Part shown: piece after piece, positions 1 through 64,000 of the stretch | Numbering within the stretch: the first letter of the stretch is position 1 | How the letters are laid out: every line of letters begins with the position of its first letter | NCBI RefSeq assembly: GCF_009720675.1 | Contig: NZ_WNJO01000002.1 | Location: forward strand, 248,001 to 312,000 | Source of the DNA: Secundilactobacillus folii | GTDB taxonomy: Bacteria; Bacillota; Bacilli; Lactobacillales; Lactobacillaceae | Reading direction: 5' to 3' | Length of the DNA stretch: 64,000 bases | Notes under the pieces: model-generated | Database searches by the model: none | What the model was told of the DNA's origin: nothing | The model's input: only the letters and a program-made list of their open reading frames with translations | Program-made: the position numbers and the translations under genes

Positions 1-669
1 GCAACGGGGATGATCGGTGTGATCTACGTTGGTTTGATTTTCCTTGGTGCAACAACTTTAGGTCGCTACAAAGTTTCTGCTGATGGTGGTGTAGCCTTCA
101 ATCAACTGGTTGGCTACTACATGGGGACGTTTGGCCACGCACTGCTGGCAACGCTGCTCACAGTAACTTGCTTGACCACTGCAGTTGGTTTGATTGCTGC
201 ATTCGCACAAGACTTTCACAAGCATTTCAGCCGTGTCAGTTATCGTCAGTGGTTAGGTTTCATGAGTGTAGCTTCCTTCTTGACCGCTAACTTCGGTTTG
301 GATACGATCATTGCTTGGTCAACACCAATGTTGATGTTCCTGTACCCATTCGCTATGGTTCTTATCCTGCTGTCAGTCTTCTCACCACTGTTCAAGCGTG
401 ATAGTGTCGTTTATGCATTCGTCGTTGTCTTCACGGCGATCCCAGCATTCTTCGATATGATTGCGGCATTTCCGGCAGTTGTTAGCCAAAGTGCATTTGG
501 GAAAGCTATGGGTGCTGTTCAACAAGCCGTCTTGCCATTCGCAAATTTAGGTATGGACTGGGTTGTACCAGCTCTGATTGGGTTGGTATTAGGTCTTGGT
601 TTTCACTTCCTTCGCCCAGTATTTGCCAGTCACAGAGTCGCTTCACGTCAACAAGTTAATAACCGTTAA
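1..669 (+). CDS. brnQ: Branched-chain amino acid carrier BrnQ (LIVCS family), C-terminal part
   Basis: The frame is open from base 1, so the gene starts upstream of the window and only about the last 222 residues are present. The visible part is a series of hydrophobic segments with the DxxHKHFSRVSYRQW-type cytoplasmic loop and the TANFGLDTIIAW stretch typical of BrnQ/LIVCS carriers, which take up Leu, Ile and Val with Na+ or H+. It ends with a basic, Gln/Asn-rich tail and is followed within 25 bases by a strong intrinsic terminator, so it is the last gene of its transcript. Family assignment is firm; the exact substrate is not visible. Confidence 0.88.
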   Translation, partial: ATGMIGVIYVGLIFLGATTLGRYKVSADGGVAFNQLVGYYMGTFGHALLATLLTVTCLTTAVGLIAAFAQDFHKHFSRVSYRQWLGFMSVASFLTANFGLDTIIAWSTPMLMFLYPFAMVLILLSVFSPLFKRDSVVYAFVVVFTAIPAFFDMIAAFPAVVSQSAFGKAMGAVQQAVLPFANLGMDWVVPALIGLVLGLGFHFLRPVFASHRVASRQQVNNR

Positions 670-691
670 TCAGGGTTTAAATACAGTTTAG

Positions 692-730
692 AAATGACCT
701 GCAACAGGGGGAGTGTTGCAGGTCATTTTT
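692..730 (+). terminator. Intrinsic terminator after brnQ
   Basis: AATGACCTGCAAC pairs with GTTGCAGGTCATT across a short loop and is followed by TTTT. It lies 23 bases after the brnQ stop. Confidence 0.93.
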
Positions 731-1524
731 CTGTTAAAGGGAATAAATTGGATTTGAAAGCATTCGTAAAATGGTACAGATATAGGTTAGTGTGGATAGA
801 ATTTCTGAAAATTATTGTTTTAGTTTAATGAATATTCAATTTTTACTAATGAATACTATAATCGCATATGATACATATAGTTCCTATTTTCTAAATATTA
901 TTTGCCTACAAATAGCTATTTAGTTAATGTAATAAGGACTATGTAATTATTATTATAAAATATGTCTTACTTACATTTATTCAAAAGGTGCTATAATTAT
1001 GTTGTAAGCGCTTTAATAAAACTGCTGCTTACAGCTCCTATAGAAATCTCTTCATTGATCCCACTACAATCAAAACACCTTACGTGCAAGAGCCATCATG
1101 CTGTATCTAAACTTCCTTTCGTATCACAAACTTGCGAGCGCGCGATATTTTCAACTACAACTCTGATTGGGTGAGTGAGGCGAAGGGATTTTTTTGTGGT
1201 TTCTACTGGCGCTTTGCCTTAACTGTGAATGGTTGAACTAATAACTGGTGAAGACGAAATCGGGTGAGTACAGGGTAAATAAAAGCAATCAGATTATTCG
1301 ATTAACCAAATTATCGACTCGGTGTTTTCCCGATATCAGTGGCGCTTCCAGTTTTTCTGACGTGGCCTATAATTAAAGTTGCGAATTTTTGATGACAAGT
1401 AAGGTAGGATGACCAGTCAGCTCGGCAAACGTACCTTTTACAAGCACTATTTGGGTGAATTGGTACCCCAAAGGATTTTTAAATGATGCCATATTGAATT
1501 CATTAAAGAAAACAGAAACTCAAT
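731..1524. other. Region without a convincing gene
   Basis: This stretch is AT-rich in its first half. One 70-codon open frame (962-1174, plus) has no ribosome binding site and no recognisable family, so I do not call it. Around 1487-1540 there is an imperfect inverted repeat (GATGCCATATTGAA against CTCAATATGATGGCAT), just before the degraded coding remnant that follows. Confidence 0.5.
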
Positions 1525-1938
1525 ATGATGGCATATCCAGAACTAACTTTTAAAATGAACGGTGAAACAGTTGAATGGGAAGAAGTTGCCCTTTTGAAAG
1601 CTTATCGACCGCCCATGCATTGGGTGAAATTGCAGAGTTGGGTGCAAAGTTACAACTTGATGGCCCAGAGATGTAGACGTTGAACAACTGCATTTACTAT
1701 CTAACAATGACCTTCTTCAAACAGACCAGCAAAGGCGGCACCAAACGCTGCCGTAGTGATCGCAGGTAAAGGCTTCTTGATGTCGGATGGTACAGCTAGG
1801 AATATGGCAGCAATGCATGAGTTCATTCCTACCATTAGTAGTCTAACGGCTAAGTTAAGTTTGTATACGCCAAAGAGCATACCGGAAGAATTGCTGATTA
1901 GCGATCGAATTCACTTTGCCATTGATTTGGCTCAGTGA
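1525..1938 (+). pseudogene. Degraded coding remnant of unknown family
   Basis: Protein-like sequence is spread over all three plus-strand frames. It begins at 1525 (MMAYPELTFKMNGETVEWEE), shifts frame near 1610 (AHALGEIAELGAKLQLDGPE), shifts again near 1675 (DVEQLHLLSNNDLLQTDQQ) and ends in a third frame at 1756-1938 (RNMAAMHEFIPTISSLTAKL). The pieces follow each other without large gaps, which suggests one gene broken by several small indels. I do not recognise the family. There is no good ribosome binding site. A terminator follows at 2015-2045. The reading is an inference from amino acid composition and frame order. Confidence 0.4.
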
Positions 1939-2014
1939 TTAAGGAGATGTTGGATAAAAGACGTGCGATGGATGGGTTAAATAAGTATTGAGGAAAACGT
2001 TAAACTGAGGTACT

Positions 2015-2045
2015 AAACGGCGCAGAAGTATACTGCGCCGTTTTT
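2015..2045 (+). terminator. Intrinsic terminator
   Basis: AACGGCGCAG, a seven-base loop, CTGCGCCGTT and a T-run. It closes the degraded region upstream. Confidence 0.9.
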
Positions 2046-2440
2046 GTATTCAAAAGGAGTTAGTAAATAGTTTATGATTTTTTAGCTAAAATGAATAATT
2101 AAAGTCAATTTTATTAAATCTAGACAGATCCAATCTTTCCGCTATTAATTATTATCAAAAAATTCTAAAATGAATATTTTCTTGTTATATTATCTAACAT
2201 TATTGATATATCAACGAATATAGTTTCTGGTCACCCAAGGATTATATGAATATATATAAAAATGAAGAAAAAATATTTGATTTTAATGCTATTTTAATCT
2301 AGAATATGCGTATCAAGTTATGGGTTAAACGCGGCCTAATAGTATCTAAAAACACTAAAAGTTGACCTTTAATATGACGTTGTCGTCTATAGAACTCTTT
2401 TTCACTTATTCTAAACTATCAGTGACCATTAAATCATAGT
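2046..2440. other. AT-rich upstream region of the pxp operon
   Basis: No gene is visible. This region must hold the promoter of the pxp operon, but I could not choose one hexamer pair with confidence because many AT-rich candidates exist. Confidence 0.4.
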
Positions 2441-2453
2441 AGGAGGGATGAAC

Positions 2454-3206
2454 GTGCTTGCATATCAATTTTTACCTGCAGGTGATAAAGCTGTTAACAT
2501 CACCTTTGAACGGCGGGTCAGTAGCGTCATTAACCAGCAAATTTTAAAACTCCAGCAGCGGTTAAAGAATTTAAATGTTGAGGGTATTACTGGCTTTCTG
2601 CCTGCATTTCGAACTCTCACGATTTTTTATGATCCGGTCCAGGTTAGTTTGGCTCAACTGAAGAAAATTGTGAACGCTGCGATTTTAGATGGCCATCAGC
2701 TTGCTGTGTCGCCATCTAAGCGCGTTCACATTCCGGTTTGCTACGACAGCTCTTTTGGACCTGATCTTGATACCATTGCAAAACAGTCGCATTTATCTAG
2801 AGAGAAGGTTATTGAGCGACATAGTCAACAAGATTATTTAATCTATATGCTAGGATTTCTACCGGGTTTCGCTTATTTAGGCGGTCTGGATCCAGACCTT
2901 GCCACTCCACGATTAGCCACTCCGCGGCTTAAAATTGCACCAGGATCCGTTGGAATTGCCGGTGAACAGACCGGAATGTACCCAATTGAATCACCAGGGG
3001 GTTGGCAAATAATTGGACGAACACCGTTGCATTTATTTCAACCGGAAAGCGCCCATCCTTTCTACTATCAAGCTGGTGATTATATTCATTTTGATGTGAT
3101 TTCTCGAAGCGAGTACAACGACATTGCTGCTCACTTGGAGGATTATCACGTTCAGGTAGATACGTTACCAACGATGGAGATGGGGGTATCACAGCATGGC
3201 GCTTAA
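2454..3206 (+). CDS. pxpB: 5-oxoprolinase subunit PxpB (KipI family)
   Basis: The protein (about 250 residues) matches the PxpB/KipI allophanate-hydrolase-subunit-1-like family: an N-terminal LPAGDKAVNITFE motif, the central YMLGFLPGFAYLGGLDP stretch and the C-terminal GSVGIAGEQTGMYPIESPGGW...GRTP signature. With PxpA and PxpC the family forms the ATP-dependent 5-oxoprolinase that opens 5-oxoproline to glutamate. An ATG at 2448 directly abuts AGGAGGG, so the GTG at 2454, seven bases from GGAGG, is the better start. It overlaps the next gene by 11 bases, as expected for coupled subunits. KipI-type regulation of a kinase is an alternative family role; the operon argues for the enzyme. Confidence 0.9.
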   Translation: MLAYQFLPAGDKAVNITFERRVSSVINQQILKLQQRLKNLNVEGITGFLPAFRTLTIFYDPVQVSLAQLKKIVNAAILDGHQLAVSPSKRVHIPVCYDSSFGPDLDTIAKQSHLSREKVIERHSQQDYLIYMLGFLPGFAYLGGLDPDLATPRLATPRLKIAPGSVGIAGEQTGMYPIESPGGWQIIGRTPLHLFQPESAHPFYYQAGDYIHFDVISRSEYNDIAAHLEDYHVQVDTLPTMEMGVSQHGA

Positions 3207-4197
3207 AATTATCTCTGCTGGACCAATTACGACTGTCCAAGACCAGGGACGTACAGCCACTCAAAGCAGTGGTTTCTCAGTTTCGGGCGTCATGGACTTT
3301 GATGCAGCTGGTGTGGCTAATCTACTGGTTGGAAATGATTTAGATGATGCCGTTGTAGAAAGTAGCTTGCAGGGACCAACCCTAACTTTTACACAAAGTA
3401 GCCATTTTGCTATCACTGGAGCAACAGCCAACTTGAAGCTAAATGGTCAGCCAATCAATGCCTATCGCAGCTACTTTGCTCATCGAGGTGACCAATTGGT
3501 AGTCGGCCACTACAGTAGTGGTCGGTTTGGGTACCTTGCCGTAACCGGTGGCATACAGGTTCCGATTGTGATGGGAAGTCGGTCAACCAGTTTAAAGTAT
3601 CATCTTGGTGGGTATGATGGGCGACAATTGCAATCCGGTGATGTTCTTCAGACCATTCGCGATGAAGTTGATGATCACCAGTTTCAGCAAGCAACTCCTT
3701 ATTCTTATGTTAGTGACGCAGTAGCGCACATTCGGGTAACTGCTGGACCACAGTATCAGGATTTTCCAGAACAATATCGTCAGCAATTTGTACAGCATAC
3801 TTTTGAAATGAGTCAGCAATCTGATCGAATGGGTGCGCGATTGCATGGCACTCCGATTGATACTAGTGACGTTGCGGAAATGCTGTCAGAGGGAACCGTT
3901 TTTGGGGGTATTCAAATTCCAAATGATGGGCAACCCATTGTTTTACTGGCCGATCGTCAAACTACAGGTGGTTACCCAGTCATTGGGGTCGTTGCTAGAG
4001 TGGATCTGCCCAAACTAGTCCAGCTCAGTCCGGGTCAGCAAATTCGGTTTCAGTGGATATCAACTGCACAGTCTCAAGATTATTACCGACAAAATTACGG
4101 TAGTTCTACTGCAATCAAACAAGTGCATCATTTTAAAAAGTTGGCTGATCTTGACCGTGGACCAGCTAATCGTATTGCACTGCTTTTTGACGATTAA
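3196..4197 (+). CDS. pxpC: 5-oxoprolinase subunit PxpC (KipA/biotin-dependent carboxyltransferase-like)
   Basis: A protein of 333 residues that begins with the family signature IISAGPITTVQDQGR and contains AFLVGN-like (LLVGNDLDD), YLAVTGGI and SDRMGARLHG motifs and a DGQPIVLLADRQTTGGYP block, all typical of PxpC/KipA. It works with PxpB as the second half of the allophanate-hydrolase-subunit-2-like pair. Automatic annotation often calls it a biotin-dependent carboxyltransferase. That name is notable here because a biotin carrier and a biotin carboxylase follow directly. It overlaps pxpB and is 18 bases from the carrier gene. Confidence 0.9.
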   Translation: MALKIISAGPITTVQDQGRTATQSSGFSVSGVMDFDAAGVANLLVGNDLDDAVVESSLQGPTLTFTQSSHFAITGATANLKLNGQPINAYRSYFAHRGDQLVVGHYSSGRFGYLAVTGGIQVPIVMGSRSTSLKYHLGGYDGRQLQSGDVLQTIRDEVDDHQFQQATPYSYVSDAVAHIRVTAGPQYQDFPEQYRQQFVQHTFEMSQQSDRMGARLHGTPIDTSDVAEMLSEGTVFGGIQIPNDGQPIVLLADRQTTGGYPVIGVVARVDLPKLVQLSPGQQIRFQWISTAQSQDYYRQNYGSSTAIKQVHHFKKLADLDRGPANRIALLFDD

Positions 4198-4215
4198 TTT
4201 AAGGGGGAAGATGTT

Positions 4216-4632
4216 TTGGAAGTATCTGAAATAAAAGCCATCATGGAACTAATGGTTAAAAATGGGATCAGTTCGCTTAAATACCAGACAAAGGATGAAA
4301 AATTATCCCTTTCACGTGAAGCGGCAATGACGAGTGGGTCATCTTTACCCCAGTCCACTACCAAGCAATCTGCTGAGACAGATGTCGATGACGTGCTAAG
4401 TATTAAAGCACCTTTTGTTGGTATCTTCTATACGTCTAATGGTCCAGATGATGAGCCATTCGTGCAGGTTGGCGATACTGTTAAAAAGGGCCAAACTGTA
4501 GCAATCATCGAATCCATGAAGATGATGAATAACGTCGTAGCTGATCAAGATTGCCAAATCAATAAAGTGATGGTCGCTAATGGGGACCAAGTCGAATTTG
4601 ATCAACCACTTTTTGAAATCGAGAATCTATAA
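4216..4632 (+). CDS. accB: Biotin carboxyl carrier protein (AccB-like)
   Basis: A protein of 138 residues. The N-terminal part (residues 1-30) is the helical MEVSEIKAIMELMVKNGISS region of AccB; a Ser/Thr/Gln-rich linker follows, and the C-terminal biotinyl domain carries the biotinylation site ESMKMMN, where the central Lys is the biotin attachment residue. The start is TTG at 4216 behind AAGGGGGAAG; the nearby ATG at 4211 is out of frame. Its position between pxpC and the biotin carboxylase suggests a dedicated carrier for this operon rather than the fatty-acid ACC, but this cannot be decided from the window. Confidence 0.9.
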   Translation: MEVSEIKAIMELMVKNGISSLKYQTKDEKLSLSREAAMTSGSSLPQSTTKQSAETDVDDVLSIKAPFVGIFYTSNGPDDEPFVQVGDTVKKGQTVAIIESMKMMNNVVADQDCQINKVMVANGDQVEFDQPLFEIENL

Positions 4633-4645
4633 GGGGAGGATCGTA

Positions 4646-5956
4646 GTGGAAAAAGTGTTAATTGCTAACCGTGGTGAAATCGCGGTTCGTATTATTCGAG
4701 CTTGTCAGGAATTGGGGCTAAATACCGTAGCGGTCTATTCAACGGCCGACCGAGACGCTCTGCACGTCAAGTTAGCTGATGAAGCTGTCTGCATTGGTTC
4801 TGCCAGCCCGAATAAAAGTTATTTGAACATTAATAACCTGCTTGGTGCTGCTCAAATAACTAACGCTGACGCCATTCATCCGGGATATGGTTTTCTTTCA
4901 GAAAATGCTGAATTTGCTCAACGATGTGAACAAGCTAACCTTACTTTTATTGGACCGCATTCTGATACCATTCGCTTTTTGGGTGATAAGGCACGTGCTC
5001 GTGATGCGCTCAAAGCAATTGGGGTGCCCGTGACTCCTGGTAGTGATGGGGAGCTAACGTCTGTAGATGATGCTCAACGCATTGCTACCAAAATTGGTTA
5101 TCCAATCATGGTCAAAGCAAGTGCCGGTGGTGGTGGCAAGGGAATGCGATTAATTCAAAGTCCTGATCAACTACCAAAACTTTTTACTTTAGCCCAAAAC
5201 GAAGCTTTAGAGGCTTTTGGTGACAAACAAATGTACCTCGAAAAATTTATTGATAAACCACGCCATATTGAAGTTCAAGTCATGGGACTCCAAGATGGTA
5301 CTGGTATTGCGGTTGGCGAACGAGATTGCTCATTACAAAATCACCATCAAAAAGTGGTTGAAGAAGCTCCCAGTAGCATTGATCCCGCAACCCGCAATGA
5401 TATGTTAGCCATTTCGAAACGCGTTGTGGAAGAACTTCATTACCTTGGCGCAGGGACCATTGAATTTCTATACGCGGGTCCTCATCAGTTTTACTTTATG
5501 GAAATGAATACCCGGATTCAAGTGGAGCATCCAATTACGGAACTCACTTCTGGTTGGGATTTAGTGAAAGCTCAGCTTCTGATTGCTGCCGACAAACCTT
5601 TACCACAGCCCAGGGCGGCTAATGGCTATTCGATTGAATGTCGGGTTAACGCTGAAAGTGCTGGTAAAATTACCGGACTGCATTTACCCGGTGGTAACGG
5701 AATCCGGGTTGACACAGCCCTGTATCAGGGGTATCGAGTACCGCCAAATTATGATGCCATGATTGCTAAAATAATTAGTTATGGTCCCAACCGGCAAGCG
5801 GCCATTCAAAAAATGCTAGTTGCAATTGATGAAACGGTTATCAGCGGCATTAATACCAATCTAGATTTCTTAAATCGGTTACTGCGAACAAAACAGTTTC
5901 AGGAAGATCAGTTTGATATTGAATTTATTGAACGAGAATTGCTAAATACACATTAA
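4646..5956 (+). CDS. accC: Biotin carboxylase (AccC-like)
   Basis: A protein of 436 residues with the full biotin carboxylase layout: N-terminal KVLIANRGEIAVRIIRA, the ATP-grasp glycine-rich loop KASAGGGGKGMR (around residue 155), EKFIDKPRHIEVQV, ERDCSLQNHHQKVVEEAPS, the catalytic region MNTRIQVEHPITE and a C-terminal domain. It uses ATP and bicarbonate to carboxylate the biotin on the carrier protein. The start chosen is GTG at 4646, eight bases after AAGGGGAGG. An in-frame ATG further upstream lies inside accB and is unlikely. The length is slightly below the usual 445-455 residues. Confidence 0.93.
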   Translation: MEKVLIANRGEIAVRIIRACQELGLNTVAVYSTADRDALHVKLADEAVCIGSASPNKSYLNINNLLGAAQITNADAIHPGYGFLSENAEFAQRCEQANLTFIGPHSDTIRFLGDKARARDALKAIGVPVTPGSDGELTSVDDAQRIATKIGYPIMVKASAGGGGKGMRLIQSPDQLPKLFTLAQNEALEAFGDKQMYLEKFIDKPRHIEVQVMGLQDGTGIAVGERDCSLQNHHQKVVEEAPSSIDPATRNDMLAISKRVVEELHYLGAGTIEFLYAGPHQFYFMEMNTRIQVEHPITELTSGWDLVKAQLLIAADKPLPQPRAANGYSIECRVNAESAGKITGLHLPGGNGIRVDTALYQGYRVPPNYDAMIAKIISYGPNRQAAIQKMLVAIDETVISGINTNLDFLNRLLRTKQFQEDQFDIEFIERELLNTH

Positions 5957-5982
5957 AATTACTATTTTAGGAGGTCGTTAAC

Positions 5983-6744
5983 ATGCCACAAGTAGATTTA
6001 AACTGTGATTTAGGAGAAAGCTTTGGCCGATATACACTTGGACTGGATGACCAAGTACTCCCATATATCACATCGGCTAATGTTGCCTGTGGATTTCACG
6101 CGGGAGATCCAGAGGTTATGCAACACACTGTTGACTTAGCAGTCGCTGATCACGTTCAAATAGGAGCGCATCCTGGTTTGCCTGATCTTGAAGGCTTTGG
6201 ACGTCGCCCAATGCAGATTACTCCTGAAGCTGCAAGGGATGATGTCAAGTACCAAATTGGCGCCCTACAAGCCTTCGTGCCTTCTCATCGTTTACATCAT
6301 GTGAAGCCGCATGGTGCTTTGTACAATATGGCGGTTAAGGATTACGATTTAGCCTATGCCATTTGTAAGGGAATCAAGGAAGTGGATCCTCAGCTCTTAT
6401 TAGTGGGATTAGCAAATAGCCAGCTTATCCGAGCAGCTAAAGAGGTTGGCCTGCCATACGAGCAGGAAGTGTTTGCAGACCGCGCTTATGAAGCTGACGG
6501 CAGTTTGGTTTCTCGTCAAAAGCCGGGCGCAGTAATTGTTGATGAAGATTTAGCCGTTAGCCGTACAATCAATATGATCAAGACGCATCAGGTCACATCA
6601 ATTGATGGTCAGGTTATCGATATTCAGCCGGACACCATTTGTGTTCATGGTGATGGTGTAAAAGCGCTAGCATTCGTTAAAAAGATCCATCAAGCACTAA
6701 CTAATGATGGAATTAAGGTTACTGCACAACAAGTCCACGCGTAG
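5983..6744 (+). CDS. pxpA: 5-oxoprolinase subunit PxpA (LamB/YcsF family)
   Basis: A protein of 253 residues that opens with VDLNCDLGESFGRY and contains ITSANVACGFHAGDP, IGAHPGLPDLEGFGRR, HVKPHGALYN, EVFADRAYEADGSLVSR and CVHGD, the diagnostic LamB/YcsF motifs with conserved His and Asp residues. PxpA supplies the remaining subunit of the PxpABC 5-oxoprolinase. It has a strong AGGAGG site and follows accC by 26 bases, so all five genes are likely co-transcribed. All three Pxp subunits are therefore present and intact. Confidence 0.94.
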   Translation: MPQVDLNCDLGESFGRYTLGLDDQVLPYITSANVACGFHAGDPEVMQHTVDLAVADHVQIGAHPGLPDLEGFGRRPMQITPEAARDDVKYQIGALQAFVPSHRLHHVKPHGALYNMAVKDYDLAYAICKGIKEVDPQLLLVGLANSQLIRAAKEVGLPYEQEVFADRAYEADGSLVSRQKPGAVIVDEDLAVSRTINMIKTHQVTSIDGQVIDIQPDTICVHGDGVKALAFVKKIHQALTNDGIKVTAQQVHA

Positions 6745-6774
6745 TAACTTTGAACAAAATAAGGAGGAAAGCCA

Positions 6775-8001
6775 ATGAAAAGAAAAGACCAACCGACTGA
6801 AACTCTAACTGAAAATAAAAAGAGGTCACCGTTTAGTGTTGCCATGGGTGCTGCATTCATGATGGCAATGGCCGCAGTGGGGCCCGGATTTTTAACTCAG
6901 ACGGCTACGTTCACTGGTGAGATGGGGGCTGACTTTGGTTTCGCAATTTTACTATGTATTATTGCTGATATCATCGTGCAGTTAAATATTTGGCGAATCA
7001 TCATTGTTTCGGGTAAGCGAGCTCAAGTGCTTGCTAACGAAATTGTTCCTGGCTTGGGTTATGTTTTAACTGGCCTGATTTTCATTGGTGGTTTCTTCTT
7101 CAATATTGGCAATATCGGTGGTGCTGGTCTCGGACTTAACGTGCTATTTGGCATTGATCCTAAATATGGTGCAGTGATTGCTGCCGCAATTGCGATTATT
7201 GTCTTCGTTGTTAAAAACGCAATGACAGTGGTTGACCGCACTGTTCAACTTTTAGCCGTTGTCAAAATTGCAATTTTAATTTATATTCTAGCTGTCACTA
7301 CAGTTCCGGTAGCAACCGCAATTCATCATACATTTATGCCAACACACATTAACTTTTATTCAATCGTGACTATTATTGGCGGTACTGTGGGTGGCTATAT
7401 TTCCTTTTCTGGTGGCCATCGACTGCTGGAGGGTGGCGTTCATGGGAAGGAAAACATTAAGTATGTCAATGAAGGTGCCCTGACTGGGATCGGCGTCGCT
7501 TCTGTTATTCGAATCATGCTGTTTTTAGCTGGTCTAGCCGTGGTTGTTGCGGGGCATACCCTAGATCCCTCTAATCCAGCTGCTTCAATCTTTAAAATTG
7601 CTGCGGGTAACTTTGGTTATAAATTTTTTGGCTTATTGCTACTAGCTGCTGGGATGACCTCCACATTAGGATCGACCTTTACCTCTATTTCCTTCTTGAA
7701 CTACTCACAAAATAAGCAATCATGGGTCAACAGGTATCGTTCAGCACTCATCATCATATTTATTTTAGCTTCTACATTGATCTTTTACTTTGTTGGTAGT
7801 CCTGCTAAAGTTTTAGTTGTCGTCGGCGCCATCAACGGGATGATTTTACCAATTGCGCTGGCTATTTTGTTGATTGCTTCGGCCAAGAAGAGTATTGTCG
7901 GCGATTATCATCATCCAAAATGGCTGACAGTTACCGGATGGCTGGTTGTGCTCTTTATGGCGTACGCTGCAGTCCAAACATTGATGACCATTAAACTGTA
8001 A
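6775..8001 (+). CDS. NRAMP-family divalent-cation or solute transporter (YcsG-like)
   Basis: A 408-residue integral membrane protein with about eleven hydrophobic segments. It begins with a charged cytoplasmic tail, then AAFMMAMAAVGPGFLTQTATFTGEMGADFG, which resembles NRAMP TM1 but without the DPGN metal-binding motif of true Mn/Fe transporters. Proteins of this subgroup sit with pxpABC in many Firmicutes (for example ycsG beside ycsF). The association suggests uptake of 5-oxoproline or a related compound, but this is an inference. The start has AAGGAGG seven to nine bases upstream. The operon ends at the terminator at 8103-8148. Confidence 0.85.
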   Translation: MKRKDQPTETLTENKKRSPFSVAMGAAFMMAMAAVGPGFLTQTATFTGEMGADFGFAILLCIIADIIVQLNIWRIIIVSGKRAQVLANEIVPGLGYVLTGLIFIGGFFFNIGNIGGAGLGLNVLFGIDPKYGAVIAAAIAIIVFVVKNAMTVVDRTVQLLAVVKIAILIYILAVTTVPVATAIHHTFMPTHINFYSIVTIIGGTVGGYISFSGGHRLLEGGVHGKENIKYVNEGALTGIGVASVIRIMLFLAGLAVVVAGHTLDPSNPAASIFKIAAGNFGYKFFGLLLLAAGMTSTLGSTFTSISFLNYSQNKQSWVNRYRSALIIIFILASTLIFYFVGSPAKVLVVVGAINGMILPIALAILLIASAKKSIVGDYHHPKWLTVTGWLVVLFMAYAAVQTLMTIKL

Positions 8002-8102
8002 TATGACATCTATTCCGATAAACAGAGCCTTTGTAAGCTAATGCCATTAAAAAGAGCTTTAGAGTAGTGAGATAGTTAATAAGCTGCTTTAAACTAAAAT
8101 TA

Positions 8103-8148
8103 ACCCTTATCACAAAATGGATAATCTTTGTGATAAGGGCTAATTTTT
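8103..8148 (+). terminator. Intrinsic terminator of the pxp operon
   Basis: CCCTTATCACAAA pairs with TTTGTGATAAGGG and is followed on the plus strand by a T-rich tail (CTAATTTTT). It may act on both strands, since a minus-strand gene ends at 8191. Confidence 0.9.
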
Positions 8149-8190
8149 CTTTTGAGGTGTTTGCCCCAGAGATTTCAAACCAAATAATTT

Positions 8191-9384
8191 CTATTCTCCT
8201 GCCGGTTCATTCAAATGATCCGGTTCCTTCAAAATCAGGTGTCCGGCAAGTGAAATAACTAGAAATACTAAGGCTACCAGGCACACACCATTCCATTTAT
8301 CAATGCTCCAGGCCCAGGTCGCAAACATCGTGCCCAGAGAGCCACCGAGAAAGTAGCTAAACATGAAAACAGAATTGTTTCGGCTACTTTCTTTTCGATT
8401 CAATGACTGCACAATAGCCTGGTTAGAGACCTGACTGAATTGCGTACCAAGGTCCAGCAGCACAATGCCAAGAATCAGTCCAACCAGCCACTGACCAATC
8501 AGCCAGAAAAGGAGAAAGGCGAAGGCTGAAAATACAATTGATAAGCTAATCGTTAACTTTGGTGAACGGTGATCCACTAGATTACCAATGTATGGCGCGG
8601 CTAAGACGCCGGCAATTCCAAGTAAACCTAATAGACCAGCGACATTACTGCCTAGATGATATTGATCCGCTAGGTAAAAAGCCAGTGTCGACCACATCAC
8701 GTTAGAGACGGCGAACATGCAAAAGCCGTTTAAAGACGACCCCTGCAGTCGACGCTGGGTCATAAATAGACGTGGTAGTGAACTGATCACGTTACCATAG
8801 CTTAATTTTTGGTGTCCACGTGGATCTCTAGGCATCCGTTGATGGACGATGACCAGCAAGATGACATCCAGTATTGCCGCAATGAGATAAATATCTTGCC
8901 ACGGCATCACACTCCCGAGCAGACCGCTAAATGAGCGTGAAAGTAAAATCCCGGTTAATAAGCCACTCAAAACGGTTCCGAGTACCTTTCCTCGTTGCAT
9001 GGCTGGCGCTAGGAAACCGGCGTAGGGGATAATAATTTGGGGTGCCACTGAGGTAATACCAATTAGGGTAGTAGCCACAGCGAACACCACTGCATTTGGC
9101 GAAATGAAGGCCACTAATAAGGCCAAGATCGAAAGGACCATCATAAACTGAATCAGATGATAGCGGTCGAAGATGTCACCTAACGGAACGATCAGTAGTA
9201 GACCAAAGGCATAACCAAGCTGAGTCAGCATTGCCAAAACACCCACCACAGCTTTGGACAGTTGAAAGTCACTGGCAATGAGACCTTCAATCGGTTGAAT
9301 AAAGTTTAAGTTAGCAACGATTACACCTGTAGCAATCGCCATTAACAGCACGGTTCGACGTGAAATCGATCGTGGTTCTTCCAT
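8191..9384 (-). CDS. MFS transporter (drug or sugar efflux type)
   Basis: A 397-residue protein with twelve predicted membrane segments and the MFS loop motif LIVPLGDIFDRYHLI after TM2, typical of 12-TM exporters of the AraJ/YbcL-like group. A second half-repeat carries GNLVDHRSPKL. The substrate is unknown. It stands alone on the minus strand, 130 bases downstream of another exporter on the same strand, so the two could be co-transcribed. Confidence 0.85.
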   Translation of the reverse strand: MEEPRSISRRTVLLMAIATGVIVANLNFIQPIEGLIASDFQLSKAVVGVLAMLTQLGYAFGLLLIVPLGDIFDRYHLIQFMMVLSILALLVAFISPNAVVFAVATTLIGITSVAPQIIIPYAGFLAPAMQRGKVLGTVLSGLLTGILLSRSFSGLLGSVMPWQDIYLIAAILDVILLVIVHQRMPRDPRGHQKLSYGNVISSLPRLFMTQRRLQGSSLNGFCMFAVSNVMWSTLAFYLADQYHLGSNVAGLLGLLGIAGVLAAPYIGNLVDHRSPKLTISLSIVFSAFAFLLFWLIGQWLVGLILGIVLLDLGTQFSQVSNQAIVQSLNRKESSRNNSVFMFSYFLGGSLGTMFATWAWSIDKWNGVCLVALVFLVISLAGHLILKEPDHLNEPAGE

Positions 9385-9513
9385 TTTTAATTCACTCTTT
9401 TCTCGTTTAATTCAGTTTGCAGAATGCTTAATTGTCGGAGAAAAGGACTTTCCGTGCGGACGATGAGCCAGTGAAATAGGCGGTAAGTCACGTGCATCCC
9501 TCGATTCTAGTCA

Positions 9514-10407
9514 TTATTCGCGCAGTGTCAAAACAACGCCGAAGAAAATTAATAGGCAGCCGGCAAGAAAGCTAAGGTGCAAAGCTTCTCCAAGCACTAA
9601 CCAGCCCAGTAGACTGCCAACAATCGGCTGAAAAAAGAAAAATAAGCCAGATTGACTAGCTTTCAGATAACGTAGCCCCTTGTTCCAGAGCACAAATGAA
9701 ATAGCGGTAGAGACGATTCCAAGGTACAAGATACCGCTACTTACTTTAGCGGTTAGCAGAATTGGCCAGTCATAATGTGGGTAGATGGAAAAGACCATTG
9801 GTGTCAAGCCAATGATTGCAACGATGGTCGCAACTGTCGTGATTTGCAACGCCGAGTATCGGACGGGTACCTTCTTAAGCAATACCGACATTAACGCCCA
9901 CGTCAAGGCGGCGATTACAAGTGACGCCACACCCAGCAATTGTGACTGTTTCACGTGAAACAGTCCGCCACCGGCAAACATCACGCCAATTGTGGCACTT
10001 ACGACAGCCAGAATTCGTAGCTTGGTCAGCTTCTCGTTGAGGATCAACGCAGCAAACAGCGTCATGAAGGCCGGCGTTGTCGACGTGATAATTGAGCCTA
10101 TCTGAGCGTTTGCCAGCATAGTACCCGTTTCTTGAAAAACGATACTTGCCAGTTGACCAATCAGGCCAATACTAATGAGTAACGGCCAGTCTCGCACTTT
10201 GATTTGCCAATGGATTCGTTGTTGCAAACAAAATAGCAGTAACGCAATAATACCAACGAGATAGCGCGACCAAACAAGAATCAAGGGCGGTACACTGGGC
10301 ACAACAATTTTCACCACAACAAACATGCCACCCCAGATACTGGCTGCAATTGTGAGGTAGAGACTACCTTTCAGTTTTGATTTAGTTGATGGATATAATT
10401 CATTCAT
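9514..10407 (-). CDS. EamA/DMT-family transporter
   Basis: A 297-residue protein with ten hydrophobic segments in two EamA repeats (first repeat starting at IAASIWGGMFVVVKI, second containing ALTWALMSVLLKK). Such proteins export metabolites or drugs; no substrate can be read here. The ATG at 10407 follows CGGAGTG. A promoter lies 150 bases upstream (10559-10587), so the mRNA has an unusually long leader containing a perfect inverted repeat. Confidence 0.88.
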   Translation of the reverse strand: MNELYPSTKSKLKGSLYLTIAASIWGGMFVVVKIVVPSVPPLILVWSRYLVGIIALLLFCLQQRIHWQIKVRDWPLLISIGLIGQLASIVFQETGTMLANAQIGSIITSTTPAFMTLFAALILNEKLTKLRILAVVSATIGVMFAGGGLFHVKQSQLLGVASLVIAALTWALMSVLLKKVPVRYSALQITTVATIVAIIGLTPMVFSIYPHYDWPILLTAKVSSGILYLGIVSTAISFVLWNKGLRYLKASQSGLFFFFQPIVGSLLGWLVLGEALHLSFLAGCLLIFFGVVLTLRE

Positions 10408-10465
10408 GTACTTTTCACTCCGTTTTTAAATTTAATTTGCATATCTAACAGAGGGAAAAGACCCT

Positions 10466-10487
10466 ATGTTAGGAGTTAACCTAACAT
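10466..10487. promoter_or_regulatory. Perfect inverted repeat in the leader of the DMT transporter gene
   Basis: ATGTTAGG and CCTAACAT flank the six-base spacer AGTTAA. The repeat lies about 60-85 bases downstream of the predicted start of transcription and 59 bases before the ATG. It could be a repressor operator or an RNA hairpin. A second palindrome, CTTTCATGAAAG, lies near the predicted start of transcription (about 10535). Confidence 0.55.
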
Positions 10488-10558
10488 TGGTTGGTCGTTT
10501 TCAAATAATGATGAAAATAACATTTGAGCACCATCTTTCATGAAAGTTTGCACTCATC

Positions 10559-10587
10559 ATTATAGCGATGTTAAAGGAATTTGTGAA
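10559..10587 (-). promoter_or_regulatory. Promoter for the DMT transporter gene
   Basis: On the minus strand TTCACA (10587-10582) and TATAAT (10564-10559) are separated by 17 bases. Confidence 0.6.
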
Positions 10588-10592
10588 ATGCA

Positions 10593-10630
10593 AAACGGGC
10601 ACGCTAACAATTTTAGCGTGCCCGTTTGTT
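10593..10630 (-). terminator. Terminator of the Dps/metal operon
   Basis: AAACGGGCACGCTAA pairs with TTAGCGTGCCCGTTT. It lies 55 bases beyond the dps-like stop on the minus strand and has short T-runs on both sides, so it may work in both directions. Confidence 0.88.
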
Positions 10631-10684
10631 TGAAATAGGACCAATATACCCCCCGGTAACTGGTCCTATCAAACAATCGTTTAA

Positions 10685-11242
10685 TTAATTATCATCATCG
10701 TCATCGTCTTCTTCAACCAAGCCTTCCCAGGCTGTCTTGCCTAGTAAAGCTTGTAGTTGCTGGATGGCGTGGTTGTTATGAGCCAACAGAGTGGTGAGTG
10801 TTGCCGCTAATGCTGGCCGGTCTTCTTTTTGGGCGAGCTTGATTGCTCGGGTCACAAAGAGGTTTTCCGTACTGTAATCATGAGCTGTAAGGTTGACTAA
10901 TTCGCTGGTTGATAAATATTTATTCCGACCATCTTCATCGAGCATTTTATATTCCGTGTATTCTGCAGTTGTCGAAGGCGGCAATTCATTTTCGTCCAGT
11001 AGCGCATCCGCAACGGTATCGTAGTCGGTACGAGCCTGGTCAATCAATGAATCGTATAGCGGACGAACAGCCGCGGCTTCAAAGCCCTTCATGAACCATT
11101 TAGCCTGGTGTAACTTAACGTCCATGATTCGCAAGTTAGCGACGATGTGTCCAGTCATCGCACCCGCAGTTGGGGTGTGATGGTCAATGTCAGCCTGTTT
11201 TACTTCTGCTTGATACTTCTCTTCAATTACATCACTTGCCAT
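10685..11242 (-). CDS. Dps-like ferritin (DNA-protection / iron-binding) protein
   Basis: A 185-residue, largely helical protein. VANLRIMDVKLHQAKWFMKG resembles the first Dps helix with its iron-ligand His, but the usual WxxxGxxFxxLH form is changed. It ends in an acidic tail of Asp and Glu residues. Lactobacillar proteins of this type are annotated as ferritin-like or Dps. They oxidise and store Fe2+ and limit Fenton chemistry. It follows the HMA-domain gene by 13 bases on the same strand, which links it to metal handling. The start is ATG at 11242 with TAGGAGG upstream. Confidence 0.75.
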   Translation of the reverse strand: MASDVIEEKYQAEVKQADIDHHTPTAGAMTGHIVANLRIMDVKLHQAKWFMKGFEAAAVRPLYDSLIDQARTDYDTVADALLDENELPPSTTAEYTEYKMLDEDGRNKYLSTSELVNLTAHDYSTENLFVTRAIKLAQKEDRPALAATLTTLLAHNNHAIQQLQALLGKTAWEGLVEEDDDDDDN

Positions 11243-11255
11243 TATGTTAGTCCTC

Positions 11256-11498
11256 CTACTTTGATGCGACTTGGTCTTTGACTTTGATCTTCTTGACTTC
11301 GTAGCCTAGCTTATCAACGACCTTGCCCAGCTCCTCAGCTGAGACAACACTGTCATCGAAGTCGGCCTTAGCCTTGCTGGCATTGAACAGAACTTGAACC
11401 TTTTCAACACCGTCTTGATTTTCCAAACCCTTTTGAATCTTAGTCATGCATGATGGGCAGGTGAGACCATCTAGTTGTAATATTGCTCGTTTTGTCAT
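11256..11498 (-). CDS. HMA-domain metallochaperone (CopZ-like)
   Basis: An 80-residue soluble protein with a single heavy-metal-associated domain. The metal-binding motif is LDGLTCPSCMTKIQKGL: the canonical GMTCxxC is replaced by GLTCPSC. The ferredoxin-like fold ends in a Lys-rich tail. It lies between the P1B ATPase and the Dps-like gene and has its own FNR-type promoter, so it can be expressed without the ATPase. Copper is the common cargo of this family, but the neighbouring ATPase has a non-copper motif, so the metal is open. Confidence 0.85.
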   Translation of the reverse strand: MTKRAILQLDGLTCPSCMTKIQKGLENQDGVEKVQVLFNASKAKADFDDSVVSAEELGKVVDKLGYEVKKIKVKDQVASK

Positions 11499-11532
11499 AA
11501 TAATGACCTCCTTGATTTCTTTGATTATCTAT

Positions 11533-11574
11533 AGTTTAAACTGTTCTAATGCATTTGAAATTGACCTAAATCAA
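11533..11574 (-). promoter_or_regulatory. FNR/CRP-family box plus -10 element ahead of the HMA-domain gene
   Basis: TTGACCTAAATCAA at 11561-11574 resembles an FNR-type box (TTGAT-N4-ATCAA). On the minus strand it is followed after exactly 22 bases by TAAACT (11538-11533) as the -10 element. The box centre then falls at about -41.5, the usual position for class II activation. It overlaps the stop codon of the ATPase gene. Confidence 0.6.
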
Positions 11575-13482
11575 GTTGCCGCTAGTTTGTTGCGAATTTT
11601 TTGGTTGCTTGGTTGTTGGCAGCTTGCCATAACCAATTAAGCGCATCGCGTTGAAGATGACGACCAGAATGCTGGCTTCGTGGACAAACATCCCGCTGGC
11701 CATGTAAATGAAACCGGCGATCAAACCAATCAGTAGGAAGACAACCACGGCGATGGCGATGAAGATGTTTTCCTTGGTATTCAGGACGGTCTTCTTGGAC
11801 AGTGAGTAAGCGTGAACCAGTGCTTCAAAGCTTGATTGCATCAGCACAACGTCGGATGTTTCAATGGCAACGTCGGTCCCACTTCCCATGGCAATACCAA
11901 TTTGAGCGGTGGCGATTGCCGGACTATCGTTGATACCGTCACCGACAAATGCAACGTGACGGCCCTGATCCTTGAACTGTTTGATGTAGTCGACTTTTTC
12001 TTCTGGGAGAAGTTCGGCGTGCACTTCATCGATACCAATTTGTGAAGCTACGTACTGCGCGGTAATTTGATTGTCACCAGTGAGCATAACCAAGTGCTTG
12101 GCACCATGATCGCGAAGCGCTTGTAACTGTGCCTTGATGCCCGGACGAATGGTATCAGAAACCCCAAGGATCAATGCTAATTGACCATCCACAGCGACCA
12201 TGACAACTGAACTACCAGTTTGTTGAACAGCTTGTAGATCTTGTTGCTGAGCAGTTGTCAGTGAGACATGATTAGCAGACATCAGTTTTAGATTACCTAC
12301 AAGAACGTCGTGGTTAGAAATGTTAGCGGTGAGGCCTTGACCTTTGACCGTGCTGTTATCGGTCACGTTAAGTTGTTCGTAGTTTAAATGCTGCTGGCTC
12401 ACGTAATCGGTGATTGCCTTACCCAGAGGATGATCGGATAGACGTTCGGCACGGGCCACCAGCGTCAAAGCAGTGGCTTCATCGTCAACATAACTTTTAA
12501 CAGCGGAGACAGCGGTATTACCAAGGGTCAGGGTACCAGTTTTGTCAAATACAAAGGTGTCAACCTTGGCGAAATCGTCCATCACTGCGCCACCCTTCAA
12601 CAGGATGCCGCGTTTAGCACCATTACCGATACCAGCCACGTTTGAGACCGGCGCGCCGATGACTAAGGCACCAGGGCAACCTAGAACGAGGACGGTGATA
12701 GCGGTTGGAAAATCACGGGTGAAGAGGTAGACCAGTACAGCGATGATCAGGACAGCAGGTGTATAGTACTGGGCAAATTTATCAATGAACGATTCGGCAG
12801 GGGACTTTGCGTCTTGGGCGTCTTCAACCAGTTCAATAATTTTACCAAACGTGGTATCTTCGCCGACTTTAGTTGCTTCTACAGTCAGGGTTCCGTTGCC
12901 TAGGATCGAACCGGAGAAGACGTCGTCGCCCTTGGTTTTAGCAACGGCTTTTGATTCACCGGTGATTACCGATTCATCTAAGTAACCGGATCCAGAAACA
13001 ACTTTACCATCAACCGGAACGGATGCACCAGTTTTAACCAGCACGTGGTCGCCTTCGTCAACGTCGTCAATGTCAACTTCTTCTTGTGAGCCATCAGTAT
13101 TTAATAACACTGCTGTGGCAGGTGCCATTTGCGTTAATGACTTGATTGACTGACGGGTCTTTGAAAGGGTCCGTTCTTCCAAATAACTTCCGAAGAGAAA
13201 CAGGAAGGTGACGATGGCTGATTCATTATACTCACCAATGATGAAAGCACCGATAACGGCGATGCTGACCAGCAGTTCAATGCTGACTACTTTCACTCGT
13301 AATGCTTGGTAAGCGTGAATCATAATTGGAACCGCCGCAATGATTGAGGCTAGGATAAAGGCCCAATTATAAATGACCATTGAATTGAAAAGGTATTTAC
13401 CTGCAAAACCAAGGACGATCAGAATGGCACTGATCAAGGTGATCTGCGTTTGATATTTTTGAATAAATCGTTGAAATTTCAT
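11566..13482 (-). CDS. P1B-type heavy-metal-translocating ATPase with a CPG motif
   Basis: A 638-residue pump without an N-terminal metal domain. The order is: membrane segments, the actuator loop with DESVITGES, the intramembrane metal motif GCPGAL (near residue 268; CPG instead of CPC or SPC), phosphorylation motif FDKTGTLT (near 310), HP locus SDHPLGKAI, MLTGDN, GDGINDSPAIA and a final helix with FVHEASILVVIFNAMRLI, reminiscent of the HEGxT motif of P1B-4 pumps. The ATG at 13482 is preferred over 13503, because AAAGGAGC lies between them and the predicted transcript starts near 13509. It heads an operon with the chaperone and the Dps-like protein. The metal is unknown. Confidence 0.9.
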   Translation of the reverse strand: MKFQRFIQKYQTQITLISAILIVLGFAGKYLFNSMVIYNWAFILASIIAAVPIMIHAYQALRVKVVSIELLVSIAVIGAFIIGEYNESAIVTFLFLFGSYLEERTLSKTRQSIKSLTQMAPATAVLLNTDGSQEEVDIDDVDEGDHVLVKTGASVPVDGKVVSGSGYLDESVITGESKAVAKTKGDDVFSGSILGNGTLTVEATKVGEDTTFGKIIELVEDAQDAKSPAESFIDKFAQYYTPAVLIIAVLVYLFTRDFPTAITVLVLGCPGALVIGAPVSNVAGIGNGAKRGILLKGGAVMDDFAKVDTFVFDKTGTLTLGNTAVSAVKSYVDDEATALTLVARAERLSDHPLGKAITDYVSQQHLNYEQLNVTDNSTVKGQGLTANISNHDVLVGNLKLMSANHVSLTTAQQQDLQAVQQTGSSVVMVAVDGQLALILGVSDTIRPGIKAQLQALRDHGAKHLVMLTGDNQITAQYVASQIGIDEVHAELLPEEKVDYIKQFKDQGRHVAFVGDGINDSPAIATAQIGIAMGSGTDVAIETSDVVLMQSSFEALVHAYSLSKKTVLNTKENIFIAIAVVVFLLIGLIAGFIYMASGMFVHEASILVVIFNAMRLIGYGKLPTTKQPKNSQQTSGNLI

Positions 13483-13515
13483 TTCTACCGCTCCTTTAAT
13501 CATTTGATTGTCTTA

Positions 13516-13557
13516 AGTTTAGGGCGGAATGGCGCGAAGTGAATTGACGTGGGTCAA
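13516..13557 (-). promoter_or_regulatory. FNR/CRP-family box plus -10 element ahead of the P1B ATPase gene
   Basis: TTGACGTGGGTCAA (13544-13557) is a perfect TTGAC-N4-GTCAA palindrome. On the minus strand, 22 bases further, lies TAAACT (13521-13516). Box type, spacing and -10 hexamer are the same as upstream of the HMA-domain gene, which makes a shared activator likely. Confidence 0.65.
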
Positions 13558-13664
13558 GTTAACGCAATTTCTTTTAAAAAGTTTTGTTCAATGAGCTTCC
13601 AGACTTGATTAAATCTGTGATTTCCCCCAAAATAAACAGCGATACTAATTTGGGGAGAAATGTT

Positions 13665-14912
13665 ATGCGTATAGAGATTCCAGATCAAATTGTGAAACAG
13701 CTTAAAATTAACGAAACCGGACGCGTTAAATTAGAATTACGAAATAATGACGCGGTGCTCACGACCAAAGACAGTGAACAATCGCTCTTTCAGCGGATCT
13801 CTCTGTGGTGGTACCTGTTGCCAGCATTGCTGAGTGCCGTGGCGTTCAACATTTTTTATGCGGTTCAAAATCGCAATCAGATTCCAATGAGTGGCAGTAA
13901 TTCCTTTGCATCGTGCGTGATCTTTGCAGGTGTGCTGATTGGCACCATCATGTTTACCATCTTTTTTATTCGTGAGCGGCGCAACCAGACGAACACTTTT
14001 TCAGCCAATATTTATTGGCGAAACTTCCCGGTCGTGATCCTATCATTTGCGCTGATTCTGGCGGTGGGATTACTGGGAGTATTCTGGCTTTTTGGGACTA
14101 TTTTTAAGGACGTTTCTTTTGACCGTTTAACTTCTACCATTATTTTCTTTATTTTCGAAGGCATCATTAATTACATCATGATCTACGCGGCTTTCGCCTT
14201 ATCATCGCGGACGTTGATTAGGCTCTTTACCCTAGTGATCGTTGGTGGGGTGGTGATCTCCATGGCAACTAACAGCAGCCTGCTTTGGTGGCAGCATAAC
14301 CTGAGCTTTTTAGGGACCAAGTTAGCGACTAATAGTTGGCAATTTAACATGACAGTGATGTTTTCTGCTCTGATATTAATTGCGATGATCGATTACATCT
14401 TTGTCTCCCTGCATGCTAATTACCCGCATTCACTCCGTTTATCAACGTTACGGGCTATCTTGACAATTATGGCTGTGGATTACGGCGCGATTGGCTTTTT
14501 CCCCAATAATGCGCAATTCCATTTGTTGCATGATCACTTGGCTAAGGTACTGGTTTACTTCATTATTTTATTGATTATTGGTATTCGCTGGTTGCTGCCA
14601 GGAATCTCAAAACAGTTTTTACACATCTCTTACACCATTGGAGCCATCTTAATTGCTGCTGAAATTGCGTTTAAGGCGATTGGCTACCTCTCGCTAACGG
14701 CGTTTGAAATCATTGGGTTTATACTTGCCTTTGGCTGGGTACTCCTGTTATTGCAAATGCTTCAGGAACTGATTGATACCGGCACACGAGTCTTCTACGT
14801 GAAAATTGAAGATGGCACTAAGCAACCAGCTTCTACTGTTACTGAAACCGAACCGGTTAAGGCACAAAAAGCGGCTTCAAAAGCCACACCAGCCGATTTG
14901 AAATCAGAATGA
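13665..14912 (+). CDS. Polytopic membrane protein with an AbrB-like N-terminus (DUF998-like)
   Basis: About 415 residues. The first 45 (MRIEIPDQIVKQLKI...GRVKLELRNNDAVLTTK) look like a SpoVT/AbrB swapped-hairpin segment. After SLWWYLLPALLSAVAF come about ten membrane helices and a soluble Thr/Lys/Ala-rich tail. Lactobacilli carry proteins of this build annotated as DUF998 or hypothetical membrane proteins. I chose ATG 13665 because GGGGAG lies nine bases upstream and the conserved sequence starts there; an in-frame ATG at 13584 has no binding site. It is divergent from the metal operon. The function is unknown. Confidence 0.7.
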   Translation: MRIEIPDQIVKQLKINETGRVKLELRNNDAVLTTKDSEQSLFQRISLWWYLLPALLSAVAFNIFYAVQNRNQIPMSGSNSFASCVIFAGVLIGTIMFTIFFIRERRNQTNTFSANIYWRNFPVVILSFALILAVGLLGVFWLFGTIFKDVSFDRLTSTIIFFIFEGIINYIMIYAAFALSSRTLIRLFTLVIVGGVVISMATNSSLLWWQHNLSFLGTKLATNSWQFNMTVMFSALILIAMIDYIFVSLHANYPHSLRLSTLRAILTIMAVDYGAIGFFPNNAQFHLLHDHLAKVLVYFIILLIIGIRWLLPGISKQFLHISYTIGAILIAAEIAFKAIGYLSLTAFEIIGFILAFGWVLLLLQMLQELIDTGTRVFYVKIEDGTKQPASTVTETEPVKAQKAASKATPADLKSE

Positions 14913-14982
14913 GATGCTATTTTCATGGTAATTTTGTAACGAATGAGGGACTAGTCGATCTAACGGAAGAGAGGGAACGGTA

Positions 14983-16608
14983 GTGAAGAAGAAACACGGA
15001 TTGATAATGAGCACGATAACTTTAGTGGCAGCTGTGATCTTAGTCGGTTGCGGGAAGGGCCATCAGCAGAGCAGCCAAAAAAGTATTTCGCTGATGCAGA
15101 CCTCCGACTTAACTAGTTTGGATAACACTAATCAAGCGACCATGCCTGAATTCAACACGCTGACCAATATTTCAGAGGGCTTATACCGGCTGAACGACAA
15201 GGATCAGCCGGTTGCAGCCATGGCAACCAAAGTTGAGAAACCGTCTGATAATGGTTTAAAATACACGTTTCATATTCGTAAAAACGCCAAGTGGAGTAAT
15301 GGTGATCCGGTGACGGCTGCAGACTTCGAATATTCGTGGAAGCGGTCACTGAACCCAAAGAATAACCCGGTCTACACATATGTATTTAGCGGTATCAAGA
15401 ATGCTGATGCAATTATTGCTGGGAAGAAATCTTACCAAACCCTAGGCGTTAAGGCGACTGGTACTAAAACGCTGACGATCACGTTGGATCACCCGATGAA
15501 CTACTTTAATAAACTGGTGGCGATGCCGGTGTTTATGCCACAAGATAAGAAGTTTGTGGAGAAAATTGGCAGTAAGGCTTATGGTACCAGTGCCAAGAAT
15601 ACGGTTTCAAACGGGGCTTTCAAGATCACCGGCTGGACGGGGACTAACTCCACTTACACGTTGGTGAAAAACAACTACTACTGGGATAAGCGGGCAATCA
15701 AGCTGAGCCAGATTCACTATCAAACGGTTAAGGACGCTAATACGGCGCATAATTTGTTTACTAAGGGACAGCTGGACGACGCCACAATTTCGGGCGTGAC
15801 TGCAAAAAGTCTGCAGAAGGACCGTCATTTAAAGCGGGTGCCAAAGGCTTGGACCTATTACCTGCAGTTGAATCAACGTAGGGGGCAGCCGTTAGCTAAT
15901 CAGAAGCTGCGTGAAGCCATTTCGTTAGTGATCAACAAACAGCAATTAGCCAGCAAGGTACTGGCTGACGGTTCCACGGCTGCTAGTAGCTTTGTCAGTC
16001 CAAGAACCGCCACGGATCCCACGACAGGGCGTGATTTCAGTAAGGAGACCAGCACCACTTATCGGCCAAATGTGAAGAAGGCGCGTCGCTTGTGGGCTGA
16101 GGGACTTAAGGAAATCGGCAAAAACCGTGGGACAGTTAAAATGTCGATCATTGGCGATGATCAAGATGTCACCAAAAACGTTGCTCAGTTTCTCCAAAGC
16201 CAGATTGAAGAGAATTTGAAGGGTGCGAAAGTAGATATTAATAATCTGCCGGATAAGGGTTTTGCGGACCGTAAGACCAATGGCCAGTTCACGATGAGTC
16301 AGTGGTACTGGTTAGCTGATTTTGCTGACCCAATCAACTATCTGGGGATCTTAACTTCAGGTAATGCGATGAATCCAGGACATTACAGTGATCAAACCTA
16401 TGATCGACTAGTTAATGAGGCGAAGGCTGCCGGCACTCAGGCTAACTATTGGAAATACTTGCGGCAGGCCGAGGGTCGGTTGCAGGATCAAACGGGCATC
16501 ATTCCACTGTATTATGTAAAGGAATCTCATTTGGTCAACTCTAAGCTGACTGGGGTCGCCTACCACGTGGCGGGATTCGCTGATTATACGCGAGCCCGAC
16601 TAAAATAG
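14983..16608 (+). CDS. oppA: Oligopeptide ABC transporter substrate-binding lipoprotein (OppA/DppA-like)
   Basis: A 541-residue SBP family 5 protein. It has a lipoprotein signal with lipobox LVGC near residue 23, then DNTNQATMPEFNTLTNISEGLYR, FHIRKNAKWSNGDPVTAADFEYSWKR (the SBP_bac_5 signature) and VSNGAFKITGW. It binds peptides outside the membrane for import by an Opp permease. No opp permease or ATPase genes are adjacent, so it is an orphan binding protein that may serve a system elsewhere. The start is GTG at 14983 behind GAGGGAACGG. A terminator follows at 16717-16752. Confidence 0.92.
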   Translation: MKKKHGLIMSTITLVAAVILVGCGKGHQQSSQKSISLMQTSDLTSLDNTNQATMPEFNTLTNISEGLYRLNDKDQPVAAMATKVEKPSDNGLKYTFHIRKNAKWSNGDPVTAADFEYSWKRSLNPKNNPVYTYVFSGIKNADAIIAGKKSYQTLGVKATGTKTLTITLDHPMNYFNKLVAMPVFMPQDKKFVEKIGSKAYGTSAKNTVSNGAFKITGWTGTNSTYTLVKNNYYWDKRAIKLSQIHYQTVKDANTAHNLFTKGQLDDATISGVTAKSLQKDRHLKRVPKAWTYYLQLNQRRGQPLANQKLREAISLVINKQQLASKVLADGSTAASSFVSPRTATDPTTGRDFSKETSTTYRPNVKKARRLWAEGLKEIGKNRGTVKMSIIGDDQDVTKNVAQFLQSQIEENLKGAKVDINNLPDKGFADRKTNGQFTMSQWYWLADFADPINYLGILTSGNAMNPGHYSDQTYDRLVNEAKAAGTQANYWKYLRQAEGRLQDQTGIIPLYYVKESHLVNSKLTGVAYHVAGFADYTRARLK

Positions 16609-16716
16609 GGCGGCATTTATCAGGAGTGCAAGAGTGTGATAAAGCCCGGTTATTAATGGAAAGTTTCTTGACCGGAAATGCGCAAATTAGTTAATATTTT
16701 GTGTGAAGAGGTCATG

Positions 16717-16752
16717 GCTTGATTCTTGTATTTTACAGGAATCAGGCTTTTT
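16717..16752 (+). terminator. Intrinsic terminator after the OppA-like gene
   Basis: GCTTGATTC pairs with GAATCAGGC (one G-U pair) and is followed by TTTTT. It lies 109 bases after the stop. Confidence 0.75.
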
Positions 16753-16931
16753 GTTGTCTGCCACATGTCTGAAACTAACGTCGAACTGATGAAAGTGGTT
16801 TCGAGGTGTGCTCAGTACCAGCAATATAGACCGAAAATTAGTCAGAATTGGCTAAATGAGGTTTACATTCGAAACAAAATTCTCTAACATAATACTCAGT
16901 GACTTTTAATCTAAAGAGAGAAGGGGTGCGC

Positions 16932-17846
16932 GTGACTGAAAAACATAAGGGAATCGCCTTTGCCATTATTGGCACCACTTTTTGGGGCATGTCAGGGGTG
17001 ACCGCCCAGTATTTGTTTGCCGACCAACCCGTTGAACCAGCTTGGCTTGTTGGGGTTCGGATGGGAATCGCGGGTGTTTTGCTGGTGGTTTGGAGTCTCT
17101 TTACTGATTTTCATGAAGTCTTTGCTATTTGGCGGCACTGGCGCGATTGGGTTCAACTGATTCTATTTGCGATCTGTGGCATGATTCCATCTCAGTACTG
17201 TTACTTTATGGCGGTCAAACACGGAAATGCACCAACGGCGACGATCTTACAATTCTTAGGACCGTTATTCATTATCATTTATTTAGCCTTACGCCACTTA
17301 CGCTGGCCCCGGCGCATCGACATGATCTCCATGGCAGTTGCCTTATTCGGTACATATTTACTGGTCACCAAGGGCCAGTTCGATAGCCTTCAACTTGCTC
17401 CGGCTGCCGTTTTCTGGGGTGTATCAGCAGGGGTTGGCCAAGCACTTTATACCTTGATTCCGATCCGACTTTTACGTCAATACGATGCCAAGGTGGTGAC
17501 GGGGTGGGCCATGATTATCGGCAGCTTGGTATTTTTGCCGCATAACTTGTCGCAGCCCTTACCGGCGCTAAATGCAGTTGGGTGGGCAGGCGTGCTATTT
17601 GTCGCGACTTTTGGTACGATGTTTGCCTACCTATTGTACTTGCAAAGCCTAGATTATATTCTGCCTGCCACAACGGGAATGCTGAGCTCATTTGAGCCCT
17701 TAACCGCAACGGTGCTTTCCATTATCGTATTGCATACCGCCTTTGGTGTTCCAGAGATGATTGGTGGTGCCATGATCCTGGCCACGGCCTTCTTGCAGGC
17801 AATGGCGGTTCGTGGGCCGCACCCAACTACCCAAAAGACTGGTTAA
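16932..17846 (+). CDS. EamA/DMT-family transporter (YicL-like)
   Basis: A 304-residue protein with ten membrane helices and two EamA repeats (AFAIIGTTFWGMSGVTAQYLF at the start, and PATTGMLSSFEPLTATVLSII in the second repeat, the latter being a common EamA block). It is likely an exporter of amino acids or drugs. The preferred start is GTG at 16932 after AGAGAAGGGG; an upstream ATG at 16899 would place that binding site inside the gene. It stands alone. Confidence 0.88.
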   Translation: MTEKHKGIAFAIIGTTFWGMSGVTAQYLFADQPVEPAWLVGVRMGIAGVLLVVWSLFTDFHEVFAIWRHWRDWVQLILFAICGMIPSQYCYFMAVKHGNAPTATILQFLGPLFIIIYLALRHLRWPRRIDMISMAVALFGTYLLVTKGQFDSLQLAPAAVFWGVSAGVGQALYTLIPIRLLRQYDAKVVTGWAMIIGSLVFLPHNLSQPLPALNAVGWAGVLFVATFGTMFAYLLYLQSLDYILPATTGMLSSFEPLTATVLSIIVLHTAFGVPEMIGGAMILATAFLQAMAVRGPHPTTQKTG

Positions 17847-18136
17847 GTTTATCTTCTAAAAAGTACGGTTTGAAACTTACTTGTGAATTAATTATTATTG
17901 GATGGTGTCAAATATTCATGACTTTTCTCGAATGCATAGGTGACGTGAGTATGTTAGTCACGTGCATTTCTGCACGTTAGTTACTTTGCAGGGTTTATTG
18001 CCGCTTCCTTTTGAAAGTTTTGGCTACTATCTTTTCCATCAAGACTAGTTTTTCACTTTTGGAAGTTGATTGAAGCCGGCACCGGTAGATTATGATGGTA
18101 TCTTTACCAGAAAAATAGAACCCCTTTAAACCCAAA
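17847..18136. other. Intergenic region without a gene
   Basis: I see no open frame with a ribosome binding site. Around 17938-17980 the imperfect repeat TAGGTGACGTGAGTATGTTAG / CTAACGTGCAGAAATGCACG could form a hairpin, but it lacks a T-run. Confidence 0.4.
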
Positions 18137-18189
18137 AAAGCCATACCAGTTTTCTACAATGGAATTTGCTGGTATAGCTTTATTTTTTT
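18137..18189 (+). terminator. Intrinsic terminator
   Basis: AAGCCATACCAG pairs with CTGGTATAGCTT with one mismatch and is followed by TATTTTTTT. It is 290 bases after the DMT gene. It may instead serve the minus strand from 18306. Confidence 0.7.
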
Positions 18190-18305
18190 AGACAAACCCA
18201 GTAAGCAACTTCAATGCCAAGCCCTTAGAGTTTGGGTCAGTTAGTCTTGTTCTTAATTCAACGTCTAAACTATCAGTCCAGTCGATGATCAGTCTCATTT
18301 CAATT

Positions 18306-18479
18306 TTAATAAAAAGCTTGAGCTCCCTGTGGCGTGGCGATAATAATCGCAAAGACAATCAAAACCACGCCGATCACCGTGCATAGCCACGTGCGGCCGG
18401 GACTTCGCGTAATTTTTAAAGCGTAGTAAGTTGTTCCAGTTCCCAATAGTGCAGACGATAGCATAATCCAAAAGCCCAT
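18306..18479 (-). CDS. Small membrane protein (57 residues)
   Basis: Too short for a 60-residue cutoff. The frame reads MGFWIMLSSALLGTGTTYYA, then a short polar turn with KITRSPGRTW, then LCTVIGVVLIVFAIIIATP and a short tail. Two hydrophobic helices joined by a basic loop make a typical small membrane protein. A longer open frame (75 codons) over the same bases in another phase reads as low-complexity polar sequence and is likely its shadow. The ribosome binding site is weak (GAGAGAAGGCGG, about 12 bases upstream). The function is unknown. Confidence 0.6.
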   Translation of the reverse strand: MGFWIMLSSALLGTGTTYYALKITRSPGRTWLCTVIGVVLIVFAIIIATPQGAQAFY

Positions 18480-18585
18480 CTAATGCCGCCTTCTCTCCGT
18501 TATTCAACCCATATTTTAGCATCAGTGAGACGACGGCGTCTGGAAAGTTTCTCTTAAGAAACCGTTCGATTTAAAGAAAACATAA

Positions 18586-18665
18586 AAAGTGATGAACACT
18601 ACCCAAAATGTTGACTGTATGACATGATGATGTCATCAGAATTTTGGGTAAAATTCATCACTTTC
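18586..18665 (-). terminator. Long two-part hairpin, terminator of the nucleobase permease gene
   Basis: AAGTGATGAA pairs with TTCATCACTT as an outer stem, and ACCCAAAAT with ATTTTGGGT as an inner stem, with a further small palindrome (ATGACATGATGATGTCAT) at the tip. On the minus strand the outer stem runs into TTTTTATG. It sits 50 bases beyond the permease stop. Confidence 0.85.
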
Positions 18666-18712
18666 TTAATTTTTAATTAGAGGCTGCAAAGGCAATTGTG
18701 CATTTTTATACT

Positions 18713-20080
18713 TTACCGGCCACTGTTTACTTGTGCTGTATCTGTTCGCTCTTTGGCCAGTGTTTTGGTACTAGACATCAGTAAGTTCAGGATGATTGCA
18801 CTAATGGCAGCGATGGTAATCGGTGAGCCTAGAAGATATTGCAACATCTGTGGTGCTTCATTGACAACTTTGCTAGGAATCAAAACGAGTGCCATGGTCA
18901 AGACGATTGGAACACCAATGATATAAATTGCACTTTCGCTGGTGCTGAGGTTTCGAATGACATTCAAACCATTTAACATGATGATGACACAAATGATGGA
19001 GTAAACGCCACCGATTACTGGTGCTGGTACTGCCGCAAAGAATGCGGAAAGCTTTCCACAAAATCCAAGGATAACAAACCAGAGACCAGCTGAAACGAAG
19101 ACCCGTTTACTGGCAACACCAGTGATTGAAACCACTCCGGCGTTAGTGGAATACCCGGTCATTGGAGTGGCACCTAAGAGTGCTGAAATCAAGCAACTTA
19201 GACCTTCACCAATAATCCCCATATTCCACTGTTTATTGGAAATTTTTTCACCCGTAACGGCACTCATCGCAAACCAGGTGCCGGTCGTTTCGGTTGTGAG
19301 CACGAGGTAAATAACCACGAAGGTGAGAATGGCTGGTAATGAGAAATGCAGGCCGTAATGCAGTGAAGTAAATTGCGGTAGGCTAAACCATGGTGCGGAC
19401 TGGACGGATGACCAGTCGAAGCGGCCCATTAACGTTGCAGCAATCGAGCCGGCAATCAGTGCAATGACAATTGAACTGACTTTTAAAACCTTTTTGAGCT
19501 GCGGAATCCGAATGCTTAAAATAATTGCAATGAGCATGACGACAGCGGTGATACCAGCAATAATCATATTAGAATTAACATTGCCAGATGCTTTAAACAC
19601 GTTATCGTTGAGGGCACCGGGCAGTAGTGAGAGACCAACACAGGTAATGATCGTTCCCCCGACGATTGCCGGTACCAGTTTGTTAATGACCTTTTGAAAG
19701 ACGCCAGAAAGGCCGAGTGCAATGAGTAAAAATGACCCAACAACTAGCGAACCGAGAACGGTCGCCATTCCTCCATGTGCGCCACCATTGGCCAGATAAA
19801 TTCCGGCCACGGCGCCCACAGGCACGAAGGATGGTCCTTGCGACACGGGTAATTTCATAAAGAAACGTGTCTGCAAAATCGTACCGATCCCACAAGCGAT
19901 GAACGCGGCTTGCAGGAAGCCCGTTTTTTGTGCAACGGACATCGACAGCAGACCAGCCATGATGATCGGCGCAACATAAACGTCCATTGCTAGAACGTGT
20001 TGCAAACCGAGAATACCAGCTTGTCCAACTGGTACTTTATCGTCTGGTCCATACAGTAAACCATTTTGTTTCTGAGTCAT
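18713..20080 (-). CDS. NCS2-family nucleobase (xanthine/uracil) permease
   Basis: A 455-residue protein with about twelve to fourteen hydrophobic segments. It contains GLQHVLAMDVYVAPIIMAG near the N-terminus (the NCS2 Q-H motif), LPVSQGPSFVPVGAVAG, ETTGTWFAMSAVTGEKIS and TPMTGYSTNAGVVSITGVASKR, which match xanthine/urate-type permeases (UraA/XanQ fold). It imports a purine or uracil with protons. It is a single-gene transcript with a predicted 300-base structured leader (20081-20385) and a strong terminator. Xanthine or urate is a likelier substrate than uracil, but this is not certain. Confidence 0.9.
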   Translation of the reverse strand: MTQKQNGLLYGPDDKVPVGQAGILGLQHVLAMDVYVAPIIMAGLLSMSVAQKTGFLQAAFIACGIGTILQTRFFMKLPVSQGPSFVPVGAVAGIYLANGGAHGGMATVLGSLVVGSFLLIALGLSGVFQKVINKLVPAIVGGTIITCVGLSLLPGALNDNVFKASGNVNSNMIIAGITAVVMLIAIILSIRIPQLKKVLKVSSIVIALIAGSIAATLMGRFDWSSVQSAPWFSLPQFTSLHYGLHFSLPAILTFVVIYLVLTTETTGTWFAMSAVTGEKISNKQWNMGIIGEGLSCLISALLGATPMTGYSTNAGVVSITGVASKRVFVSAGLWFVILGFCGKLSAFFAAVPAPVIGGVYSIICVIIMLNGLNVIRNLSTSESAIYIIGVPIVLTMALVLIPSKVVNEAPQMLQYLLGSPITIAAISAIILNLLMSSTKTLAKERTDTAQVNSGR

Positions 20081-20385
20081 GTTTTGTTATTCTCCCTTTG
20101 TTTTGTGTTCCTTGAACGTCGACTTGATCAATCGTCTGCTTAGTCGTTTGATACATCTATTGATTCAAAGATAGCTGGTCACACTGTCAGGTGGAATAGG
20201 GGTGGGCAAGTGTACCAACGGGTCAGGCAGCTAAGTAGCCGGTCTTAAAACTGCCTGAACTAGGTCGCTACTCGTTTAAGCATTTGGATAATGAAAGCAC
20301 CTCACTTTATTGAAGAATTATGAAAGAATTGAAAAGAGCGAATAATCATTTGTTAAGAAAGACTATTATTCGTGCAATTGCTTTG
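20081..20385 (-). promoter_or_regulatory. Long structured 5' leader of the nucleobase permease gene
   Basis: From the predicted start near 20385 the leader holds a hairpin CGAATAAT/ATTATTCG (20372-20339), then TCAGGCAG (20258-20251) paired with CTGCCTGA (20230-20223). The 20-base loop of the second hairpin contains GCTACT (20239-20234), which is complementary to AGTAGC just upstream of the stem (20272-20267); together they would form a pseudoknot. No purine-riboswitch core is recognisable. The AGGGAG site of the permease lies at the end. Its function as a regulator is an inference. Confidence 0.45.
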
Positions 20386-20391
20386 ACAGCT

Positions 20392-20420
20392 ATTATAAGC
20401 ACTATCTATAAGGGTTTCAA
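20392..20420 (-). promoter_or_regulatory. Promoter for the nucleobase permease gene
   Basis: On the minus strand TTGAAA (20420-20415) and TATAAT (20397-20392) are 17 bases apart. Confidence 0.7.
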
Positions 20421-20553
20421 TGGATTTTCACGAACATTTTGCAATTCTCATAATTTGTCCTGAAAATATTCATTTTAAAAATTTTTGACACCGTTTTCGA
20501 TACTGGCAGTAAGGGTTTAACCAAAATGAATAAATCAAATTTATATTCATTGC

Positions 20554-20582
20554 TTGCATGATTAACCAAATTAGATTAGAAT
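20554..20582 (+). promoter_or_regulatory. Promoter for the MHS-family symporter gene
   Basis: TTGCAT (20554-20559), 17 bases, TAGAAT (20577-20582), about 53 bases upstream of the ribosome binding site. Confidence 0.65.
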
Positions 20583-20641
20583 AGGCTCTAATCAAATTTT
20601 AATTATTTTGTCTTGTGGCATATGTGCAAGGAGGTTTGCTT

Positions 20642-21976
20642 ATGGATCACGCAACAAAACGAACGGAGCGACAAATTGCTGCCAATATCTTAAAGGGCTC
20701 GTTAGGCAACATGATTGAATGGTTTGACTGGTATGTCTACGCATCGTTTGCAATTTACTTTTCCGCTGCTTTTTTCCCAGCTGAAAACAAAACGGCTGAA
20801 CTGTTATCAACCGCAGCGGTTTTTGCGGTGGGCTTTCTCATGCGTCCAATTGGTTCGTTTGTTATGGGGCGGTTTGCTGATCGAAAGGGGCGACGAGCAT
20901 CACTGACGTTGTCGGTTTCCATTATGGCCGCTGGTTCCATGGTCATTGCCTTGACACCAAGTTTTAAGGCAATTGGCGTTTGGTCGCCAATTATTTTAGT
21001 CGTCACACGACTGTTTCAGGGCTTATCCCTGGGAGGTGAATATGGGACCTCAGCGACGTATCTTTCTGAAATGGCTTCGCCAAAGCGCCGTGGATTCTAT
21101 TCTTCATTTCAATACGTCACTTTGATTTCTGGTCAGTTGTTCGCTTTATTGGTTCAAATCATCCTGCAAAAAGTTCTGACCAATGCGCAGCTCTTTGCCT
21201 TTGGCTGGCGAATTCCGTTCGTTGTTGGTGCGTTTGGTGCACTTGGTGTCCTTTGGTTACGTCTTTCCATGGAAGAGTCAGATCAGTTTAAAGCTAAAAA
21301 TAAAAATAGTGCCAAAGCAGGTACTTTGACGTTGCTGGCTAAGTACCCCAAACAGTTCTTTACCGTAATGGGCTTAACTTTCGGCGGAACGATTGGCTTT
21401 TATGCTTTCACTACTTATCTACAGAAGTTTATGATCACGACGACTGGTTTGAACACACGGTTAGTTTCAGTAATCAACTTCTTTGCGCTATTGATCATGT
21501 TGATCATCCAGCCAATCTTCGGGCACATCTCTGATAAGATTGGCCGCAAACCGTTACTGATGTGTTTTGGTATCGGTGGAACAATATTCACCGTGCCGAT
21601 TTTCTCATTATTGGCACATGTTCACACTGCATGGGCAGCCTTCGCACTAATGCTTTGCGGGCTGGTGATTGTTTCTTGCTATACTTCGGTCAACGCGATC
21701 GTTAAAGCGGAACTTTTCCCCAGTGAGATTCGGGCTTTGGGGGTCGGCTTTCCGTATGGCCTAACCTGCGCGATCTTCGGTGGAACTGTCGAGTATGTGG
21801 CGCTATGGTTACGCTCTGCGGGTTTGGAATCGTTGTTCTACTACTACGTTGCATTTGCCGCGTTCGTTTCACTGATCGTATACTGGCATATGTTGGAAAC
21901 CTCGACTGCGTCTGAGATTAATGTAGACAGTGTGACTGATGCTGAACTGCAGAGCACCCAGGTTGAGGGTCGATAA
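20642..21976 (+). CDS. MFS metabolite:H+ symporter (MHS family, KgtP/ProP-like)
   Basis: A 444-residue protein with twelve membrane segments. Diagnostic features are GSLGNMIEWFDWYVYASFAIYF near the N-terminus, MGRFADRKGRRASL in the TM2-3 loop, LFQGLSLGGEYGTSATYLSEMASPKRRGFYSS (the MHS signature) and FGHISDKIGRKPLL in the second half. MHS carriers import carboxylates such as 2-oxoglutarate or citrate, or compatible solutes. ATG 20642 follows AAGGAGG; the in-frame ATG at 20615 has none. A terminator follows at 22078-22113. Confidence 0.92.
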   Translation: MDHATKRTERQIAANILKGSLGNMIEWFDWYVYASFAIYFSAAFFPAENKTAELLSTAAVFAVGFLMRPIGSFVMGRFADRKGRRASLTLSVSIMAAGSMVIALTPSFKAIGVWSPIILVVTRLFQGLSLGGEYGTSATYLSEMASPKRRGFYSSFQYVTLISGQLFALLVQIILQKVLTNAQLFAFGWRIPFVVGAFGALGVLWLRLSMEESDQFKAKNKNSAKAGTLTLLAKYPKQFFTVMGLTFGGTIGFYAFTTYLQKFMITTTGLNTRLVSVINFFALLIMLIIQPIFGHISDKIGRKPLLMCFGIGGTIFTVPIFSLLAHVHTAWAAFALMLCGLVIVSCYTSVNAIVKAELFPSEIRALGVGFPYGLTCAIFGGTVEYVALWLRSAGLESLFYYYVAFAAFVSLIVYWHMLETSTASEINVDSVTDAELQSTQVEGR

Positions 21977-22077
21977 TGATTTCTGTAATGGTAGTGATGT
22001 TTTTTAAAATCCAGAGTTATTCTTGTCATTAGACGCCGTTTCACGTCATTGGTTGTAGCTAGAAAAATTGAATAAGA

Positions 22078-22113
22078 AAGGGCGATTCTATTTCATTAAA
22101 GAATCGCCTTTTT
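22078..22113 (+). terminator. Intrinsic terminator of the MHS symporter gene
   Basis: GGCGATTCT pairs with AGAATCGCC over a ten-base loop and is followed by TTTTT. Confidence 0.92.
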
Positions 22114-22120
22114 AGCGCAA

Positions 22121-22246
22121 CAAAAAAGTCCTGCGAATAGATTTCGCAGGACCCTCTCTTTAAGTATCAGCTAGTTAACTGAAAGCTCCGTAGCTGATGC
22201 TTCAAGACATATTCCGTTGCTCAAAGCATCACCCCCTTTTTGAATT
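22121..22246 (-). ncRNA. Candidate small independent transcript (about 125 nt)
   Basis: A near-consensus minus-strand promoter (22253-22281) is followed after about 95 bases by a perfect ten-pair terminator stem (GTCCTGCGAA with TTCGCAGGAC, 22128-22152) running into TTTTTT on the minus strand. Between them lie an extended ribosome binding site and a second hairpin with eight perfect pairs (ATCAGCTA/TAGCTGAT, 22166-22198). The unit has promoter, body and terminator of its own in the 330 bases between two unrelated genes. It could be a small RNA, a mini-mRNA for the peptide at 22171-22224, or both. Confidence 0.55.
22171..22224 (-). CDS. Putative 17-residue peptide with an extended Shine-Dalgarno sequence
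   Basis: TTG at 22224 opens MSNGICLEASATELSVN and stops at TAG (22173-22171). The twelve bases upstream, AAAGGGGGTGAT (22239-22228), differ at one base from a full complement of the 16S rRNA 3' end, and the GGGGG core is seven bases from the TTG. An ATG in the site itself reads only two codons. The hairpin ATCAGCTA/TAGCTGAT covers the 3' end of the frame. No transmembrane helix is present, so it does not look like a classic type I toxin. The function is unknown. Confidence 0.35.
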   Translation of the reverse strand: MSNGICLEASATELSVN

Positions 22247-22252
22247 ATCAGT

Positions 22253-22281
22253 ATCATACAATATCCAATTTAAAATGTCAA
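22253..22281 (-). promoter_or_regulatory. Promoter of the small transcript
   Basis: On the minus strand TTGACA (22281-22276), 17 bases, TATGAT (22258-22253): a perfect -35, optimal spacing and five of six -10 bases. Confidence 0.75.
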
Positions 22282-22443
22282 TAACTTGTTCTCAATTTAA
22301 TTGCGGTGATTGTAAGCATAAAAGACAATCTGGATTAGGCTTAAAAAAGCGATTTTTGCCTGCTGCTTATTACCAAAAAGGTAATATTCAGGCCTTACAG
22401 CGCACAATCGGTCAGCAGAGATGCAAAATTTAGATTTTGATAG

Positions 22444-23283
22444 CTAGTCAAACTCCTCATATTCATTTGGATCCTGACCATCAACTCGACCATCAGGTTT
22501 TGACAGGTCGTTAATGATCTTGATTTCCTCTGGAGTCAGACGAAAATCGAAAATATCAAGATTTTGCCGCTGGTGAACTAAGCTGCTGGACTTTGGAATT
22601 GGCACGATACCTCGTTGGGTGTGCCAACGCAGGATAATTTGACCAGCGTTCTTTTGATATTTTTCGGCTAGCTCTTTAATTGCTGGCTCCTGGAGTGCTT
22701 TACTGCCACGGCCTAGTGGACTCCAGGCTTCCGTCACGATACCACGGTCAGAATCCGCCTTCAGGCCAGCTTCGTTATTCCAGTACGGATGGACTTCAAT
22801 CTGGTTAACGGCTGGAGTAACACCAGTTTCCTTGATCAAGCGGTCTAAGTGTTCTGGTAGAAAGTTTGAAACACCGATCGAATGGATCAGACCTAATTTT
22901 TGTGCGGTGATCATTGCCTGCCACGCCTCAACGTAATGGTCACGTTTGGGCAGTGGCCAGTGGATCAAGAAAAGGTCGAAATATTCCAGTCCCATACGCG
23001 CCAAGGACTCTTCGATCGCATTTAACGCATCATCATATTGATGGTACTTTCCAGGCAGCTTTGAGGTCACAAAGAATTGCGAACGTGGGATGCCACTCTG
23101 GCGAATTGCTTTGCCAACGATACCCTCATTGTCGTAGTTTGTGGCACTGTCTAATGAACGATAACCGTCGCTGATTGCCGAAAGTATTTGGTCGACCCCA
23201 TGGCCACCGCGAATTTGAAAGGTACCAAAACCCAACATAGGTAGTTTGTGACCGTCGTTTAAGATTGTGTATGGTATAGTCAT
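22444..23283 (-). CDS. Aldo/keto reductase (AKR5-type), copy 1
   Basis: A 279-residue NADPH-dependent reductase with the AKR signatures GYRSLDSATNYDNEGIVGKA (near 38-57, with active-site Asp and Tyr), the SKLPG catalytic Lys region, DLFLIHWPLP, GVSNFLPEHLDRL, PAVNQIEVHPYW and IPIPKSSS for cofactor binding. It resembles 2,5-diketo-D-gluconate or methylglyoxal reductases. The start has AAGGAGG upstream. It lies 114 bases downstream of a close paralogue on the same strand. The substrate is not visible. Confidence 0.92.
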   Translation of the reverse strand: MTIPYTILNDGHKLPMLGFGTFQIRGGHGVDQILSAISDGYRSLDSATNYDNEGIVGKAIRQSGIPRSQFFVTSKLPGKYHQYDDALNAIEESLARMGLEYFDLFLIHWPLPKRDHYVEAWQAMITAQKLGLIHSIGVSNFLPEHLDRLIKETGVTPAVNQIEVHPYWNNEAGLKADSDRGIVTEAWSPLGRGSKALQEPAIKELAEKYQKNAGQIILRWHTQRGIVPIPKSSSLVHQRQNLDIFDFRLTPEEIKIINDLSKPDGRVDGQDPNEYEEFD

Positions 23284-23397
23284 TTTTTAACCTCCTTGCA
23301 CTGTTAACTCATTCATTATAACTTTTAGAGCTGACTGTAAGTCAAGCTGGATGCAGAGAATTGGGTGGATGAAAAATCCAGTTTTACCCGTGGTGAC

Positions 23398-24237
23398 TTA
23401 TTTTGGCTCTTCGTATTCATTGGGATCCAAGCCTTCGATTCGTCCATTTGGTTTTGTAAGTGCACTGATTGACGCAAGTTCTTCAGGCGTTAGTCTAAAA
23501 TCGAAGATCTCAAGATTCTGGCGCTGATGGATCAGACTGCTGGACTTAGGAATTGGGACCACACCTCGTTGTGTGTGCCAGCGCAGAATAATTTGGCCAG
23601 CATTTTGATGGTATTTTTTGGCTAATTCTAAGATCACTGGTTCTTTGAGTGAGTCGCTGCCACGTCCAAGCGGACTCCAGGCTTCCGTGACGATTCCTCG
23701 TTCTTGGTCAGCGTGCAGCACGGCATCGTTGATCCAGTACGGATGCATTTCAACCTGATTAACTGCCGGTGTTACCCCGGTTGCATTAATTAGACGGTCT
23801 AGGTGTTCGGCCGTGAAGTTTGAGACACCAATGGTATGAATCAAGCCTAGTTTTTGGGCGGTGATCATTGCTTTCCAAGCATCAACGTATTGATCACGCT
23901 TAGGATTAGGCCAGTGGATCAGTAACATATCAAAGTATTCAAGTCCCATGCGTGCTAGCGATTCTTCAATGGCTGCTAGTGCCAAGTCATACTGGTGATA
24001 TTTCCCGGGTAATTTCGTAGTGATAAAAAAATGGCTACGGGGCAGACCGCTAAGTCTAACAGCTTTACCGACGATCCCTTCATTGTCATAATCAGTAGCG
24101 GTATCGAGTGAACGATACCCATCGCCGATTGCGGATAGGATCTGCTCAATGCCCGCAGCACCCTGAATCTGAAAAGTTCCTAGGCCAAGCATGGGTAGCT
24201 GGTGACCGTCATTTAATAAAATCGTTGGAATAGTCAT
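23398..24237 (-). CDS. Aldo/keto reductase (AKR5-type), copy 2
   Basis: Same length (279 residues) and colinear with the copy at 22444-23283, differing mainly in scattered substitutions, for example GYRSLDTATDYDNEGIVGKA and DMLLIHWPNP against DLFLIHWPLP. All catalytic motifs are intact. The pair is a tandem duplication that has diverged enough for separate substrate ranges. It has an AGGAGG site and is the upstream gene, so the two may share a transcript. Confidence 0.92.
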   Translation of the reverse strand: MTIPTILLNDGHQLPMLGLGTFQIQGAAGIEQILSAIGDGYRSLDTATDYDNEGIVGKAVRLSGLPRSHFFITTKLPGKYHQYDLALAAIEESLARMGLEYFDMLLIHWPNPKRDQYVDAWKAMITAQKLGLIHTIGVSNFTAEHLDRLINATGVTPAVNQVEMHPYWINDAVLHADQERGIVTEAWSPLGRGSDSLKEPVILELAKKYHQNAGQIILRWHTQRGVVPIPKSSSLIHQRQNLEIFDFRLTPEELASISALTKPNGRIEGLDPNEYEEPK

Positions 24238-24408
24238 TTCAATGCCTCCTCGAAAGTTGACGATGAGGTTATTATAACTTGTTGAGTGCGCTATTAGTCA
24301 AACATTTCGAGCTATTGGGTAGGGTAAGTCTTTAATGCGTTCAGGCTTTTCAAAAACCCCAGAAATGCCATCAGTGTGGCCGTTTACAAGCGTCAAATTA
24401 AATAGTCG

Positions 24409-24437
24409 TTGACTGGGTAGACAGCCAAATCTATACT
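24409..24437 (+). promoter_or_regulatory. Promoter for the ABC exporter operon
   Basis: TTGACT (24409-24414), 17 bases, TATACT (24432-24437), about 65 bases before the ATPase start. Confidence 0.75.
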
Positions 24438-24502
24438 TTGGATGAAACATCGGTTAAGTATTGAACGACACCGCTAATCCGACTTTTTGGGAGGGGAAGA
24501 TC

Positions 24503-25426
24503 ATGGCTCAGTCGGTTATCCATATTAAGCAACTGGAGAAGAAATTTGGAAATTTTCAGGCGTTAAGAAATATTTCCTTTGATGTCAACCCAGGCGAAGT
24601 CTTTGGCTTCATTGGTCCTAATGGTTCGGGAAAATCAACCACAATCCGTATTTTACTGGGGATTTTGAAAGCTAACGGTGGTTCAGCAACAATTTTTGGA
24701 AAGGATGTTTGGCAGCAGGCCGTACAGATTCATGAACGGATTGCATATGTTCCCGGTGACGTTTATCTATGGCCGAACTTGACGGGTGGTGAAATCATTG
24801 ACTTTTTACTGAAGCTCAATCACCAACATCATTCAGCTCGGACTGACGAATTAATCAAGGCGTTCGAACTTGACCCGCGAAAAAAGGCCCGTACCTATTC
24901 AAAGGGTAATCGGCAAAAGGTGGCCTTAATTGCCGCTCTGTCTACTGAAGCGGAGTTATACATTTTTGATGAGCCGACCAGTGGATTAGACCCGTTAATG
25001 GAAGAACTTTTTCAAAGCCACGTGTTAGAGCTGAAGAAACAGGGGAAAAGCGTGCTTCTTTCGAGCCATATTTTGTCTGAAGTGGAGCGCATGTGTGATC
25101 GAATCGGGATTGTTCGGGCAGGAGAAATCGTGGAGACTGGCACGCTTAATGAGATGCGGCAATTGACACGTACGCAAATTACGGTGCAGACGCAACACTC
25201 TTTAGATCCAGTCAAGATTTTAGCTGGGATTCATGGTTTTACCCCGATTCCAGAAACACTCAATAAAGCGACCTTTGCCGTTGACACCTCCGAGCTAAAC
25301 CACGTAATGGTGGTGCTCGCACAGCAGGGGATTGAGGCATTGCAGTCCATGCCACCAACTTTAGAAGACCTCTTTATGCGGTACTACGATCATGCCGAGG
25401 GGGATGATAGCCATGAGGCAAAGTGA
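24503..25426 (+). CDS. ABC exporter ATP-binding protein
   Basis: A 307-residue ABC ATPase: Walker A GPNGSGKST (near residue 38), the signature region TYSKGNRQKVALIAAL in place of LSGGQ, Walker B LYIFDEPTSGLDPLM, H-loop LLSSHIL, and a C-terminal extension of about 90 residues typical of drug or antibiotic exporters. The start is ATG 24503 after GGGAGGGG; an in-frame ATG at 24461 lacks a site. It overlaps its permease gene by 14 bases, so the two are translationally coupled. Multidrug or polyketide-type export is likely. Confidence 0.92.
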   Translation: MAQSVIHIKQLEKKFGNFQALRNISFDVNPGEVFGFIGPNGSGKSTTIRILLGILKANGGSATIFGKDVWQQAVQIHERIAYVPGDVYLWPNLTGGEIIDFLLKLNHQHHSARTDELIKAFELDPRKKARTYSKGNRQKVALIAALSTEAELYIFDEPTSGLDPLMEELFQSHVLELKKQGKSVLLSSHILSEVERMCDRIGIVRAGEIVETGTLNEMRQLTRTQITVQTQHSLDPVKILAGIHGFTPIPETLNKATFAVDTSELNHVMVVLAQQGIEALQSMPPTLEDLFMRYYDHAEGDDSHEAK

Positions 25427-27029
25427 TCGTGTTGCACAAACTGGCTACTTGACCAAGATGTTTTTACGTCGTGACCGTTTTGCCATTCTGATCTGGTTAT
25501 TGGGTATTATTGGCCTCATCGCGGCTGGAGCTGAGAAAATCGTCGGTCTCAGTGGTGACGCCGCACAAACTAACTCGTTGGTAACGGCCTTACAAACACC
25601 ATCCATGGCCGCATTATTTGTTCCCCTTTCTGGGGCCACAGCCAGTACTGCAGTTATCTTTGCTGCCTCCATGGTTGTTTTTACAGGACTAGTGTCTGCA
25701 ATGATGAATATTTTCTTTGCTGTTCGGAATACGCGTACTCAAGAAGACAATGGTGTTTTGGAGATGATCCGTGCACACAGTGTTGGCCGCCAGAGTTCAT
25801 TACTAGCCACAGTTTTCGAATTATTGCTGGTAAATGGGCTGGTGGTTTTGCTATCTGGGTTCACATTACAGTTCATTAATATGAAGGGTAGCGACACTGC
25901 GGGCAATTGGCTTTTTAGCATTGGCATAGCTGTTCTTGGGATGATGTTTGGGTCACTTTCCCTTCTGTTGGCTCAGTTTGCCAGTAATGCGCGGGGTGCG
26001 ACAACGATGAGCTACGGCTTGCTAGGAATCTTGTACGTTGCTAGAGCGCTAACGGATGTTAGAAATGTTAAATACACTTGGTGGACCGTTTTTGGCTGGT
26101 TGGAAAAAGTTGACCCGTATGGCCATAATCGACTGATGCCTGTCATCTACATGCTGGGTCTAGCACTGGTGATGTTAACAATTACCTTTTTAATCAGTGC
26201 AAAAAGAGATCTCGGTTCAGGATTATTGCCTGACCGTCTCGGCCACCGTAGAGCCAATGGATTCCTGATGGGTCCCATTAGTTTAATTTTTCGACTGGAG
26301 AAGACCAGCCTAATTGCGTGGATCGTTGGGTTAGCTGTTTTTGGGCTTAGCATGGGCACGTTGTTCGATACAATTGGCGACATGATTCATAACAGTCCAA
26401 TGGTGGCTAAAATTATTGGACCGGCAGCAGCAGCTTCTGCTGGCCGAACCGCAACTTTGCAGTTTGCAGCGATGATGGCAGTAATAATGGCGATTGGAGC
26501 AAGTGTCCCAGCGATATCGACAATGCTACGGCTAAACAGTGATGAACAAAAGGGTTGGCTAGAGTCAATTCATGCCCGTGGCATTTCGAGATGGCATATA
26601 TTTGTTGCCTATACGTTAGTTGGAATAGTTGGTAGTTTACTGTCGTTGTTGGCTGGGACTCTTGGCATGGCCGTTGGCAGTCAGGGGACGTGGCAGGCAT
26701 TTGCAATCAGCCGAATTTTGCGTGTCTTCTGGGGCTTTCTGCCGGCGAATCTAGTAGTAATTGGCATTGTGGCTGTTTTGTTGGGGTTGCTCGGCCGTTA
26801 TCAACAGATTGCGTGGGTAATCCCCATCTACGCGCTGCTCTCCATTTATTTAGGTGGATTATTGGATTTTCCAGAATGGACGCGGAGATTGACACCGTTC
26901 GGCTGGATCAATCGGGTACCACTAAGAAATGTTCAGTGGGCTCAGGTGGGATGGCTGACAGTGCTGAGCCTAGGACTGATTTTAGTTGGCTACTTTTTAT
27001 ATCGGCGACGTGATTTAGTTGAAAATTAA
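25413..27029 (+). CDS. ABC exporter permease
   Basis: About 538 residues in two halves of six membrane helices each, which resembles large exporter permeases of the tetronasin/antibiotic-export type (for example FFAVRNTRTQEDNGVLEMIRAHSVGRQSSL, repeated in kind as RLNSDEQKGWLESIHARGISRWHIF in the second half). The internal duplication is visible from these two paralogous loops. ATG 25413 is used: GAGGGGGATGAT lies just upstream and the gene overlaps the ATPase end. It is followed by a terminator at 27130-27178. Confidence 0.9.
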   Translation: MRQSDRVAQTGYLTKMFLRRDRFAILIWLLGIIGLIAAGAEKIVGLSGDAAQTNSLVTALQTPSMAALFVPLSGATASTAVIFAASMVVFTGLVSAMMNIFFAVRNTRTQEDNGVLEMIRAHSVGRQSSLLATVFELLLVNGLVVLLSGFTLQFINMKGSDTAGNWLFSIGIAVLGMMFGSLSLLLAQFASNARGATTMSYGLLGILYVARALTDVRNVKYTWWTVFGWLEKVDPYGHNRLMPVIYMLGLALVMLTITFLISAKRDLGSGLLPDRLGHRRANGFLMGPISLIFRLEKTSLIAWIVGLAVFGLSMGTLFDTIGDMIHNSPMVAKIIGPAAAASAGRTATLQFAAMMAVIMAIGASVPAISTMLRLNSDEQKGWLESIHARGISRWHIFVAYTLVGIVGSLLSLLAGTLGMAVGSQGTWQAFAISRILRVFWGFLPANLVVIGIVAVLLGLLGRYQQIAWVIPIYALLSIYLGGLLDFPEWTRRLTPFGWINRVPLRNVQWAQVGWLTVLSLGLILVGYFLYRRRDLVEN

Positions 27030-27129
27030 CTTAAGGAGCAGATTTCCCAGGAAATTGATTGACGTATTTCTCAACTGGATTTGTACCCTATGTAATATCT
27101 TTAAAATTGTAAATGTAAGTATCTAATTA

Positions 27130-27178
27130 AAAAGAACTGCCGGCAGACTGAAAATTTCTACTAGCAGTTCTTTTTTTA
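27130..27178. terminator. Terminator between convergent genes
   Basis: AAGAACTGC pairs with GCAGTTCTT followed by T7 on the plus strand, with an A-run on the other side. It ends the exporter operon and probably also serves the minus-strand gene that stops at 27179. Confidence 0.85.
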
Positions 27179-27865
27179 TTACCCGTGAACTGGTTTAGCT
27201 CTGAAGTTATGTGTCAAATGTGGCCAGATCCATTGATCAGAGGTGGCAATTAAGATGCCATTACCGAAAATTGAGAATAGTGTCGCCAGGTTAACTGATA
27301 AGATTTGTTTCGTAGCAAAAAACGTGATAATAATGACGACTGCTGGCGGCACAAAGTCCAGCAATTGCGAAGCGGTGGCGTTGCCCTTGAGATATAGAAA
27401 CCGCAAAATATTAGTAGTATCGTCGTTTGGATGCATGATGATATTTGCCCGCTGATAAAGCGAAATGCCTATGCAAAACAAAACGATCCCAAGACAACTG
27501 AAAATCAAGCGCATTATGACGGGTGTTCGACCGACGCCTAATGCTTCAAAGAGCTGCGCGGAATATTGAACGATGGTGCCAAAAAAAGCCACGTAGACAA
27601 TTTCACCTACCAATCGCTTGCCATCAAAGTGGTGGATCAGCACCTGGTTTGTGATTGCGTTGATCACGCCAATAAAAAACAAGAGTAGTCCGAGACTGAC
27701 CCCTGTCCAATTATTTAGATTTACTGCTGAGGCGGTCCACAGGCCACTTCCCATGTTGCCAGCAACGGAAAGCCCATTGCCGAATGCGTTGGCAAACAGA
27801 CCAATAACTAGACCAACCCAGCGTTCCTTTAACGTATTTTTCACATTATCTACCTCGTTCTTCAT
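27179..27865 (-). CDS. YczE/YyaS/YitT-type membrane protein
   Basis: A 228-residue integral membrane protein with five or six helices. FANAFGNGLSVAGNMGSGLWTASAVNLNNWTGVSLG and NIIMHPNDDTTNILRF are typical of the YczE-like family, whose function is largely unknown. It ends directly at the shared terminator. It is monocistronic on the minus strand. Confidence 0.78.
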   Translation of the reverse strand: MKNEVDNVKNTLKERWVGLVIGLFANAFGNGLSVAGNMGSGLWTASAVNLNNWTGVSLGLLLFFIGVINAITNQVLIHHFDGKRLVGEIVYVAFFGTIVQYSAQLFEALGVGRTPVIMRLIFSCLGIVLFCIGISLYQRANIIMHPNDDTTNILRFLYLKGNATASQLLDFVPPAVVIIITFFATKQILSVNLATLFSIFGNGILIATSDQWIWPHLTHNFRAKPVHG

Positions 27866-27958
27866 TAGTTTAGCATGATGAGACGGAGGATGAAAACATG
27901 AATGTAAGCTAAATAAAAAATTTTTTTACATTTTGAAAGTTGAAGACGAGATAGGCAA

Positions 27959-28000
27959 AAAAATAACCGTCTCAACTTTGGCCAGTTGACGGTTATTTTA
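27959..28000. terminator. Bidirectional-looking hairpin
   Basis: AAAATAACCG..CAACT pairs with AGTTG..CGGTTATTTT. T-rich tracts lie on both sides. No gene ends immediately before it, so its client is unclear. Confidence 0.6.
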
Positions 28001-28283
28001 TAACCTATAACGCCAGCGTCTGGAACGGTTCTGCATGGAGACCGTATTCACTTTCGCTCTCTTTTCTTCTTTTATCGTAGCTCCTAAATTTGACTTATGC
28101 CAAGACATATATTTGCTTGGATGATTAAGTGAAAATTAAGCGTGAATCACTGAGGATGGGATTCCAACCCTCATTGACTCCCACCTGCTTAAAAAAGAAA
28201 AGTTAAGGGGCGTTTAATTGCAACTGAAGAGTCATAATCGTAATAATGGCCAATTTTCCAAGTAGACTAATTTAACAAGATCT
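28001..28283. other. Intergenic region without a gene
   Basis: I see no open frame with a ribosome binding site and no recognisable RNA. An imperfect repeat GAGGATGGGATTCC...CAACCCTC occurs near 28155. Confidence 0.4.
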
Positions 28284-28319
28284 AAAAAAAGATGAGTGCC
28301 AATCTGGCAGTCATCTTTT
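28284..28319 (-). terminator. Terminator of padA-padR
   Basis: On the minus strand AAAAGATGACTGCCA, three bases, TGGCACTCATC, T7 (one mismatch in the stem). It overlaps the last codons of padR. Confidence 0.88.
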
Positions 28320-28859
28320 CATTTCTGCATCTAATTTTTTCAGCCAACTCACATAGTTGCTTTCCCGTTCAATACCACGGCTTAGAGTTAGGTAATGACC
28401 GTAATGAGCTTGAATGGCGGTTTGATTTGGAAATACCGTCGTCATTCGGTGACGCAAATAGTTGCGCCGTTCAGTGCTTAATTCGAGCTGGCGACTGATC
28501 AATGGCGGCAAGAGTTTGCTATTTTGATCATCAATGAAAAATAGCTTTAGGGGGAAAAGTTCGTCATCATTAGCAGTTAAGGGTGTTTCGAGCCACTCGG
28601 TTAACACCTGTTCACCAGTTGTAGTTACTTGGTAATAAGTCTGATTTCGCTTGGAAGCCACTTTTTTACCTAATGCTAGTGGCCTGATCCAGCCGTCATC
28701 AGCCATTCGTTGCAGCTCAGGATAAATTTGACTATGCGATGCCGTCCAAAAGTCACTGATCTCATGTTTGAATTCCTGCATCATTTGGTAGCCCGTCATC
28801 TGTTGATTACTATGAATCAACCCCAACAAAATGTAAGGTAAAGTTCTTCTCTTCGGCAT
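28311..28859 (-). CDS. padR: PadR-family transcriptional repressor of phenolic acid decarboxylase
   Basis: A 182-residue protein with the PadR winged-helix domain in its first half (LPYILLGLIHSNQQMTGYQM, then FWTASHSQIYPELQRMADDGW as recognition helix and wing) and a helical C-terminal Vir-type dimerisation domain. PadR releases DNA when phenolic acids such as p-coumarate are present. It lies 69 bases downstream of padA on the same strand, so it is probably co-transcribed and autoregulated through the operators upstream of padA. Start ATG 28859 with GGAGCG upstream. Confidence 0.92.
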   Translation of the reverse strand: MPKRRTLPYILLGLIHSNQQMTGYQMMQEFKHEISDFWTASHSQIYPELQRMADDGWIRPLALGKKVASKRNQTYYQVTTTGEQVLTEWLETPLTANDDELFPLKLFFIDDQNSKLLPPLISRQLELSTERRNYLRHRMTTVFPNQTAIQAHYGHYLTLSRGIERESNYVSWLKKLDAEMKR

Positions 28860-28928
28860 ATCGAACGCTCCAATATCACTTATTATCCTTATTATGCCAT
28901 GAATTGAAACGGGGGTAAATGCACTTGG

Positions 28929-29465
28929 CTACTTCTTCACACGCTTGTAATTAGCATCGAAGTAGCGACCTTCACGGATGTCATCGACAATACCATCGTA
29001 GGGTGCTTCCGAAATGACATCTTCATTGTTCTGACCTGCATCGCCTACATAGGTGATTTTAGCAAATTCTGGCACGACCATCTTGGGGTAAGTGTCATAC
29101 TTCTCGCGTGATTCCTCCATTAGGTCAATGTGGTCATTTTGATAAGTCACCGTAATTTCTGGATGATCTTGAACCCACTTTGGGAAGAAGATGGTGCCGT
29201 GCATCTTGCCCTCATTAGGCAGGAAAACCAGTGCAACATCGGTGCCGGTTGGCTCAGTCCAGTCAACTTTATAGATACCGTCAGTCAGCATCACAATGTT
29301 GGCCTCTTGACCAGTTACCCAACGACCTGCAACCATGCCACCATGAATTCGATAATCCACGGTGTGATCATTTTTAGCATACCATTCATATTCCCAACCA
29401 TTATCATAAGTGTAGATAAAGTGAGTCCCTAAAAAGTCGTCCAGTGTTTTAAACGTTTTTGCCAT
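28929..29465 (-). CDS. padA: Phenolic acid decarboxylase
   Basis: A 178-residue protein, the normal family length, with [22 protein letters not shown] at the N-terminus (the Tyr residues that clamp the substrate carboxylate), [26 protein letters not shown] (with the catalytic Glu) and GTIFFPKW. It decarboxylates p-coumaric, ferulic and caffeic acids to vinylphenols in the cytosol as a detoxification step. It is the first gene of padA-padR and is governed by the operator-promoter region at 29490-29540. Confidence 0.96.
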
Positions 29466-29489
29466 TTTGAATACCTCTTCTTAATTTGC

Positions 29490-29540
29490 TATGTCGATAA
29501 CGACAATTAATATAATAAGTCGTTAACGACATATAGTCAA
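29490..29540 (-). promoter_or_regulatory. padA promoter with two PadR operator-like palindromes
   Basis: On the minus strand TTGACT (29540-29535) and TATTAT (29517-29512) are 17 bases apart. The spacer contains GTCGTTAACGAC, a perfect palindrome, and a second copy, TGTCGATAACGACA, lies just downstream of the -10 (29492-29505). Both fit the ATGT-N8-ACAT PadR pattern with one mismatch. Bound repressor would block polymerase. Confidence 0.8.
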
Positions 29541-29697
29541 GAATTAAATCTTGAATTAATGTTGTTAGCTAGCTTTAGATTATGAGAATTAAATCGTTTA
29601 AAATTTGAAGATGTTCAGAATGCTTTTATATTGGGATTTATATGGTAACAAATCTGTATTTTAATGAGAAATAAAATTAAAAAATACTAATTTTTCC

Positions 29698-30042
29698 TTG
29701 ACACGTAATTATGCGCGCGGCATAATATTCACCAGTTGTTAATACGAAGCAAGCGACAAGATGAGTAAGTTCTGCGTTGTCCATAGAGAGTCACCCAGTG
29801 GTGAAAGGTGATGTCAACGGTTAGCTGAAGATGGTCTTGATAATCGCTCTGTTGCTGAACCCTTGAGCTAGGTAGCAGCGGGAACTCCCGTTATAGAGTT
29901 AGGGTATGCGCTGACAGCAAGTACTGAATCGCCGTTAGTCAGTACCCAATGAGGAATATTCCCGCGAGGGGTATTCGAACTAAGGTGGTAGCACGATAAA
30001 ATCGTCCTTTTATTTAGACATAAATAAAGGGACGATTTTTTT
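29698..30042 (+). promoter_or_regulatory. T-box leader (Met specifier) of metNIQ, with its promoter and terminator
   Basis: The promoter TTGACA-17-CATAAT lies at 29698-29726. The leader contains the GAGTAAG turn, AGAGAG, the distal hairpin TCACC...GGTGA and TGAAG-ATG-G, which puts the specifier codon ATG at 29831-29833. The T-box motif AAGGTGGTAGCACG is at 29982-29995, and a terminator (AATCGTCC...GGACGATTTTTT) ends at 30042. Uncharged tRNA-Met should favour the antiterminator and expression of the methionine importer. Confidence 0.92.
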
Positions 30043-30073
30043 ATTCCAAGCATGACTGAGGAGAGACAGGCTG

Positions 30074-31153
30074 ATGAGTGAGCAAGTGGCAAATGCAATT
30101 GAATTGAAAGATATTTCGGTGACCTTTCACAACAGTGACCAGGCGATAGAAGCTGTTAAACACGTTGATTTGCAGATCAAGCGGGGGGACATCTACGGCA
30201 TCATCGGTTATTCGGGAGCCGGTAAAAGTACGCTGGTCCGGGTCATCAACCTGCTGCAAAAACCAACCGGGGGTAAAGTGATTGTTAATCATCAAGAAAT
30301 TCAGCAACTAAAGCCAGTTGAACTACGGCAGGCACGTAAGAAAGTTAGCATGATCTTCCAACATTTTAACTTGATGAAATCACGAACCGTTCAGGGAAAC
30401 GTTGAATATCCGTTGCTGGGGACGAAGATCAGTAAGCGGGAGCGTCGGGAAAAAGCGCAGCGGTTGCTGAAGTTGGTGGGACTCAGTGAATATGCCGAAA
30501 CCTATCCCAGTCGGTTATCTGGCGGCCAAAAGCAGCGAGTTGCTATTGCACGAGCGTTAGCGAGTGACCCTGAGATTCTGATTTCTGATGAAGCGACTAG
30601 TGCGCTGGATCCTAAGACGACCAAATCGATTTTAACTTTGCTCAAGCAATTAAATCAGGACTTGGGGTTAACGATCGTGCTGATCACCCATGAGATGCAG
30701 GTAATCAAAACAATTTGCCATAACGTGGCAGTTATGGATGCCGGTGAAATTATTGAACGCGGTTCGGTCGCCAAGGTCTTCACGGAACCGCAGCAGAAAT
30801 TGACGAACGACTTTGTGGAAACATCAACGAACGTTAAAGAAGCAATCGAGCGGATCACCAGTACCATTCAGATCAGCGACTTTGCAGCCAACCAAGAGCT
30901 AATGTATTTCAACTTTATTGGTAATTCCACCAAACAAGGGGTGGTTTCCGAATTCTCACAAAAATATGGGGTGGACGTCAATATTCTGTTTGCTAATATC
31001 GACCAAATCGATGGCGAGAACGTTGGCTACATGATTGCAATAATTACTGGTGATTTGGACGTTTTCAATGATGCAATCGAGATGCTTCGGCCAGAGGGTG
31101 TTAAAACCAGAATTTTAACAAACGAGACGCTGCAAGGAGGTGATGGTCGATGA
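30074..31153 (+). CDS. metN: Methionine ABC transporter ATP-binding protein
   Basis: A 359-residue ABC ATPase: Walker A GYSGAGKST, signature RLSGGQKQRVAIARAL, Walker B ILISDEATSALDP, then a C-terminal NIL domain (from about residue 265) that senses methionine in MetN. It powers MetI/MetQ import of methionine. The Met T-box upstream fits the assignment. It overlaps metI by four bases (ATGA type). Confidence 0.95.
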   Translation: MSEQVANAIELKDISVTFHNSDQAIEAVKHVDLQIKRGDIYGIIGYSGAGKSTLVRVINLLQKPTGGKVIVNHQEIQQLKPVELRQARKKVSMIFQHFNLMKSRTVQGNVEYPLLGTKISKRERREKAQRLLKLVGLSEYAETYPSRLSGGQKQRVAIARALASDPEILISDEATSALDPKTTKSILTLLKQLNQDLGLTIVLITHEMQVIKTICHNVAVMDAGEIIERGSVAKVFTEPQQKLTNDFVETSTNVKEAIERITSTIQISDFAANQELMYFNFIGNSTKQGVVSEFSQKYGVDVNILFANIDQIDGENVGYMIAIITGDLDVFNDAIEMLRPEGVKTRILTNETLQGGDGR

Positions 31154-31821
31154 ACGCAATTATGCCAAATGTGATGGCGATGAAGGGCCAATTTGTTCAA
31201 GCTACTTGGGAAACCATCTATATGACGCTGGCCTCGGCGGTGATTTCGGCCGTGTTGGGTCTGCTGTTCGGCGTCTTGCTGGTGATTACCCAACCGGGAG
31301 GAATATTAGAAGACAAGGTAACTTACTCCGTTTTGGACAAGGTGGTCAATCTGTTACGGTCGATTCCATTTATTATTTTGCTGGCAGTTATTTCACCCCT
31401 GACAAAGTTTTTAGTTGGCACCACTGTTGGTACTACTGCCTCATTGGTACCGTTGATTTTCGGTATCTTTCCGTTTTACGCACGGCAGGTTCAAAATGCG
31501 TTACTGGACGTTGACCATGGGGTAATTGAGGCGGCTGAGTCAATGGGGTCCAGCCCCACCGAAATCATTTTCCGCATTTATTTACGTGAGGGGTTGGCTG
31601 ACATTATTCGGGTATCCATTGTGACAATCATTAGTCTGATTGGTCTGACTACTATGGCGGGTGCGATTGGCTCTGGTGGTTTAGGAGATGTTGCCATTAA
31701 TATCGGGTATGCTCGGTTTGAAAACGACATTACTTTTACCGCGATGATCATCATTTTAATTATGGTTTTTGCTGTTCAACTGATTGGCGATTGGATTGTA
31801 CGTCGGGTTGAGCGTTATTAA
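31150..31821 (+). CDS. metI: Methionine ABC transporter permease
   Basis: A 223-residue membrane protein with five helices, ETIYMTLASAVISAVLGLLFGVLL at the start, and the EAA loop EAAESMGSSPTEIIFRIYLREGLADIIR, characteristic of MetI. AAGGAGG lies seven bases upstream of the ATG, inside metN. Confidence 0.95.
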   Translation: MNAIMPNVMAMKGQFVQATWETIYMTLASAVISAVLGLLFGVLLVITQPGGILEDKVTYSVLDKVVNLLRSIPFIILLAVISPLTKFLVGTTVGTTASLVPLIFGIFPFYARQVQNALLDVDHGVIEAAESMGSSPTEIIFRIYLREGLADIIRVSIVTIISLIGLTTMAGAIGSGGLGDVAINIGYARFENDITFTAMIIILIMVFAVQLIGDWIVRRVERY

Positions 31822-31851
31822 AAAATTTGGGAAGAAGAGGGCGCAAAGCAA

Positions 31852-32712
31852 ATGAAGAAAAGTGTGTATTGGTTAATTGGCATTATTGTTGTGATCGTGT
31901 TAGCGGGCTTTGGTATTCACAGTGTCTCAAGTAGCCAAGCGGCTAAAACTAGTAAATCAAGTACCATCACAATTGGTTCTCAAGGCTCTGATATTGATAT
32001 CTGGCAACATATTGCCAAGTCAAATGATGCTAAGAAACTGGGACTTAAAATCAAAGTTCGCAATATTGCGGATGGCGTCCAGTTGAATAAAGCGACTGCT
32101 GATGGTGATGTGGACGTTAATGCGTTCCAGTCCTGGTCATATTACTTAACCTATAACAATCAAAATAAGTCCAATAAGCTAGCTGCTTTAGGAACAACTT
32201 ACATGGAGCCAATGGGGTTGTATTCTAAGAAATACAAGAGTGTTAAGGCGATTCCAGCTGGCGCAACCATCGCCATCGCGAACAACCCATCACAAGCTGC
32301 TCGGGGTTTGATCCTGTTACAGAAGGCTGGCTTGATCAAGCTGGATAAGAACTTTGGCTACGTGGGAACAATTAAGGATATTAAGAGTAATCCGAAGCAC
32401 TTTAAGTTCAAGCAGATCGATGATACGACAGGACCACGGGTCATTAACGACGTGGACGCCGTACTAATTTCTAACACGGTTGCGTTGGAAGGCCATCTTC
32501 ACGTCCTGACTGATTCAATCTATCACGAAAAAGTTGACCAAAGTACTAAAGATAACATCAATATCCTAGCCACCGCTGCCAAAAATAAGAACAACGCTAA
32601 CTACAAGAAGCTCGTGAAGTTGTACCACAAGAAGGATATTCAAAAGTACATCAAGGATAAGTATTACGGCACCAAGATTGAAGTTAACAAACCGTTAAGT
32701 TACCTGAAGTAA
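31852..32712 (+). CDS. metQ: Methionine-binding lipoprotein (NlpA family)
   Basis: A 286-residue NlpA/MetQ-family binding protein: ITIGSQGSDIDIWQHIAK, VRNIADGVQLNKATADGDVDVNAFQSWSY, GTTYMEPMGLYSKKYKS, PNNPSQAARGLILLQ. It begins with a single hydrophobic segment (residues 5-24), but the usual lipobox Cys is missing: the sequence after the helix is GFGIHSVSSSQAAK. It may be anchored by an uncleaved signal helix instead of a lipid. That is an observed difference from most Gram-positive MetQ proteins. Confidence 0.92.
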   Translation: MKKSVYWLIGIIVVIVLAGFGIHSVSSSQAAKTSKSSTITIGSQGSDIDIWQHIAKSNDAKKLGLKIKVRNIADGVQLNKATADGDVDVNAFQSWSYYLTYNNQNKSNKLAALGTTYMEPMGLYSKKYKSVKAIPAGATIAIANNPSQAARGLILLQKAGLIKLDKNFGYVGTIKDIKSNPKHFKFKQIDDTTGPRVINDVDAVLISNTVALEGHLHVLTDSIYHEKVDQSTKDNINILATAAKNKNNANYKKLVKLYHKKDIQKYIKDKYYGTKIEVNKPLSYLK

Positions 32713-32742
32713 ACTGCATTTTAAAAAAGGAGATCATCAATT

Positions 32743-33216
32743 ATGGCAAAAGTTGAAAGTTTTTCATTGGACCACACAAAGGTTAAAGCACCATATGTTC
32801 GTTTGATTACTGAGGAACACGGGACAAAGGGTGATACCATCAGCAACTATGACCTGCGATTGGTACAGCCAAATCAAAACGCCATTCCAACTGCTGGCCT
32901 ACACACTATCGAACATTTGTTGGCAGGTCTGCTGCGTGACCGCCTTGACGGGGTGATCGACTGTTCGCCATTTGGTTGCCGGACTGGCTTTCATCTAATC
33001 ACTTGGGGGACGCATTCCACTACCGAAGTCGCTAAGGCGCTGAAGGGTTCACTGGACGAAATTGCCAACAAGATCGAATGGAAAGATGTGCAGGGAACTG
33101 ATAAATACAGTTGTGGTAACTACCGCGACCACTCACTATTTTCAGCTAAGCAATGGTCAAGAGACATTCTGGAAAAGGGCATCAGCGATGATCCCTTTGA
33201 ACGTCACATTATTTAA
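32743..33216 (+). CDS. luxS: S-ribosylhomocysteine lyase LuxS
   Basis: A 157-residue protein with the metal-binding HTIEHLLAG motif (HxxEH), [12 protein letters not shown] with the catalytic Cys, and the later SCGNYRDHS. LuxS splits S-ribosylhomocysteine into homocysteine and the autoinducer-2 precursor. It follows metQ by 30 bases with AAGGAG upstream, so it is probably part of the Met T-box regulon, linking methionine recycling to methionine need. Confidence 0.96.
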
Positions 33217-33261
33217 TCACAAACTCGATTAAATTTTCAGTATTAAAAGGAGGCTGCCAAA

Positions 33262-34032
33262 ATGGCAAAATTAGCGATCGTTACGGGTTCAGGACAGGGT
33301 ATCGGTGAAGGTATTGCCCATCGATTAGCCAAGGACGGTTACGCCATCGCTGTGGCAGACATCAACAACACAACTGCTGCTCAGGTTGCGCAGGATCTTA
33401 ATGACGAGGGGTATCGCGCCAAGGCCTACCACGTGGATGTCGCACACCGTGATGAGGTGTTTGACCTAGTTGATGCGGCGGTGAATGACTTAGGCGAACT
33501 GGCGGTTTACGTTAATAACGCTGGCGTCGCCTTCATTGACAGTTTCGTTGATTCTGATCCGGCTGACGTGGAGCGCTTGTTGGATGTCAATTTGCGTGGC
33601 ACTTACTGGGGGATCCAAGCGGCTGGCAAGAAATTCAAAGAACAGGGTCATGGTGGTCGAATCGTGAACGCTGCGTCGCTGGCAGGGTACGAAGCCTCAG
33701 CGCTTCAAAGTGCTTATTCAGCTTCCAAGTTTGCTATCCGTGGACTGACGCAGTCTGCAGCGAAGGAGTTTGCCAAGGATAAAATCACGGTGAACGCTTA
33801 TAATCCGGGTATCGTGCGCACCAAGATGCGTGATGCCATTGATGAAAAAACAGCGGCAATCAAGCACGAATCGATTGCGAAACAGCAGGCTGATTGTCTG
33901 AGTGAGATTGCCATTGGACGAGAAGCGACGCCAGCGGATGTTGCTAAAGTTGTCGCCTGGTTCGTCAGTCCCGGTGCCGGTTATGTTACCGGCCAAAGTC
34001 TGCAGGTCGATGGCGGGATGAGGTTTCATTGA
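33262..34032 (+). CDS. budC: Diacetyl/acetoin reductase (SDR, BudC/ButA-like)
   Basis: A 256-residue short-chain dehydrogenase: VTGSGQGIGEGIA nucleotide loop, NNAGVA, catalytic NAASLAGYEAS...YSASK (Ser-Tyr-Lys) and NPGIVRTKMRDAID, the typical substrate loop of (S)-acetoin-forming diacetyl reductases (meso-butanediol dehydrogenases). It uses NADH. It follows luxS by 45 bases with AAAGGAGG and precedes a terminator, so it may be read from the met leader too, although its metabolic link to methionine is not obvious. Confidence 0.9.
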   Translation: MAKLAIVTGSGQGIGEGIAHRLAKDGYAIAVADINNTTAAQVAQDLNDEGYRAKAYHVDVAHRDEVFDLVDAAVNDLGELAVYVNNAGVAFIDSFVDSDPADVERLLDVNLRGTYWGIQAAGKKFKEQGHGGRIVNAASLAGYEASALQSAYSASKFAIRGLTQSAAKEFAKDKITVNAYNPGIVRTKMRDAIDEKTAAIKHESIAKQQADCLSEIAIGREATPADVAKVVAWFVSPGAGYVTGQSLQVDGGMRFH

Positions 34033-34045
34033 AGGATTAGAAAAG

Positions 34046-34103
34046 AAAACGCCTTGCGTAAATACAGTTTGGGGAGGAACTGCATCTACACAAGGTGTTT
34101 TTA
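34046..34103 (+). terminator. Terminator of the met-luxS-budC transcript
   Basis: AACGCCTTG pairs with CAAGGTGTT around an inner stem CAGTT/AACTG, followed by TTTTT. Confidence 0.85.
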
Positions 34104-34121
34104 GCGTTTATGCTTTCTGAC

Positions 34122-34319
34122 TCACTTGCGGATCTCATCCAAAGAAACCACTTCTGGTTCTGAATCAGCCTTAGACTTTTTGGCTTCACCAAGCTCAAGC
34201 GCTGTCTTGTGAGTGACCTTGTTTAGGCGGTGTTCGAATGGTATGACATTCTTGGAATGGACCTGTAATAGTCGGCCAATGCTTATTGAACTGGCAGCGA
34301 ATTTTAAGATTTGTTCCAA
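34122..34319 (-). pseudogene. Open frame of unknown family, possibly the end of a broken gene
   Basis: From TTG at 34319 the frame encodes 65 residues (containing VIPFEHRLNKVTHKTALEL and a charged tail ending VVSLDEIRK). In the same frame, protein-like sequence continues upstream without a stop to about 34460 (FYCHCLGLNEKWAVQGLEQI), overlapping the end of the next gene, but there is no ATG or GTG and no ribosome binding site. It may be a truncated remnant or a small protein with an unusual start. I do not recognise it. Confidence 0.35.
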
Positions 34320-34422
34320 ACCCTGGACGGCCCATTTTTCATTCAGTCCAAGGCAGTGACAATAAAAGTTTCGGGGGAGTTCTAGTCGAAACGAGTGCTT
34401 AGCAAATTGACAAAGTGTTTTA

Positions 34423-36594
34423 TTAACGTCGTTTACGTCTTTTTTTCGCTAATTTTCGAGCGGCGTCAAGCGACATCCCCTGATGATGAGTGAGCGAGGC
34501 TTGAAGCAATTGCGGGTCTGGAGCCAGTAACGTTTTGAATTCGGCCTTCGTTAGGTCAAGTGCTTCACGACACTTATCGTACTTATTCGCGAAAGCCTCG
34601 ATCTGCTTACTAGTTGGCGGTTCACTTTGGTCAAGTTCATGTTGAAGAGCAATCTGGAACCGTTTTTTAGTTGGTACCGCTACCTGACTATTAAGCAGAT
34701 AACTAGCTGCGGAGTTCCAAAAATCGTTATCGCTTAAGGTACTTGGAATGTTAGTCAGCTTTGCTGCTTCAACTTTGGTATAGGTTGGTTTTACTGAGGA
34801 GAAGAACCAGTTGATACGGAAATTATTATAAGTCTCTGGCGTCTCTAAATTAAGCACATTACTGTCAAAGTCAATGAGATTCGTCAGATTGAAACCATCA
34901 GCCAACAGGATGGCGGCAACGTCATGTTCAGCTAAGAAAGCCGTTAAATTCGTATCAATTCCGTGGTTTGGTTTATTAAATACATAAGATAGTTTGACAA
35001 TGAAATTTGAGTAATCAGTGTCATCTGGCGCAAATTCGTCACTAACATCAGCATATCCGTCATCAAAGTCATTAAAGGGTACAAGTTTATCGACCCAGTC
35101 AGAAAGAGCAGTTTGCATGGATTCATCCTGAGAAAGATGTTCTTGCCTGGCTATAAAGTCGACGAAGCGTGACATCACCTCGAAAGTATCCTTTACCTCT
35201 TGTGTCTTCATGTTGTGCCAAACTAAGTGCGAATCGAATAGAATCTGGGTAAATGCTTGACCATTCCATTTATGCGGGACACGGCCGGTTTGGATAAACA
35301 TGTCATTATAAAAGTGGTTCAGAGTTGCTCTAACCTCCTTGACCGTCAGCTTAAAGCCTTTGGGGGTGTCTTGGAAATACAAGTCAAAATTATTCGTGAA
35401 CGACTTAATCAGAGACTGTTCTTTCGGTAAAAATGGTACGAGGACGTCTGTTTGAATGGCAAAAGTCGTCGCTTGGTCTAAATCTTTGTGTTCACTTCGG
35501 GCTTGTTGGGTTTTTTCAAGCATTTCTTTGGGTCGAGTATTGGAGCCGAAAAGACGCTTTAACGTTTTCATTGTGTCGGCTGATAAGTAGCGCGGTTGCA
35601 AGGTCTCAGGATCCAAATATTGATAGCGTCCGTCATTGACCGGTTGAAAACCGAGGGATTCAATATCAATTTCAGCCGTGTTAAGTTCCATTTGGTCATG
35701 TTTTAAATACTGAAGGGCGGGGATGGACTGGTCACTGATGGCTTTTTCTAACTTGGATTGAACGGTTTTTACTGAGGAAACAACATCTAAAACAGTTTGG
35801 TGAGTGTTAAGAAATTGTTTCCTAGCGGTAGCTTCTTTCAAATCAATATCATCAATTGAGGCTGCAATTAGGATGCGGTCTATTAAAGTGGTTGAGTAGT
35901 CTTTGCCCGTTTCAAGCAAGGCATCCATGGCACTTTCGAAGGCGTCTGTTTTATATTCAGCATTCTTAGGGTACAAGCTACTTAAACTGTTTCTAAGCAG
36001 GTCGGCAACTGTATTCAGTGGCATTTGGAACATATGCATCTCATGGTAGATATCCTGAAGTTCTTCGAAAGTTGAATTTTCCGCAAATAAAAGCACGTCA
36101 CTGATATGGGCTTGGCGATAAGATTCAAACTGATCGCTGTCTTTAATTGGTGGGACGTGCTGGATTTGCCGAAGCTTGGCAAGTAAATAGTAACTTTGAA
36201 AGCCCATACCAGCTCTAAAACGCATTGCAATGTTTCCCTCGAGCCGTTTTGGCAGCAGGCTAGTGCCCTTGATTTCGCCAATCGACATTAAGTAGGTCAC
36301 ATACTCACTCAAGATGGATAGCCAGTCCAACGAATACAAGCGCGCTTCGAGAAGTTCCCAGTATGGATCGCCGATAAGAATTATTTCTTGAGCGGCTTTT
36401 ATTGTCCACGTGCGCGGATGCTGGCCCCAAATATCGTACATTTGACTGGTGAATTCAAGTAAATACTCGGGAGCCAGTTTCTTGACTTCCGGATTGTTTA
36501 CAGATGATTGCTGAAAGGCTTTGGTTTTAAGAAAATCGGCGATGTTGTTTCTAGCATCGTTTAGTACCGATTCACGAGTAATTCTTTTTGGCAT
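34423..36594 (-). CDS. Large hypothetical protein (723 residues)
   Basis: I do not recognise the family. It is soluble, mostly helical and acidic in composition, with no signal peptide or membrane segment. Visible blocks are an N-terminal helical part (ITRESVLNDARNNIADFL; EIILIGDPYWELLEARLYSL), a middle segment with ESLGFQPVNDGRYQYLDP, an acidic stretch NDFDDGYADVSDEFAPDDTD (near 540), and a strongly basic end KLAKKRRKRR that could bind nucleic acid. I see no nuclease, ATPase or helicase motif. ATG 36594 is used (AGGAGG upstream) instead of the in-frame start at 36624. It is monocistronic and is convergent with the region at 34 kb. Confidence 0.8.
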   Translation of the reverse strand: MPKRITRESVLNDARNNIADFLKTKAFQQSSVNNPEVKKLAPEYLLEFTSQMYDIWGQHPRTWTIKAAQEIILIGDPYWELLEARLYSLDWLSILSEYVTYLMSIGEIKGTSLLPKRLEGNIAMRFRAGMGFQSYYLLAKLRQIQHVPPIKDSDQFESYRQAHISDVLLFAENSTFEELQDIYHEMHMFQMPLNTVADLLRNSLSSLYPKNAEYKTDAFESAMDALLETGKDYSTTLIDRILIAASIDDIDLKEATARKQFLNTHQTVLDVVSSVKTVQSKLEKAISDQSIPALQYLKHDQMELNTAEIDIESLGFQPVNDGRYQYLDPETLQPRYLSADTMKTLKRLFGSNTRPKEMLEKTQQARSEHKDLDQATTFAIQTDVLVPFLPKEQSLIKSFTNNFDLYFQDTPKGFKLTVKEVRATLNHFYNDMFIQTGRVPHKWNGQAFTQILFDSHLVWHNMKTQEVKDTFEVMSRFVDFIARQEHLSQDESMQTALSDWVDKLVPFNDFDDGYADVSDEFAPDDTDYSNFIVKLSYVFNKPNHGIDTNLTAFLAEHDVAAILLADGFNLTNLIDFDSNVLNLETPETYNNFRINWFFSSVKPTYTKVEAAKLTNIPSTLSDNDFWNSAASYLLNSQVAVPTKKRFQIALQHELDQSEPPTSKQIEAFANKYDKCREALDLTKAEFKTLLAPDPQLLQASLTHHQGMSLDAARKLAKKRRKRR

Positions 36595-36624
36595 ATTATC
36601 CTCCTGAAAGTTCTTCTGGATCAA

Positions 36625-36876
36625 GTATACGGGTTTTAACTAGAAAATAAAATGGGAGCTAAGACAGTAAAGTCTTAATTCCTTATTTTAAGTGAATGCA
36701 ACATTCTTGATTGTAGCTTTTTGGTTATGAGTTGATCAGACATTAAAAATAGTTTAGTCAATTTGACTTAATTTTCTAGTAATTATGGCGAAAGTTAAAC
36801 GGATCTTTGAATAGGCTGGTGACCAGGTGAAAATGCTAATGATATGTATTTAAAAGTGAGTACTTCATTGAAAAAA
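36625..36876. other. Intergenic region without a gene
   Basis: It contains the promoter region of the minus-strand 723-residue protein gene (TATACT near 36635 on the minus strand, with a weak -35). I see nothing else. Confidence 0.4.
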
Positions 36877-36920
36877 GTACCAGACAGGGCTCCGACCGGG
36901 GGACTGTCTGGTGCTTTTTG
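36877..36920. terminator. Strong terminator downstream of recA
   Basis: AGTACCAGACAG pairs with CTGTCTGGTGC; T-runs lie on both sides, so it is likely bidirectional. It is 139 bases beyond the recA stop. Confidence 0.88.
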
Positions 36921-37058
36921 TAAAAGTTAGAACGATTTAATGTGACATACCGAAGCCAAAGTAATCCTTAAATTAGGAAAACGGCATTAAATCTGCTGTC
37001 ATCAAGACAACTGCGAGTTTTAAAAATCGTTAAGAACGTTTATGATCATTCCCTTACC

Positions 37059-38132
37059 CTAGGAAACTTCAGAATCTTTACCATCCGAGGGTGAGTCACC
37101 TTTATCGCCGTCCCAGATTGCTTTGATCTTATCCGCAATTTCATCTTGAACGTCAGTATGCTGTTCCAGATAATCAAGGGCATTAGTTTGCCCTTGACCC
37201 ATTCGTTCACCATTATATGAATACCAGGATCCGGATTTTTGAATCACATCATTATCAACAGCTAAGTTCAAAATGTCACCGGCCCGTGAAAGGCCGTGGC
37301 CAAAGAGGTTTTGAACTTCAATTTGCTTCAGGGGCGGTGCAACTTTGTTCTTAGTGACTTTGATCTTCACATTGGTGCCAATAATATCGGTGCCTTCCTT
37401 AATGTTTTCACGTTTACGAATGTCGAGCCGAACTGTTGCGTAGAATTTCAGGGCACGACCACCTGGCGTCACTTCTGGATTACCAAACATCACACCGATT
37501 TTTTCACGAATCTGGTTAATGAAAAGTAACGTGGTTTGCGTTTGATTAGCCATACCAGCCAGTGCCCGAAGTGACTGTGACATTAGGCGGGCTTGCAGGC
37601 CAACGTGATTGTCACCGATTTCACCATCAATTTCTGCCTTTGGCACCATTGCTGCTACGGAGTCAAAAACGACCATATCAATGGCACCGCTTTGAACCAA
37701 GTCATGAGCAATCTGAAAGCCTTCTTCGGCGCTCCCTGGTTGTGATAACAGTAATTGGTCTAGATTGACACCTAGAGCTTTGGCATAGGTCGCATCAAGG
37801 GCGTTTTCAGCGTCGATATAAGCAACGATGCCACCTTCTTTTTGCAAGGAGGCAACCGCTGTTAGTGCTAGCGTCGTCTTCCCTGAGGACTCAGGACCAT
37901 AGATCTCCATGATTCTGCCGCGCGGGTAACCGCCACCAAGGGCATGATCCAGTGAAAGCAGACCGGACGAGAACCGTTCGATTTCTAGATTGGGTTTATC
38001 ACCCATGCGCATCAAAGCACCTTTACCAAATTTCTTTTCAATATCATGCATTGCATGATCCAAGGCTTGTTTACGCTGTTTATCATCGTTTTTTTGAGTA
38101 GGGTCATCAGGATCGAATAAATGTAAAGCCAT
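37059..38132 (-). CDS. recA: RecA recombinase (divergent, possibly a second copy)
   Basis: A 357-residue RecA with intact core: GPESSGKTT Walker [34 protein letters not shown] Walker [13 protein letters not shown] (loop L1), [28 protein letters not shown] (loop L2) and an acidic tail. It differs from typical lactobacillar RecA at the N-terminus ([18 protein letters not shown]), at [17 protein letters not shown] and in the C-terminal third. The usual neighbours cinA, pgsA and rny are absent. A LexA box lies 16 bases upstream. It performs strand exchange and activates LexA cleavage. Whether a canonical recA also exists cannot be seen here. Confidence 0.93.
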
Positions 38133-38147
38133 GAGATGCCTCCTTTT

Positions 38148-38161
38148 CGAACATACGTTCT
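38148..38161 (-). promoter_or_regulatory. LexA (SOS) box upstream of recA
   Basis: CGAACATACGTTCT fits the Gram-positive LexA/DinR consensus CGAAC-N4-GTTCG with one change. A plausible minus-strand -10 (TACAAT, near 38176) lies just upstream, so bound LexA would cover the start of transcription. Confidence 0.85.
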
Positions 38162-38342
38162 AAAACTACAACTCTATTGTAGTCCATTTTTCAGGATAAA
38201 CAAGCCTTCTGCAGTCGATTGTTTCATGTGGAACGTTTATGGCTCATGATTAGTACTGGGAAATTGATTATTGAAAATCAAGTGAAATTAGACACGCCCT
38301 TCTAGATTGTTTATATCACGTAGAAGGGATAATTCCTGATGA

Positions 38343-38408
38343 AAAACAGCCCTCAATTAACTAATGGGCAATGAAAAACGTTTGCATCAGAGTTGAAGGG
38401 CTGTTTTT
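38343..38408. terminator. Terminator after the 134-residue membrane protein gene
   Basis: AAACAGCCCT pairs with AGGGCTGTTT across a long loop. It directly follows the minus-strand stop at 38407. Both flanks are T/A-rich. Confidence 0.8.
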
Positions 38409-38811
38409 AATGATTTAGTAGTAGATAACCGCAAATAATACCAAGCGCAATGACACCGTTGACGTGATCGAGGCGCTTGCCACTGTGATAATATTTCCTG
38501 CATTTGTCATATAACGGTTTTAAACTAGGCTCAATTTGTTTGCCATCTTCTCCCATGAAAAGACGAAAACGTTCAAGTGACTCAGCTTGCCGATGGATGC
38601 GACCAAATAACAAGATGATAAGCACACCGATAATGGTGAAAGCAATAATGGTCATTGCGTTAGAGACGCGTGCAGACAGGAAACTAGGTTGACCAAATAG
38701 CCTGGAAAAAACGGTGGCAAGTAGTACAAAAATGAAAATAATAAGGTTAACGAGTTCAGTTTGCCAGTACGAACGAAGATTTTGATGAAAATAGTTAAGT
38801 TCCTTCTGCAT
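38407..38811 (-). CDS. Hypothetical membrane protein (134 residues)
   Basis: Three hydrophobic segments are visible: LVNLIIFIFVLLATVFS (near 20), AMTIIAFTIIGVLIILLFG (near 55) and VNGVIALGIICGYLLL at the C-terminus, separated by a basic/polar cytoplasmic stretch with RIHRQAESLERFRLFMGEDG. I do not recognise the family. The start ATG 38811 follows AAAAGAGG. It is monocistronic. Confidence 0.65.
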   Translation of the reverse strand: MQKELNYFHQNLRSYWQTELVNLIIFIFVLLATVFSRLFGQPSFLSARVSNAMTIIAFTIIGVLIILLFGRIHRQAESLERFRLFMGEDGKQIEPSLKPLYDKCRKYYHSGKRLDHVNGVIALGIICGYLLLNH

Positions 38812-38923
38812 GTTTGCAACCTCTTTTCCGGAGTAAGACTCTTAAATATTATAGTCGATTAATAGGGTGAGTGGGGATGAAATCTAAAAAGTGTGGTGGA
38901 ATGTAGTAACACACCGAGAGGCT

Positions 38924-38982
38924 AAAAAGGTGCCACTTGATGAATGACCAATTTTGGGAAATTCATCTAGTGGCACCTTTTG
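38924..38982. terminator. Long perfect-stem terminator downstream of the DUF2798 gene
   Basis: AAAAGGTGCCACTTGATGAAT pairs over about 20 bases, with one mismatch, with ATTCATCTAGTGGCACCTTTT. T/A runs lie on both sides. Confidence 0.88.
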
Positions 38983-39105
38983 GCGAGAATCTGATTTATG
39001 TTATAAATTCAAATTCGTTGTGGTATTGAAACTTTGATTTATTCTTAGCAGTGTTTAAACGAAAAACTATAGTCGACCTAGGCAGCTCTAGATTTCAACC
39101 TGACT

Positions 39106-39615
39106 TTATTCTTCTTCGACTTGTTTGCTCAATGTTTTGGACTTCAATTCAGCAGTTTGATCGCTTGCAGCCTGCATTTTACCCAAAATAGCACGGGCAA
39201 TTGGTCCGACAATGAATAGTTGTAGCGGCAGTGCCATGATGATGTTGAAGATCCATGCGTGTCCGTACGCAGCAAGGGAAACATGGCCAGCCATGATGAT
39301 GCCGAACAGTGACATGCAGGTGACCATACCAATTACCATCAAAACTGAAATCGTGATACCAATCAGAACTACATTCTTCTTCATATAATCATTGATAATG
39401 TACTTAAAAGCCAGGCCCTTAGCGATTTTCCCCACAACCAGCATGTCAAGAATGACGGCAACAACAAGGCCACCGGGATATTCAACGAGCGTGTGCAATG
39501 GAAGGCTCTTTGTGAAACCTTCGACCAAAACAACATTGTAGCCCACCATTACGAGGACCATCAGGCCAGCCATAATGGCAGTGAAGACAACTTCTTCTTT
39601 AAAATTACGAGGCAT
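39106..39615 (-). CDS. DUF2798-family membrane protein
   Basis: A 169-residue protein with four helices. It has two repeated units: FTAIMAGLMVLVMVGYNVVL...PGGLVVAVILDMLVVGKIAKGLAF and VLMVIGMVTCMSLFGIIMAG...NIIMALPLQLFIVGPIARAIL. The second-unit GPIAR motif and the two-unit build are typical of DUF2798. Its role is unknown. The start is ATG 39615 with GGAGAATG. It stands alone on the minus strand. Confidence 0.8.
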   Translation of the reverse strand: MPRNFKEEVVFTAIMAGLMVLVMVGYNVVLVEGFTKSLPLHTLVEYPGGLVVAVILDMLVVGKIAKGLAFKYIINDYMKKNVVLIGITISVLMVIGMVTCMSLFGIIMAGHVSLAAYGHAWIFNIIMALPLQLFIVGPIARAILGKMQAASDQTAELKSKTLSKQVEEE

Positions 39616-40118
39616 TTCATTCTCCTATTCTTTTCACAATGCTGGTAACTATACACTAATGGGTGAGAGCGCGTAAGTTACGATTGTGTTACGAATTTGG
39701 AAGCGGTTGTGGGTTAATTATGCATGGAGGTTTAAAATGATGATTGATTGCGAAGGTTGCGAACTATAATTACATTCTCAGGATAGTTGATCCTTGATCG
39801 ATCCATCAATATGCGGTTCTAAACAAGAGATGCAACTTTTTTCTAAAAATGTTTCATATATTATAAATACTTATTTTTTGGCCGAATTAATTGCAGTAAT
39901 ATAGTTTTTGAAGGGTAGATGACAACTTTTTTCTCCAGAAATTTCTTTGTGAAATTGTCCTGAATAAAGGACATTATGTCTTAGTATTGCAGATATAAAG
40001 TAAGTATATATAGTTATTCCAAATAATAAATAACTCAGACTAAACATAATTTTTGGTCTAGATAATGAGTAAAAAATGAGCAAGATTAAATTTTATAAAT
40101 AAATATTGTGAATATTAA
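39616..40118. other. AT-rich intergenic region without a convincing gene
   Basis: A 70-codon minus-strand frame starting at TTG 40083 has hydrophobic sequence but no ribosome binding site, so I do not call it. I see no repeats. It holds the space upstream of the Tyr T-box promoter. Confidence 0.45.
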
Positions 40119-40389
40119 TTGACAATTTTTTTTCCGAGTGATAGTGTAATTACAACATCAAAACGTCCTTAACTTTAACTTTTACAATTAGAATATTACC
40201 TGGGTGATTAGAGAAATAGTGGTTGGTGCAAACTATGCAGGGTAATAATTTGAAATACTAAAGTTATAGAATGCGGTTTTTCCACCGATACTTGGGAGCA
40301 AGTGTGAGATGCTTTTTGGGCGTCTTGAACTAGGGTGGTACCGCGTTAAAAAACGTCCCTTCATTAGTGATAATGAAGGGACGTTTTTG
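40119..40389 (+). promoter_or_regulatory. T-box leader (Tyr specifier) with promoter and terminator
   Basis: TTGACA (40119-40124) is followed 17 bases later by a weak -10 (TAGTGT). The leader has the distal hairpin ATAGT...ACTAT with loop GGTTGGTGCAA and TGAAA-TAC immediately before the lower stem strand TAAAG, which places the specifier TAC at 40256-40258. The motif AGGGTGGTACCGCG is at 40332-40345, and the terminator ACGTCCCTTCATTA...GAAGGGACGTTTTT ends at 40389. Its first downstream gene is not tyrS but a small zinc-ribbon gene. Confidence 0.92.
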
Positions 40390-40423
40390 TTCTTGATGTA
40401 AAAAATAAATAGGGGTGACAATT

Positions 40424-40543
40424 ATGAAATCAGCAGATGTTACGATTCATTGCCCAGAATGTGGCGATATTGTTTTTGAAAAACACAATAATGGCGAAAT
40501 TATTTGTGCAGAATGCGGCCATGTGTTAAATAGCGGACACTAG
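40424..40543 (+). CDS. Zinc-ribbon microprotein (39 residues)
   Basis: The frame encodes a single zinc ribbon: IHCPECGD, a 13-residue hairpin, then ICAECGHVLNSGH, that is CxxC-x14-CxxC. AGGGGTG lies seven bases upstream of the ATG. It is directly after the Tyr T-box terminator, so it is the first gene under tyrosine control. It resembles the ribbon of TFIIB-like or LysW-type proteins but lacks their further domains. The function is unknown. Confidence 0.65.
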   Translation: MKSADVTIHCPECGDIVFEKHNNGEIICAECGHVLNSGH

Positions 40544-40618
40544 TCAATAATTGACTGAATAAAGTGAAGTTATTATGGCAGTAATAACGTCTCTTTATAT
40601 CATAGGAGGTATATGCGT

Positions 40619-40867
40619 ATGGTGAATACGAATTTAAAGAACCATAAAGCGCTTAAAACCAACTCAGTTAGACTAATCATCACTTTGCTTTTGCTGACTC
40701 CTTTGTTCATTATACTGATTAATTCTAGTTGGTCAAACGTTAATTTAATGTCCGGATTATTGATTGCAATTATGATTTTAAGCATTGTGATTGGCCTTTG
40801 GCTAACCTCTATGCACTTAATAAAAGTAGTTCGTAAGGGATCGGATACTGATTACAAAGAGAGATAA
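40619..40867 (+). CDS. Small two-helix membrane protein (82 residues)
   Basis: A short basic N-terminus is followed by VRLIITLLLLTPLFIILI, a short loop, and LLIAIMILSIVIGLWLTSM, then a basic tail. This is an inner-membrane hairpin of unknown family. ATG 40619 is nine bases after GGAGG; an in-frame ATG at 40613 is only three bases from it. It is the second gene between the Tyr T-box and tyrS. A weak hairpin (GTTATTA/TAATAAC) lies just upstream at 40567-40585. Confidence 0.6.
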   Translation: MVNTNLKNHKALKTNSVRLIITLLLLTPLFIILINSSWSNVNLMSGLLIAIMILSIVIGLWLTSMHLIKVVRKGSDTDYKER

Positions 40868-40884
40868 AGTATGTAGGTGATAAT

Positions 40885-41136
40885 ATGTTTGATTTGAATA
40901 ATCAGGATATCATGTCTTCTAGTGAGGCGGCGAGGCGATGGCATAAAGCTGACGATTATGTTCGCCAAGCATATAGAAAGACACCATGGAAATTTCCAAA
41001 AGGGTCTATCCGAAAGTTTGGTAAACAACTAGTTGTGACCAAAAGGGGTATGGAAGTTGTTACGGGTATGACCGAGGATGAAGCCGCTACGGAACAGCAC
41101 AAATTTGACAATGGAAATCATCGAATTGCACAATAG
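40885..41136 (+). CDS. Small helix-turn-helix protein (83 residues)
   Basis: DIMSSSEAARRWHKADDYVR followed by KFPKGSIRKFGKQLVVTKRGMEVVTG matches a helix-turn-helix type seen in small phage- or plasmid-borne DNA-binding proteins of lactobacilli. The predicted recognition helix is ADDYVRQAYRK. It is 17 bases after the membrane protein gene. Its place inside the tyramine locus suggests either a local regulator or mobile-element cargo. The evidence does not decide. Confidence 0.65.
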   Translation: MFDLNNQDIMSSSEAARRWHKADDYVRQAYRKTPWKFPKGSIRKFGKQLVVTKRGMEVVTGMTEDEAATEQHKFDNGNHRIAQ

Positions 41137-41197
41137 CTTTTATGAAAGCGAGTGTATTATTTATGAAAACGTTAATGTAAAGTTAGAAAAATATTTA

Positions 41198-41227
41198 TTG
41201 ACACCGTTTACATCGCTAGCTTATGTT
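41198..41227 (+). promoter_or_regulatory. Possible separate promoter for tyrS
   Basis: TTGACA (41198-41203), 18 bases, TATGTT (41222-41227), about 43 bases before the tyrS ATG. If active, tyrS could be expressed without the upstream T-box. Confidence 0.5.
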
Positions 41228-41269
41228 TATGTCTGATATCAAAGAATTCACTTGGAGGTTGAAGACATG

Positions 41270-42523
41270 AATATCATTGACGAGCTAACTTGGCGAGGGG
41301 CTGTTAATCAGCAGACGGATGCTGAAGGCCTCAAAAAGCTAACTGACAGCAAGAGTATTTCGTTATATTGCGGCGTGGATCCGACTGGTGATAGTATGCA
41401 TATTGGTCATTTGATTCCGTTCATGATGATGAAACGCTTTGAGCTTGCAGGGCATCATCCTTATATTCTTATCGGTGGAGCTACTGGTAGTATAGGTGAC
41501 CCAAGCGGCAGAAAATCTGAACGTCAGTTGCAGACTATGGAAAAGGTTCAAGCCAATGTTAAAGCCCTGACCCAGCAAATGCAGAAGTTGTTTGGTGGCA
41601 GTTCTAATATCTCGTTTGTCAATAATTACGATTGGCTTTCAAAGCTTTCACTACTTGATTTTTTACGTGATTACGGGAAATTAGTGAATATTAACACCAT
41701 GCTAGCAAAAGACATTGTTGCTAGTCGACTAGATGTGGGTATTTCCTTTACTGAATTTACCTACCAAATCCTACAATCGGTCGATTTTCTGACGCTCCAT
41801 CACGATTATGGTATACAGTTACAAATTGGTGGTGCTGACCAGTGGGGTAATATTACCAGCGGGATTGATTTGATTCACAAAATTGATGGCGCTGATGAAG
41901 AAGTTTATGGTTTAACGATTCCCTTGATGCTTAAGGCTGATGGAACCAAATTTGGTAAAACTGCTGGTGGAGCAATATGGTTGGATGCTAAAAAGACTTC
42001 ACCATACGAGTTTTATCAATTCTGGTTAAATCAGGATGACCGAGATGTAGTGAAATATCTTAAATATTTCACTTTTCTAGATCAAGATGAAATTGAAAAA
42101 CTAGCACAAAGTGTAAAAATGGAGCCCGAAAAACGTTTAGCACAAACACGACTTGCAGAGGAAGTTACAAAATTTGTGCATGGATCAGATGCGCTTTCAA
42201 CGGCTCAAAGAATTACTGAAATTCTATTCTCTGGAGATGTACAAGACTTATCTGCTGATGAAGTAGAAGATGCATTTGGCAAAGCTCCAAGCGTGTCAAT
42301 TACAAAGGAGCCCCGAAATATAGTCGATTTTTTGGTAGATACTGAAATTGAATCCTCAAAGCGTCAGGCACGCGAAGATGTCAACAATGGAGCTATCACA
42401 ATCAATGGCAATAGAATCCAAGATACAGAATTTGAGGTTAACCCAGCTGCACAATTTGAAGGCAAATTTGTTATTATTCGACGTGGGAAAAAGAATTATT
42501 TTCTGGCTAAGGTTGGAAAATAA
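41270..42523 (+). CDS. tyrS: Tyrosyl-tRNA synthetase of the tyramine cluster
   Basis: A 417-residue class I synthetase: YCGVDPTGDSMHIGHLIPFM with the HIGH motif, GGATGSIGDPSGRKSER, QIGGADQWGNI, the KMSKS-equivalent KFGKT, and a C-terminal S4-like RNA-binding domain. ATG 41270 follows GGAGG by ten bases. Tyramine clusters usually carry such a tyrS ahead of tdc, and it is probably a tyrosine-sensing accessory copy. A terminator follows at 42552-42589, so it can be transcribed separately from tdc. Confidence 0.95.
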   Translation, partial: NIIDELTWRGAVNQQTDAEGLKKLTDSKSISLYCGVDPTGDSMHIGHLIPFMMMKRFELAGHHPYILIGGATGSIGDPSGRKSERQLQTMEKVQANVKALTQQMQKLFGGSSNISFVNNYDWLSKLSLLDFLRDYGKLVNINTMLAKDIVASRLDVGISFTEFTYQILQSVDFLTLHHDYGIQLQIGGADQWGNITSGIDLIHKIDGADEEVYGLTIPLMLKADGTKFGKTAGGAIWLDAKKTSPYEFYQFWLNQDDRDVVKYLKYFTFLDQDEIEKLAQSVKMEPEKRLAQTRLAEEVTKFVHGSDALSTAQRITEILFSGDVQDLSADEVEDAFGKAPSVSITKEPRNIVDFLVDTEIESSKRQAREDVNNGAITINGNRIQDTEFEVNPAAQFEGKFVIIRRGKKNYFLAKVGK

Positions 42524-42551
42524 AAGATTATTTTTTAATTAGTGTCAGAGT

Positions 42552-42589
42552 AGAAAAAGGCAATAACCGATATCGGTTATTGCCTTTTT
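42552..42589 (+). terminator. Terminator between tyrS and tdc
   Basis: AAAAAGGCAATAACCG pairs perfectly with CGGTTATTGCCTTTTT around ATAT. It is followed by T5. Confidence 0.93.
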
Positions 42590-42728
42590 CTATGCCTGTT
42601 TTCAGTCTTTATTGCAAAAAGATGTGAAACTAAAGACTTTTAGATTTCATTTTTAGACCCTTTACAGGTTATTTTTGAAAGCGTATTCTCAAATTGAAAT
42701 TTATTATAACTATTTGGAGGCTGCTACC

Positions 42729-44612
42729 ATGGAAATCACAGATTCGAAGATCAATGATTTAAATTTAGACGCTCTCTTTATCGGTGATAAAGCTGAAAAC
42801 GGTGCCTTGTACAAGGAGCTGTTGAACAAACTTGTTGATGAGCATTTAGGTTGGCGTAAAAACTATATTCCTCAAGATCAGAATATGATTTCGCCTGAAG
42901 AACAACAATCGCCAGAATTTAAGGATACTGTCAATCGAATGAGGCATGTTTTGGACGATGTATCAAATCGGATTCGAACTGAATCAGTTCCATGGCATTC
43001 GGCAGGGCGTTATTGGGGACACATGAACTCTGAAACACTCATGCCAGCTATACTTGCATATGACTATGCGATGCTTTGGAACGGCAATAATGTGGCGTAT
43101 GAATCCTCTCCTGCAACTTCCCAGATGGAAGAAGAAGTTGGCAATGAGTTTGCCACTATGATGGGTTATAAAAACGGTTGGGGTCATATCGTAGCCGATG
43201 GCTCTCTTGCCAATCTTGAAGGCCTTTGGTACGCCAGAAATATCAAATCCTTGCCTTTGGCGATGAAAGAGGTGACTCCTGAACTTGTAACTGGTAAAAC
43301 AGATTGGCAATTATTAAACATGCCAACTGCTGAAATCATGAAGTTGGTTGAAGAGTCCGGCGAACGACTAGATGACCTTAAAGCAAAATCAGCTAGGAGT
43401 GGTAAAAATCTCCAAAAGCTTGGTAAGTGGTTGGTACCACAAACGAAACACTATTCCTGGATGAAAGCAGCTGACATTATCGGTATTGGCTTAGATCAAG
43501 TTGTCCCTGTTCCAATTGATAAGAACTATCGGATGGACGTTAATGAACTGGAAAAAATCATTCGTGAAATTACTGCGGATCAAACACCAATCCTTGGTGT
43601 AGTTGGTGTTGCAGGTTCGACTGAGGAGGGCGCAGTTGATCAAATCGATCAAATTGTCGCTTTGAGAAATAAACTTGAAAAAGAGGGTATTTATTTCTAT
43701 TTACACGTTGACGCTGCCTATGGTGGATACTTCAGAACGATTTTTCTCGATGAGAACAATAACTTTGTGCCATTTGACAAAATGAAGGATCTTCATAATC
43801 AATATGGCGTCTTCACAGAATCAAAGGATTATATCAAGAGAGACGTTTATGAAGCTTACAAGGCATTTACAGAGGCTGAGTCAATTACTATTGATCCTCA
43901 TAAGATGGGATACGTTCCCTATGCTGCGGGAGGTATTGTCATTAAGGATGTAGCTATGCGTGATACGATTTCGTATTTTGCAACTTACGTGTTTGAAAAA
44001 GGTGCTGATATTCCAGCACTTCTAGGGGCATATATTCTCGAAGGTTCAAAGGCTGGGGCGACAGCCGCTTCAGTTTGGGCAGCACACCACACTTTGCCAT
44101 TAAACGCTTCTGGTTATGGCAAGTTAGAAGGTGCGTCATTAGAAGGTGCACACAGATATTACGACTTTCTGAAGAATTTAACATTTAAAATTGGTGACAG
44201 AACTGTTGAAGTTCACCCACTAGTTAATCCCGATTTTAATATGGTTGACTATGTACTTAAAGAAAAAGATAATGACAGTTTGGCTGATATGAACCGACTG
44301 AATCATCAATTCTATGAGGAAGCTTCATACGTTAAGGGTTCGTTGTACAACAAAGAATATATTGTTTCACACACTGACTTTGCAATTCCAGATTACGGGA
44401 ATAGCCCACTACCGTTTGTAAAGAGTCTGGGTATCAGTGAAAATGACTGGAATAGTGTTGGAAAAGTCACAGTTATCCGGGCATCAGTTATGACGCCATA
44501 TATGAACCGCCAAGAAAATTTTGATTACTTTGTACCAAAGATTAAATTGGCGATGAAGCAATATTTGCAAAACATTTTCGTTAAAGAAACAACTAAACAA
44601 TTATCTGAATAG
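42729..44612 (+). CDS. tdc: Tyrosine decarboxylase
   Basis: A 627-residue PLP-dependent group II decarboxylase, full length for the tyramine-forming family. Diagnostic blocks: [61 protein letters not shown] and the PLP Lys region [18 protein letters not shown]. It converts tyrosine to tyramine and CO2 and consumes a proton. ATG 42729 follows TTGGAGG; the longer in-frame start at 42675 adds unrelated sequence. It is followed after 33 bases by the exchanger, with which it forms a proton-motive and acid-resistance cycle. Confidence 0.97.
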
Positions 44613-44645
44613 ATAAATAATAAAACGTATTGAAGGGATAAAAAG

Positions 44646-46073
44646 ATGAATAAACAAGCGACCAAATTAGGGCTTGGTACATTCATAGGAATGACCATGG
44701 CACTCTGTGCAACGGTTCGATCAATTCCCTCTATCGCAGCTACCGGTTGGTCTCAGATTACCTATATGATTTTTGCAGTGTTGTTCTTCGCCTTACCAGT
44801 TGCATTAATTTCAGGTGAGCTAGGAACAATGCTACAGGCTGATGGCGGTCCTCAACTATGGGTAAAAACGGCCCTTGGCGAAAAATGGGGCTTTGTAACT
44901 GCTTGGCTACTCTGGGTTCAGATGTTTCCAGGAATGGTGATGGTGGCTTCAACAATTGGACCACTGTGGGGGAATACTTTTGGAAATGTATCACTTGGTA
45001 ATAACCACTGGTTTATTTTAGCTAATATTCTTGGTTTTTACTGGATAATTACGATTTTAAACCTACGCTTTGATATGGCAAAAGTTGGGGGCAATGTCGG
45101 CGTCTGGCTAGGAGTATATATTCCAATCGTGATTATGTTAGTAATGGGCATTTCAGCATTATTTAAAGAGGGAATTGATCCGGCAAGTTATCTGGGCACT
45201 TTCTCAGTTTCGAAATTATTGCCAAATCTGGGTAATCTTCAGACATTACAATATTTTGCTGCTATTTCCTTTATCTATACTGGGATTGAAATGTCATCAG
45301 TCTTTATTCCACGGTTGAATAATGCAAAAAAAACCTATACGAGAGGGATTTTTATTGCACTCGTCGGTTTAATCCTGATGAATATTTTAAACGGGATATT
45401 GGTAGCCAATGCAGTGCCAAATGGTCAGATTCAACTTTCGAATATTACACAACCGATTTTACTTTGGTGCCAAATTCTTGGTTGGCCAACTATCATTGCA
45501 AACATATTTAGTTTCATGGTTGTGATTGGTGTTCTGATCCAATTATCCGCATGGGTTACCGGGCCTTCAAAAGCCATGACTCAGGTTGCTCGGGATGGAC
45601 AGTTACCAGCTAGCTTTGGCTACCATAAAACTAATCGTTATGGCGTTTCTCGAAACGTTGTGCTTACACAAAGCGTCTGCATTTCATTGTTTGCACTACT
45701 CTACGGTGTCATGAAAAACGTTAACAACGTCTTCCTAACTTTAACAAATGCTACTACTGTAATTTATGCATTAGTCTATATTCTGATTGCGGTAGCATTA
45801 ATTAAATTACGGCAGACACAGCCAGATTTAGAGCGTCCTTACCGACTTGGAAAAACGGGGAATGCTTTGGCATACCTTGTGGCCTATGCTTTGATATTTG
45901 GTATTATCGTGATTATTGCTGCTACATTCTTAGCATCAGACTTAATTCAATCAATCTTTGTCATCGTTATTACACTTATTTTGTTTGTGATTCCACTTAT
46001 TATCGATCGCAATAAAAATAAAGAATGGATGATTCAAGTTCAAGCTGATTTACAATCGACGAATAATTTCTAG
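44646..46073 (+). CDS. tyrP: Tyrosine/tyramine exchanger (APC family)
   Basis: A 475-residue protein with twelve membrane helices of the amino acid/polyamine family, glutamate:GABA-antiporter-like branch (FIGMTMALCATVRSIPSIAATGW at TM1; SAWVTGPSKAMTQVARDGQLP in the TM8-9 region). It exchanges external tyrosine for internal tyramine. It lies directly downstream of tdc and ends at a terminator. Confidence 0.94.
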   Translation: MNKQATKLGLGTFIGMTMALCATVRSIPSIAATGWSQITYMIFAVLFFALPVALISGELGTMLQADGGPQLWVKTALGEKWGFVTAWLLWVQMFPGMVMVASTIGPLWGNTFGNVSLGNNHWFILANILGFYWIITILNLRFDMAKVGGNVGVWLGVYIPIVIMLVMGISALFKEGIDPASYLGTFSVSKLLPNLGNLQTLQYFAAISFIYTGIEMSSVFIPRLNNAKKTYTRGIFIALVGLILMNILNGILVANAVPNGQIQLSNITQPILLWCQILGWPTIIANIFSFMVVIGVLIQLSAWVTGPSKAMTQVARDGQLPASFGYHKTNRYGVSRNVVLTQSVCISLFALLYGVMKNVNNVFLTLTNATTVIYALVYILIAVALIKLRQTQPDLERPYRLGKTGNALAYLVAYALIFGIIVIIAATFLASDLIQSIFVIVITLILFVIPLIIDRNKNKEWMIQVQADLQSTNNF

Positions 46074-46089
46074 ATTGACTGGAATGTCG

Positions 46090-46128
46090 AACAGGGACTT
46101 ATCTGTTGATAGGTCCCTGTTTTATTTT
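46090..46128 (+). terminator. Terminator between tyrP and nhaC
   Basis: CAGGGACTTATC, four bases, GATAGGTCCCTG, TTTTATTTT. Confidence 0.92.
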
Positions 46129-46142
46129 GAAAGTGGGGAATT

Positions 46143-47612
46143 ATGATGAATTCTTCTAGTAAAGACTCAAGGTTTAATTTGGGAGAAAGTTTGGCAGTCA
46201 TGCTGACGATGTTCGTAATCTTAGGGGTGATGATCATTAAATACGATATGTCACCTCAAATTCCTATCTTGTTTGTATTTACCCTGGTCATGTTCTATGG
46301 GCACTTCAAGAAAATTTCATGGGACGATATTTTTCAAGGTATCTCCGATGGTGTTGCACCCGGAATTATTCCGATTATCATCTTTTTAATGATTGGAATT
46401 TTAGTTGCAAGCTGGTTAAAAGCTGGGACTATTGCGGGAATGATGTATATTGGTTTAAAGCTCATTTCAGTACCGTTATTTTTACCAACTGTATTTATTA
46501 TTTGCGGAATTATTGGTATCACAGTAGGCAGTTCATTTACGACGGTTTCCACTATTGGGATTGCCTTCATGGGTATTGGACATGTGTTAGGCTTTTCGGC
46601 ACCTGTCATTGCTGGAGCTGTTGTTTCTGGTGCGTTCTTAGGAAACAATATGTCACCATTATCCGATACGTCGAATTTAACAACTGGGATTGCGAAGGTT
46701 AACCTTTATACACATTTAAAAAATATGAGCTTAACTGTCATTCCGGCAGCGGTTATTTCATTGATTGGTTTTGGAATCATTGGTCTACGTTCGACAAAAA
46801 ACACCAATTTGAAGGCAGTGCGAAATATTTCAACTCAACTAATGGCAACCTACCATATTTCTTTGTGGACATTCTTACCAGTGATCGTTTTGCTTTTACT
46901 GGCTTGGCGTAAGATGCCAGCTGTTCCAACGCTGTTACTCGGCTCATTTACTGCTATTGTGCTGGCACTATTTCAGGATAGTTCATTTAGCTTTAAGCAA
47001 GTTGGTGATTTGCTCATAAATGGCAATCATGTTGCTGGAACCAACACCGTCATTAATCGGTTAATGAGTGGTGGGGGCATAACCAACATGCTAAGTTCAG
47101 TAGCTCTGATCATTCTGGCATTGTCTCTTGGGGGATTATTAATTAAGTTTGGGATCATTAAAACATTGATTAATAGTATGAGAAGAATGATTAGTACCCC
47201 AGGAAGGTTAATACTAGCTACTTTTTTGGGTTCCTTAGGGGTGAATTTACTTGTTGGGGAACAGTATCTTTCGATAATTCTACCTGGTGAAACGTTTAAG
47301 CAATCGTATGATGATCTCCATGTTGATCGGAAGTACTTATCGAGAACCTTAGCAACTGGGAGTGCTGATATCAACGCTTTAGTACCATGGGGAGTAAGTG
47401 GTATTTTCTGTTCTGCTACTCTAGGAGTCAGTGCATTTCAGTATATTCAATTTGCCTTTTACCCCTATTTAAACCCTCTAATGACAATCCTTTTTGGCTT
47501 TACTGTGGTTACTTGGGCGAATAAGAAGTTACGAAAAAGCTTACAAAAAACGAACGAAAAAATGCCAAAAAATTTGGAGCAGACATCTAATTCGTCTGAT
47601 TTAGAGGCTTGA
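46143..47612 (+). CDS. nhaC: Na+/H+ antiporter NhaC
   Basis: A 489-residue membrane protein with about twelve helices: WDDIFQGISDGVAPGIIPIIIFLMIGILVASW, GITVGSSFTTVSTIGIAFMGIG, GNNMSPLSDTSNLTTGIAKVNLYTHLKNM (a NhaC signature) and SADINALVPWGVSGIF. Homologues close the tyramine cluster in other lactic acid bacteria. It probably supports pH homeostasis. It follows a terminator by only 15 bases and shows no clear promoter of its own, so read-through is likely. The start is ATG 46143 or 46146. Confidence 0.93.
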   Translation: MMNSSSKDSRFNLGESLAVMLTMFVILGVMIIKYDMSPQIPILFVFTLVMFYGHFKKISWDDIFQGISDGVAPGIIPIIIFLMIGILVASWLKAGTIAGMMYIGLKLISVPLFLPTVFIICGIIGITVGSSFTTVSTIGIAFMGIGHVLGFSAPVIAGAVVSGAFLGNNMSPLSDTSNLTTGIAKVNLYTHLKNMSLTVIPAAVISLIGFGIIGLRSTKNTNLKAVRNISTQLMATYHISLWTFLPVIVLLLLAWRKMPAVPTLLLGSFTAIVLALFQDSSFSFKQVGDLLINGNHVAGTNTVINRLMSGGGITNMLSSVALIILALSLGGLLIKFGIIKTLINSMRRMISTPGRLILATFLGSLGVNLLVGEQYLSIILPGETFKQSYDDLHVDRKYLSRTLATGSADINALVPWGVSGIFCSATLGVSAFQYIQFAFYPYLNPLMTILFGFTVVTWANKKLRKSLQKTNEKMPKNLEQTSNSSDLEA

Positions 47613-48239
47613 ATTAAGTTTATTGAACTTAAAACGTCAGTATAGATGAAGAAATGTGCATTATCTTTATAATGAGTCTGAAAAGATACCGTCTTTAGAA
47701 TACTTTGTTGGGTTGAGATATTTGAATAATAGATAAAGCCATCATATAGATAGGGTAACAAACCTATGTGATGGCTTCATCTATTATCAAAAGCTCATGA
47801 ATTTGTAGAATTATAATTTTTAGAGCTGTAATTCTACCAGCCGCAAGTAATTTTTGATGTTTGAGCTTCAGTACCTGTTTTGATTAATGCACTTTGATTG
47901 TTCTCCTTGTTCAATTAAATCTCTGCGTCTTATTCATCCAGCGTTTCAGGTGCTAATGTAGTCATGTTTTAAGATACCATATTGCTAATTATGTTCTGAG
48001 ACTGTAGACATTAAATCGATTTGTCAGCATTTTTTGAGCAGTGAAAAAATCAAGATCTCTGGTTCCTGAAAACATGCCTAATTTATCAATTGGGGGCTCA
48101 AGCTAAATGTTGCTTTTAAATTTAAAATTCATGCTACCTGTTCAGTCAATAAGGCAAAGAGCGTTTGCTTGTATTATCAAATATTAATAACACTTAATTC
48201 AATATATTATAAATGGTGCTCAAATTTTCATTAATTAAG
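47613..48239. other. Intergenic region between the tyramine cluster and the defence island
   Basis: I see no gene. Two hairpins are present: a long one at 47727-47789 and a shorter one at 47805-47840. The rest is AT-rich with several short stop-rich stretches. Confidence 0.5.
47727..47789. repeat. Long inverted repeat (hairpin) downstream of nhaC
   Basis: AATAGATAAAGCCATCA pairs with TGATGGCTTCATCTATT (one mismatch), with an inner ATAGG/CCTAT stem. It lacks a clean T-run, so it may be a weak terminator or a small repeat element at the island boundary. A second hairpin, GTAGAATTA/TAATTCTAC, follows at 47805-47840. Confidence 0.6.
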
Positions 48240-48269
48240 TTGGAGGTTTAAAGCTAGTCATCATATAAT
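48240..48269 (+). promoter_or_regulatory. Promoter for the mcrB-mcrC pair
   Basis: TTGGAG (48240-48245), 18 bases, TATAAT (48264-48269), 30 bases before the mcrB start. Confidence 0.6.
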
Positions 48270-48299
48270 AACATTATCAAGAAAATTTGGGAGATTAAT

Positions 48300-49763
48300 A
48301 TGACACCAAAAAATATTTTTGTTACACAACTGGAAGATTTACTAAAACAAGTCGGCGGCCAAGATAGGTCTCAGAACAATCTTTTTCTAACGCGTAAGGC
48401 GGTTTCTGAAAATCTTGAAAAGGGCAGTAATAATACCTATGGTTTTATTTCATTTATTCGTCCAGATCAAACGCCTTCCGGACCATATGCGGGCCTATCA
48501 GTTAAAGTTAACCCAGGTAAAGAGAATTATCGTATTTCACTGGATATTGGCAATGAAGGCTTTGGTGATGATTATCAATTAGCAACTTTACCAGGATTAC
48601 GGCGTCTTTTTTTTGATCTTCAAAAGGATATTATAAATTTTGCCAATGCAAATTCGATAAGTATTAAGTCCTTTTGTGCCTTGGATTTTGCGGATGATTC
48701 TTCTAAAAAGCAACTTTCAGATTTGGAGCTAGCTTATAGAGAAGACGAGATTGATTCTCACAAACAGGATCTATTTGTGGCTTTTGTTCCCAAACCAAGT
48801 TTAAGTCATATTGATTTAGATGATCCATTTTGGGTCATCTATAAGGCTGTCATTGCCGTTTATGCTAAAGCTCGCCAATGGCCATCGAACTCAGAAGAAC
48901 GAAAGATTGTTGGAAAGTTCATCAATGCTATTCATCAATATAATGAGGTTACTAAAAATGAATTGGCGCAGGCTAGCCACTTGCTAGACGTACGGCGGTA
49001 CGTCGTTCTTCAAGGAGCACCAGGAACTGGTAAAACTTATCTAATGAATAAATTAGCAAAAGATTATGAGACTGTTTTTACACAATTTCATGCTGAAACT
49101 ACCTACTCGGATTTTGTTGGTGGTTATCGACCTGTGACAGATGCAGAGGGACATTTGAGCTATAGATATTATGAAGGCCCCTTATTAAAAGCTATTAGGC
49201 TCGCACAAAAATCTGACAAAAAAATTTTATTGATGATTGACGAGATTAACCGTGCAAATTTGAGTAATGTTCTAGGTGAGGCGTTCTACTTATTTGAAAA
49301 TGAGAAAGGTTTGCCACGTGCCAAAGTTCAATTGGGGGATATTGCCCAGCCTCAAAATCTCATCGAAATAGAAACACTTCCATCTAACTTATATGTAATG
49401 GCAACTATGAACACGGCGGATAGATCACTAGCAATTGTTGATTTTGCACTCCGACGTCGTTTTGCTTGGTTAACCATGTATCCACATCATATCAAACCAG
49501 TTAAACAGTTTTTTCATGAAAAACAATTTAACGAAATGCATGATATTTTTCAAATGTATGCCACTAGTGAAGAATTAATGTTAGAACCAGGTCAAGCATA
49601 TTATCTTACTCCTGACCATAGTGACTCCCAAATGAATGATCGTTTGTTATACGAGCTCTTGCCTTTAATTCGTGAATATCTTGAAAGTGGTTTTATGATA
49701 CCAGCTAAAGATGCTCTGAACCAGTTTTTCATGAGTGAGATTCGACAAACTCTTTTTAACTAG
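48300..49763 (+). CDS. mcrB: McrB-type AAA+ GTPase of a modification-dependent restriction system
   Basis: A 487-residue protein. Residues 1-190 form an N-terminal domain (YGFISFIRPDQTPSGPYAGL) of the MrcB-N type, thought to read DNA or modified bases. The AAA+ part has Walker A GAPGTGKT (near 240), Walker B LMIDEINRAN (near 308), the McrB signature MNTADRSL (near 369) and an arginine-finger segment FALRRRFAW. It would power translocation and activate McrC cleavage. The stop is 12 bases from the mcrC start. AT content and codon use differ from the flanking operons, which fits horizontal gain. Confidence 0.9.
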   Translation: MTPKNIFVTQLEDLLKQVGGQDRSQNNLFLTRKAVSENLEKGSNNTYGFISFIRPDQTPSGPYAGLSVKVNPGKENYRISLDIGNEGFGDDYQLATLPGLRRLFFDLQKDIINFANANSISIKSFCALDFADDSSKKQLSDLELAYREDEIDSHKQDLFVAFVPKPSLSHIDLDDPFWVIYKAVIAVYAKARQWPSNSEERKIVGKFINAIHQYNEVTKNELAQASHLLDVRRYVVLQGAPGTGKTYLMNKLAKDYETVFTQFHAETTYSDFVGGYRPVTDAEGHLSYRYYEGPLLKAIRLAQKSDKKILLMIDEINRANLSNVLGEAFYLFENEKGLPRAKVQLGDIAQPQNLIEIETLPSNLYVMATMNTADRSLAIVDFALRRRFAWLTMYPHHIKPVKQFFHEKQFNEMHDIFQMYATSEELMLEPGQAYYLTPDHSDSQMNDRLLYELLPLIREYLESGFMIPAKDALNQFFMSEIRQTLFN

Positions 49764-49775
49764 GAGGTAAATAGG

Positions 49776-51128
49776 TTGGGACAAGAAAACCACGTTTCAG
49801 TTATTGAAATACCAACATTCACCGATTACATCTATCATTTACCAAAAAAAATGAGAGATTCTCGAAATCCTCTTGAAAGCCACATGAAATTTGTTGATTT
49901 AAACCGTAAAGTATTGACATATCTAGATATTGACACATATTTCTTATCAGGTGATTTGCACTTAGTAACTAACGGGTATGTTGGGGCTATTCCAATTCGT
50001 ATGCAGAAAAGAAATGGTGGTGAAACGAGCACTGATTTAATTGTTAAGCCCCGCTATGGTGCTGATGAAAGTAATTGGTTTGCCTGGATGGACGGGTTAG
50101 CTCAATTTTCGGGTTTAAGTTTAAGCTCGGAAACAAATCCTAACTATACGTTAACAAGGTCTGAAGGTACTCCAACACCGAAATATATACTTGCTCAAGA
50201 AGTAGTGAAGAGTATGGTTAATGTTCTCAAAGAGCAGTCGTGGATTTCATTTGAAAATCGAGAAACAGAACTTAATCGACCTCTCGGAAAGGTTAACTGG
50301 CAACGTTATGCCCAACAATCTGCGGATCCTCAAAAGCAACTGTTGTTTCCAACAAAGATTAATTTGCTCACACATAACCATTCCGAATTCAGACGTGCAT
50401 TAAATGTTTTGGCAGAGTGTGTAGCAATTTTGAATGGGCAACTAACACCGATTCAAATTAAACAAAGAACGCGAGAAAATCAAGCTTTTTTAAGACGATA
50501 CGTACCAATTTCTGGATTTTTAAAACGGGAAACCCAACATTTTAAAATTCGAAAGAATGAAGGCGCATTTGTAACACAACTTAAAAGGGATTTAAATCGG
50601 TTTATTGATCTGGAAGTTAAACAACAGTATAGTTGGCGCATAGATTTCTCCACTTTATTTGAAAGATATGTACAAACACTTCTTCAACAGTCAGTTACCA
50701 AATTACATCAAAATCCTCGAGTTGCTCACCATTTGCTGCCAGGATATACACGCCACGTTTCCAGATTAATGCCCAAATATTTAGAGCCAGATATGATCGC
50801 CGAATTTGAAGGCCGAGAAATTATTCTGGATGCAAAGTATAAGTCGTACTTTTATCCACGACAGAATGAGGGCATTGAGGAACAGCGTAAGAGAATTCGA
50901 AATGATGTCCATCAAATTATCGCTTATGCTAGTTTAGCAAGTACACAGATTTCAGTGATTGTTGCACCAATTGATGGTAAGGAGGTTGTTCAAGAGGTTT
51001 CCCGGTATGAACAGGCCATAATAGGTGTTGTAGGTCTACCATTGAGTTATCAAGATGCTAAATATTATGGACAGACAATTCGTAAATTTTTGAATTCCCT
51101 TATCATCTTGGCGGATAAGGCTATCTAA
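49776..51128 (+). CDS. mcrC: McrC-type endonuclease subunit
   Basis: A 450-residue McrC/LlaJI-type protein. The N-terminal part contains FLSGDLHLVTNGYVGAIPI and the C-terminal part the PD-(D/E)xK nuclease core PDMIAEFEGREIILDAKYK (near 337-355), followed by DVHQIIAYAS, a typical helix of the fold. It cuts DNA when activated by McrB. The start is TTG 49776 behind AGGAGGTAAATAGG. No methyltransferase is adjacent, so the pair is likely a modification-dependent (type IV-like) system. Confidence 0.9.
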   Translation: MGQENHVSVIEIPTFTDYIYHLPKKMRDSRNPLESHMKFVDLNRKVLTYLDIDTYFLSGDLHLVTNGYVGAIPIRMQKRNGGETSTDLIVKPRYGADESNWFAWMDGLAQFSGLSLSSETNPNYTLTRSEGTPTPKYILAQEVVKSMVNVLKEQSWISFENRETELNRPLGKVNWQRYAQQSADPQKQLLFPTKINLLTHNHSEFRRALNVLAECVAILNGQLTPIQIKQRTRENQAFLRRYVPISGFLKRETQHFKIRKNEGAFVTQLKRDLNRFIDLEVKQQYSWRIDFSTLFERYVQTLLQQSVTKLHQNPRVAHHLLPGYTRHVSRLMPKYLEPDMIAEFEGREIILDAKYKSYFYPRQNEGIEEQRKRIRNDVHQIIAYASLASTQISVIVAPIDGKEVVQEVSRYEQAIIGVVGLPLSYQDAKYYGQTIRKFLNSLIILADKAI

Positions 51129-51922
51129 CTTTTTGTACTTTACTCGGTTAATCAAAGGAGTATGGTAGAGTGATTTATTTAGAAGTCGTTTTGATTATTC
51201 CTATAACGTTTTGAGAGATTTAATAGTATGAATTGGATATTCGTTCATTGATAATAGAAAATTATTGAATGCCCTTGAATATTAATTATGTTTCCTGATC
51301 CCGACTATTTTTATGTTGTGACTGAGAATTTTAACAATTTCGAAGATTACCTGAATTTTCAAATTAGTAGCGACATGTTATGACAAACGTTAGTTGAGGA
51401 TAAGTAAGGCCACTTTTGGATAGATATGTTAATAGAAGTGTACAAAAGGATCAGCGTTATGAGCTCTTGGCTGACGCTTCAGTTCAATGATTAATTTGTT
51501 AAAAAATCAAAATACTGTATGCTTAAAGCTGGGTGGTAATGATAACCAAAAAGATTCGCAGATAGCCTGACTAGTATCAATTTATAGCTAGAGTGTCCGC
51601 TATTCTCGAATTTGGTCTTGTTCCTTAAATGATAGTTGTTAATAGTTGTGAGTCATGATAATCTGATTTTAGATTAGACATGATTCCAACTTTTTTATTT
51701 ACAAGGTTGCTTGTGAAAATGATTATTACACTTTTTGGACTACTTAATTAACGTTGAACTTGAAGTATAAACGCGGGTTTATTTAAAGGCAGATCAATTT
51801 GAATTAAGCAAAAATCATCATGATAGACTTATTAATGCTTATATTTTTGGTGATACACAAGAAATCAAGTAAATGATTCGAAAATTGAATCTATTGTTCG
51901 AAAAATAGAGGTGAAAGACTAG
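51129..51922. other. Decayed region between McrBC and the MazG-like gene
   Basis: About 790 bases of AT-rich sequence without an intact gene. Several short fragments read like protein, the clearest at 51777-51872. I see no hairpin that looks like a clear terminator after mcrC. Confidence 0.5.
51777..51872 (+). pseudogene. Short C-terminal coding remnant
   Basis: The frame from 51777 reads YLKADQFELSKNHHDRLINA followed by YIFGDTQEIK and a stop, which is protein-like. A stop codon lies directly upstream and no start is present. It is probably the tail of a deleted gene of the island. Confidence 0.35.
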
Positions 51923-52237
51923 ATGGATTATGAAAAGGTACTAGCAGATTTAATTGAGTTTAGAAATGAGCGACACTGGCAAAAATATCATACTTTGCCG
52001 GCATTAGCACGTGCCTTGTCAATTGAGGCTGCTGAAGTGAATGAACATTTTCTTTGGAAAGATAGCAAAAGCTCTGATGAATTTTTGAATGATGATGCTA
52101 ATTTGCAGGCGTTAAAGTTAGAAATTGCTGATACACTGACTTATGCCTACTACATGTGCGAAAAGCTTAACGTTAATCCCAATGATATTGTCTATGAAAA
52201 GTTACAGATTAATAAAAATCGCAATTGGAAGTTCTAA
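51923..52237 (+). CDS. MazG-like nucleotide pyrophosphohydrolase
   Basis: A 104-residue all-helical protein of the MazG / RS21-C6 superfamily. The metal-binding motifs are visible: EAAE in ARALSIEAAEVNEHFLW (near 35) and EIAD in LKLEIADTLTYAYYMCEKL (near 75), with a Lys-rich helix at the end (YEKLQINKNRNWKF). Such enzymes hydrolyse (d)NTPs, for example dCTP, to monophosphate and PPi. RBS AGAGGTGAAAG upstream. It is 33 bases ahead of the GIY-YIG/DUF2075 gene and probably forms a two-gene unit with it, which suggests nucleotide depletion or sensing in defence. Confidence 0.88.
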   Translation: MDYEKVLADLIEFRNERHWQKYHTLPALARALSIEAAEVNEHFLWKDSKSSDEFLNDDANLQALKLEIADTLTYAYYMCEKLNVNPNDIVYEKLQINKNRNWKF

Positions 52238-52270
52238 TTTAAATCAGATTCTTTAAAGGGAGGGGTAAAT

Positions 52271-54022
52271 TTGGTTAATCTTGCTTATCCGGTGATTAAA
52301 TCAACATCATACAGTCCGTTAGGTTTAAAACAATTCACTGATGATATCAAGAATACTTCAACTGGTGAGCTGCTACTCGATTATCCAACAGTTTATATTA
52401 TTTATAAAAAGAACAAGCATAGAATGTATGATGTTTATGTTGGGGAAACGAATAATATTCGTCAAAGGACAACGCAGCATCTCATTGAAGATCCAAAGGT
52501 GAGACCGGATTGGGATGACTTTAGAGCAGCGGATGATACCAGAATGATTGTCATTGGACACGATAGGTTCAACAAGTCGTTGACTTTGGACATTGAAAAT
52601 AAAATGATGTTATACATGTCCGGAGTAAGCACTGTCCAAAATTTAAATAATCGTAGAGAAAATGATCAAAATAAGTACTTCACTGAAGAAGACCGTGACA
52701 ATATTTTTTCCAAAGTTTGGCGACGTTTAAGAAAAATTGATGAAAACTTATTTCCGGTTGAACGGATTATTCAAGACTCGGCACTATTTAAAGCTTCTCC
52801 CTTTCATAAACTCACTGAGGCACAATTTAAGGCCAAGGATTTGATACAAGATCGAATCACTCATGTTTTATTGGAAAATGAAGAAGATCAGCTCATTTTA
52901 GTAGAGGGAGAAGCTGGATCAGGGAAAACCGTTTTGCTAAGTACCATCTTTTATCAGCTTCACCAATACCAGATGAGTAACGACCATCCCCAATTTAGTA
53001 ATCTGAAACTACATCTTATTGTGAATCATGATGAGCAACTAAAAGTTTATCGTGATATTTTAATAAAATTGGGAATAACAAAAAGTTCAGATAAAGACGT
53101 TGTATCAAAAGCTACCCATTTTATAAATACCCATAGACCAGATGAAAAGGTTGATGTTGTACTTGTAGATGAGGCGCATTTGCTCTGGACACAAGGGAAG
53201 CAGGCATACCGGGGCAATAATCAACTAGAGGATATTATGGCGAGAGCACGGGTTACAGTTGCCATCTTTGATCCGCGGCAAATTTTGAAAGCTGAAGAAT
53301 ATCTTGAAAAGACAGATATTGAAAATTTACGTGAGAAATCTAAAAAGCAGAATAATTTAATTGTATTGAAGAATCAACTCAGAATGCGAGCGGATGAAAG
53401 AACAATTGACTGGATTCGAGCAATAACGGACGGAAGACGCCAGGTTCTGCCTATCCATAGAGATTCAAAGCACTACGACTTAAGAATATTTGATGATGCA
53501 GCAGAAATGTATAGACAAATTAAAATCAAAAATTCTAACCAAAAAGAAAACGGTATTTCTCGGCTAGTTGCTACTTTTGACTGGGAATATACCCAACGTA
53601 AGAGATCAGACGGTAAATATTGGATGGTCACAGCTGGCAATTTAGAATTACCGTGGAATTTGCAGTTAAAGGCTGAACGTACTGTACAACGCTTAGCGTG
53701 GCCAGAACAGTCTCAAACAATAGATGAGGTTGGCTCAACTTATACCATTCAAGGTTTTGATTTAAATTATTGTGGTGTTATTATTGGGCCTTCCGTCACT
53801 TACAAAGATGGTAGGGTGCAGTTTAATCCTGAAAAAAGTAAAAATACTAACGCTATTCATCAAAGGACACTGGCAGATGGTAAAAAAGTATATGTCAGCG
53901 ATGAACTTTTAGCCAATGAATTGAATGTTCTGTTGACCAGGGGTGTGAACGGACTTTATATTTATGCAGCTGATGATGCACTTAGAGAAAAGTTGTTAAA
54001 AGCTAGCCAGAAAACAGTTTAG
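52271..54022 (+). CDS. GIY-YIG nuclease domain fused to DUF2075 P-loop ATPase
   Basis: A 583-residue fusion. Residues 40-150 form a GIY-YIG nuclease: VYIIYKK, YVGETNNIRQR (with Tyr56, Gly58 and Arg64) and a Glu in DIENKMMLYM. The DUF2075 part follows: Walker A GEAGSGKTVLLST (near 215), Walker B VVLVDEAHLLW (near 299), FDPRQIL, RMRADERT, and the helicase-like GSTYTIQGFDLNYCGVIIGP (near 490) and LLTRGVNGLYIY (near 556), as in superfamily 1 helicases. The start is TTG 52271 after GGGAGGGG. It is a predicted DNA- or RNA-cleaving ATPase of defence islands. The exact activity is unknown. Confidence 0.88.
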   Translation: MVNLAYPVIKSTSYSPLGLKQFTDDIKNTSTGELLLDYPTVYIIYKKNKHRMYDVYVGETNNIRQRTTQHLIEDPKVRPDWDDFRAADDTRMIVIGHDRFNKSLTLDIENKMMLYMSGVSTVQNLNNRRENDQNKYFTEEDRDNIFSKVWRRLRKIDENLFPVERIIQDSALFKASPFHKLTEAQFKAKDLIQDRITHVLLENEEDQLILVEGEAGSGKTVLLSTIFYQLHQYQMSNDHPQFSNLKLHLIVNHDEQLKVYRDILIKLGITKSSDKDVVSKATHFINTHRPDEKVDVVLVDEAHLLWTQGKQAYRGNNQLEDIMARARVTVAIFDPRQILKAEEYLEKTDIENLREKSKKQNNLIVLKNQLRMRADERTIDWIRAITDGRRQVLPIHRDSKHYDLRIFDDAAEMYRQIKIKNSNQKENGISRLVATFDWEYTQRKRSDGKYWMVTAGNLELPWNLQLKAERTVQRLAWPEQSQTIDEVGSTYTIQGFDLNYCGVIIGPSVTYKDGRVQFNPEKSKNTNAIHQRTLADGKKVYVSDELLANELNVLLTRGVNGLYIYAADDALREKLLKASQKTV

Positions 54023-54026
54023 AGGG

Positions 54027-54083
54027 AAACTGAGAAATTAGAGTTATGTGACCTTATTTGATGATAACTAGGATTCTCAGTTT
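54027..54083. repeat. Hairpin after the GIY-YIG/DUF2075 gene
   Basis: AAACTGAGAA pairs with TTCTCAGTTT, with an inner AGTTAT/ATAACT stem. No T-run follows, so terminator function is doubtful, but its position five bases after the stop suggests an mRNA 3' end. Confidence 0.5.
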
Positions 54084-54234
54084 GGCTTGATTATAGACAG
54101 GAAAAAGAAGGACTTTGTCTCCCTTCTTTTTGATTCGTTTATTGCAAATTATCAATTTTACAAGTTGTATAGCCGGCCCTTGAAGGCTACCCTTATCTTT
54201 AATTATAACCATTCTGTATTTCATTTTGAGACTC

Positions 54235-54515
54235 TTGACAATTGGGACATTTACGAATTAACATTAAAACAAAATAACAAAAGTCTTAGAGAGTTGAGTA
54301 ACCGAAACGAAATGCACAGAGAGTGTACACTGGCTGAGAGCACATCATGGACTTCGGTGAATATGGGCTTGGAGTACTAGGCTACGCGCATTGCGTCTCG
54401 GTTGGCATTCGTTACAGTGCTAAATGAGGCAGTCTTCAATGGCTGTGAACTAAGGTGGTATCGCGGTTTAATTAAAATCGCCCTTGCAAGATTACATTGC
54501 GAGGACGATTTTTTG
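54235..54515 (+). promoter_or_regulatory. T-box leader (probably Met specifier) of the LDH2-family dehydrogenase gene
   Basis: TTGACA (54235-54240) with a weak -10 17 bases on. Features are the GAGTAA turn, the upper stem CCGAA/TTCGG, AGAGAG and TGAAT-ATG-G, giving ATG at 54363-54365 by alignment with the metNIQ leader (TGAAG-ATG-G). Reading TAT (Tyr) one base earlier is the alternative. The motif AAGGTGGTATCGCG is at 54452-54465, and the terminator with TTTTTT ends at 54515. Confidence 0.85.
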
Positions 54516-54545
54516 TTTATCAATAAAGAAGTGAGGGGTAAGGTT

Positions 54546-55646
54546 ATGCGAATTAGCTCGATTGAAGAAAGATCGTTTTTGGAAAAAGTTCTAAAACAAT
54601 ACAAGTTTTCGGATGAAGACAGTCAATTACTTGCAGATACATTGGTAGATGCTGATCTTCGTGGCATTTCGTCCCACGGTATTCAGCGAATTGCTTGGTA
54701 CACGCGAATGATAAAGGAAGGCACCATTGTCCCAACTAATAAGATTAAAGTTTTACGTGAAACACCAACCAGTCTATTAATTGATGCAAATCAGAATATG
54801 GGTCAAATTGCGTCATCGTACGCCATGGATCATCTAATTGATAAGGCCAAGCAAGTTGGTATTGCTGCGGCTGTGATTCGCAATTCAAATCATTTTGGTA
54901 CAGCTGGTTACTATGCTCGTAAAGCCGTTAAAGAGGGGCTGATTGGAATTGCCACAACAAATACGAGACCATTAGTTGTGCCGACAAATGCCTTGGATGC
55001 GTTTTTAGGTTCAAATGCATTTGCCTTCACCTTTCCTGCTGAACCGCATCCATTCGTATTTGATGGTGCTACTTCAATTGTTTCTAGCGGCAAAATTCAA
55101 GTATTGGCCAAAAAAGGGGAACCAATTCCTGGCGATTGGGCCGTCGATAAAGACCGTACTGTTGACCATGATGCAAAACGAGTTGAGGACAATCTGTCGA
55201 AAGTTGCCTTTACTGAAGAACAGCCTGGTGGCGGTGTGCTCACTCTTGGCGGGAACCGAGAGGAAAATTCCAACTATAAAGGCATGGGCAACTCCATCAT
55301 TATCGAACTTCTAACGGGGATTCTAGCTCAAGGGTCAATTTCTGCCGATACAAATACTGGCAAGCACGACTTTAGTCAATTTCTGCTGACAATCAATCCT
55401 AACTTATTTGGTGACCCAGAGATCTTTAAGAAGAGTGCCACCAAGATGTTTGATCGAATCCGTGCCCTAAAGCATTTGCCAAATAAGGATATCAAGATTC
55501 CCGGTGATCGTGAGTATAAAAATTATGCTGGCAATCTAAAGCAAGGCGTGTTTATTGATGATGAGACTGTTAAAGAATTGAAGTCGGTTGGTGATGAAGT
55601 TGGTGTTGAGGCGCCGAAGTCGATTGATTCTACTAAGGAGTCTTAA
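54546..55646 (+). CDS. LDH2/malate dehydrogenase-family 2-hydroxyacid dehydrogenase
   Basis: A 366-residue NAD(P)-dependent oxidoreductase of the Ldh2/YlbC family, distinct from classical LDH: ADLRGISSHGIQRI (with the catalytic His), RNSNHFGTAGYYA, LGSNAFAFTFPA, FDGATSIVSSGKI and GGNREENSNYKGMGNSIIIELL. Members reduce 2-oxoacids such as ureidoglycolate precursors, malate or branched and thio-substituted 2-oxoacids. ATG 54546 follows GAGGGGTAAGG. The upstream T-box suggests a 2-oxoacid derived from an amino acid, possibly from methionine, as substrate. The C-terminal tail is longer than usual. Confidence 0.88.
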   Translation: MRISSIEERSFLEKVLKQYKFSDEDSQLLADTLVDADLRGISSHGIQRIAWYTRMIKEGTIVPTNKIKVLRETPTSLLIDANQNMGQIASSYAMDHLIDKAKQVGIAAAVIRNSNHFGTAGYYARKAVKEGLIGIATTNTRPLVVPTNALDAFLGSNAFAFTFPAEPHPFVFDGATSIVSSGKIQVLAKKGEPIPGDWAVDKDRTVDHDAKRVEDNLSKVAFTEEQPGGGVLTLGGNREENSNYKGMGNSIIIELLTGILAQGSISADTNTGKHDFSQFLLTINPNLFGDPEIFKKSATKMFDRIRALKHLPNKDIKIPGDREYKNYAGNLKQGVFIDDETVKELKSVGDEVGVEAPKSIDSTKES

Positions 55647-55690
55647 ACTAAAAATAGTTTGTTCAATGATTTTAGCTATAATAATAGTCT

Positions 55691-55718
55691 AAAAGCGCTC
55701 ATCACTGAGCGCTTTTTT
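55691..55718. terminator. Bidirectional terminator between convergent genes
   Basis: AAAAGCGCTCA, four bases, TGAGCGCTTTTTT. It lies between the LDH2-family stop and the minus-strand SDR stop at 55743. Confidence 0.92.
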
Positions 55719-55742
55719 AGTAATCTGTTTCATATTGACGCA

Positions 55743-56462
55743 TCATACCGCCGTATACCCACCATCAGCACTAACAACAGCCCCGGTCACAATCGAAGCC
55801 TCATCACTGGCCAGAAAAGCGATCACGTTAGCGATTTCTTCCGGTTCGGCTAAACGGCCGATGGGCATTTTGCCAATCATTGCGTCCGTGGTTTCCTTGG
55901 GCAGCGTCTTTAATAGTGGCGTGTTCACGTAACCGGGAGCCACAGCATTGAAGCGGATGCCCCTTGCCGCATATGTGACCGCCTGTGATTTGGTATAGTT
56001 TGCGACGCCAGCTTTTGCGGCCGAATACGCCTGAGATTTTGGGCCTCCGACTAATCCCAGAATAGAACTCATATTAATAACTGAGCCGCCACTATCCTGT
56101 TTTTCCATTTGTTTCACAACGTATTTATTCGTTAAAACAACGCCAGTTAAATCAATATTGATGACTTTTTGCCAATTATCTTCGTCTAATTCGGATACGG
56201 GTGCTTTTTTCTCAGCAATACCTGCGTTAGCAACTAAAATATCAATGTGGTGATATTTATCAACGACGGTTTTGACCAGTTTCTGCAATGATTCAGGATT
56301 TGTAACATCAGTTTTGACAAATTCAATTTGACCATCGTCAGGCGAATCCAAATCGGCAGAAACTGCAGTGGCCCCCCGCTTGAGAAAACCCTGAGCAGTG
56401 GCTAAGCCAATTCCCGAAGAGCCTCCAGTTACAATGGCAACTTTTCCAGATAGATCAATCAT
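55743..56462 (-). CDS. Short-chain dehydrogenase/reductase
   Basis: A 239-residue classical SDR: VTGGSSGIGLATA nucleotide loop, LVANAGIAEK, catalytic NMSSILGLVGGPKSQAYSAAK (Ser-Tyr-Lys), APGYVNTPL and DGGYTAV at the end. It resembles FabG-like or sugar/acetoin dehydrogenases; the substrate is unknown. ATG 56462 follows AAGGAGG; the in-frame start at 56507 would place that site inside the gene. It diverges from the cysteine operon promoter. Confidence 0.9.
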   Translation of the reverse strand: MIDLSGKVAIVTGGSSGIGLATAQGFLKRGATAVSADLDSPDDGQIEFVKTDVTNPESLQKLVKTVVDKYHHIDILVANAGIAEKKAPVSELDEDNWQKVINIDLTGVVLTNKYVVKQMEKQDSGGSVINMSSILGLVGGPKSQAYSAAKAGVANYTKSQAVTYAARGIRFNAVAPGYVNTPLLKTLPKETTDAMIGKMPIGRLAEPEEIANVIAFLASDEASIVTGAVVSADGGYTAV

Positions 56463-56590
56463 GTGACTACGACCTCCTTGTAAAAAATTAAACAGTTTAA
56501 AAAACATCTTAAATTTAGTTTAGCACTGAGCATAGGCCGATGTAAGCGTTTTATTTATGAGAGTAAAGAGCACTTTTCTAATAAAAAGAT

Positions 56591-56620
56591 TTGACAAGCA
56601 CATATCAAAGCGGGTATATT
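56591..56620 (+). promoter_or_regulatory. Promoter of the cysteine operon
   Basis: TTGACA (56591-56596), 18 bases, TATATT (56615-56620), about 20 bases before the ribosome binding site of the leader peptide. Confidence 0.75.
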
Positions 56621-56653
56621 AGCATCAAGTTAAAAAACGAAGGAGGATCAACA

Positions 56654-56734
56654 ATGACAACCCAATCAATTAAGTCGATCATGTTAAACACTTGTTGTCG
56701 AACATCGCGTGCACTACGATGTTCGGCCTGTTAA
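56654..56734 (+). CDS. Cysteine-rich leader peptide (26 residues)
   Basis: ATG 56654 is seven bases after AGGAGG and the frame closes with TAA at 56732. The peptide starts MTTQSIKSIMLNTCC and ends LRCSAC, with four Cys codons (residues 14, 15, 23 and 26), all TGT. Right after the TGT-TGT pair lies a perfect nine-pair hairpin (56699-56725) that also covers codon 23. The region 200-330 bases downstream leads to cysK. Strong translation signals on such a short, Cys-loaded frame are what a ribosome-mediated attenuator needs. Confidence 0.7.
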   Translation: MTTQSIKSIMLNTCCRTSRALRCSAC

Positions 56735-56845
56735 ACATTGACTTTTGAAGGGTAATTGTTGATTTAACCTAAAAGTCGCTGTTCCAGGCGGAACGGAGAC
56801 AAAGGGCGCGCAAATTCTGAAATAGGAATTTGGCGCCCTTTTTTT
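56699..56845 (+). promoter_or_regulatory. Attenuator hairpins of the cysteine operon
   Basis: Visible elements in order are: CGAACATCG/CGATGTTCG (56699-56725); GACTTTT/AAAAGTC (56740-56777); GTTCC/GGAAC (56781-56794); and a terminator AAAGGGCGC..AAATTC with GAATTTGGCGCCCTTT plus TTTTT (56801-56845). GTTCGGCCTG (56721-56730), in the 3' arm of the first hairpin, can pair 9 of 10 with CAGGCGGAAC (56785-56794), so alternative folds exist. The terminator precedes cysK by 218 bases. Confidence 0.65.
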
Positions 56846-57062
56846 GTTAAATACATGGGGCAAAATAACTAAGCGACTGCATGTTGAGAATTCTCACAAT
56901 GTGACAGCTACTGAATTCGGCAAATTACATGGATGTAAACACGAATCAACACGTGTTCATTCAGCAAACTGCATTTTTAAACAGCATGCACTACCTCACA
57001 TCCCCGCAGATCGCAATTATCCCGACCAAGAACCTCACAATTCATGGAAAGGATCACTGAAG

Positions 57063-57989
57063 ATGTTAATCAAATCAATTCAAGAACTTATTGGCCACAC
57101 GCCGTTGATCGAACTGCAGATGCCAGTTCCTAACAATTCCCATATTTACGCTAAGTTGGAGATGTTTAATCCCGGCGGCAGCATCAAAGACCGCCTCGGT
57201 CAGTATATGATTCAAGATGGCATTGATAAGGGTAAAATCAACGCCACCACGACCATCATCGAGCCAACCGCTGGTAATACTGGCATTGGTGTGGCGCTGG
57301 CAACGCAAGCACATCATTTACCAACCATTCTCGTGGTGCCGGAGAAATTCAGTCGGGAAAAACAAACCCTCATGAAGGCGTTGGGTGCAACCCTGATCAA
57401 TACGCCTTCTGCGGATGGTATCAAGGGCGCAATTAAGAAGGCTCGTGAGTTGGCAGACCAGACACCTAACAGCTATGTGCCGATGCAGTTTGAAAACCCC
57501 GCTAACCCCGCTACTTATTACCACACCTTAGCGCCAGAACTGATTGAAGATCTTGATCAGCCAATCGACGCATTTGTTGCTGGAGCCGGTTCCGGTGGTA
57601 CTTTTGCCGGCATTGCCAAGTACCTTAAGGAGCAAAATTCCCATACTCAAGCGATCGTTGTTGAACCAGAAGGCTCGATCTTAAATGGCGGTCCTGCTCA
57701 TCCACACAAAACGGAAGGTATCGGAGTGGAATTCACTCCGCCATTCTTCAAGGACGTTCAAATTGATCAGACGCTGACCATTTCGGATGCGGATGCTTTC
57801 AAGTACGTGCGCCAAGCAGCGGCTAAACAGGGCTTGTTCATCGGCAGCTCTTCCGGTGCGGCATTAGCGGCCAGCCTAAAAGTCGCTGAACAGCTTCCGG
57901 CGAACAGTACCATCGTAACGGTATTCCCAGATAGTTCCGAACGTTACATGAGTGAAAATATTTATGCAGAACCTACAACTGAAAACTAA
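57063..57989 (+). CDS. cysK: Cysteine synthase / cystathionine beta-synthase-like enzyme
   Basis: A 308-residue PLP enzyme of the CysK/CBS family: [16 protein letters not shown] (PLP Lys near 42), [21 protein letters not shown] (phosphate loop) and [10 protein letters not shown]. It makes cysteine from O-acetylserine and sulfide, or cystathionine from homocysteine and serine; in lactobacilli this cluster has been linked to both. ATG 57063 follows GGAAAGGA by nine bases. The upstream in-frame open region (from 56844) has no such site. It forms an operon with ctl and cysE. Confidence 0.93.
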
Positions 57990-58008
57990 ATGAAAGAGGT
58001 AAATGATT

Positions 58009-59196
58009 ATGAAATTTGAAACTAAACTTTTACACGGCGGCATTAGCGAAGATCCATACACGGGCGCAACCTCGATCCCGATTTACAACGCTTCAACTTT
58101 CCACCAGACTAAAATCGGTGAAGCAAAGTACGAGTACTCCCGTTCCGGCAATCCAACCCGGGAAGCGGTGGAAGCACTGATTGCCGATCTTGAGGGTGGC
58201 ACAGATGGCTTTGCTTTTGCTTCCGGTTCCGCTGCCATTGATACCGTCTTCTCAATGTTCAGTGCGGGAGACCACTTTATTGTTGGTAACGATGTTTATG
58301 GTGGGACTTTCCGACTGATTAACACCGTTTTGAAACGCTTCGGGATGACCTTTACAGTCGTCGACACGAGGGACTTAGCCGCCGTTGAAGCTGCCATTAC
58401 GCCTGCCACGAAAGCCATCTATCTCGAAACACCGACCAACCCACTATTACGGGTAACTGATATTCAAGCGGTGGCAAATGTGGCTCAGGAACACGGCCTG
58501 CTCAGTATCATTGATAACACTTTCAGTTCGCCGTATGTCCAACGGCCACTAGAACTGGGTGTTGATATCGTACTTCATTCCGCATCGAAGTACCTGGGGG
58601 GCCATTCCGATGTGATTGGCGGTGTTGTCGTCACGAAGGACAAAGAACTGGGAGACAAGATTGGGTATTTGCAAAATGCAATTGGTGGGATCCTCGCTCC
58701 ACAGGAATCGTGGCTGTTACAACGTGGTATGAAGACGTTAGCCATTCGAATGGAAGCTCATCTGCACAACGCCCAAACAGTCTTCAATTACCTCTCTGAC
58801 CAGCCGACAGTGGCTAAAATTTACTATCCAGGTGACCCGGAGAACCCCGACTACGAAGTGGCAAAAAAGCAGATGCACCATGGTTTCGGTGCAATGATCT
58901 CCTTCGAGTTGCAGCCCGGTCTTGATCCTAAAAAGTTTGTTGAAAATTTGCAGGTTATCACTCTGGCGGAGAGTCTCGGCGCTTTGGAATCGTTGATTGA
59001 GATTCCAGCTTTAATGACCCACGGCTCAATTCCACGAGAAATTCGTTTGAAAAATGGTATCAAGGACGAATTGATCCGTCTATCCGTTGGCATTGAAGAC
59101 GAAAAGGACCTGTTGGCCGATTTAGACCGCGGTTTCATGGCAGTACAAGGGAGCGAAAGTCATGCTGGAAACAGCCAGAGCCATCCTCAAGCGTGA
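58009..59196 (+). CDS. ctl: Cystathionine gamma-lyase/synthase-type enzyme
   Basis: A 395-residue Cys/Met-metabolism PLP enzyme: ETKLLHGG, IPIYNASTFHQ, YEYSRSGNPTREAVE, FASGSAAIDTVFS, VYGGTFRL, ETPTNPLL, PLP Lys in HSASKYLGGHSDVIGG, and SLGALESLIEIPA near the C-terminus. It cleaves cystathionine to cysteine (or makes it, or acts on methionine). The ATG at 58009 is better spaced from GAGG than the one at 58003. It overlaps cysE by 35 bases. Confidence 0.93.
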   Translation: MKFETKLLHGGISEDPYTGATSIPIYNASTFHQTKIGEAKYEYSRSGNPTREAVEALIADLEGGTDGFAFASGSAAIDTVFSMFSAGDHFIVGNDVYGGTFRLINTVLKRFGMTFTVVDTRDLAAVEAAITPATKAIYLETPTNPLLRVTDIQAVANVAQEHGLLSIIDNTFSSPYVQRPLELGVDIVLHSASKYLGGHSDVIGGVVVTKDKELGDKIGYLQNAIGGILAPQESWLLQRGMKTLAIRMEAHLHNAQTVFNYLSDQPTVAKIYYPGDPENPDYEVAKKQMHHGFGAMISFELQPGLDPKKFVENLQVITLAESLGALESLIEIPALMTHGSIPREIRLKNGIKDELIRLSVGIEDEKDLLADLDRGFMAVQGSESHAGNSQSHPQA

Positions 59197-59755
59197 TCCG
59201 GCTGCGCATAGTCTACTCGAAGTGATCCTGACCTATCCGGGTGTCCGCGCGCTATTCTGGTATCGTATTGCACACTATTTAGAGGAACGTCACCACTATC
59301 TGATGGCCCATATACTGAGCCAGCATGCGACTAAAGTGACGGGTATCGCCATTGATCCAGGTGCTCAAATCGGGCGACGGGTCTTCATTGATCATGGACT
59401 AGGGGTTGTGATCGGCGCTACGGCGGTCGTTGGCGACGATGTGACGATTTTGCATGGTGTCACACTTGGTGCTCGTGGTGGTGAAGCAAATGGCCGTCGT
59501 CACCCAGTTGTCGAACAGGGTGCTTTCATTGGCGCAAACGCCCAGTTGTTGGGTGCAATTACGATTGGTATGGGGGCCAAAATAGGTGCCGGGGCAATCG
59601 TGCTGCAAAATGTGCCGGCCTACTGGACAGCTGTCGGTAATCCAGCCCGGTTAATTCGTAAAAATGTGAAGGTAACGCCACTTAATTTAAGGAGCGTAAA
59701 TTCAAAAACAAGCGAGAAACGGAAGACTGACAAAGCTAAAACGGAATATGATTAG
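59162..59755 (+). CDS. cysE: Serine O-acetyltransferase
   Basis: A 197-residue left-handed beta-helix acetyltransferase: RDPAAHSLLEVILTYPGVRALFWYRIAHYLE, IDPGAQIGRRVFIDHGLGVVIGATAVVGDDVTILHGVTLG with hexapeptide repeats, and the catalytic His regions FIDHG and RRHPVVEQG. It makes O-acetylserine for CysK. The ATG is inside the end of ctl behind GGGAGCG, so translation is coupled. A Lys-rich tail of about 35 residues follows the usual end of the fold. Confidence 0.94.
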   Translation: MLETARAILKRDPAAHSLLEVILTYPGVRALFWYRIAHYLEERHHYLMAHILSQHATKVTGIAIDPGAQIGRRVFIDHGLGVVIGATAVVGDDVTILHGVTLGARGGEANGRRHPVVEQGAFIGANAQLLGAITIGMGAKIGAGAIVLQNVPAYWTAVGNPARLIRKNVKVTPLNLRSVNSKTSEKRKTDKAKTEYD

Positions 59756-59808
59756 GATTTGAAATGGGCGTTTACTCATCAAAATCCAATTAAATTTTCA
59801 TTTTTGTC

Positions 59809-60153
59809 TTGACACCTTATTGAAGCTGCTTGATAATTACAGTTAATCATTATAAAAACCAAATACAATTAATAGACGTGAGATTAGTAAGTCTAACTGC
59901 ATTTGCACAGAGAATCACGGGTTGGTGGAACGTGACCGAATACGAGACTGAAGAAACTCAGAATAAAGTCGTATCACCGGGCTTTTTGAGCTGGGTGACA
60001 TCGGGTACGCCCGTTATTGCGTACGGTTATAGACTAGGTTAGTTCTATAACTAAAGCGTCATGGTAGCTGTGATTTGGACAGTGCCATGGAAGAAAGGTG
60101 GTACCGCGTGAAATCGTCCTTTTATTCAAATCTTGGATAGAGGACGATTTTTG
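59809..60153 (+). promoter_or_regulatory. T-box leader (apparent AAA/Lys specifier) of a D-2-hydroxyacid dehydrogenase gene
   Basis: Promoter TTGACA-17-GATAAT at 59809-59837. The leader has the AGTA turn, upper stem AGTCT/AGACT, distal hairpin TCACG...CGTGA with loop GGTTGGTGGAA, and TGAAG-AAA immediately before CTCA, which pairs with TGAG. This places AAA at 59954-59956. The motif AAGGTGGTACCGCG is near 60096-60109, and the terminator (AATCGTCC...GGACGATTTTT) ends at 60153. The leader is certain; the codon is less so. Confidence 0.88.
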
Positions 60154-60197
60154 TTTTTATGTGGTGATGATAAAACAGATAAGGAGTCGATGGTGGC

Positions 60198-61202
60198 ATG
60201 ACGAAAATTTTAGCGTTTCACGTTCGCGATGACGAACAGGAATTTATTGATCAATGGTCAAAAGAGCACCAGATTCAAGTGGATAGTATTCCGTTACCAA
60301 TTGAGCTTCATGATAATAACATCGAAAAGGTCAAGGGATATGATGGTTTAATTTATAAACAGCGCTCGGTTTTATCTAATAACGAGTCCTTCTACCAAAA
60401 GTTACACGAGTACGGTATTCAGCAAATTGCAACCCGTTCTGTGGGTATCGATACCATCAATCTTGAATTTGCAAAGAAAAACCACATTCGGGTCACCAAT
60501 GTGCCGTCCTATTCACCTGAAGCCGTTGCAGAAATGGCACTGACGCAAGCTATGCAGTTGGTCCGTCATATTCCACAATTAAGTGCTCGTTTACGGGATA
60601 ATAATTACTTTATCGAAGGATTACGGTCACGCGAACTGACCGAATTAACGGTCGGTATCATTGGTGTCGGCCGAATTGGTGGGACGTTAGCGCGGATCTT
60701 CCATTTGCTTGGAGCAACGGTTATCGGCAACGATATTCGGCCTCCGCGCGAGGATATGCGCGGTGTACTCACCTACGTTAGCAAGGAAGAACTGTATAAA
60801 CGTGCGGACATTATTTCAATTCACGTTTGGGGCGGTGCTGACAATGCCCATCTGATTGGCAAAGATCAGTTTGCCCAATTTAAGCCGTCCGCGTTCTTCA
60901 TCAATGATTCCCGGGGCTTCGTTGTCGATACGGATGCACTGGTGACAGCGCTAAAAGAGAAACAACTGGCAGCAGCCGCCATTGACGTTGTCGAAAAGGA
61001 AACTTCAATTTTCAACCATAGTTTTGATGGTGATGAGACGCCTGTACCCGCCTACAACGAGCTTAAGAAGATGCCGAACGTTCTGTTAACGCCACACTCA
61101 GCATTCTTTACCGATCACGCTGTCAAGAATATGGTTATGCAGGCGTTGGATGATACGCTGACGATCATTCAGGGTGGGGTTAGTCCACATGAGATACAAT
61201 AG
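60198..61202 (+). CDS. D-2-hydroxyacid dehydrogenase (D-LDH/D-HicDH-like)
   Basis: A 334-residue NAD-dependent enzyme: RSVGIDTINLEFAKKNHIRVTNVPSYSPEAVAE, the nucleotide loop VGIIGVGRIGGTLARIF, ADIISIHVWG, FFINDSRGFVVDTDALV and LLTPHSAFFTDHA with the catalytic His. It reduces 2-oxoacids, such as those from branched or thio-amino acids or pyruvate, to D-2-hydroxyacids. It is preceded by its own T-box, so the enzyme is expected to act on an amino-acid-derived oxoacid. It is monocistronic. Confidence 0.92.
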   Translation: MTKILAFHVRDDEQEFIDQWSKEHQIQVDSIPLPIELHDNNIEKVKGYDGLIYKQRSVLSNNESFYQKLHEYGIQQIATRSVGIDTINLEFAKKNHIRVTNVPSYSPEAVAEMALTQAMQLVRHIPQLSARLRDNNYFIEGLRSRELTELTVGIIGVGRIGGTLARIFHLLGATVIGNDIRPPREDMRGVLTYVSKEELYKRADIISIHVWGGADNAHLIGKDQFAQFKPSAFFINDSRGFVVDTDALVTALKEKQLAAAAIDVVEKETSIFNHSFDGDETPVPAYNELKKMPNVLLTPHSAFFTDHAVKNMVMQALDDTLTIIQGGVSPHEIQ

Positions 61203-61284
61203 GGTAATATGTCGTTTTTAAGGGCAGAATTACAAACATTAGAATGTTTTTTGAGACATTGTTCAAAATTTATTTGAAAATATA

Positions 61285-61628
61285 TTGACAACGTCGAGTA
61301 TCTGTTTTAATATAATTTTAATCTTTAGCTCATTAAATATTAATTTAAATATAATGACAATGATGGGAAGAGTAATCTTGTTAGTATTCGTACAGAAAGC
61401 CTTTAATTGCTGAGATAAGGCATTTGAACGCAAGATGAAGATGAACCCAGAGTAAGGGTGACGGTCATTTTGGCTGTTACTTCGCAAGGATGCGTTATCG
61501 TCCCCAGCTTGAACACGAGCTGTTGAGGTCTAATGGAAAGTGTCGAAAAATTTCCGTTGGGTAAAATAGGGTGGTACCACGTTGAATGCGTCCCTTATCT
61601 ACAATTTCTGTAGGTAAGGGATTTTTTT
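61285..61628 (+). promoter_or_regulatory. T-box leader (Met specifier) of an amino acid ABC transporter operon
   Basis: TTGACA (61285-61290), 17 bases, TAATAT. The upper stem TCTTG/CAAGA and distal hairpin GCCTT...AAGGC are present, and TGAAG-ATG occurs 19 bases after the distal hairpin exactly as in the metNIQ leader, giving ATG at 61441-61443. The motif AGGGTGGTACCAC is at 61568-61580, and the terminator CCCTTA..CTACA/TGTAG..TAAGGG with T7 ends at 61628. Confidence 0.9.
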
Positions 61629-61655
61629 GTCACTATCTTTTGGGGAGGTTTTTGG

Positions 61656-62447
61656 ATGATCAATATTAGTAATATTCATAAGAGCTTTGGCAATCAAACG
61701 GTTTTGAGCGGAATTGATCTACATGCGCGAACGGGTGATGTGGTTACGTTGATTGGGCCTAGTGGAACGGGTAAAACAACGCTTTTAAAGTGCATTAACT
61801 TGCTTGAAACACCAGATCAAGGTGAGATAGAGATTGATCATGTCAAAATTAAAATTCCCATCACGAATACCAACGAAATTCTGACTCTAAGGCGAAAAAC
61901 AGCGATGGTTTTTCAACAATATAATTTATTCCGTAATCAAACTGTGATTCAAAATATTGTTCAGCCACAGGTATTAGTTAAGAAAACAGATAAGCATACT
62001 GCAAGAGACAGAGCGGAAAAATTTTTAAAAGAAGTTGGCATGCAAGACTATTACCGATACTATCCGGCTCAACTCTCAGGTGGCCAGCAACAGCGAGTTA
62101 GTATTGCTAGAGCATTAGCATTAGATCCAAAGGTGATTTTGTTTGACGAGCCAACTAGTGCACTCGATCCAGAGCTATCAAAGGATGTACTGGAAGCAAT
62201 TCGTAAGGTTGCAGATCTTGGGATTACGATTATTCTTGCTACACATGAGATGCAGTTTGCGGAAGAGATATCAGATCAGGTAATTTTTATGGAGAAAGGA
62301 CAAATTGTTGAGAGTGGCAGTCCGAAGCAAATCTTTTATAATCCCCAAAATGATCGCACTCGGGAGTTTTTAAAGAACTATGTTGTTCGAGCACCAAGAT
62401 TATCAACGTTACCAACAGAAAACAAAAAACAATTTAGGGTGGTCTAA
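61656..62447 (+). CDS. Amino acid ABC transporter ATP-binding protein
   Basis: A 263-residue polar-amino-acid-type ABC ATPase: GPSGTGKTTLLKCIN Walker A, VFQQYNLFRNQTVIQNI (Q-loop), LSGGQQQRVSIARAL, VILFDEPTSALDPEL, and ATHEMQFAEEISDQVIFMEKGQI. RBS GGGGAGG. It is followed by the binding protein after three bases. The Met T-box suggests methionine or a related sulfur amino acid as substrate, although the family also transports cystine, glutamine and others. Confidence 0.94.
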   Translation: MINISNIHKSFGNQTVLSGIDLHARTGDVVTLIGPSGTGKTTLLKCINLLETPDQGEIEIDHVKIKIPITNTNEILTLRRKTAMVFQQYNLFRNQTVIQNIVQPQVLVKKTDKHTARDRAEKFLKEVGMQDYYRYYPAQLSGGQQQRVSIARALALDPKVILFDEPTSALDPELSKDVLEAIRKVADLGITIILATHEMQFAEEISDQVIFMEKGQIVESGSPKQIFYNPQNDRTREFLKNYVVRAPRLSTLPTENKKQFRVV

Positions 62448-62450
62448 GAC

Positions 62451-63272
62451 ATGAAATTTATTAAGCGTATTTTATTCATTATTCCAGTTTGTCTATTAGC
62501 TATCTTTTTAACGGCTTGTGGCAATTCGTCAGGTCAAAGTAAAAAAACTTATAACGTTGCAGTTTCCGCTTCTAGTAAGCCATTAAGTTATACACAAGGC
62601 GGCAAGCTTAAAGGGTATGAAGTCGAGGTCATTAAGCAAGTTGAAAAGAAATTAGGTAACGTAAAGTTTAACATTACCCCAGTATCACAAACAGCCGAAT
62701 TACTTGGTTTAAATTCTAAAAAGTACGATTTTGCAGCTAATGGCTTTTATAGTAATCCTGAAAGAGAAAAGAAGTACTTAATCCCAAAACAAAACGATGC
62801 ATTAAGTTTAGTAAGGGTCTACTACAATAAGAAGAACGTAAAGAAGAACATCTCTAATCTGAATGATCTTTCAGGGTTAAAAGTTGCGCCAGTCAATCCT
62901 GGTGGGGGTATGTATAATCTATTAACAACTTGGAACAAGACCAGTAATAAAAAAATTAACGTAGTCACAAGTGATCAGGTTCCGATGCAGCAGCTCTTGA
63001 AGGGCGTCGATTCAGGTAAATACGATGCGTTGATTGATCCATCCAACTTGGGTGAGCAAAGTATTATTTCAGGACTGAAATTATCAAATGTTGGAACTTC
63101 AAAACCAGTAAGAGCATTCCCAACGTATCTCTTATTCACTAAGAGCAACAAGGCATTATCTAAACGTGTGGATAAAGCCCTCAAAGAATTAAAGAAGGAT
63201 GGTACTTTGGCAAAGTTATCTAAAAAATATTTCGGTGAAAATGTATTTAACTACACGGTTAAGGAAAAATAA
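62451..63272 (+). CDS. Amino acid ABC transporter substrate-binding lipoprotein
   Basis: A 273-residue SBP family 3 protein: signal with lipobox LTACG near residue 23, VAVSASSKPLSYTQGGKLKGYEVEVIKQVEKKL, AANGFYSNPEREKKYLIP, LSGLKVAPVNPGGGMYNLL, KYDALIDPS and a C-terminal LKKDGTLAKLSKKYFGENV motif. It presents an amino acid to the permease that follows. Its start is three bases after the ATPase stop. Confidence 0.93.
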   Translation: MKFIKRILFIIPVCLLAIFLTACGNSSGQSKKTYNVAVSASSKPLSYTQGGKLKGYEVEVIKQVEKKLGNVKFNITPVSQTAELLGLNSKKYDFAANGFYSNPEREKKYLIPKQNDALSLVRVYYNKKNVKKNISNLNDLSGLKVAPVNPGGGMYNLLTTWNKTSNKKINVVTSDQVPMQQLLKGVDSGKYDALIDPSNLGEQSIISGLKLSNVGTSKPVRAFPTYLLFTKSNKALSKRVDKALKELKKDGTLAKLSKKYFGENVFNYTVKEK

Positions 63273-63300
63273 ATTTTTAATTTTAAGAAAGTGGGTAAGT

Positions 63301-64000
63301 GTTATTCATAATTTTGCTTATATTATTGGTCTTTTTCGTCAGTTATTGACAGGAGTACCAATCACGTTAATGTTTATCCTCATCTCCTGGATTATTGGTT
63401 TTGCTTTATCGGGGATAATCACATTGGGAAGATTAAGCCCGAAAAAGTATTTTTCATTTCCTTTAAATACCCTAGTTTCATTTGTTCGAAGCGTTCCAAT
63501 AGTGCTTCAATTATTCTTGGTTTACTACGGTTTTCCAGTATTGGTGGAGAAATTTATTGGGGTAAATATCAATAATATTAATAAAATGGTATTTTGTGTG
63601 ATTACTTTTTCAATATATTATGGCTTTTATCTATCAGAGATTCTTCGCCCGGCCTATCTGTCAGTTAAGCAAGAGCAGCGAGATGCAGCGTTTGGACTTG
63701 GTTATACAAAAAGTCAGGCAAACATCCACGTTATCATCCCACAGATGTTTTCAGTAGCAATTCCTTCTCTTGGCAACGAAGTTATCAATTTAATTCATCA
63801 GTCCTCAATTTTGTTCGTTTTAGGGACAGTCGATTTAATGGGACAGGCAGATATGATCATAACAACTGATTACACTGCATCGCCCTTACTAACTTACTTT
63901 TGCGCTGGAATGATTTACTGGGTGATTACGATTATTGTTTCAATAATTATTCGCCTACTTGAATTTCGAATTGATCGTTACCAAGTCGATGATGTTAAAG
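63301..64000 (+). CDS. Amino acid ABC transporter permease (partial, 5' start unclear)
   Basis: From 63301 the frame stays open to the end of the window and reads as an ABC permease: LLTGVPITLMFILISWIIGFALSGII, SFVRSVPIVLQLFLVYYGFPV, the EAA-type loop KQEQRDAAFGLGYTKSQANIHVIIPQMFS and NEVINLIHQSSILFVLG. The gene continues beyond 64000. No ATG, GTG or TTG occurs in frame between the upstream stop and the first transmembrane segment; the first possible standard start is TTG 63346, without a binding site. Either a rare start (for example ATT 63304 behind AAAGTGGG) is used or a base is missing. Confidence 0.85.

Follow-up and report, generated by a model that had tools for sequence, protein, structure and literature searches.

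The cysK-ctl-cysE operon of Secundilactobacillus folii is preceded by a leader that is very probably a cysteine-specific, ribosome-mediated transcription attenuator. Comparison with relatives indicates that its short Cys-rich frame, the run of Cys codons, a first hairpin, an intrinsic terminator and a covarying antiterminator helix are conserved. A preliminary description of the window, that is, the whole 64,000-nucleotide stretch of DNA analysed, had proposed an undescribed cysteine leader-peptide attenuator ahead of these genes, and this core claim is supported: relatives keep the frame, the paired Cys codons and the hairpins. The promoter, AGGAGG, the 26-codon frame, the Cys-Cys pair, hairpin 1 and the terminator that it had named were all recovered by sequence inspection, scans and folding. 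The features of the leader and the genes downstream are as follows.

56591..56620, + strand: promoter-like site of the sigma-70 type, TTGACA-18-TATATT (11 of 12 matches)
56641..56646, + strand: AGGAGG, putative Shine-Dalgarno site for the leader frame (from the sequence)
56654..56734, + strand: leader peptide frame MTTQSIKSIMLNTCCRTSRALRCSAC, 26 codons, from the ATG at 56654 to a TAA stop codon
56693..56698, + strand: Cys codons 14-15 (TGT TGT), putative stall site (a Cys run is present in all 102 frames found by rule)
56699..56725, + strand: hairpin 1, putative anti-antiterminator, with arms 56699-56707 and 56717-56725 (folding; compensatory changes)
56707..56715, + strand: candidate antiterminator strand A, GCGTGCaCT (comparison of relatives)
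56720..56730, + strand: 5′ side of an inner helix, the alternative pairing of the preliminary description (predicted stalled-state fold of the window sequence)
56785..56795, + strand: 3′ side of the same inner helix (predicted stalled-state fold of the window sequence)
56775..56800, + strand: predicted hairpin directly 5′ of the terminator in the fold without a ribosome (folding)
56801..56845, + strand: intrinsic terminator, hairpin 56801-56841 and T tract 56839-56845 (folding)
56804..56811, + strand: candidate antiterminator strand B, GGGCGCGC, within the 5′ arm of the terminator (comparison of relatives)
57063..57989, + strand: cysK, cysteine synthase family (PALP; best NCBIfam match TIGR01139 with 324 bits, below its cut-off of 351)
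58003..59196, + strand: ctl/metB-like Cys/Met PLP enzyme (Cys_Met_Meta_PP; best NCBIfam matches below their cut-offs)
59162..59755, + strand: cysE, serine O-acetyltransferase of the EpsC type (NF041874, 204 bits, cut-off 150)

The Cys codons of the leader frame are at positions 14, 15, 23 and 26, and each is TGT. Hairpin 1 is a perfect 9-bp helix (−10.6 kcal/mol) that begins at the base after the Cys-Cys pair. The terminator hairpin (56801-56841) has a folding energy of −24.6 kcal/mol; a simple terminator scan missed this element (56801-56845) because its stem contains one unpaired G, and folding revealed it. The leader as a whole folds with z = −7.8, and none of 200 shuffles was equally stable. 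The TTGACA-18-TATATT site is among the two best of 13 promoter-like sites in the 6.5 kb scanned, a total that is not above that of shuffled sequence (11.6). A second promoter between 56845 and 57063, which the preliminary description had regarded as evidence against attenuation, was looked for on the + strand, and no promoter-like site with at least 9 of 12 matches was found, a threshold that leaves weaker sites possible. The 220 bases between the terminator and cysK (56844-57063), for which no function was seen, exceed those of most listed relatives in length and can be read without a stop, in the frame of cysK, from a TTG at 56844.

The leader DNA of the window matches 37 of 397 Lactobacillaceae genomes (its own genome counted); many of these matches cover just the Cys pair and hairpin 1, and some cover other short stretches. 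A search with CysK (E <= 1e-100) gave 105 places in 104 of the 397 genomes, again with the genome of the window counted. Up to 650 bases were taken 5′ of each place and examined with a fixed rule for a leader frame, namely a ribosome site, 20-60 codons and adjacent Cys codons. A Cys-rich frame was found by this rule ahead of 102 of the 105 places; the reverse strand gave 3 of 105, and shuffled regions 2 of 105. The three exceptions are two genomes (G029 and G065) in which the frame MVSCCCGSRLERFVVSCCPENCCL is visible by eye without a clear ribosome site, and one (G329) in which the region ends at a contig end and totals 173 bases. All 102 frames hold a run of two or three Cys codons (207 TGT, 63 TGC), and the interchange of the two triplets indicates that the amino acid, and not the codon letters, is kept. 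A hairpin with a T tract follows 3′ of the frame in all 102 leaders (−9.9 to −27.8 kcal/mol). The search of relatives suggested in the preliminary description thus yielded both the frames with paired Cys codons (102 of 105) and hairpins with compensatory changes. Judged by sequence, the frame, Cys pair, hairpin 1 and terminator of the window are one member of a strongly conserved, putative cysteine attenuator.

The same arrangement extends to other families of the order. CysK was found at E <= 1e-80 in 55 of 295 genomes of the order, and in these other families the frame is present by rule ahead of 41 of 47 cysK places (reverse strand, 1 of 47) and by eye ahead of one more, G630, which has a GGGGGA ribosome site. 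The other five places without a frame by rule are G486, G425 and G412, where none was seen by eye either, and G596 (second gene) and G533, both of which are distant paralogs, 46% identical. Among 80 named cysK loci, the rule found a frame in 31 of 31 from Lactobacillales (partly the same genomes) and in 3 of 49 others, the latter being near chance. The nearest named relatives, S. silagei, S. silagincola, S. angelensis and S. hailunensis, have cysK proteins of 89-91% identity. No match was obtained in a phage collection searched with the leader core. The view in the preliminary description that the leader marks a local change of mechanism is therefore not sustained: among genomes with this cysK, the leader is the norm within the family and widespread within the order.

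A ligand-binding riboswitch or a T-box, to which the small frame would be incidental, is very unlikely to account for this leader, highly structured though it is and despite the T-boxes that precede neighbouring genes. Rfam searches gave no match at the gathering score, either at the leader of the window or at those of 11 other loci of various origins and of 20 of the 47 regions from other families. The T-box family (RF00230) gives no match at the window's leader at the gathering score or at E up to 10. The frame with its Cys run is kept in 102 of 105 places by rule while TGT and TGC interchange, which argues against an incidental frame. The known leader-peptide models of NCBIfam (six) and Pfam (three) also gave no match at the leader.

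The element that competes with the terminator was missed in the preliminary description and emerged from the comparison of relatives. It is a helix between the loop of hairpin 1, together with the start of its 3′ side, and the 5′ arm of the terminator (56707-56715 with 56804-56811). In the window, the predicted pairs join 56707-56712 and 56714-56715 to 56804-56811, and in the window's own fold the final two pairs of strand B move by one base (56803-56804). For the analysis of covariation, leader segments and terminator flanks were aligned separately, with pairing ignored, which left 91 distinct pairs of the 102. Of 408 nine-column antidiagonals, the top 12 by fraction paired and the top 12 by covariation all lie on a single antidiagonal. 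Thirteen columns of this diagonal, picked after the ranking, hold standard pairs in 81% of cells, with 148 cells in which both sides have changed; after a shift of the diagonal by 1-3, the values are 34-54% standard pairs and 23-67 doubly changed cells. When partners were permuted, 70.2% of the cells were paired (sd 0.9, largest value 72.8 in 1000), as against 81% with the leader's own partner. With one sequence per genus (15 genera), the values were 80.5% and 71.4%, respectively, and none of 2000 permutations reached 80.5%. Examples of such pairs are GCGTCTTAT with ATAAGACGC, GCATCTTAT with ATAAGGTGC, and GTGTCAATTGC with GTAATTGACAC.

The predicted duplex energies show the same preference for the leader's own partner. 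Ninety distinct leaders of the 102 were counted, and the frame of G090 and the ends of the Cys runs of CCSC peptides were corrected by hand ahead of the duplex and antidiagonal analyses. The mean energy of the A-B duplex was −17.5 kcal/mol for own partners and −12.1 kcal/mol for partners from other genera. Own duplexes beat shuffled partners by 2 sd in 69 of 90 cases, but beat 95% of foreign partners in only 47 of 90; in genera g6 and g14, foreign terminator arms often pair equally well (30-77% of foreign partners, several rows). Outside Lactobacillaceae, the margin of 2 sd over shuffles was reached by 22 of 41 duplexes, those of f3 (Enterococcaceae-like) being often weak. Two families outside Lactobacillaceae have a wholly different sequence in an unchanged layout, with the pairs TCTCATGC with GCATGAGGA and ACTCATG with CATGAGT; the sequence of f2 and f7 is of the GCATGAG type.

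Consensus folds were calculated for 34 of 35 sequences of one clade, a near-duplicate (L127) being omitted. The consensus of the full leaders consists of hairpin 1 plus the terminator, and 14 of its 23 pairs show one or more double changes; in alignment A2, one pair of hairpin 1 is GC in 24 sequences and AU in 10. The consensus of the RNA ahead of a stalled ribosome has five antiterminator pairs, one of them with double changes. The predicted antiterminator shares bases with both hairpin 1 and the terminator and would be mutually exclusive with each, as is expected of an attenuator.

The preliminary description had assigned the antiterminator role to another helix, 56721-56730 with 56785-56794. 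The complementarity in 9 of 10 positions on which it was based is present by eye, and the helix is predicted as an inner helix when the window is folded in the stalled state. Since none of its bases lie in the terminator, it cannot alone cause read-through; it is also absent from the consensus of the 34 related leaders, and it was set aside as the decisive antiterminator.

The covariation also bears on a rival reading of the palindrome GGGCGCG...CGCGCCC, as the DNA operator of a cysteine-gene regulator and not as a terminator arm. The palindrome was listed as potentially regulatory in lactobacilli by Liu et al. 2012 (cited in PMC6004538, in its passages on this region), but its 5′ half covaries with strand A ~90 nt upstream, a T tract lies 3′ of it and a leader frame lies 5′ of it, and f2 and f7 keep the layout with a wholly different sequence (GCATGAG type). 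We consider an operator to be no better than a slim prospect. Slimmer still is the prospect that the frame encodes a functional Cys-rich microprotein, with the terminator serving only to end its transcript. One clade does keep a C-terminal RCSAC, and in E. faecalis the frame carries the annotation of a hypothetical protein; beyond the Cys run, however, the peptides of different clades share little, the conserved nucleotides extend past the stop codon in one clade, and covariation with the terminator would be left unexplained. Rho-dependent or translational control through the same leader can be given hardly any weight here: conserved terminators are lacking in the actinobacterial cys leader peptides described in the relevant part of PMC1262725, but a hairpin and T tract follow all 102 leaders, and it is the 5′ arm of that hairpin with which the covarying helix is formed.

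For the attenuator, the following mechanism is proposed. With ample Cys-tRNA, the ribosome would move past codons 14-15 and complete the frame; hairpin 1 (56699-56725) would then form and keep strand A in its loop, the terminator (56801-56845) would form and transcription would end 5′ of cysK. When Cys-tRNA is scarce, the ribosome would stall at codons 14-15 and cover the 5′ arm of hairpin 1 (to ~56705-56708). Strand A (56707-56715), left free, could then pair with strand B (56804-56811) once B is transcribed; the terminator would not form and cysK-ctl-cysE would be transcribed. The kinetic order would suit such a switch, as hairpin 1 is transcribed well ahead of strand B, which in turn appears well ahead of the terminator's 3′ arm. 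We infer translation of the frame, stalling, read-through, the dependence on Cys-tRNA and the kinetic folding. In 94 of 102 leaders, the pairing of hairpin 1 in the local fold begins at the middle base of the last Cys codon. The sequence features that define a ribosome-mediated transcription attenuator, namely the frame, the regulated genes, the terminator and a candidate antiterminator, are all found in this leader.

Folding in the presence of a ribosome was modelled on the RNA ahead of the stalled ribosome up to the apex of the terminator, with an assumed footprint of 13 nt and with every pair between leader and terminator flank taken into the expected-pair count. At least five such pairs are expected in 102 of 102 Lactobacillaceae leaders stalled at the first Cys codon, in 101 of 102 stalled at the last, and in 40 of 41 leaders of other families. 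Without a ribosome, the same number is expected in 52 of 102 and 11 of 41, respectively, and the stalled count exceeds the free count by at least four pairs in 63 of 102 and 36 of 41. In the window, 12.9 pairs are expected with the ribosome at codon 14, 11.0 at codon 15 and 0.0 without a ribosome. The antiterminator is predicted to win over hairpin 1 at equilibrium with a ribosome anywhere on codons 1-15; the expected pairs drop to 5.4 at codon 16 and to ~0 at the stop codon. When the stalled RNA of the window is folded at full length, the minimum-energy structure is the terminator. The comparison of folds with and without a ribosome at codons 14-15, which the preliminary description had put forward, therefore agreed with it in part: the antiterminator is favored in the stalled state, but the equilibrium separation of the two states is not clean. 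Since the equilibrium model has no clean off state and the terminator is more stable even in stalled RNA, the switch would have to be kinetic. Footprint folding is compatible with stall-driven read-through, and leaves the off state to kinetics.

The genes downstream of the leaders make or import the regulated amino acid, both at cysK-ctl-cysE and at second copies of the leader. Fourteen further loci were examined; a leader was found by rule in 13 and none in L297, and that of L299 is a cysK leader. In genus g6, the second leader precedes a metB/ctl-like gene, with an ABC transporter next in line (L286, L287, L288, L290, L294 and L295); another frame lies between in L289, and L296 has an apparently degraded gene. 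The second copy in L295 reads Cys-Cys-Ser. In g37, it precedes a cystine-type ABC transporter (L291, L292) or a pair of MetA-like and cysK genes (L293), in g4 a metB-like gene (L298), and in g22 OppA-like proteins (two in L218; L219, L220). In g19, it precedes a metB-like gene and has Cys-Phe-Cys instead of a Cys run (L221, L222), possibly a weakened or altered sensor. Gene families were scanned for L286, L291, L293, L218 and L220, and the others were named by similar first residues; since the best hits lie below the curated cut-offs (except for cysK of L293), 'cystine-type', 'metB-like' and 'OppA-like' are best-hit names. On the minus strand of L218 (G319), two Cys leaders lie ~2.2 kb apart, each 5′ of an OppA-like peptide-binding protein, which suggests cysteine-controlled peptide uptake.

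The neighbouring T-boxes mentioned in the preliminary description are indeed present, both downstream of cysE. One (59864-60124) precedes a D-lactate dehydrogenase-like gene and the other (61351-61598) an ABC transporter of the cystine type, a name taken from best hits below their cut-offs. The T-box at 61351 may be methionine-specific, with an AUG seen by eye in the specifier loop.

A plasmid-borne operon of Lacticaseibacillus paracasei provides a link to published expression data. According to the passages on this operon in PMC6004538, cysK2-ctl1-cysE2 of strain FAM18149 is expressed at a higher level in cysteine- than in methionine-deficient medium (log2 2.9 for cysE2), and its 5′UTR is over-represented in RNA-seq, coverage that RNase III fragmentation may have inflated. 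The same passages report that no T-box was found there, note a terminator motif, AAGGGCGCGAAA-N16-TTTCGCGCCCTT, and describe the control mechanism as "yet to be discovered" (PMC6004538). This 5′UTR is the same locus and element as described here; the authors' account of it covers a terminator and a response to cysteine, with no leader frame or antiterminator in those passages (PMC6004538). Plasmid pFAM18149.25 carries the leader MSQSMFNAINCCCRTTRFWRCSAC and exactly the published terminator motif, starting 118 bases 5′ of cysK. The attenuator offers a testable mechanism for this published open question, the cysteine repression of the L. paracasei methionine-to-cysteine operon, a trait tied to cheese flavour and growth in milk.

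A CysK match was obtained in 37 plasmid records and the leader core in 32, all from Lacticaseibacillus; the 32 Lacticaseibacillus records with cysK and the 32 with the leader core are the same accessions. Two of the other five were inspected: that of E. faecalis has its own leader, and in that of Priestia no leader was seen. The gene cluster cysK-ctl-cysE is known to be mobile, as stated in the part of PMC6200037 that concerns it. In the E. faecalis record (L227:2274-2411), the frame, which contains CCC and lies 5′ of cysK and a cystathionine gamma-synthase gene, is annotated as a 45-residue 'hypothetical protein', WP_002355203.1 (MTKKQASPFLETESCCCM...). It is in all likelihood a Cys leader peptide, and annotation may therefore hold more leader peptides as proteins, which suggests what some annotated 'hypothetical proteins' are.

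In attenuators of the trp/his type, the control codons lie just 5′ of a 1:2 hairpin, with 2:3 as the antiterminator and 3:4 as the terminator. In contrast, the element described here would be cysteine-specific, and its strands A and B are ~90 nt apart with variable hairpins between them. Polycysteine leaderless ORFs of mycobacteria are also reportedly cysteine-responsive, to go by the title of a 2020 study by Canestrari.

Among described motifs, the leader resembles by description uORFC-8-2, found ahead of cysS in Rhodobacterales, for which the relevant section of PMC8632094 gives tandem Cys codons, usually at positions 14-15, two stems, a U run and a proposed attenuation. That motif differs in belonging to Alphaproteobacteria and to a cysteinyl-tRNA synthetase gene, in having its Cys codons inside the first stem, and in that the section describes no antiterminator (PMC8632094). 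Cys-run peptides also precede cys operons or cbs in Mycobacterium, Propionibacterium and Bifidobacterium, but their Cys codons are near the stop codon, and conserved terminator hairpins are absent in Mycobacterium, according to the pages on these leaders (PMC1262725). The His leader peptides ahead of hisS/hisZ in bacilli are a further case in Firmicutes of leader-peptide attenuation replacing a T-box, although for histidine (PMC2965389, section on these leaders). As the same section of that 2010 terminator survey has it, leader-peptide systems outside Proteobacteria and Actinobacteria, the erm type apart, were unknown before its own histidine case (PMC2965389). A literature search, mostly of open papers, showed no Cys leader attenuator in Lactobacillales among the matches listed. 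Ribosome-mediated transcription attenuation is thus a known kind of control, whereas the cysteine case in Lactobacillales is, as far as we have seen, new and unusually widely conserved. On balance, we favor the view that cysteine supply in Lactobacillales with this cysK is under the standing control of a single homologous family of Cys-leader attenuators. Such a family would govern synthesis and, in certain genera, the uptake of cystine or peptides, would travel with the mobile cysK-ctl-cysE cassette on plasmids, and would hold the place of the T-boxes or protein regulators of other Firmicutes. The distribution indicates that leader-peptide attenuation is the rule at the cysK locus in a large family of food and gut bacteria, and the element provides a compact candidate for a cysteine-responsive switch.

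Two minor features of related leaders were observed. Five Secundilactobacillus genomes (L113-L117, the same genomes as L003-L007; L032-L035 also match) share a long inverted repeat with the core GGGAAAAATCCCGG...TGGATTTATCCC in the gap between terminator and cysK, and a search for this repeat in the window and its genome gave no match. In one clade, the stretch GCATTGA just 3′ of the leader stop codon is nearly invariant (alignment A1, columns 31-35); this stretch may form a helix with the 3′ arm of hairpin 1, in predicted pairs that hardly vary.
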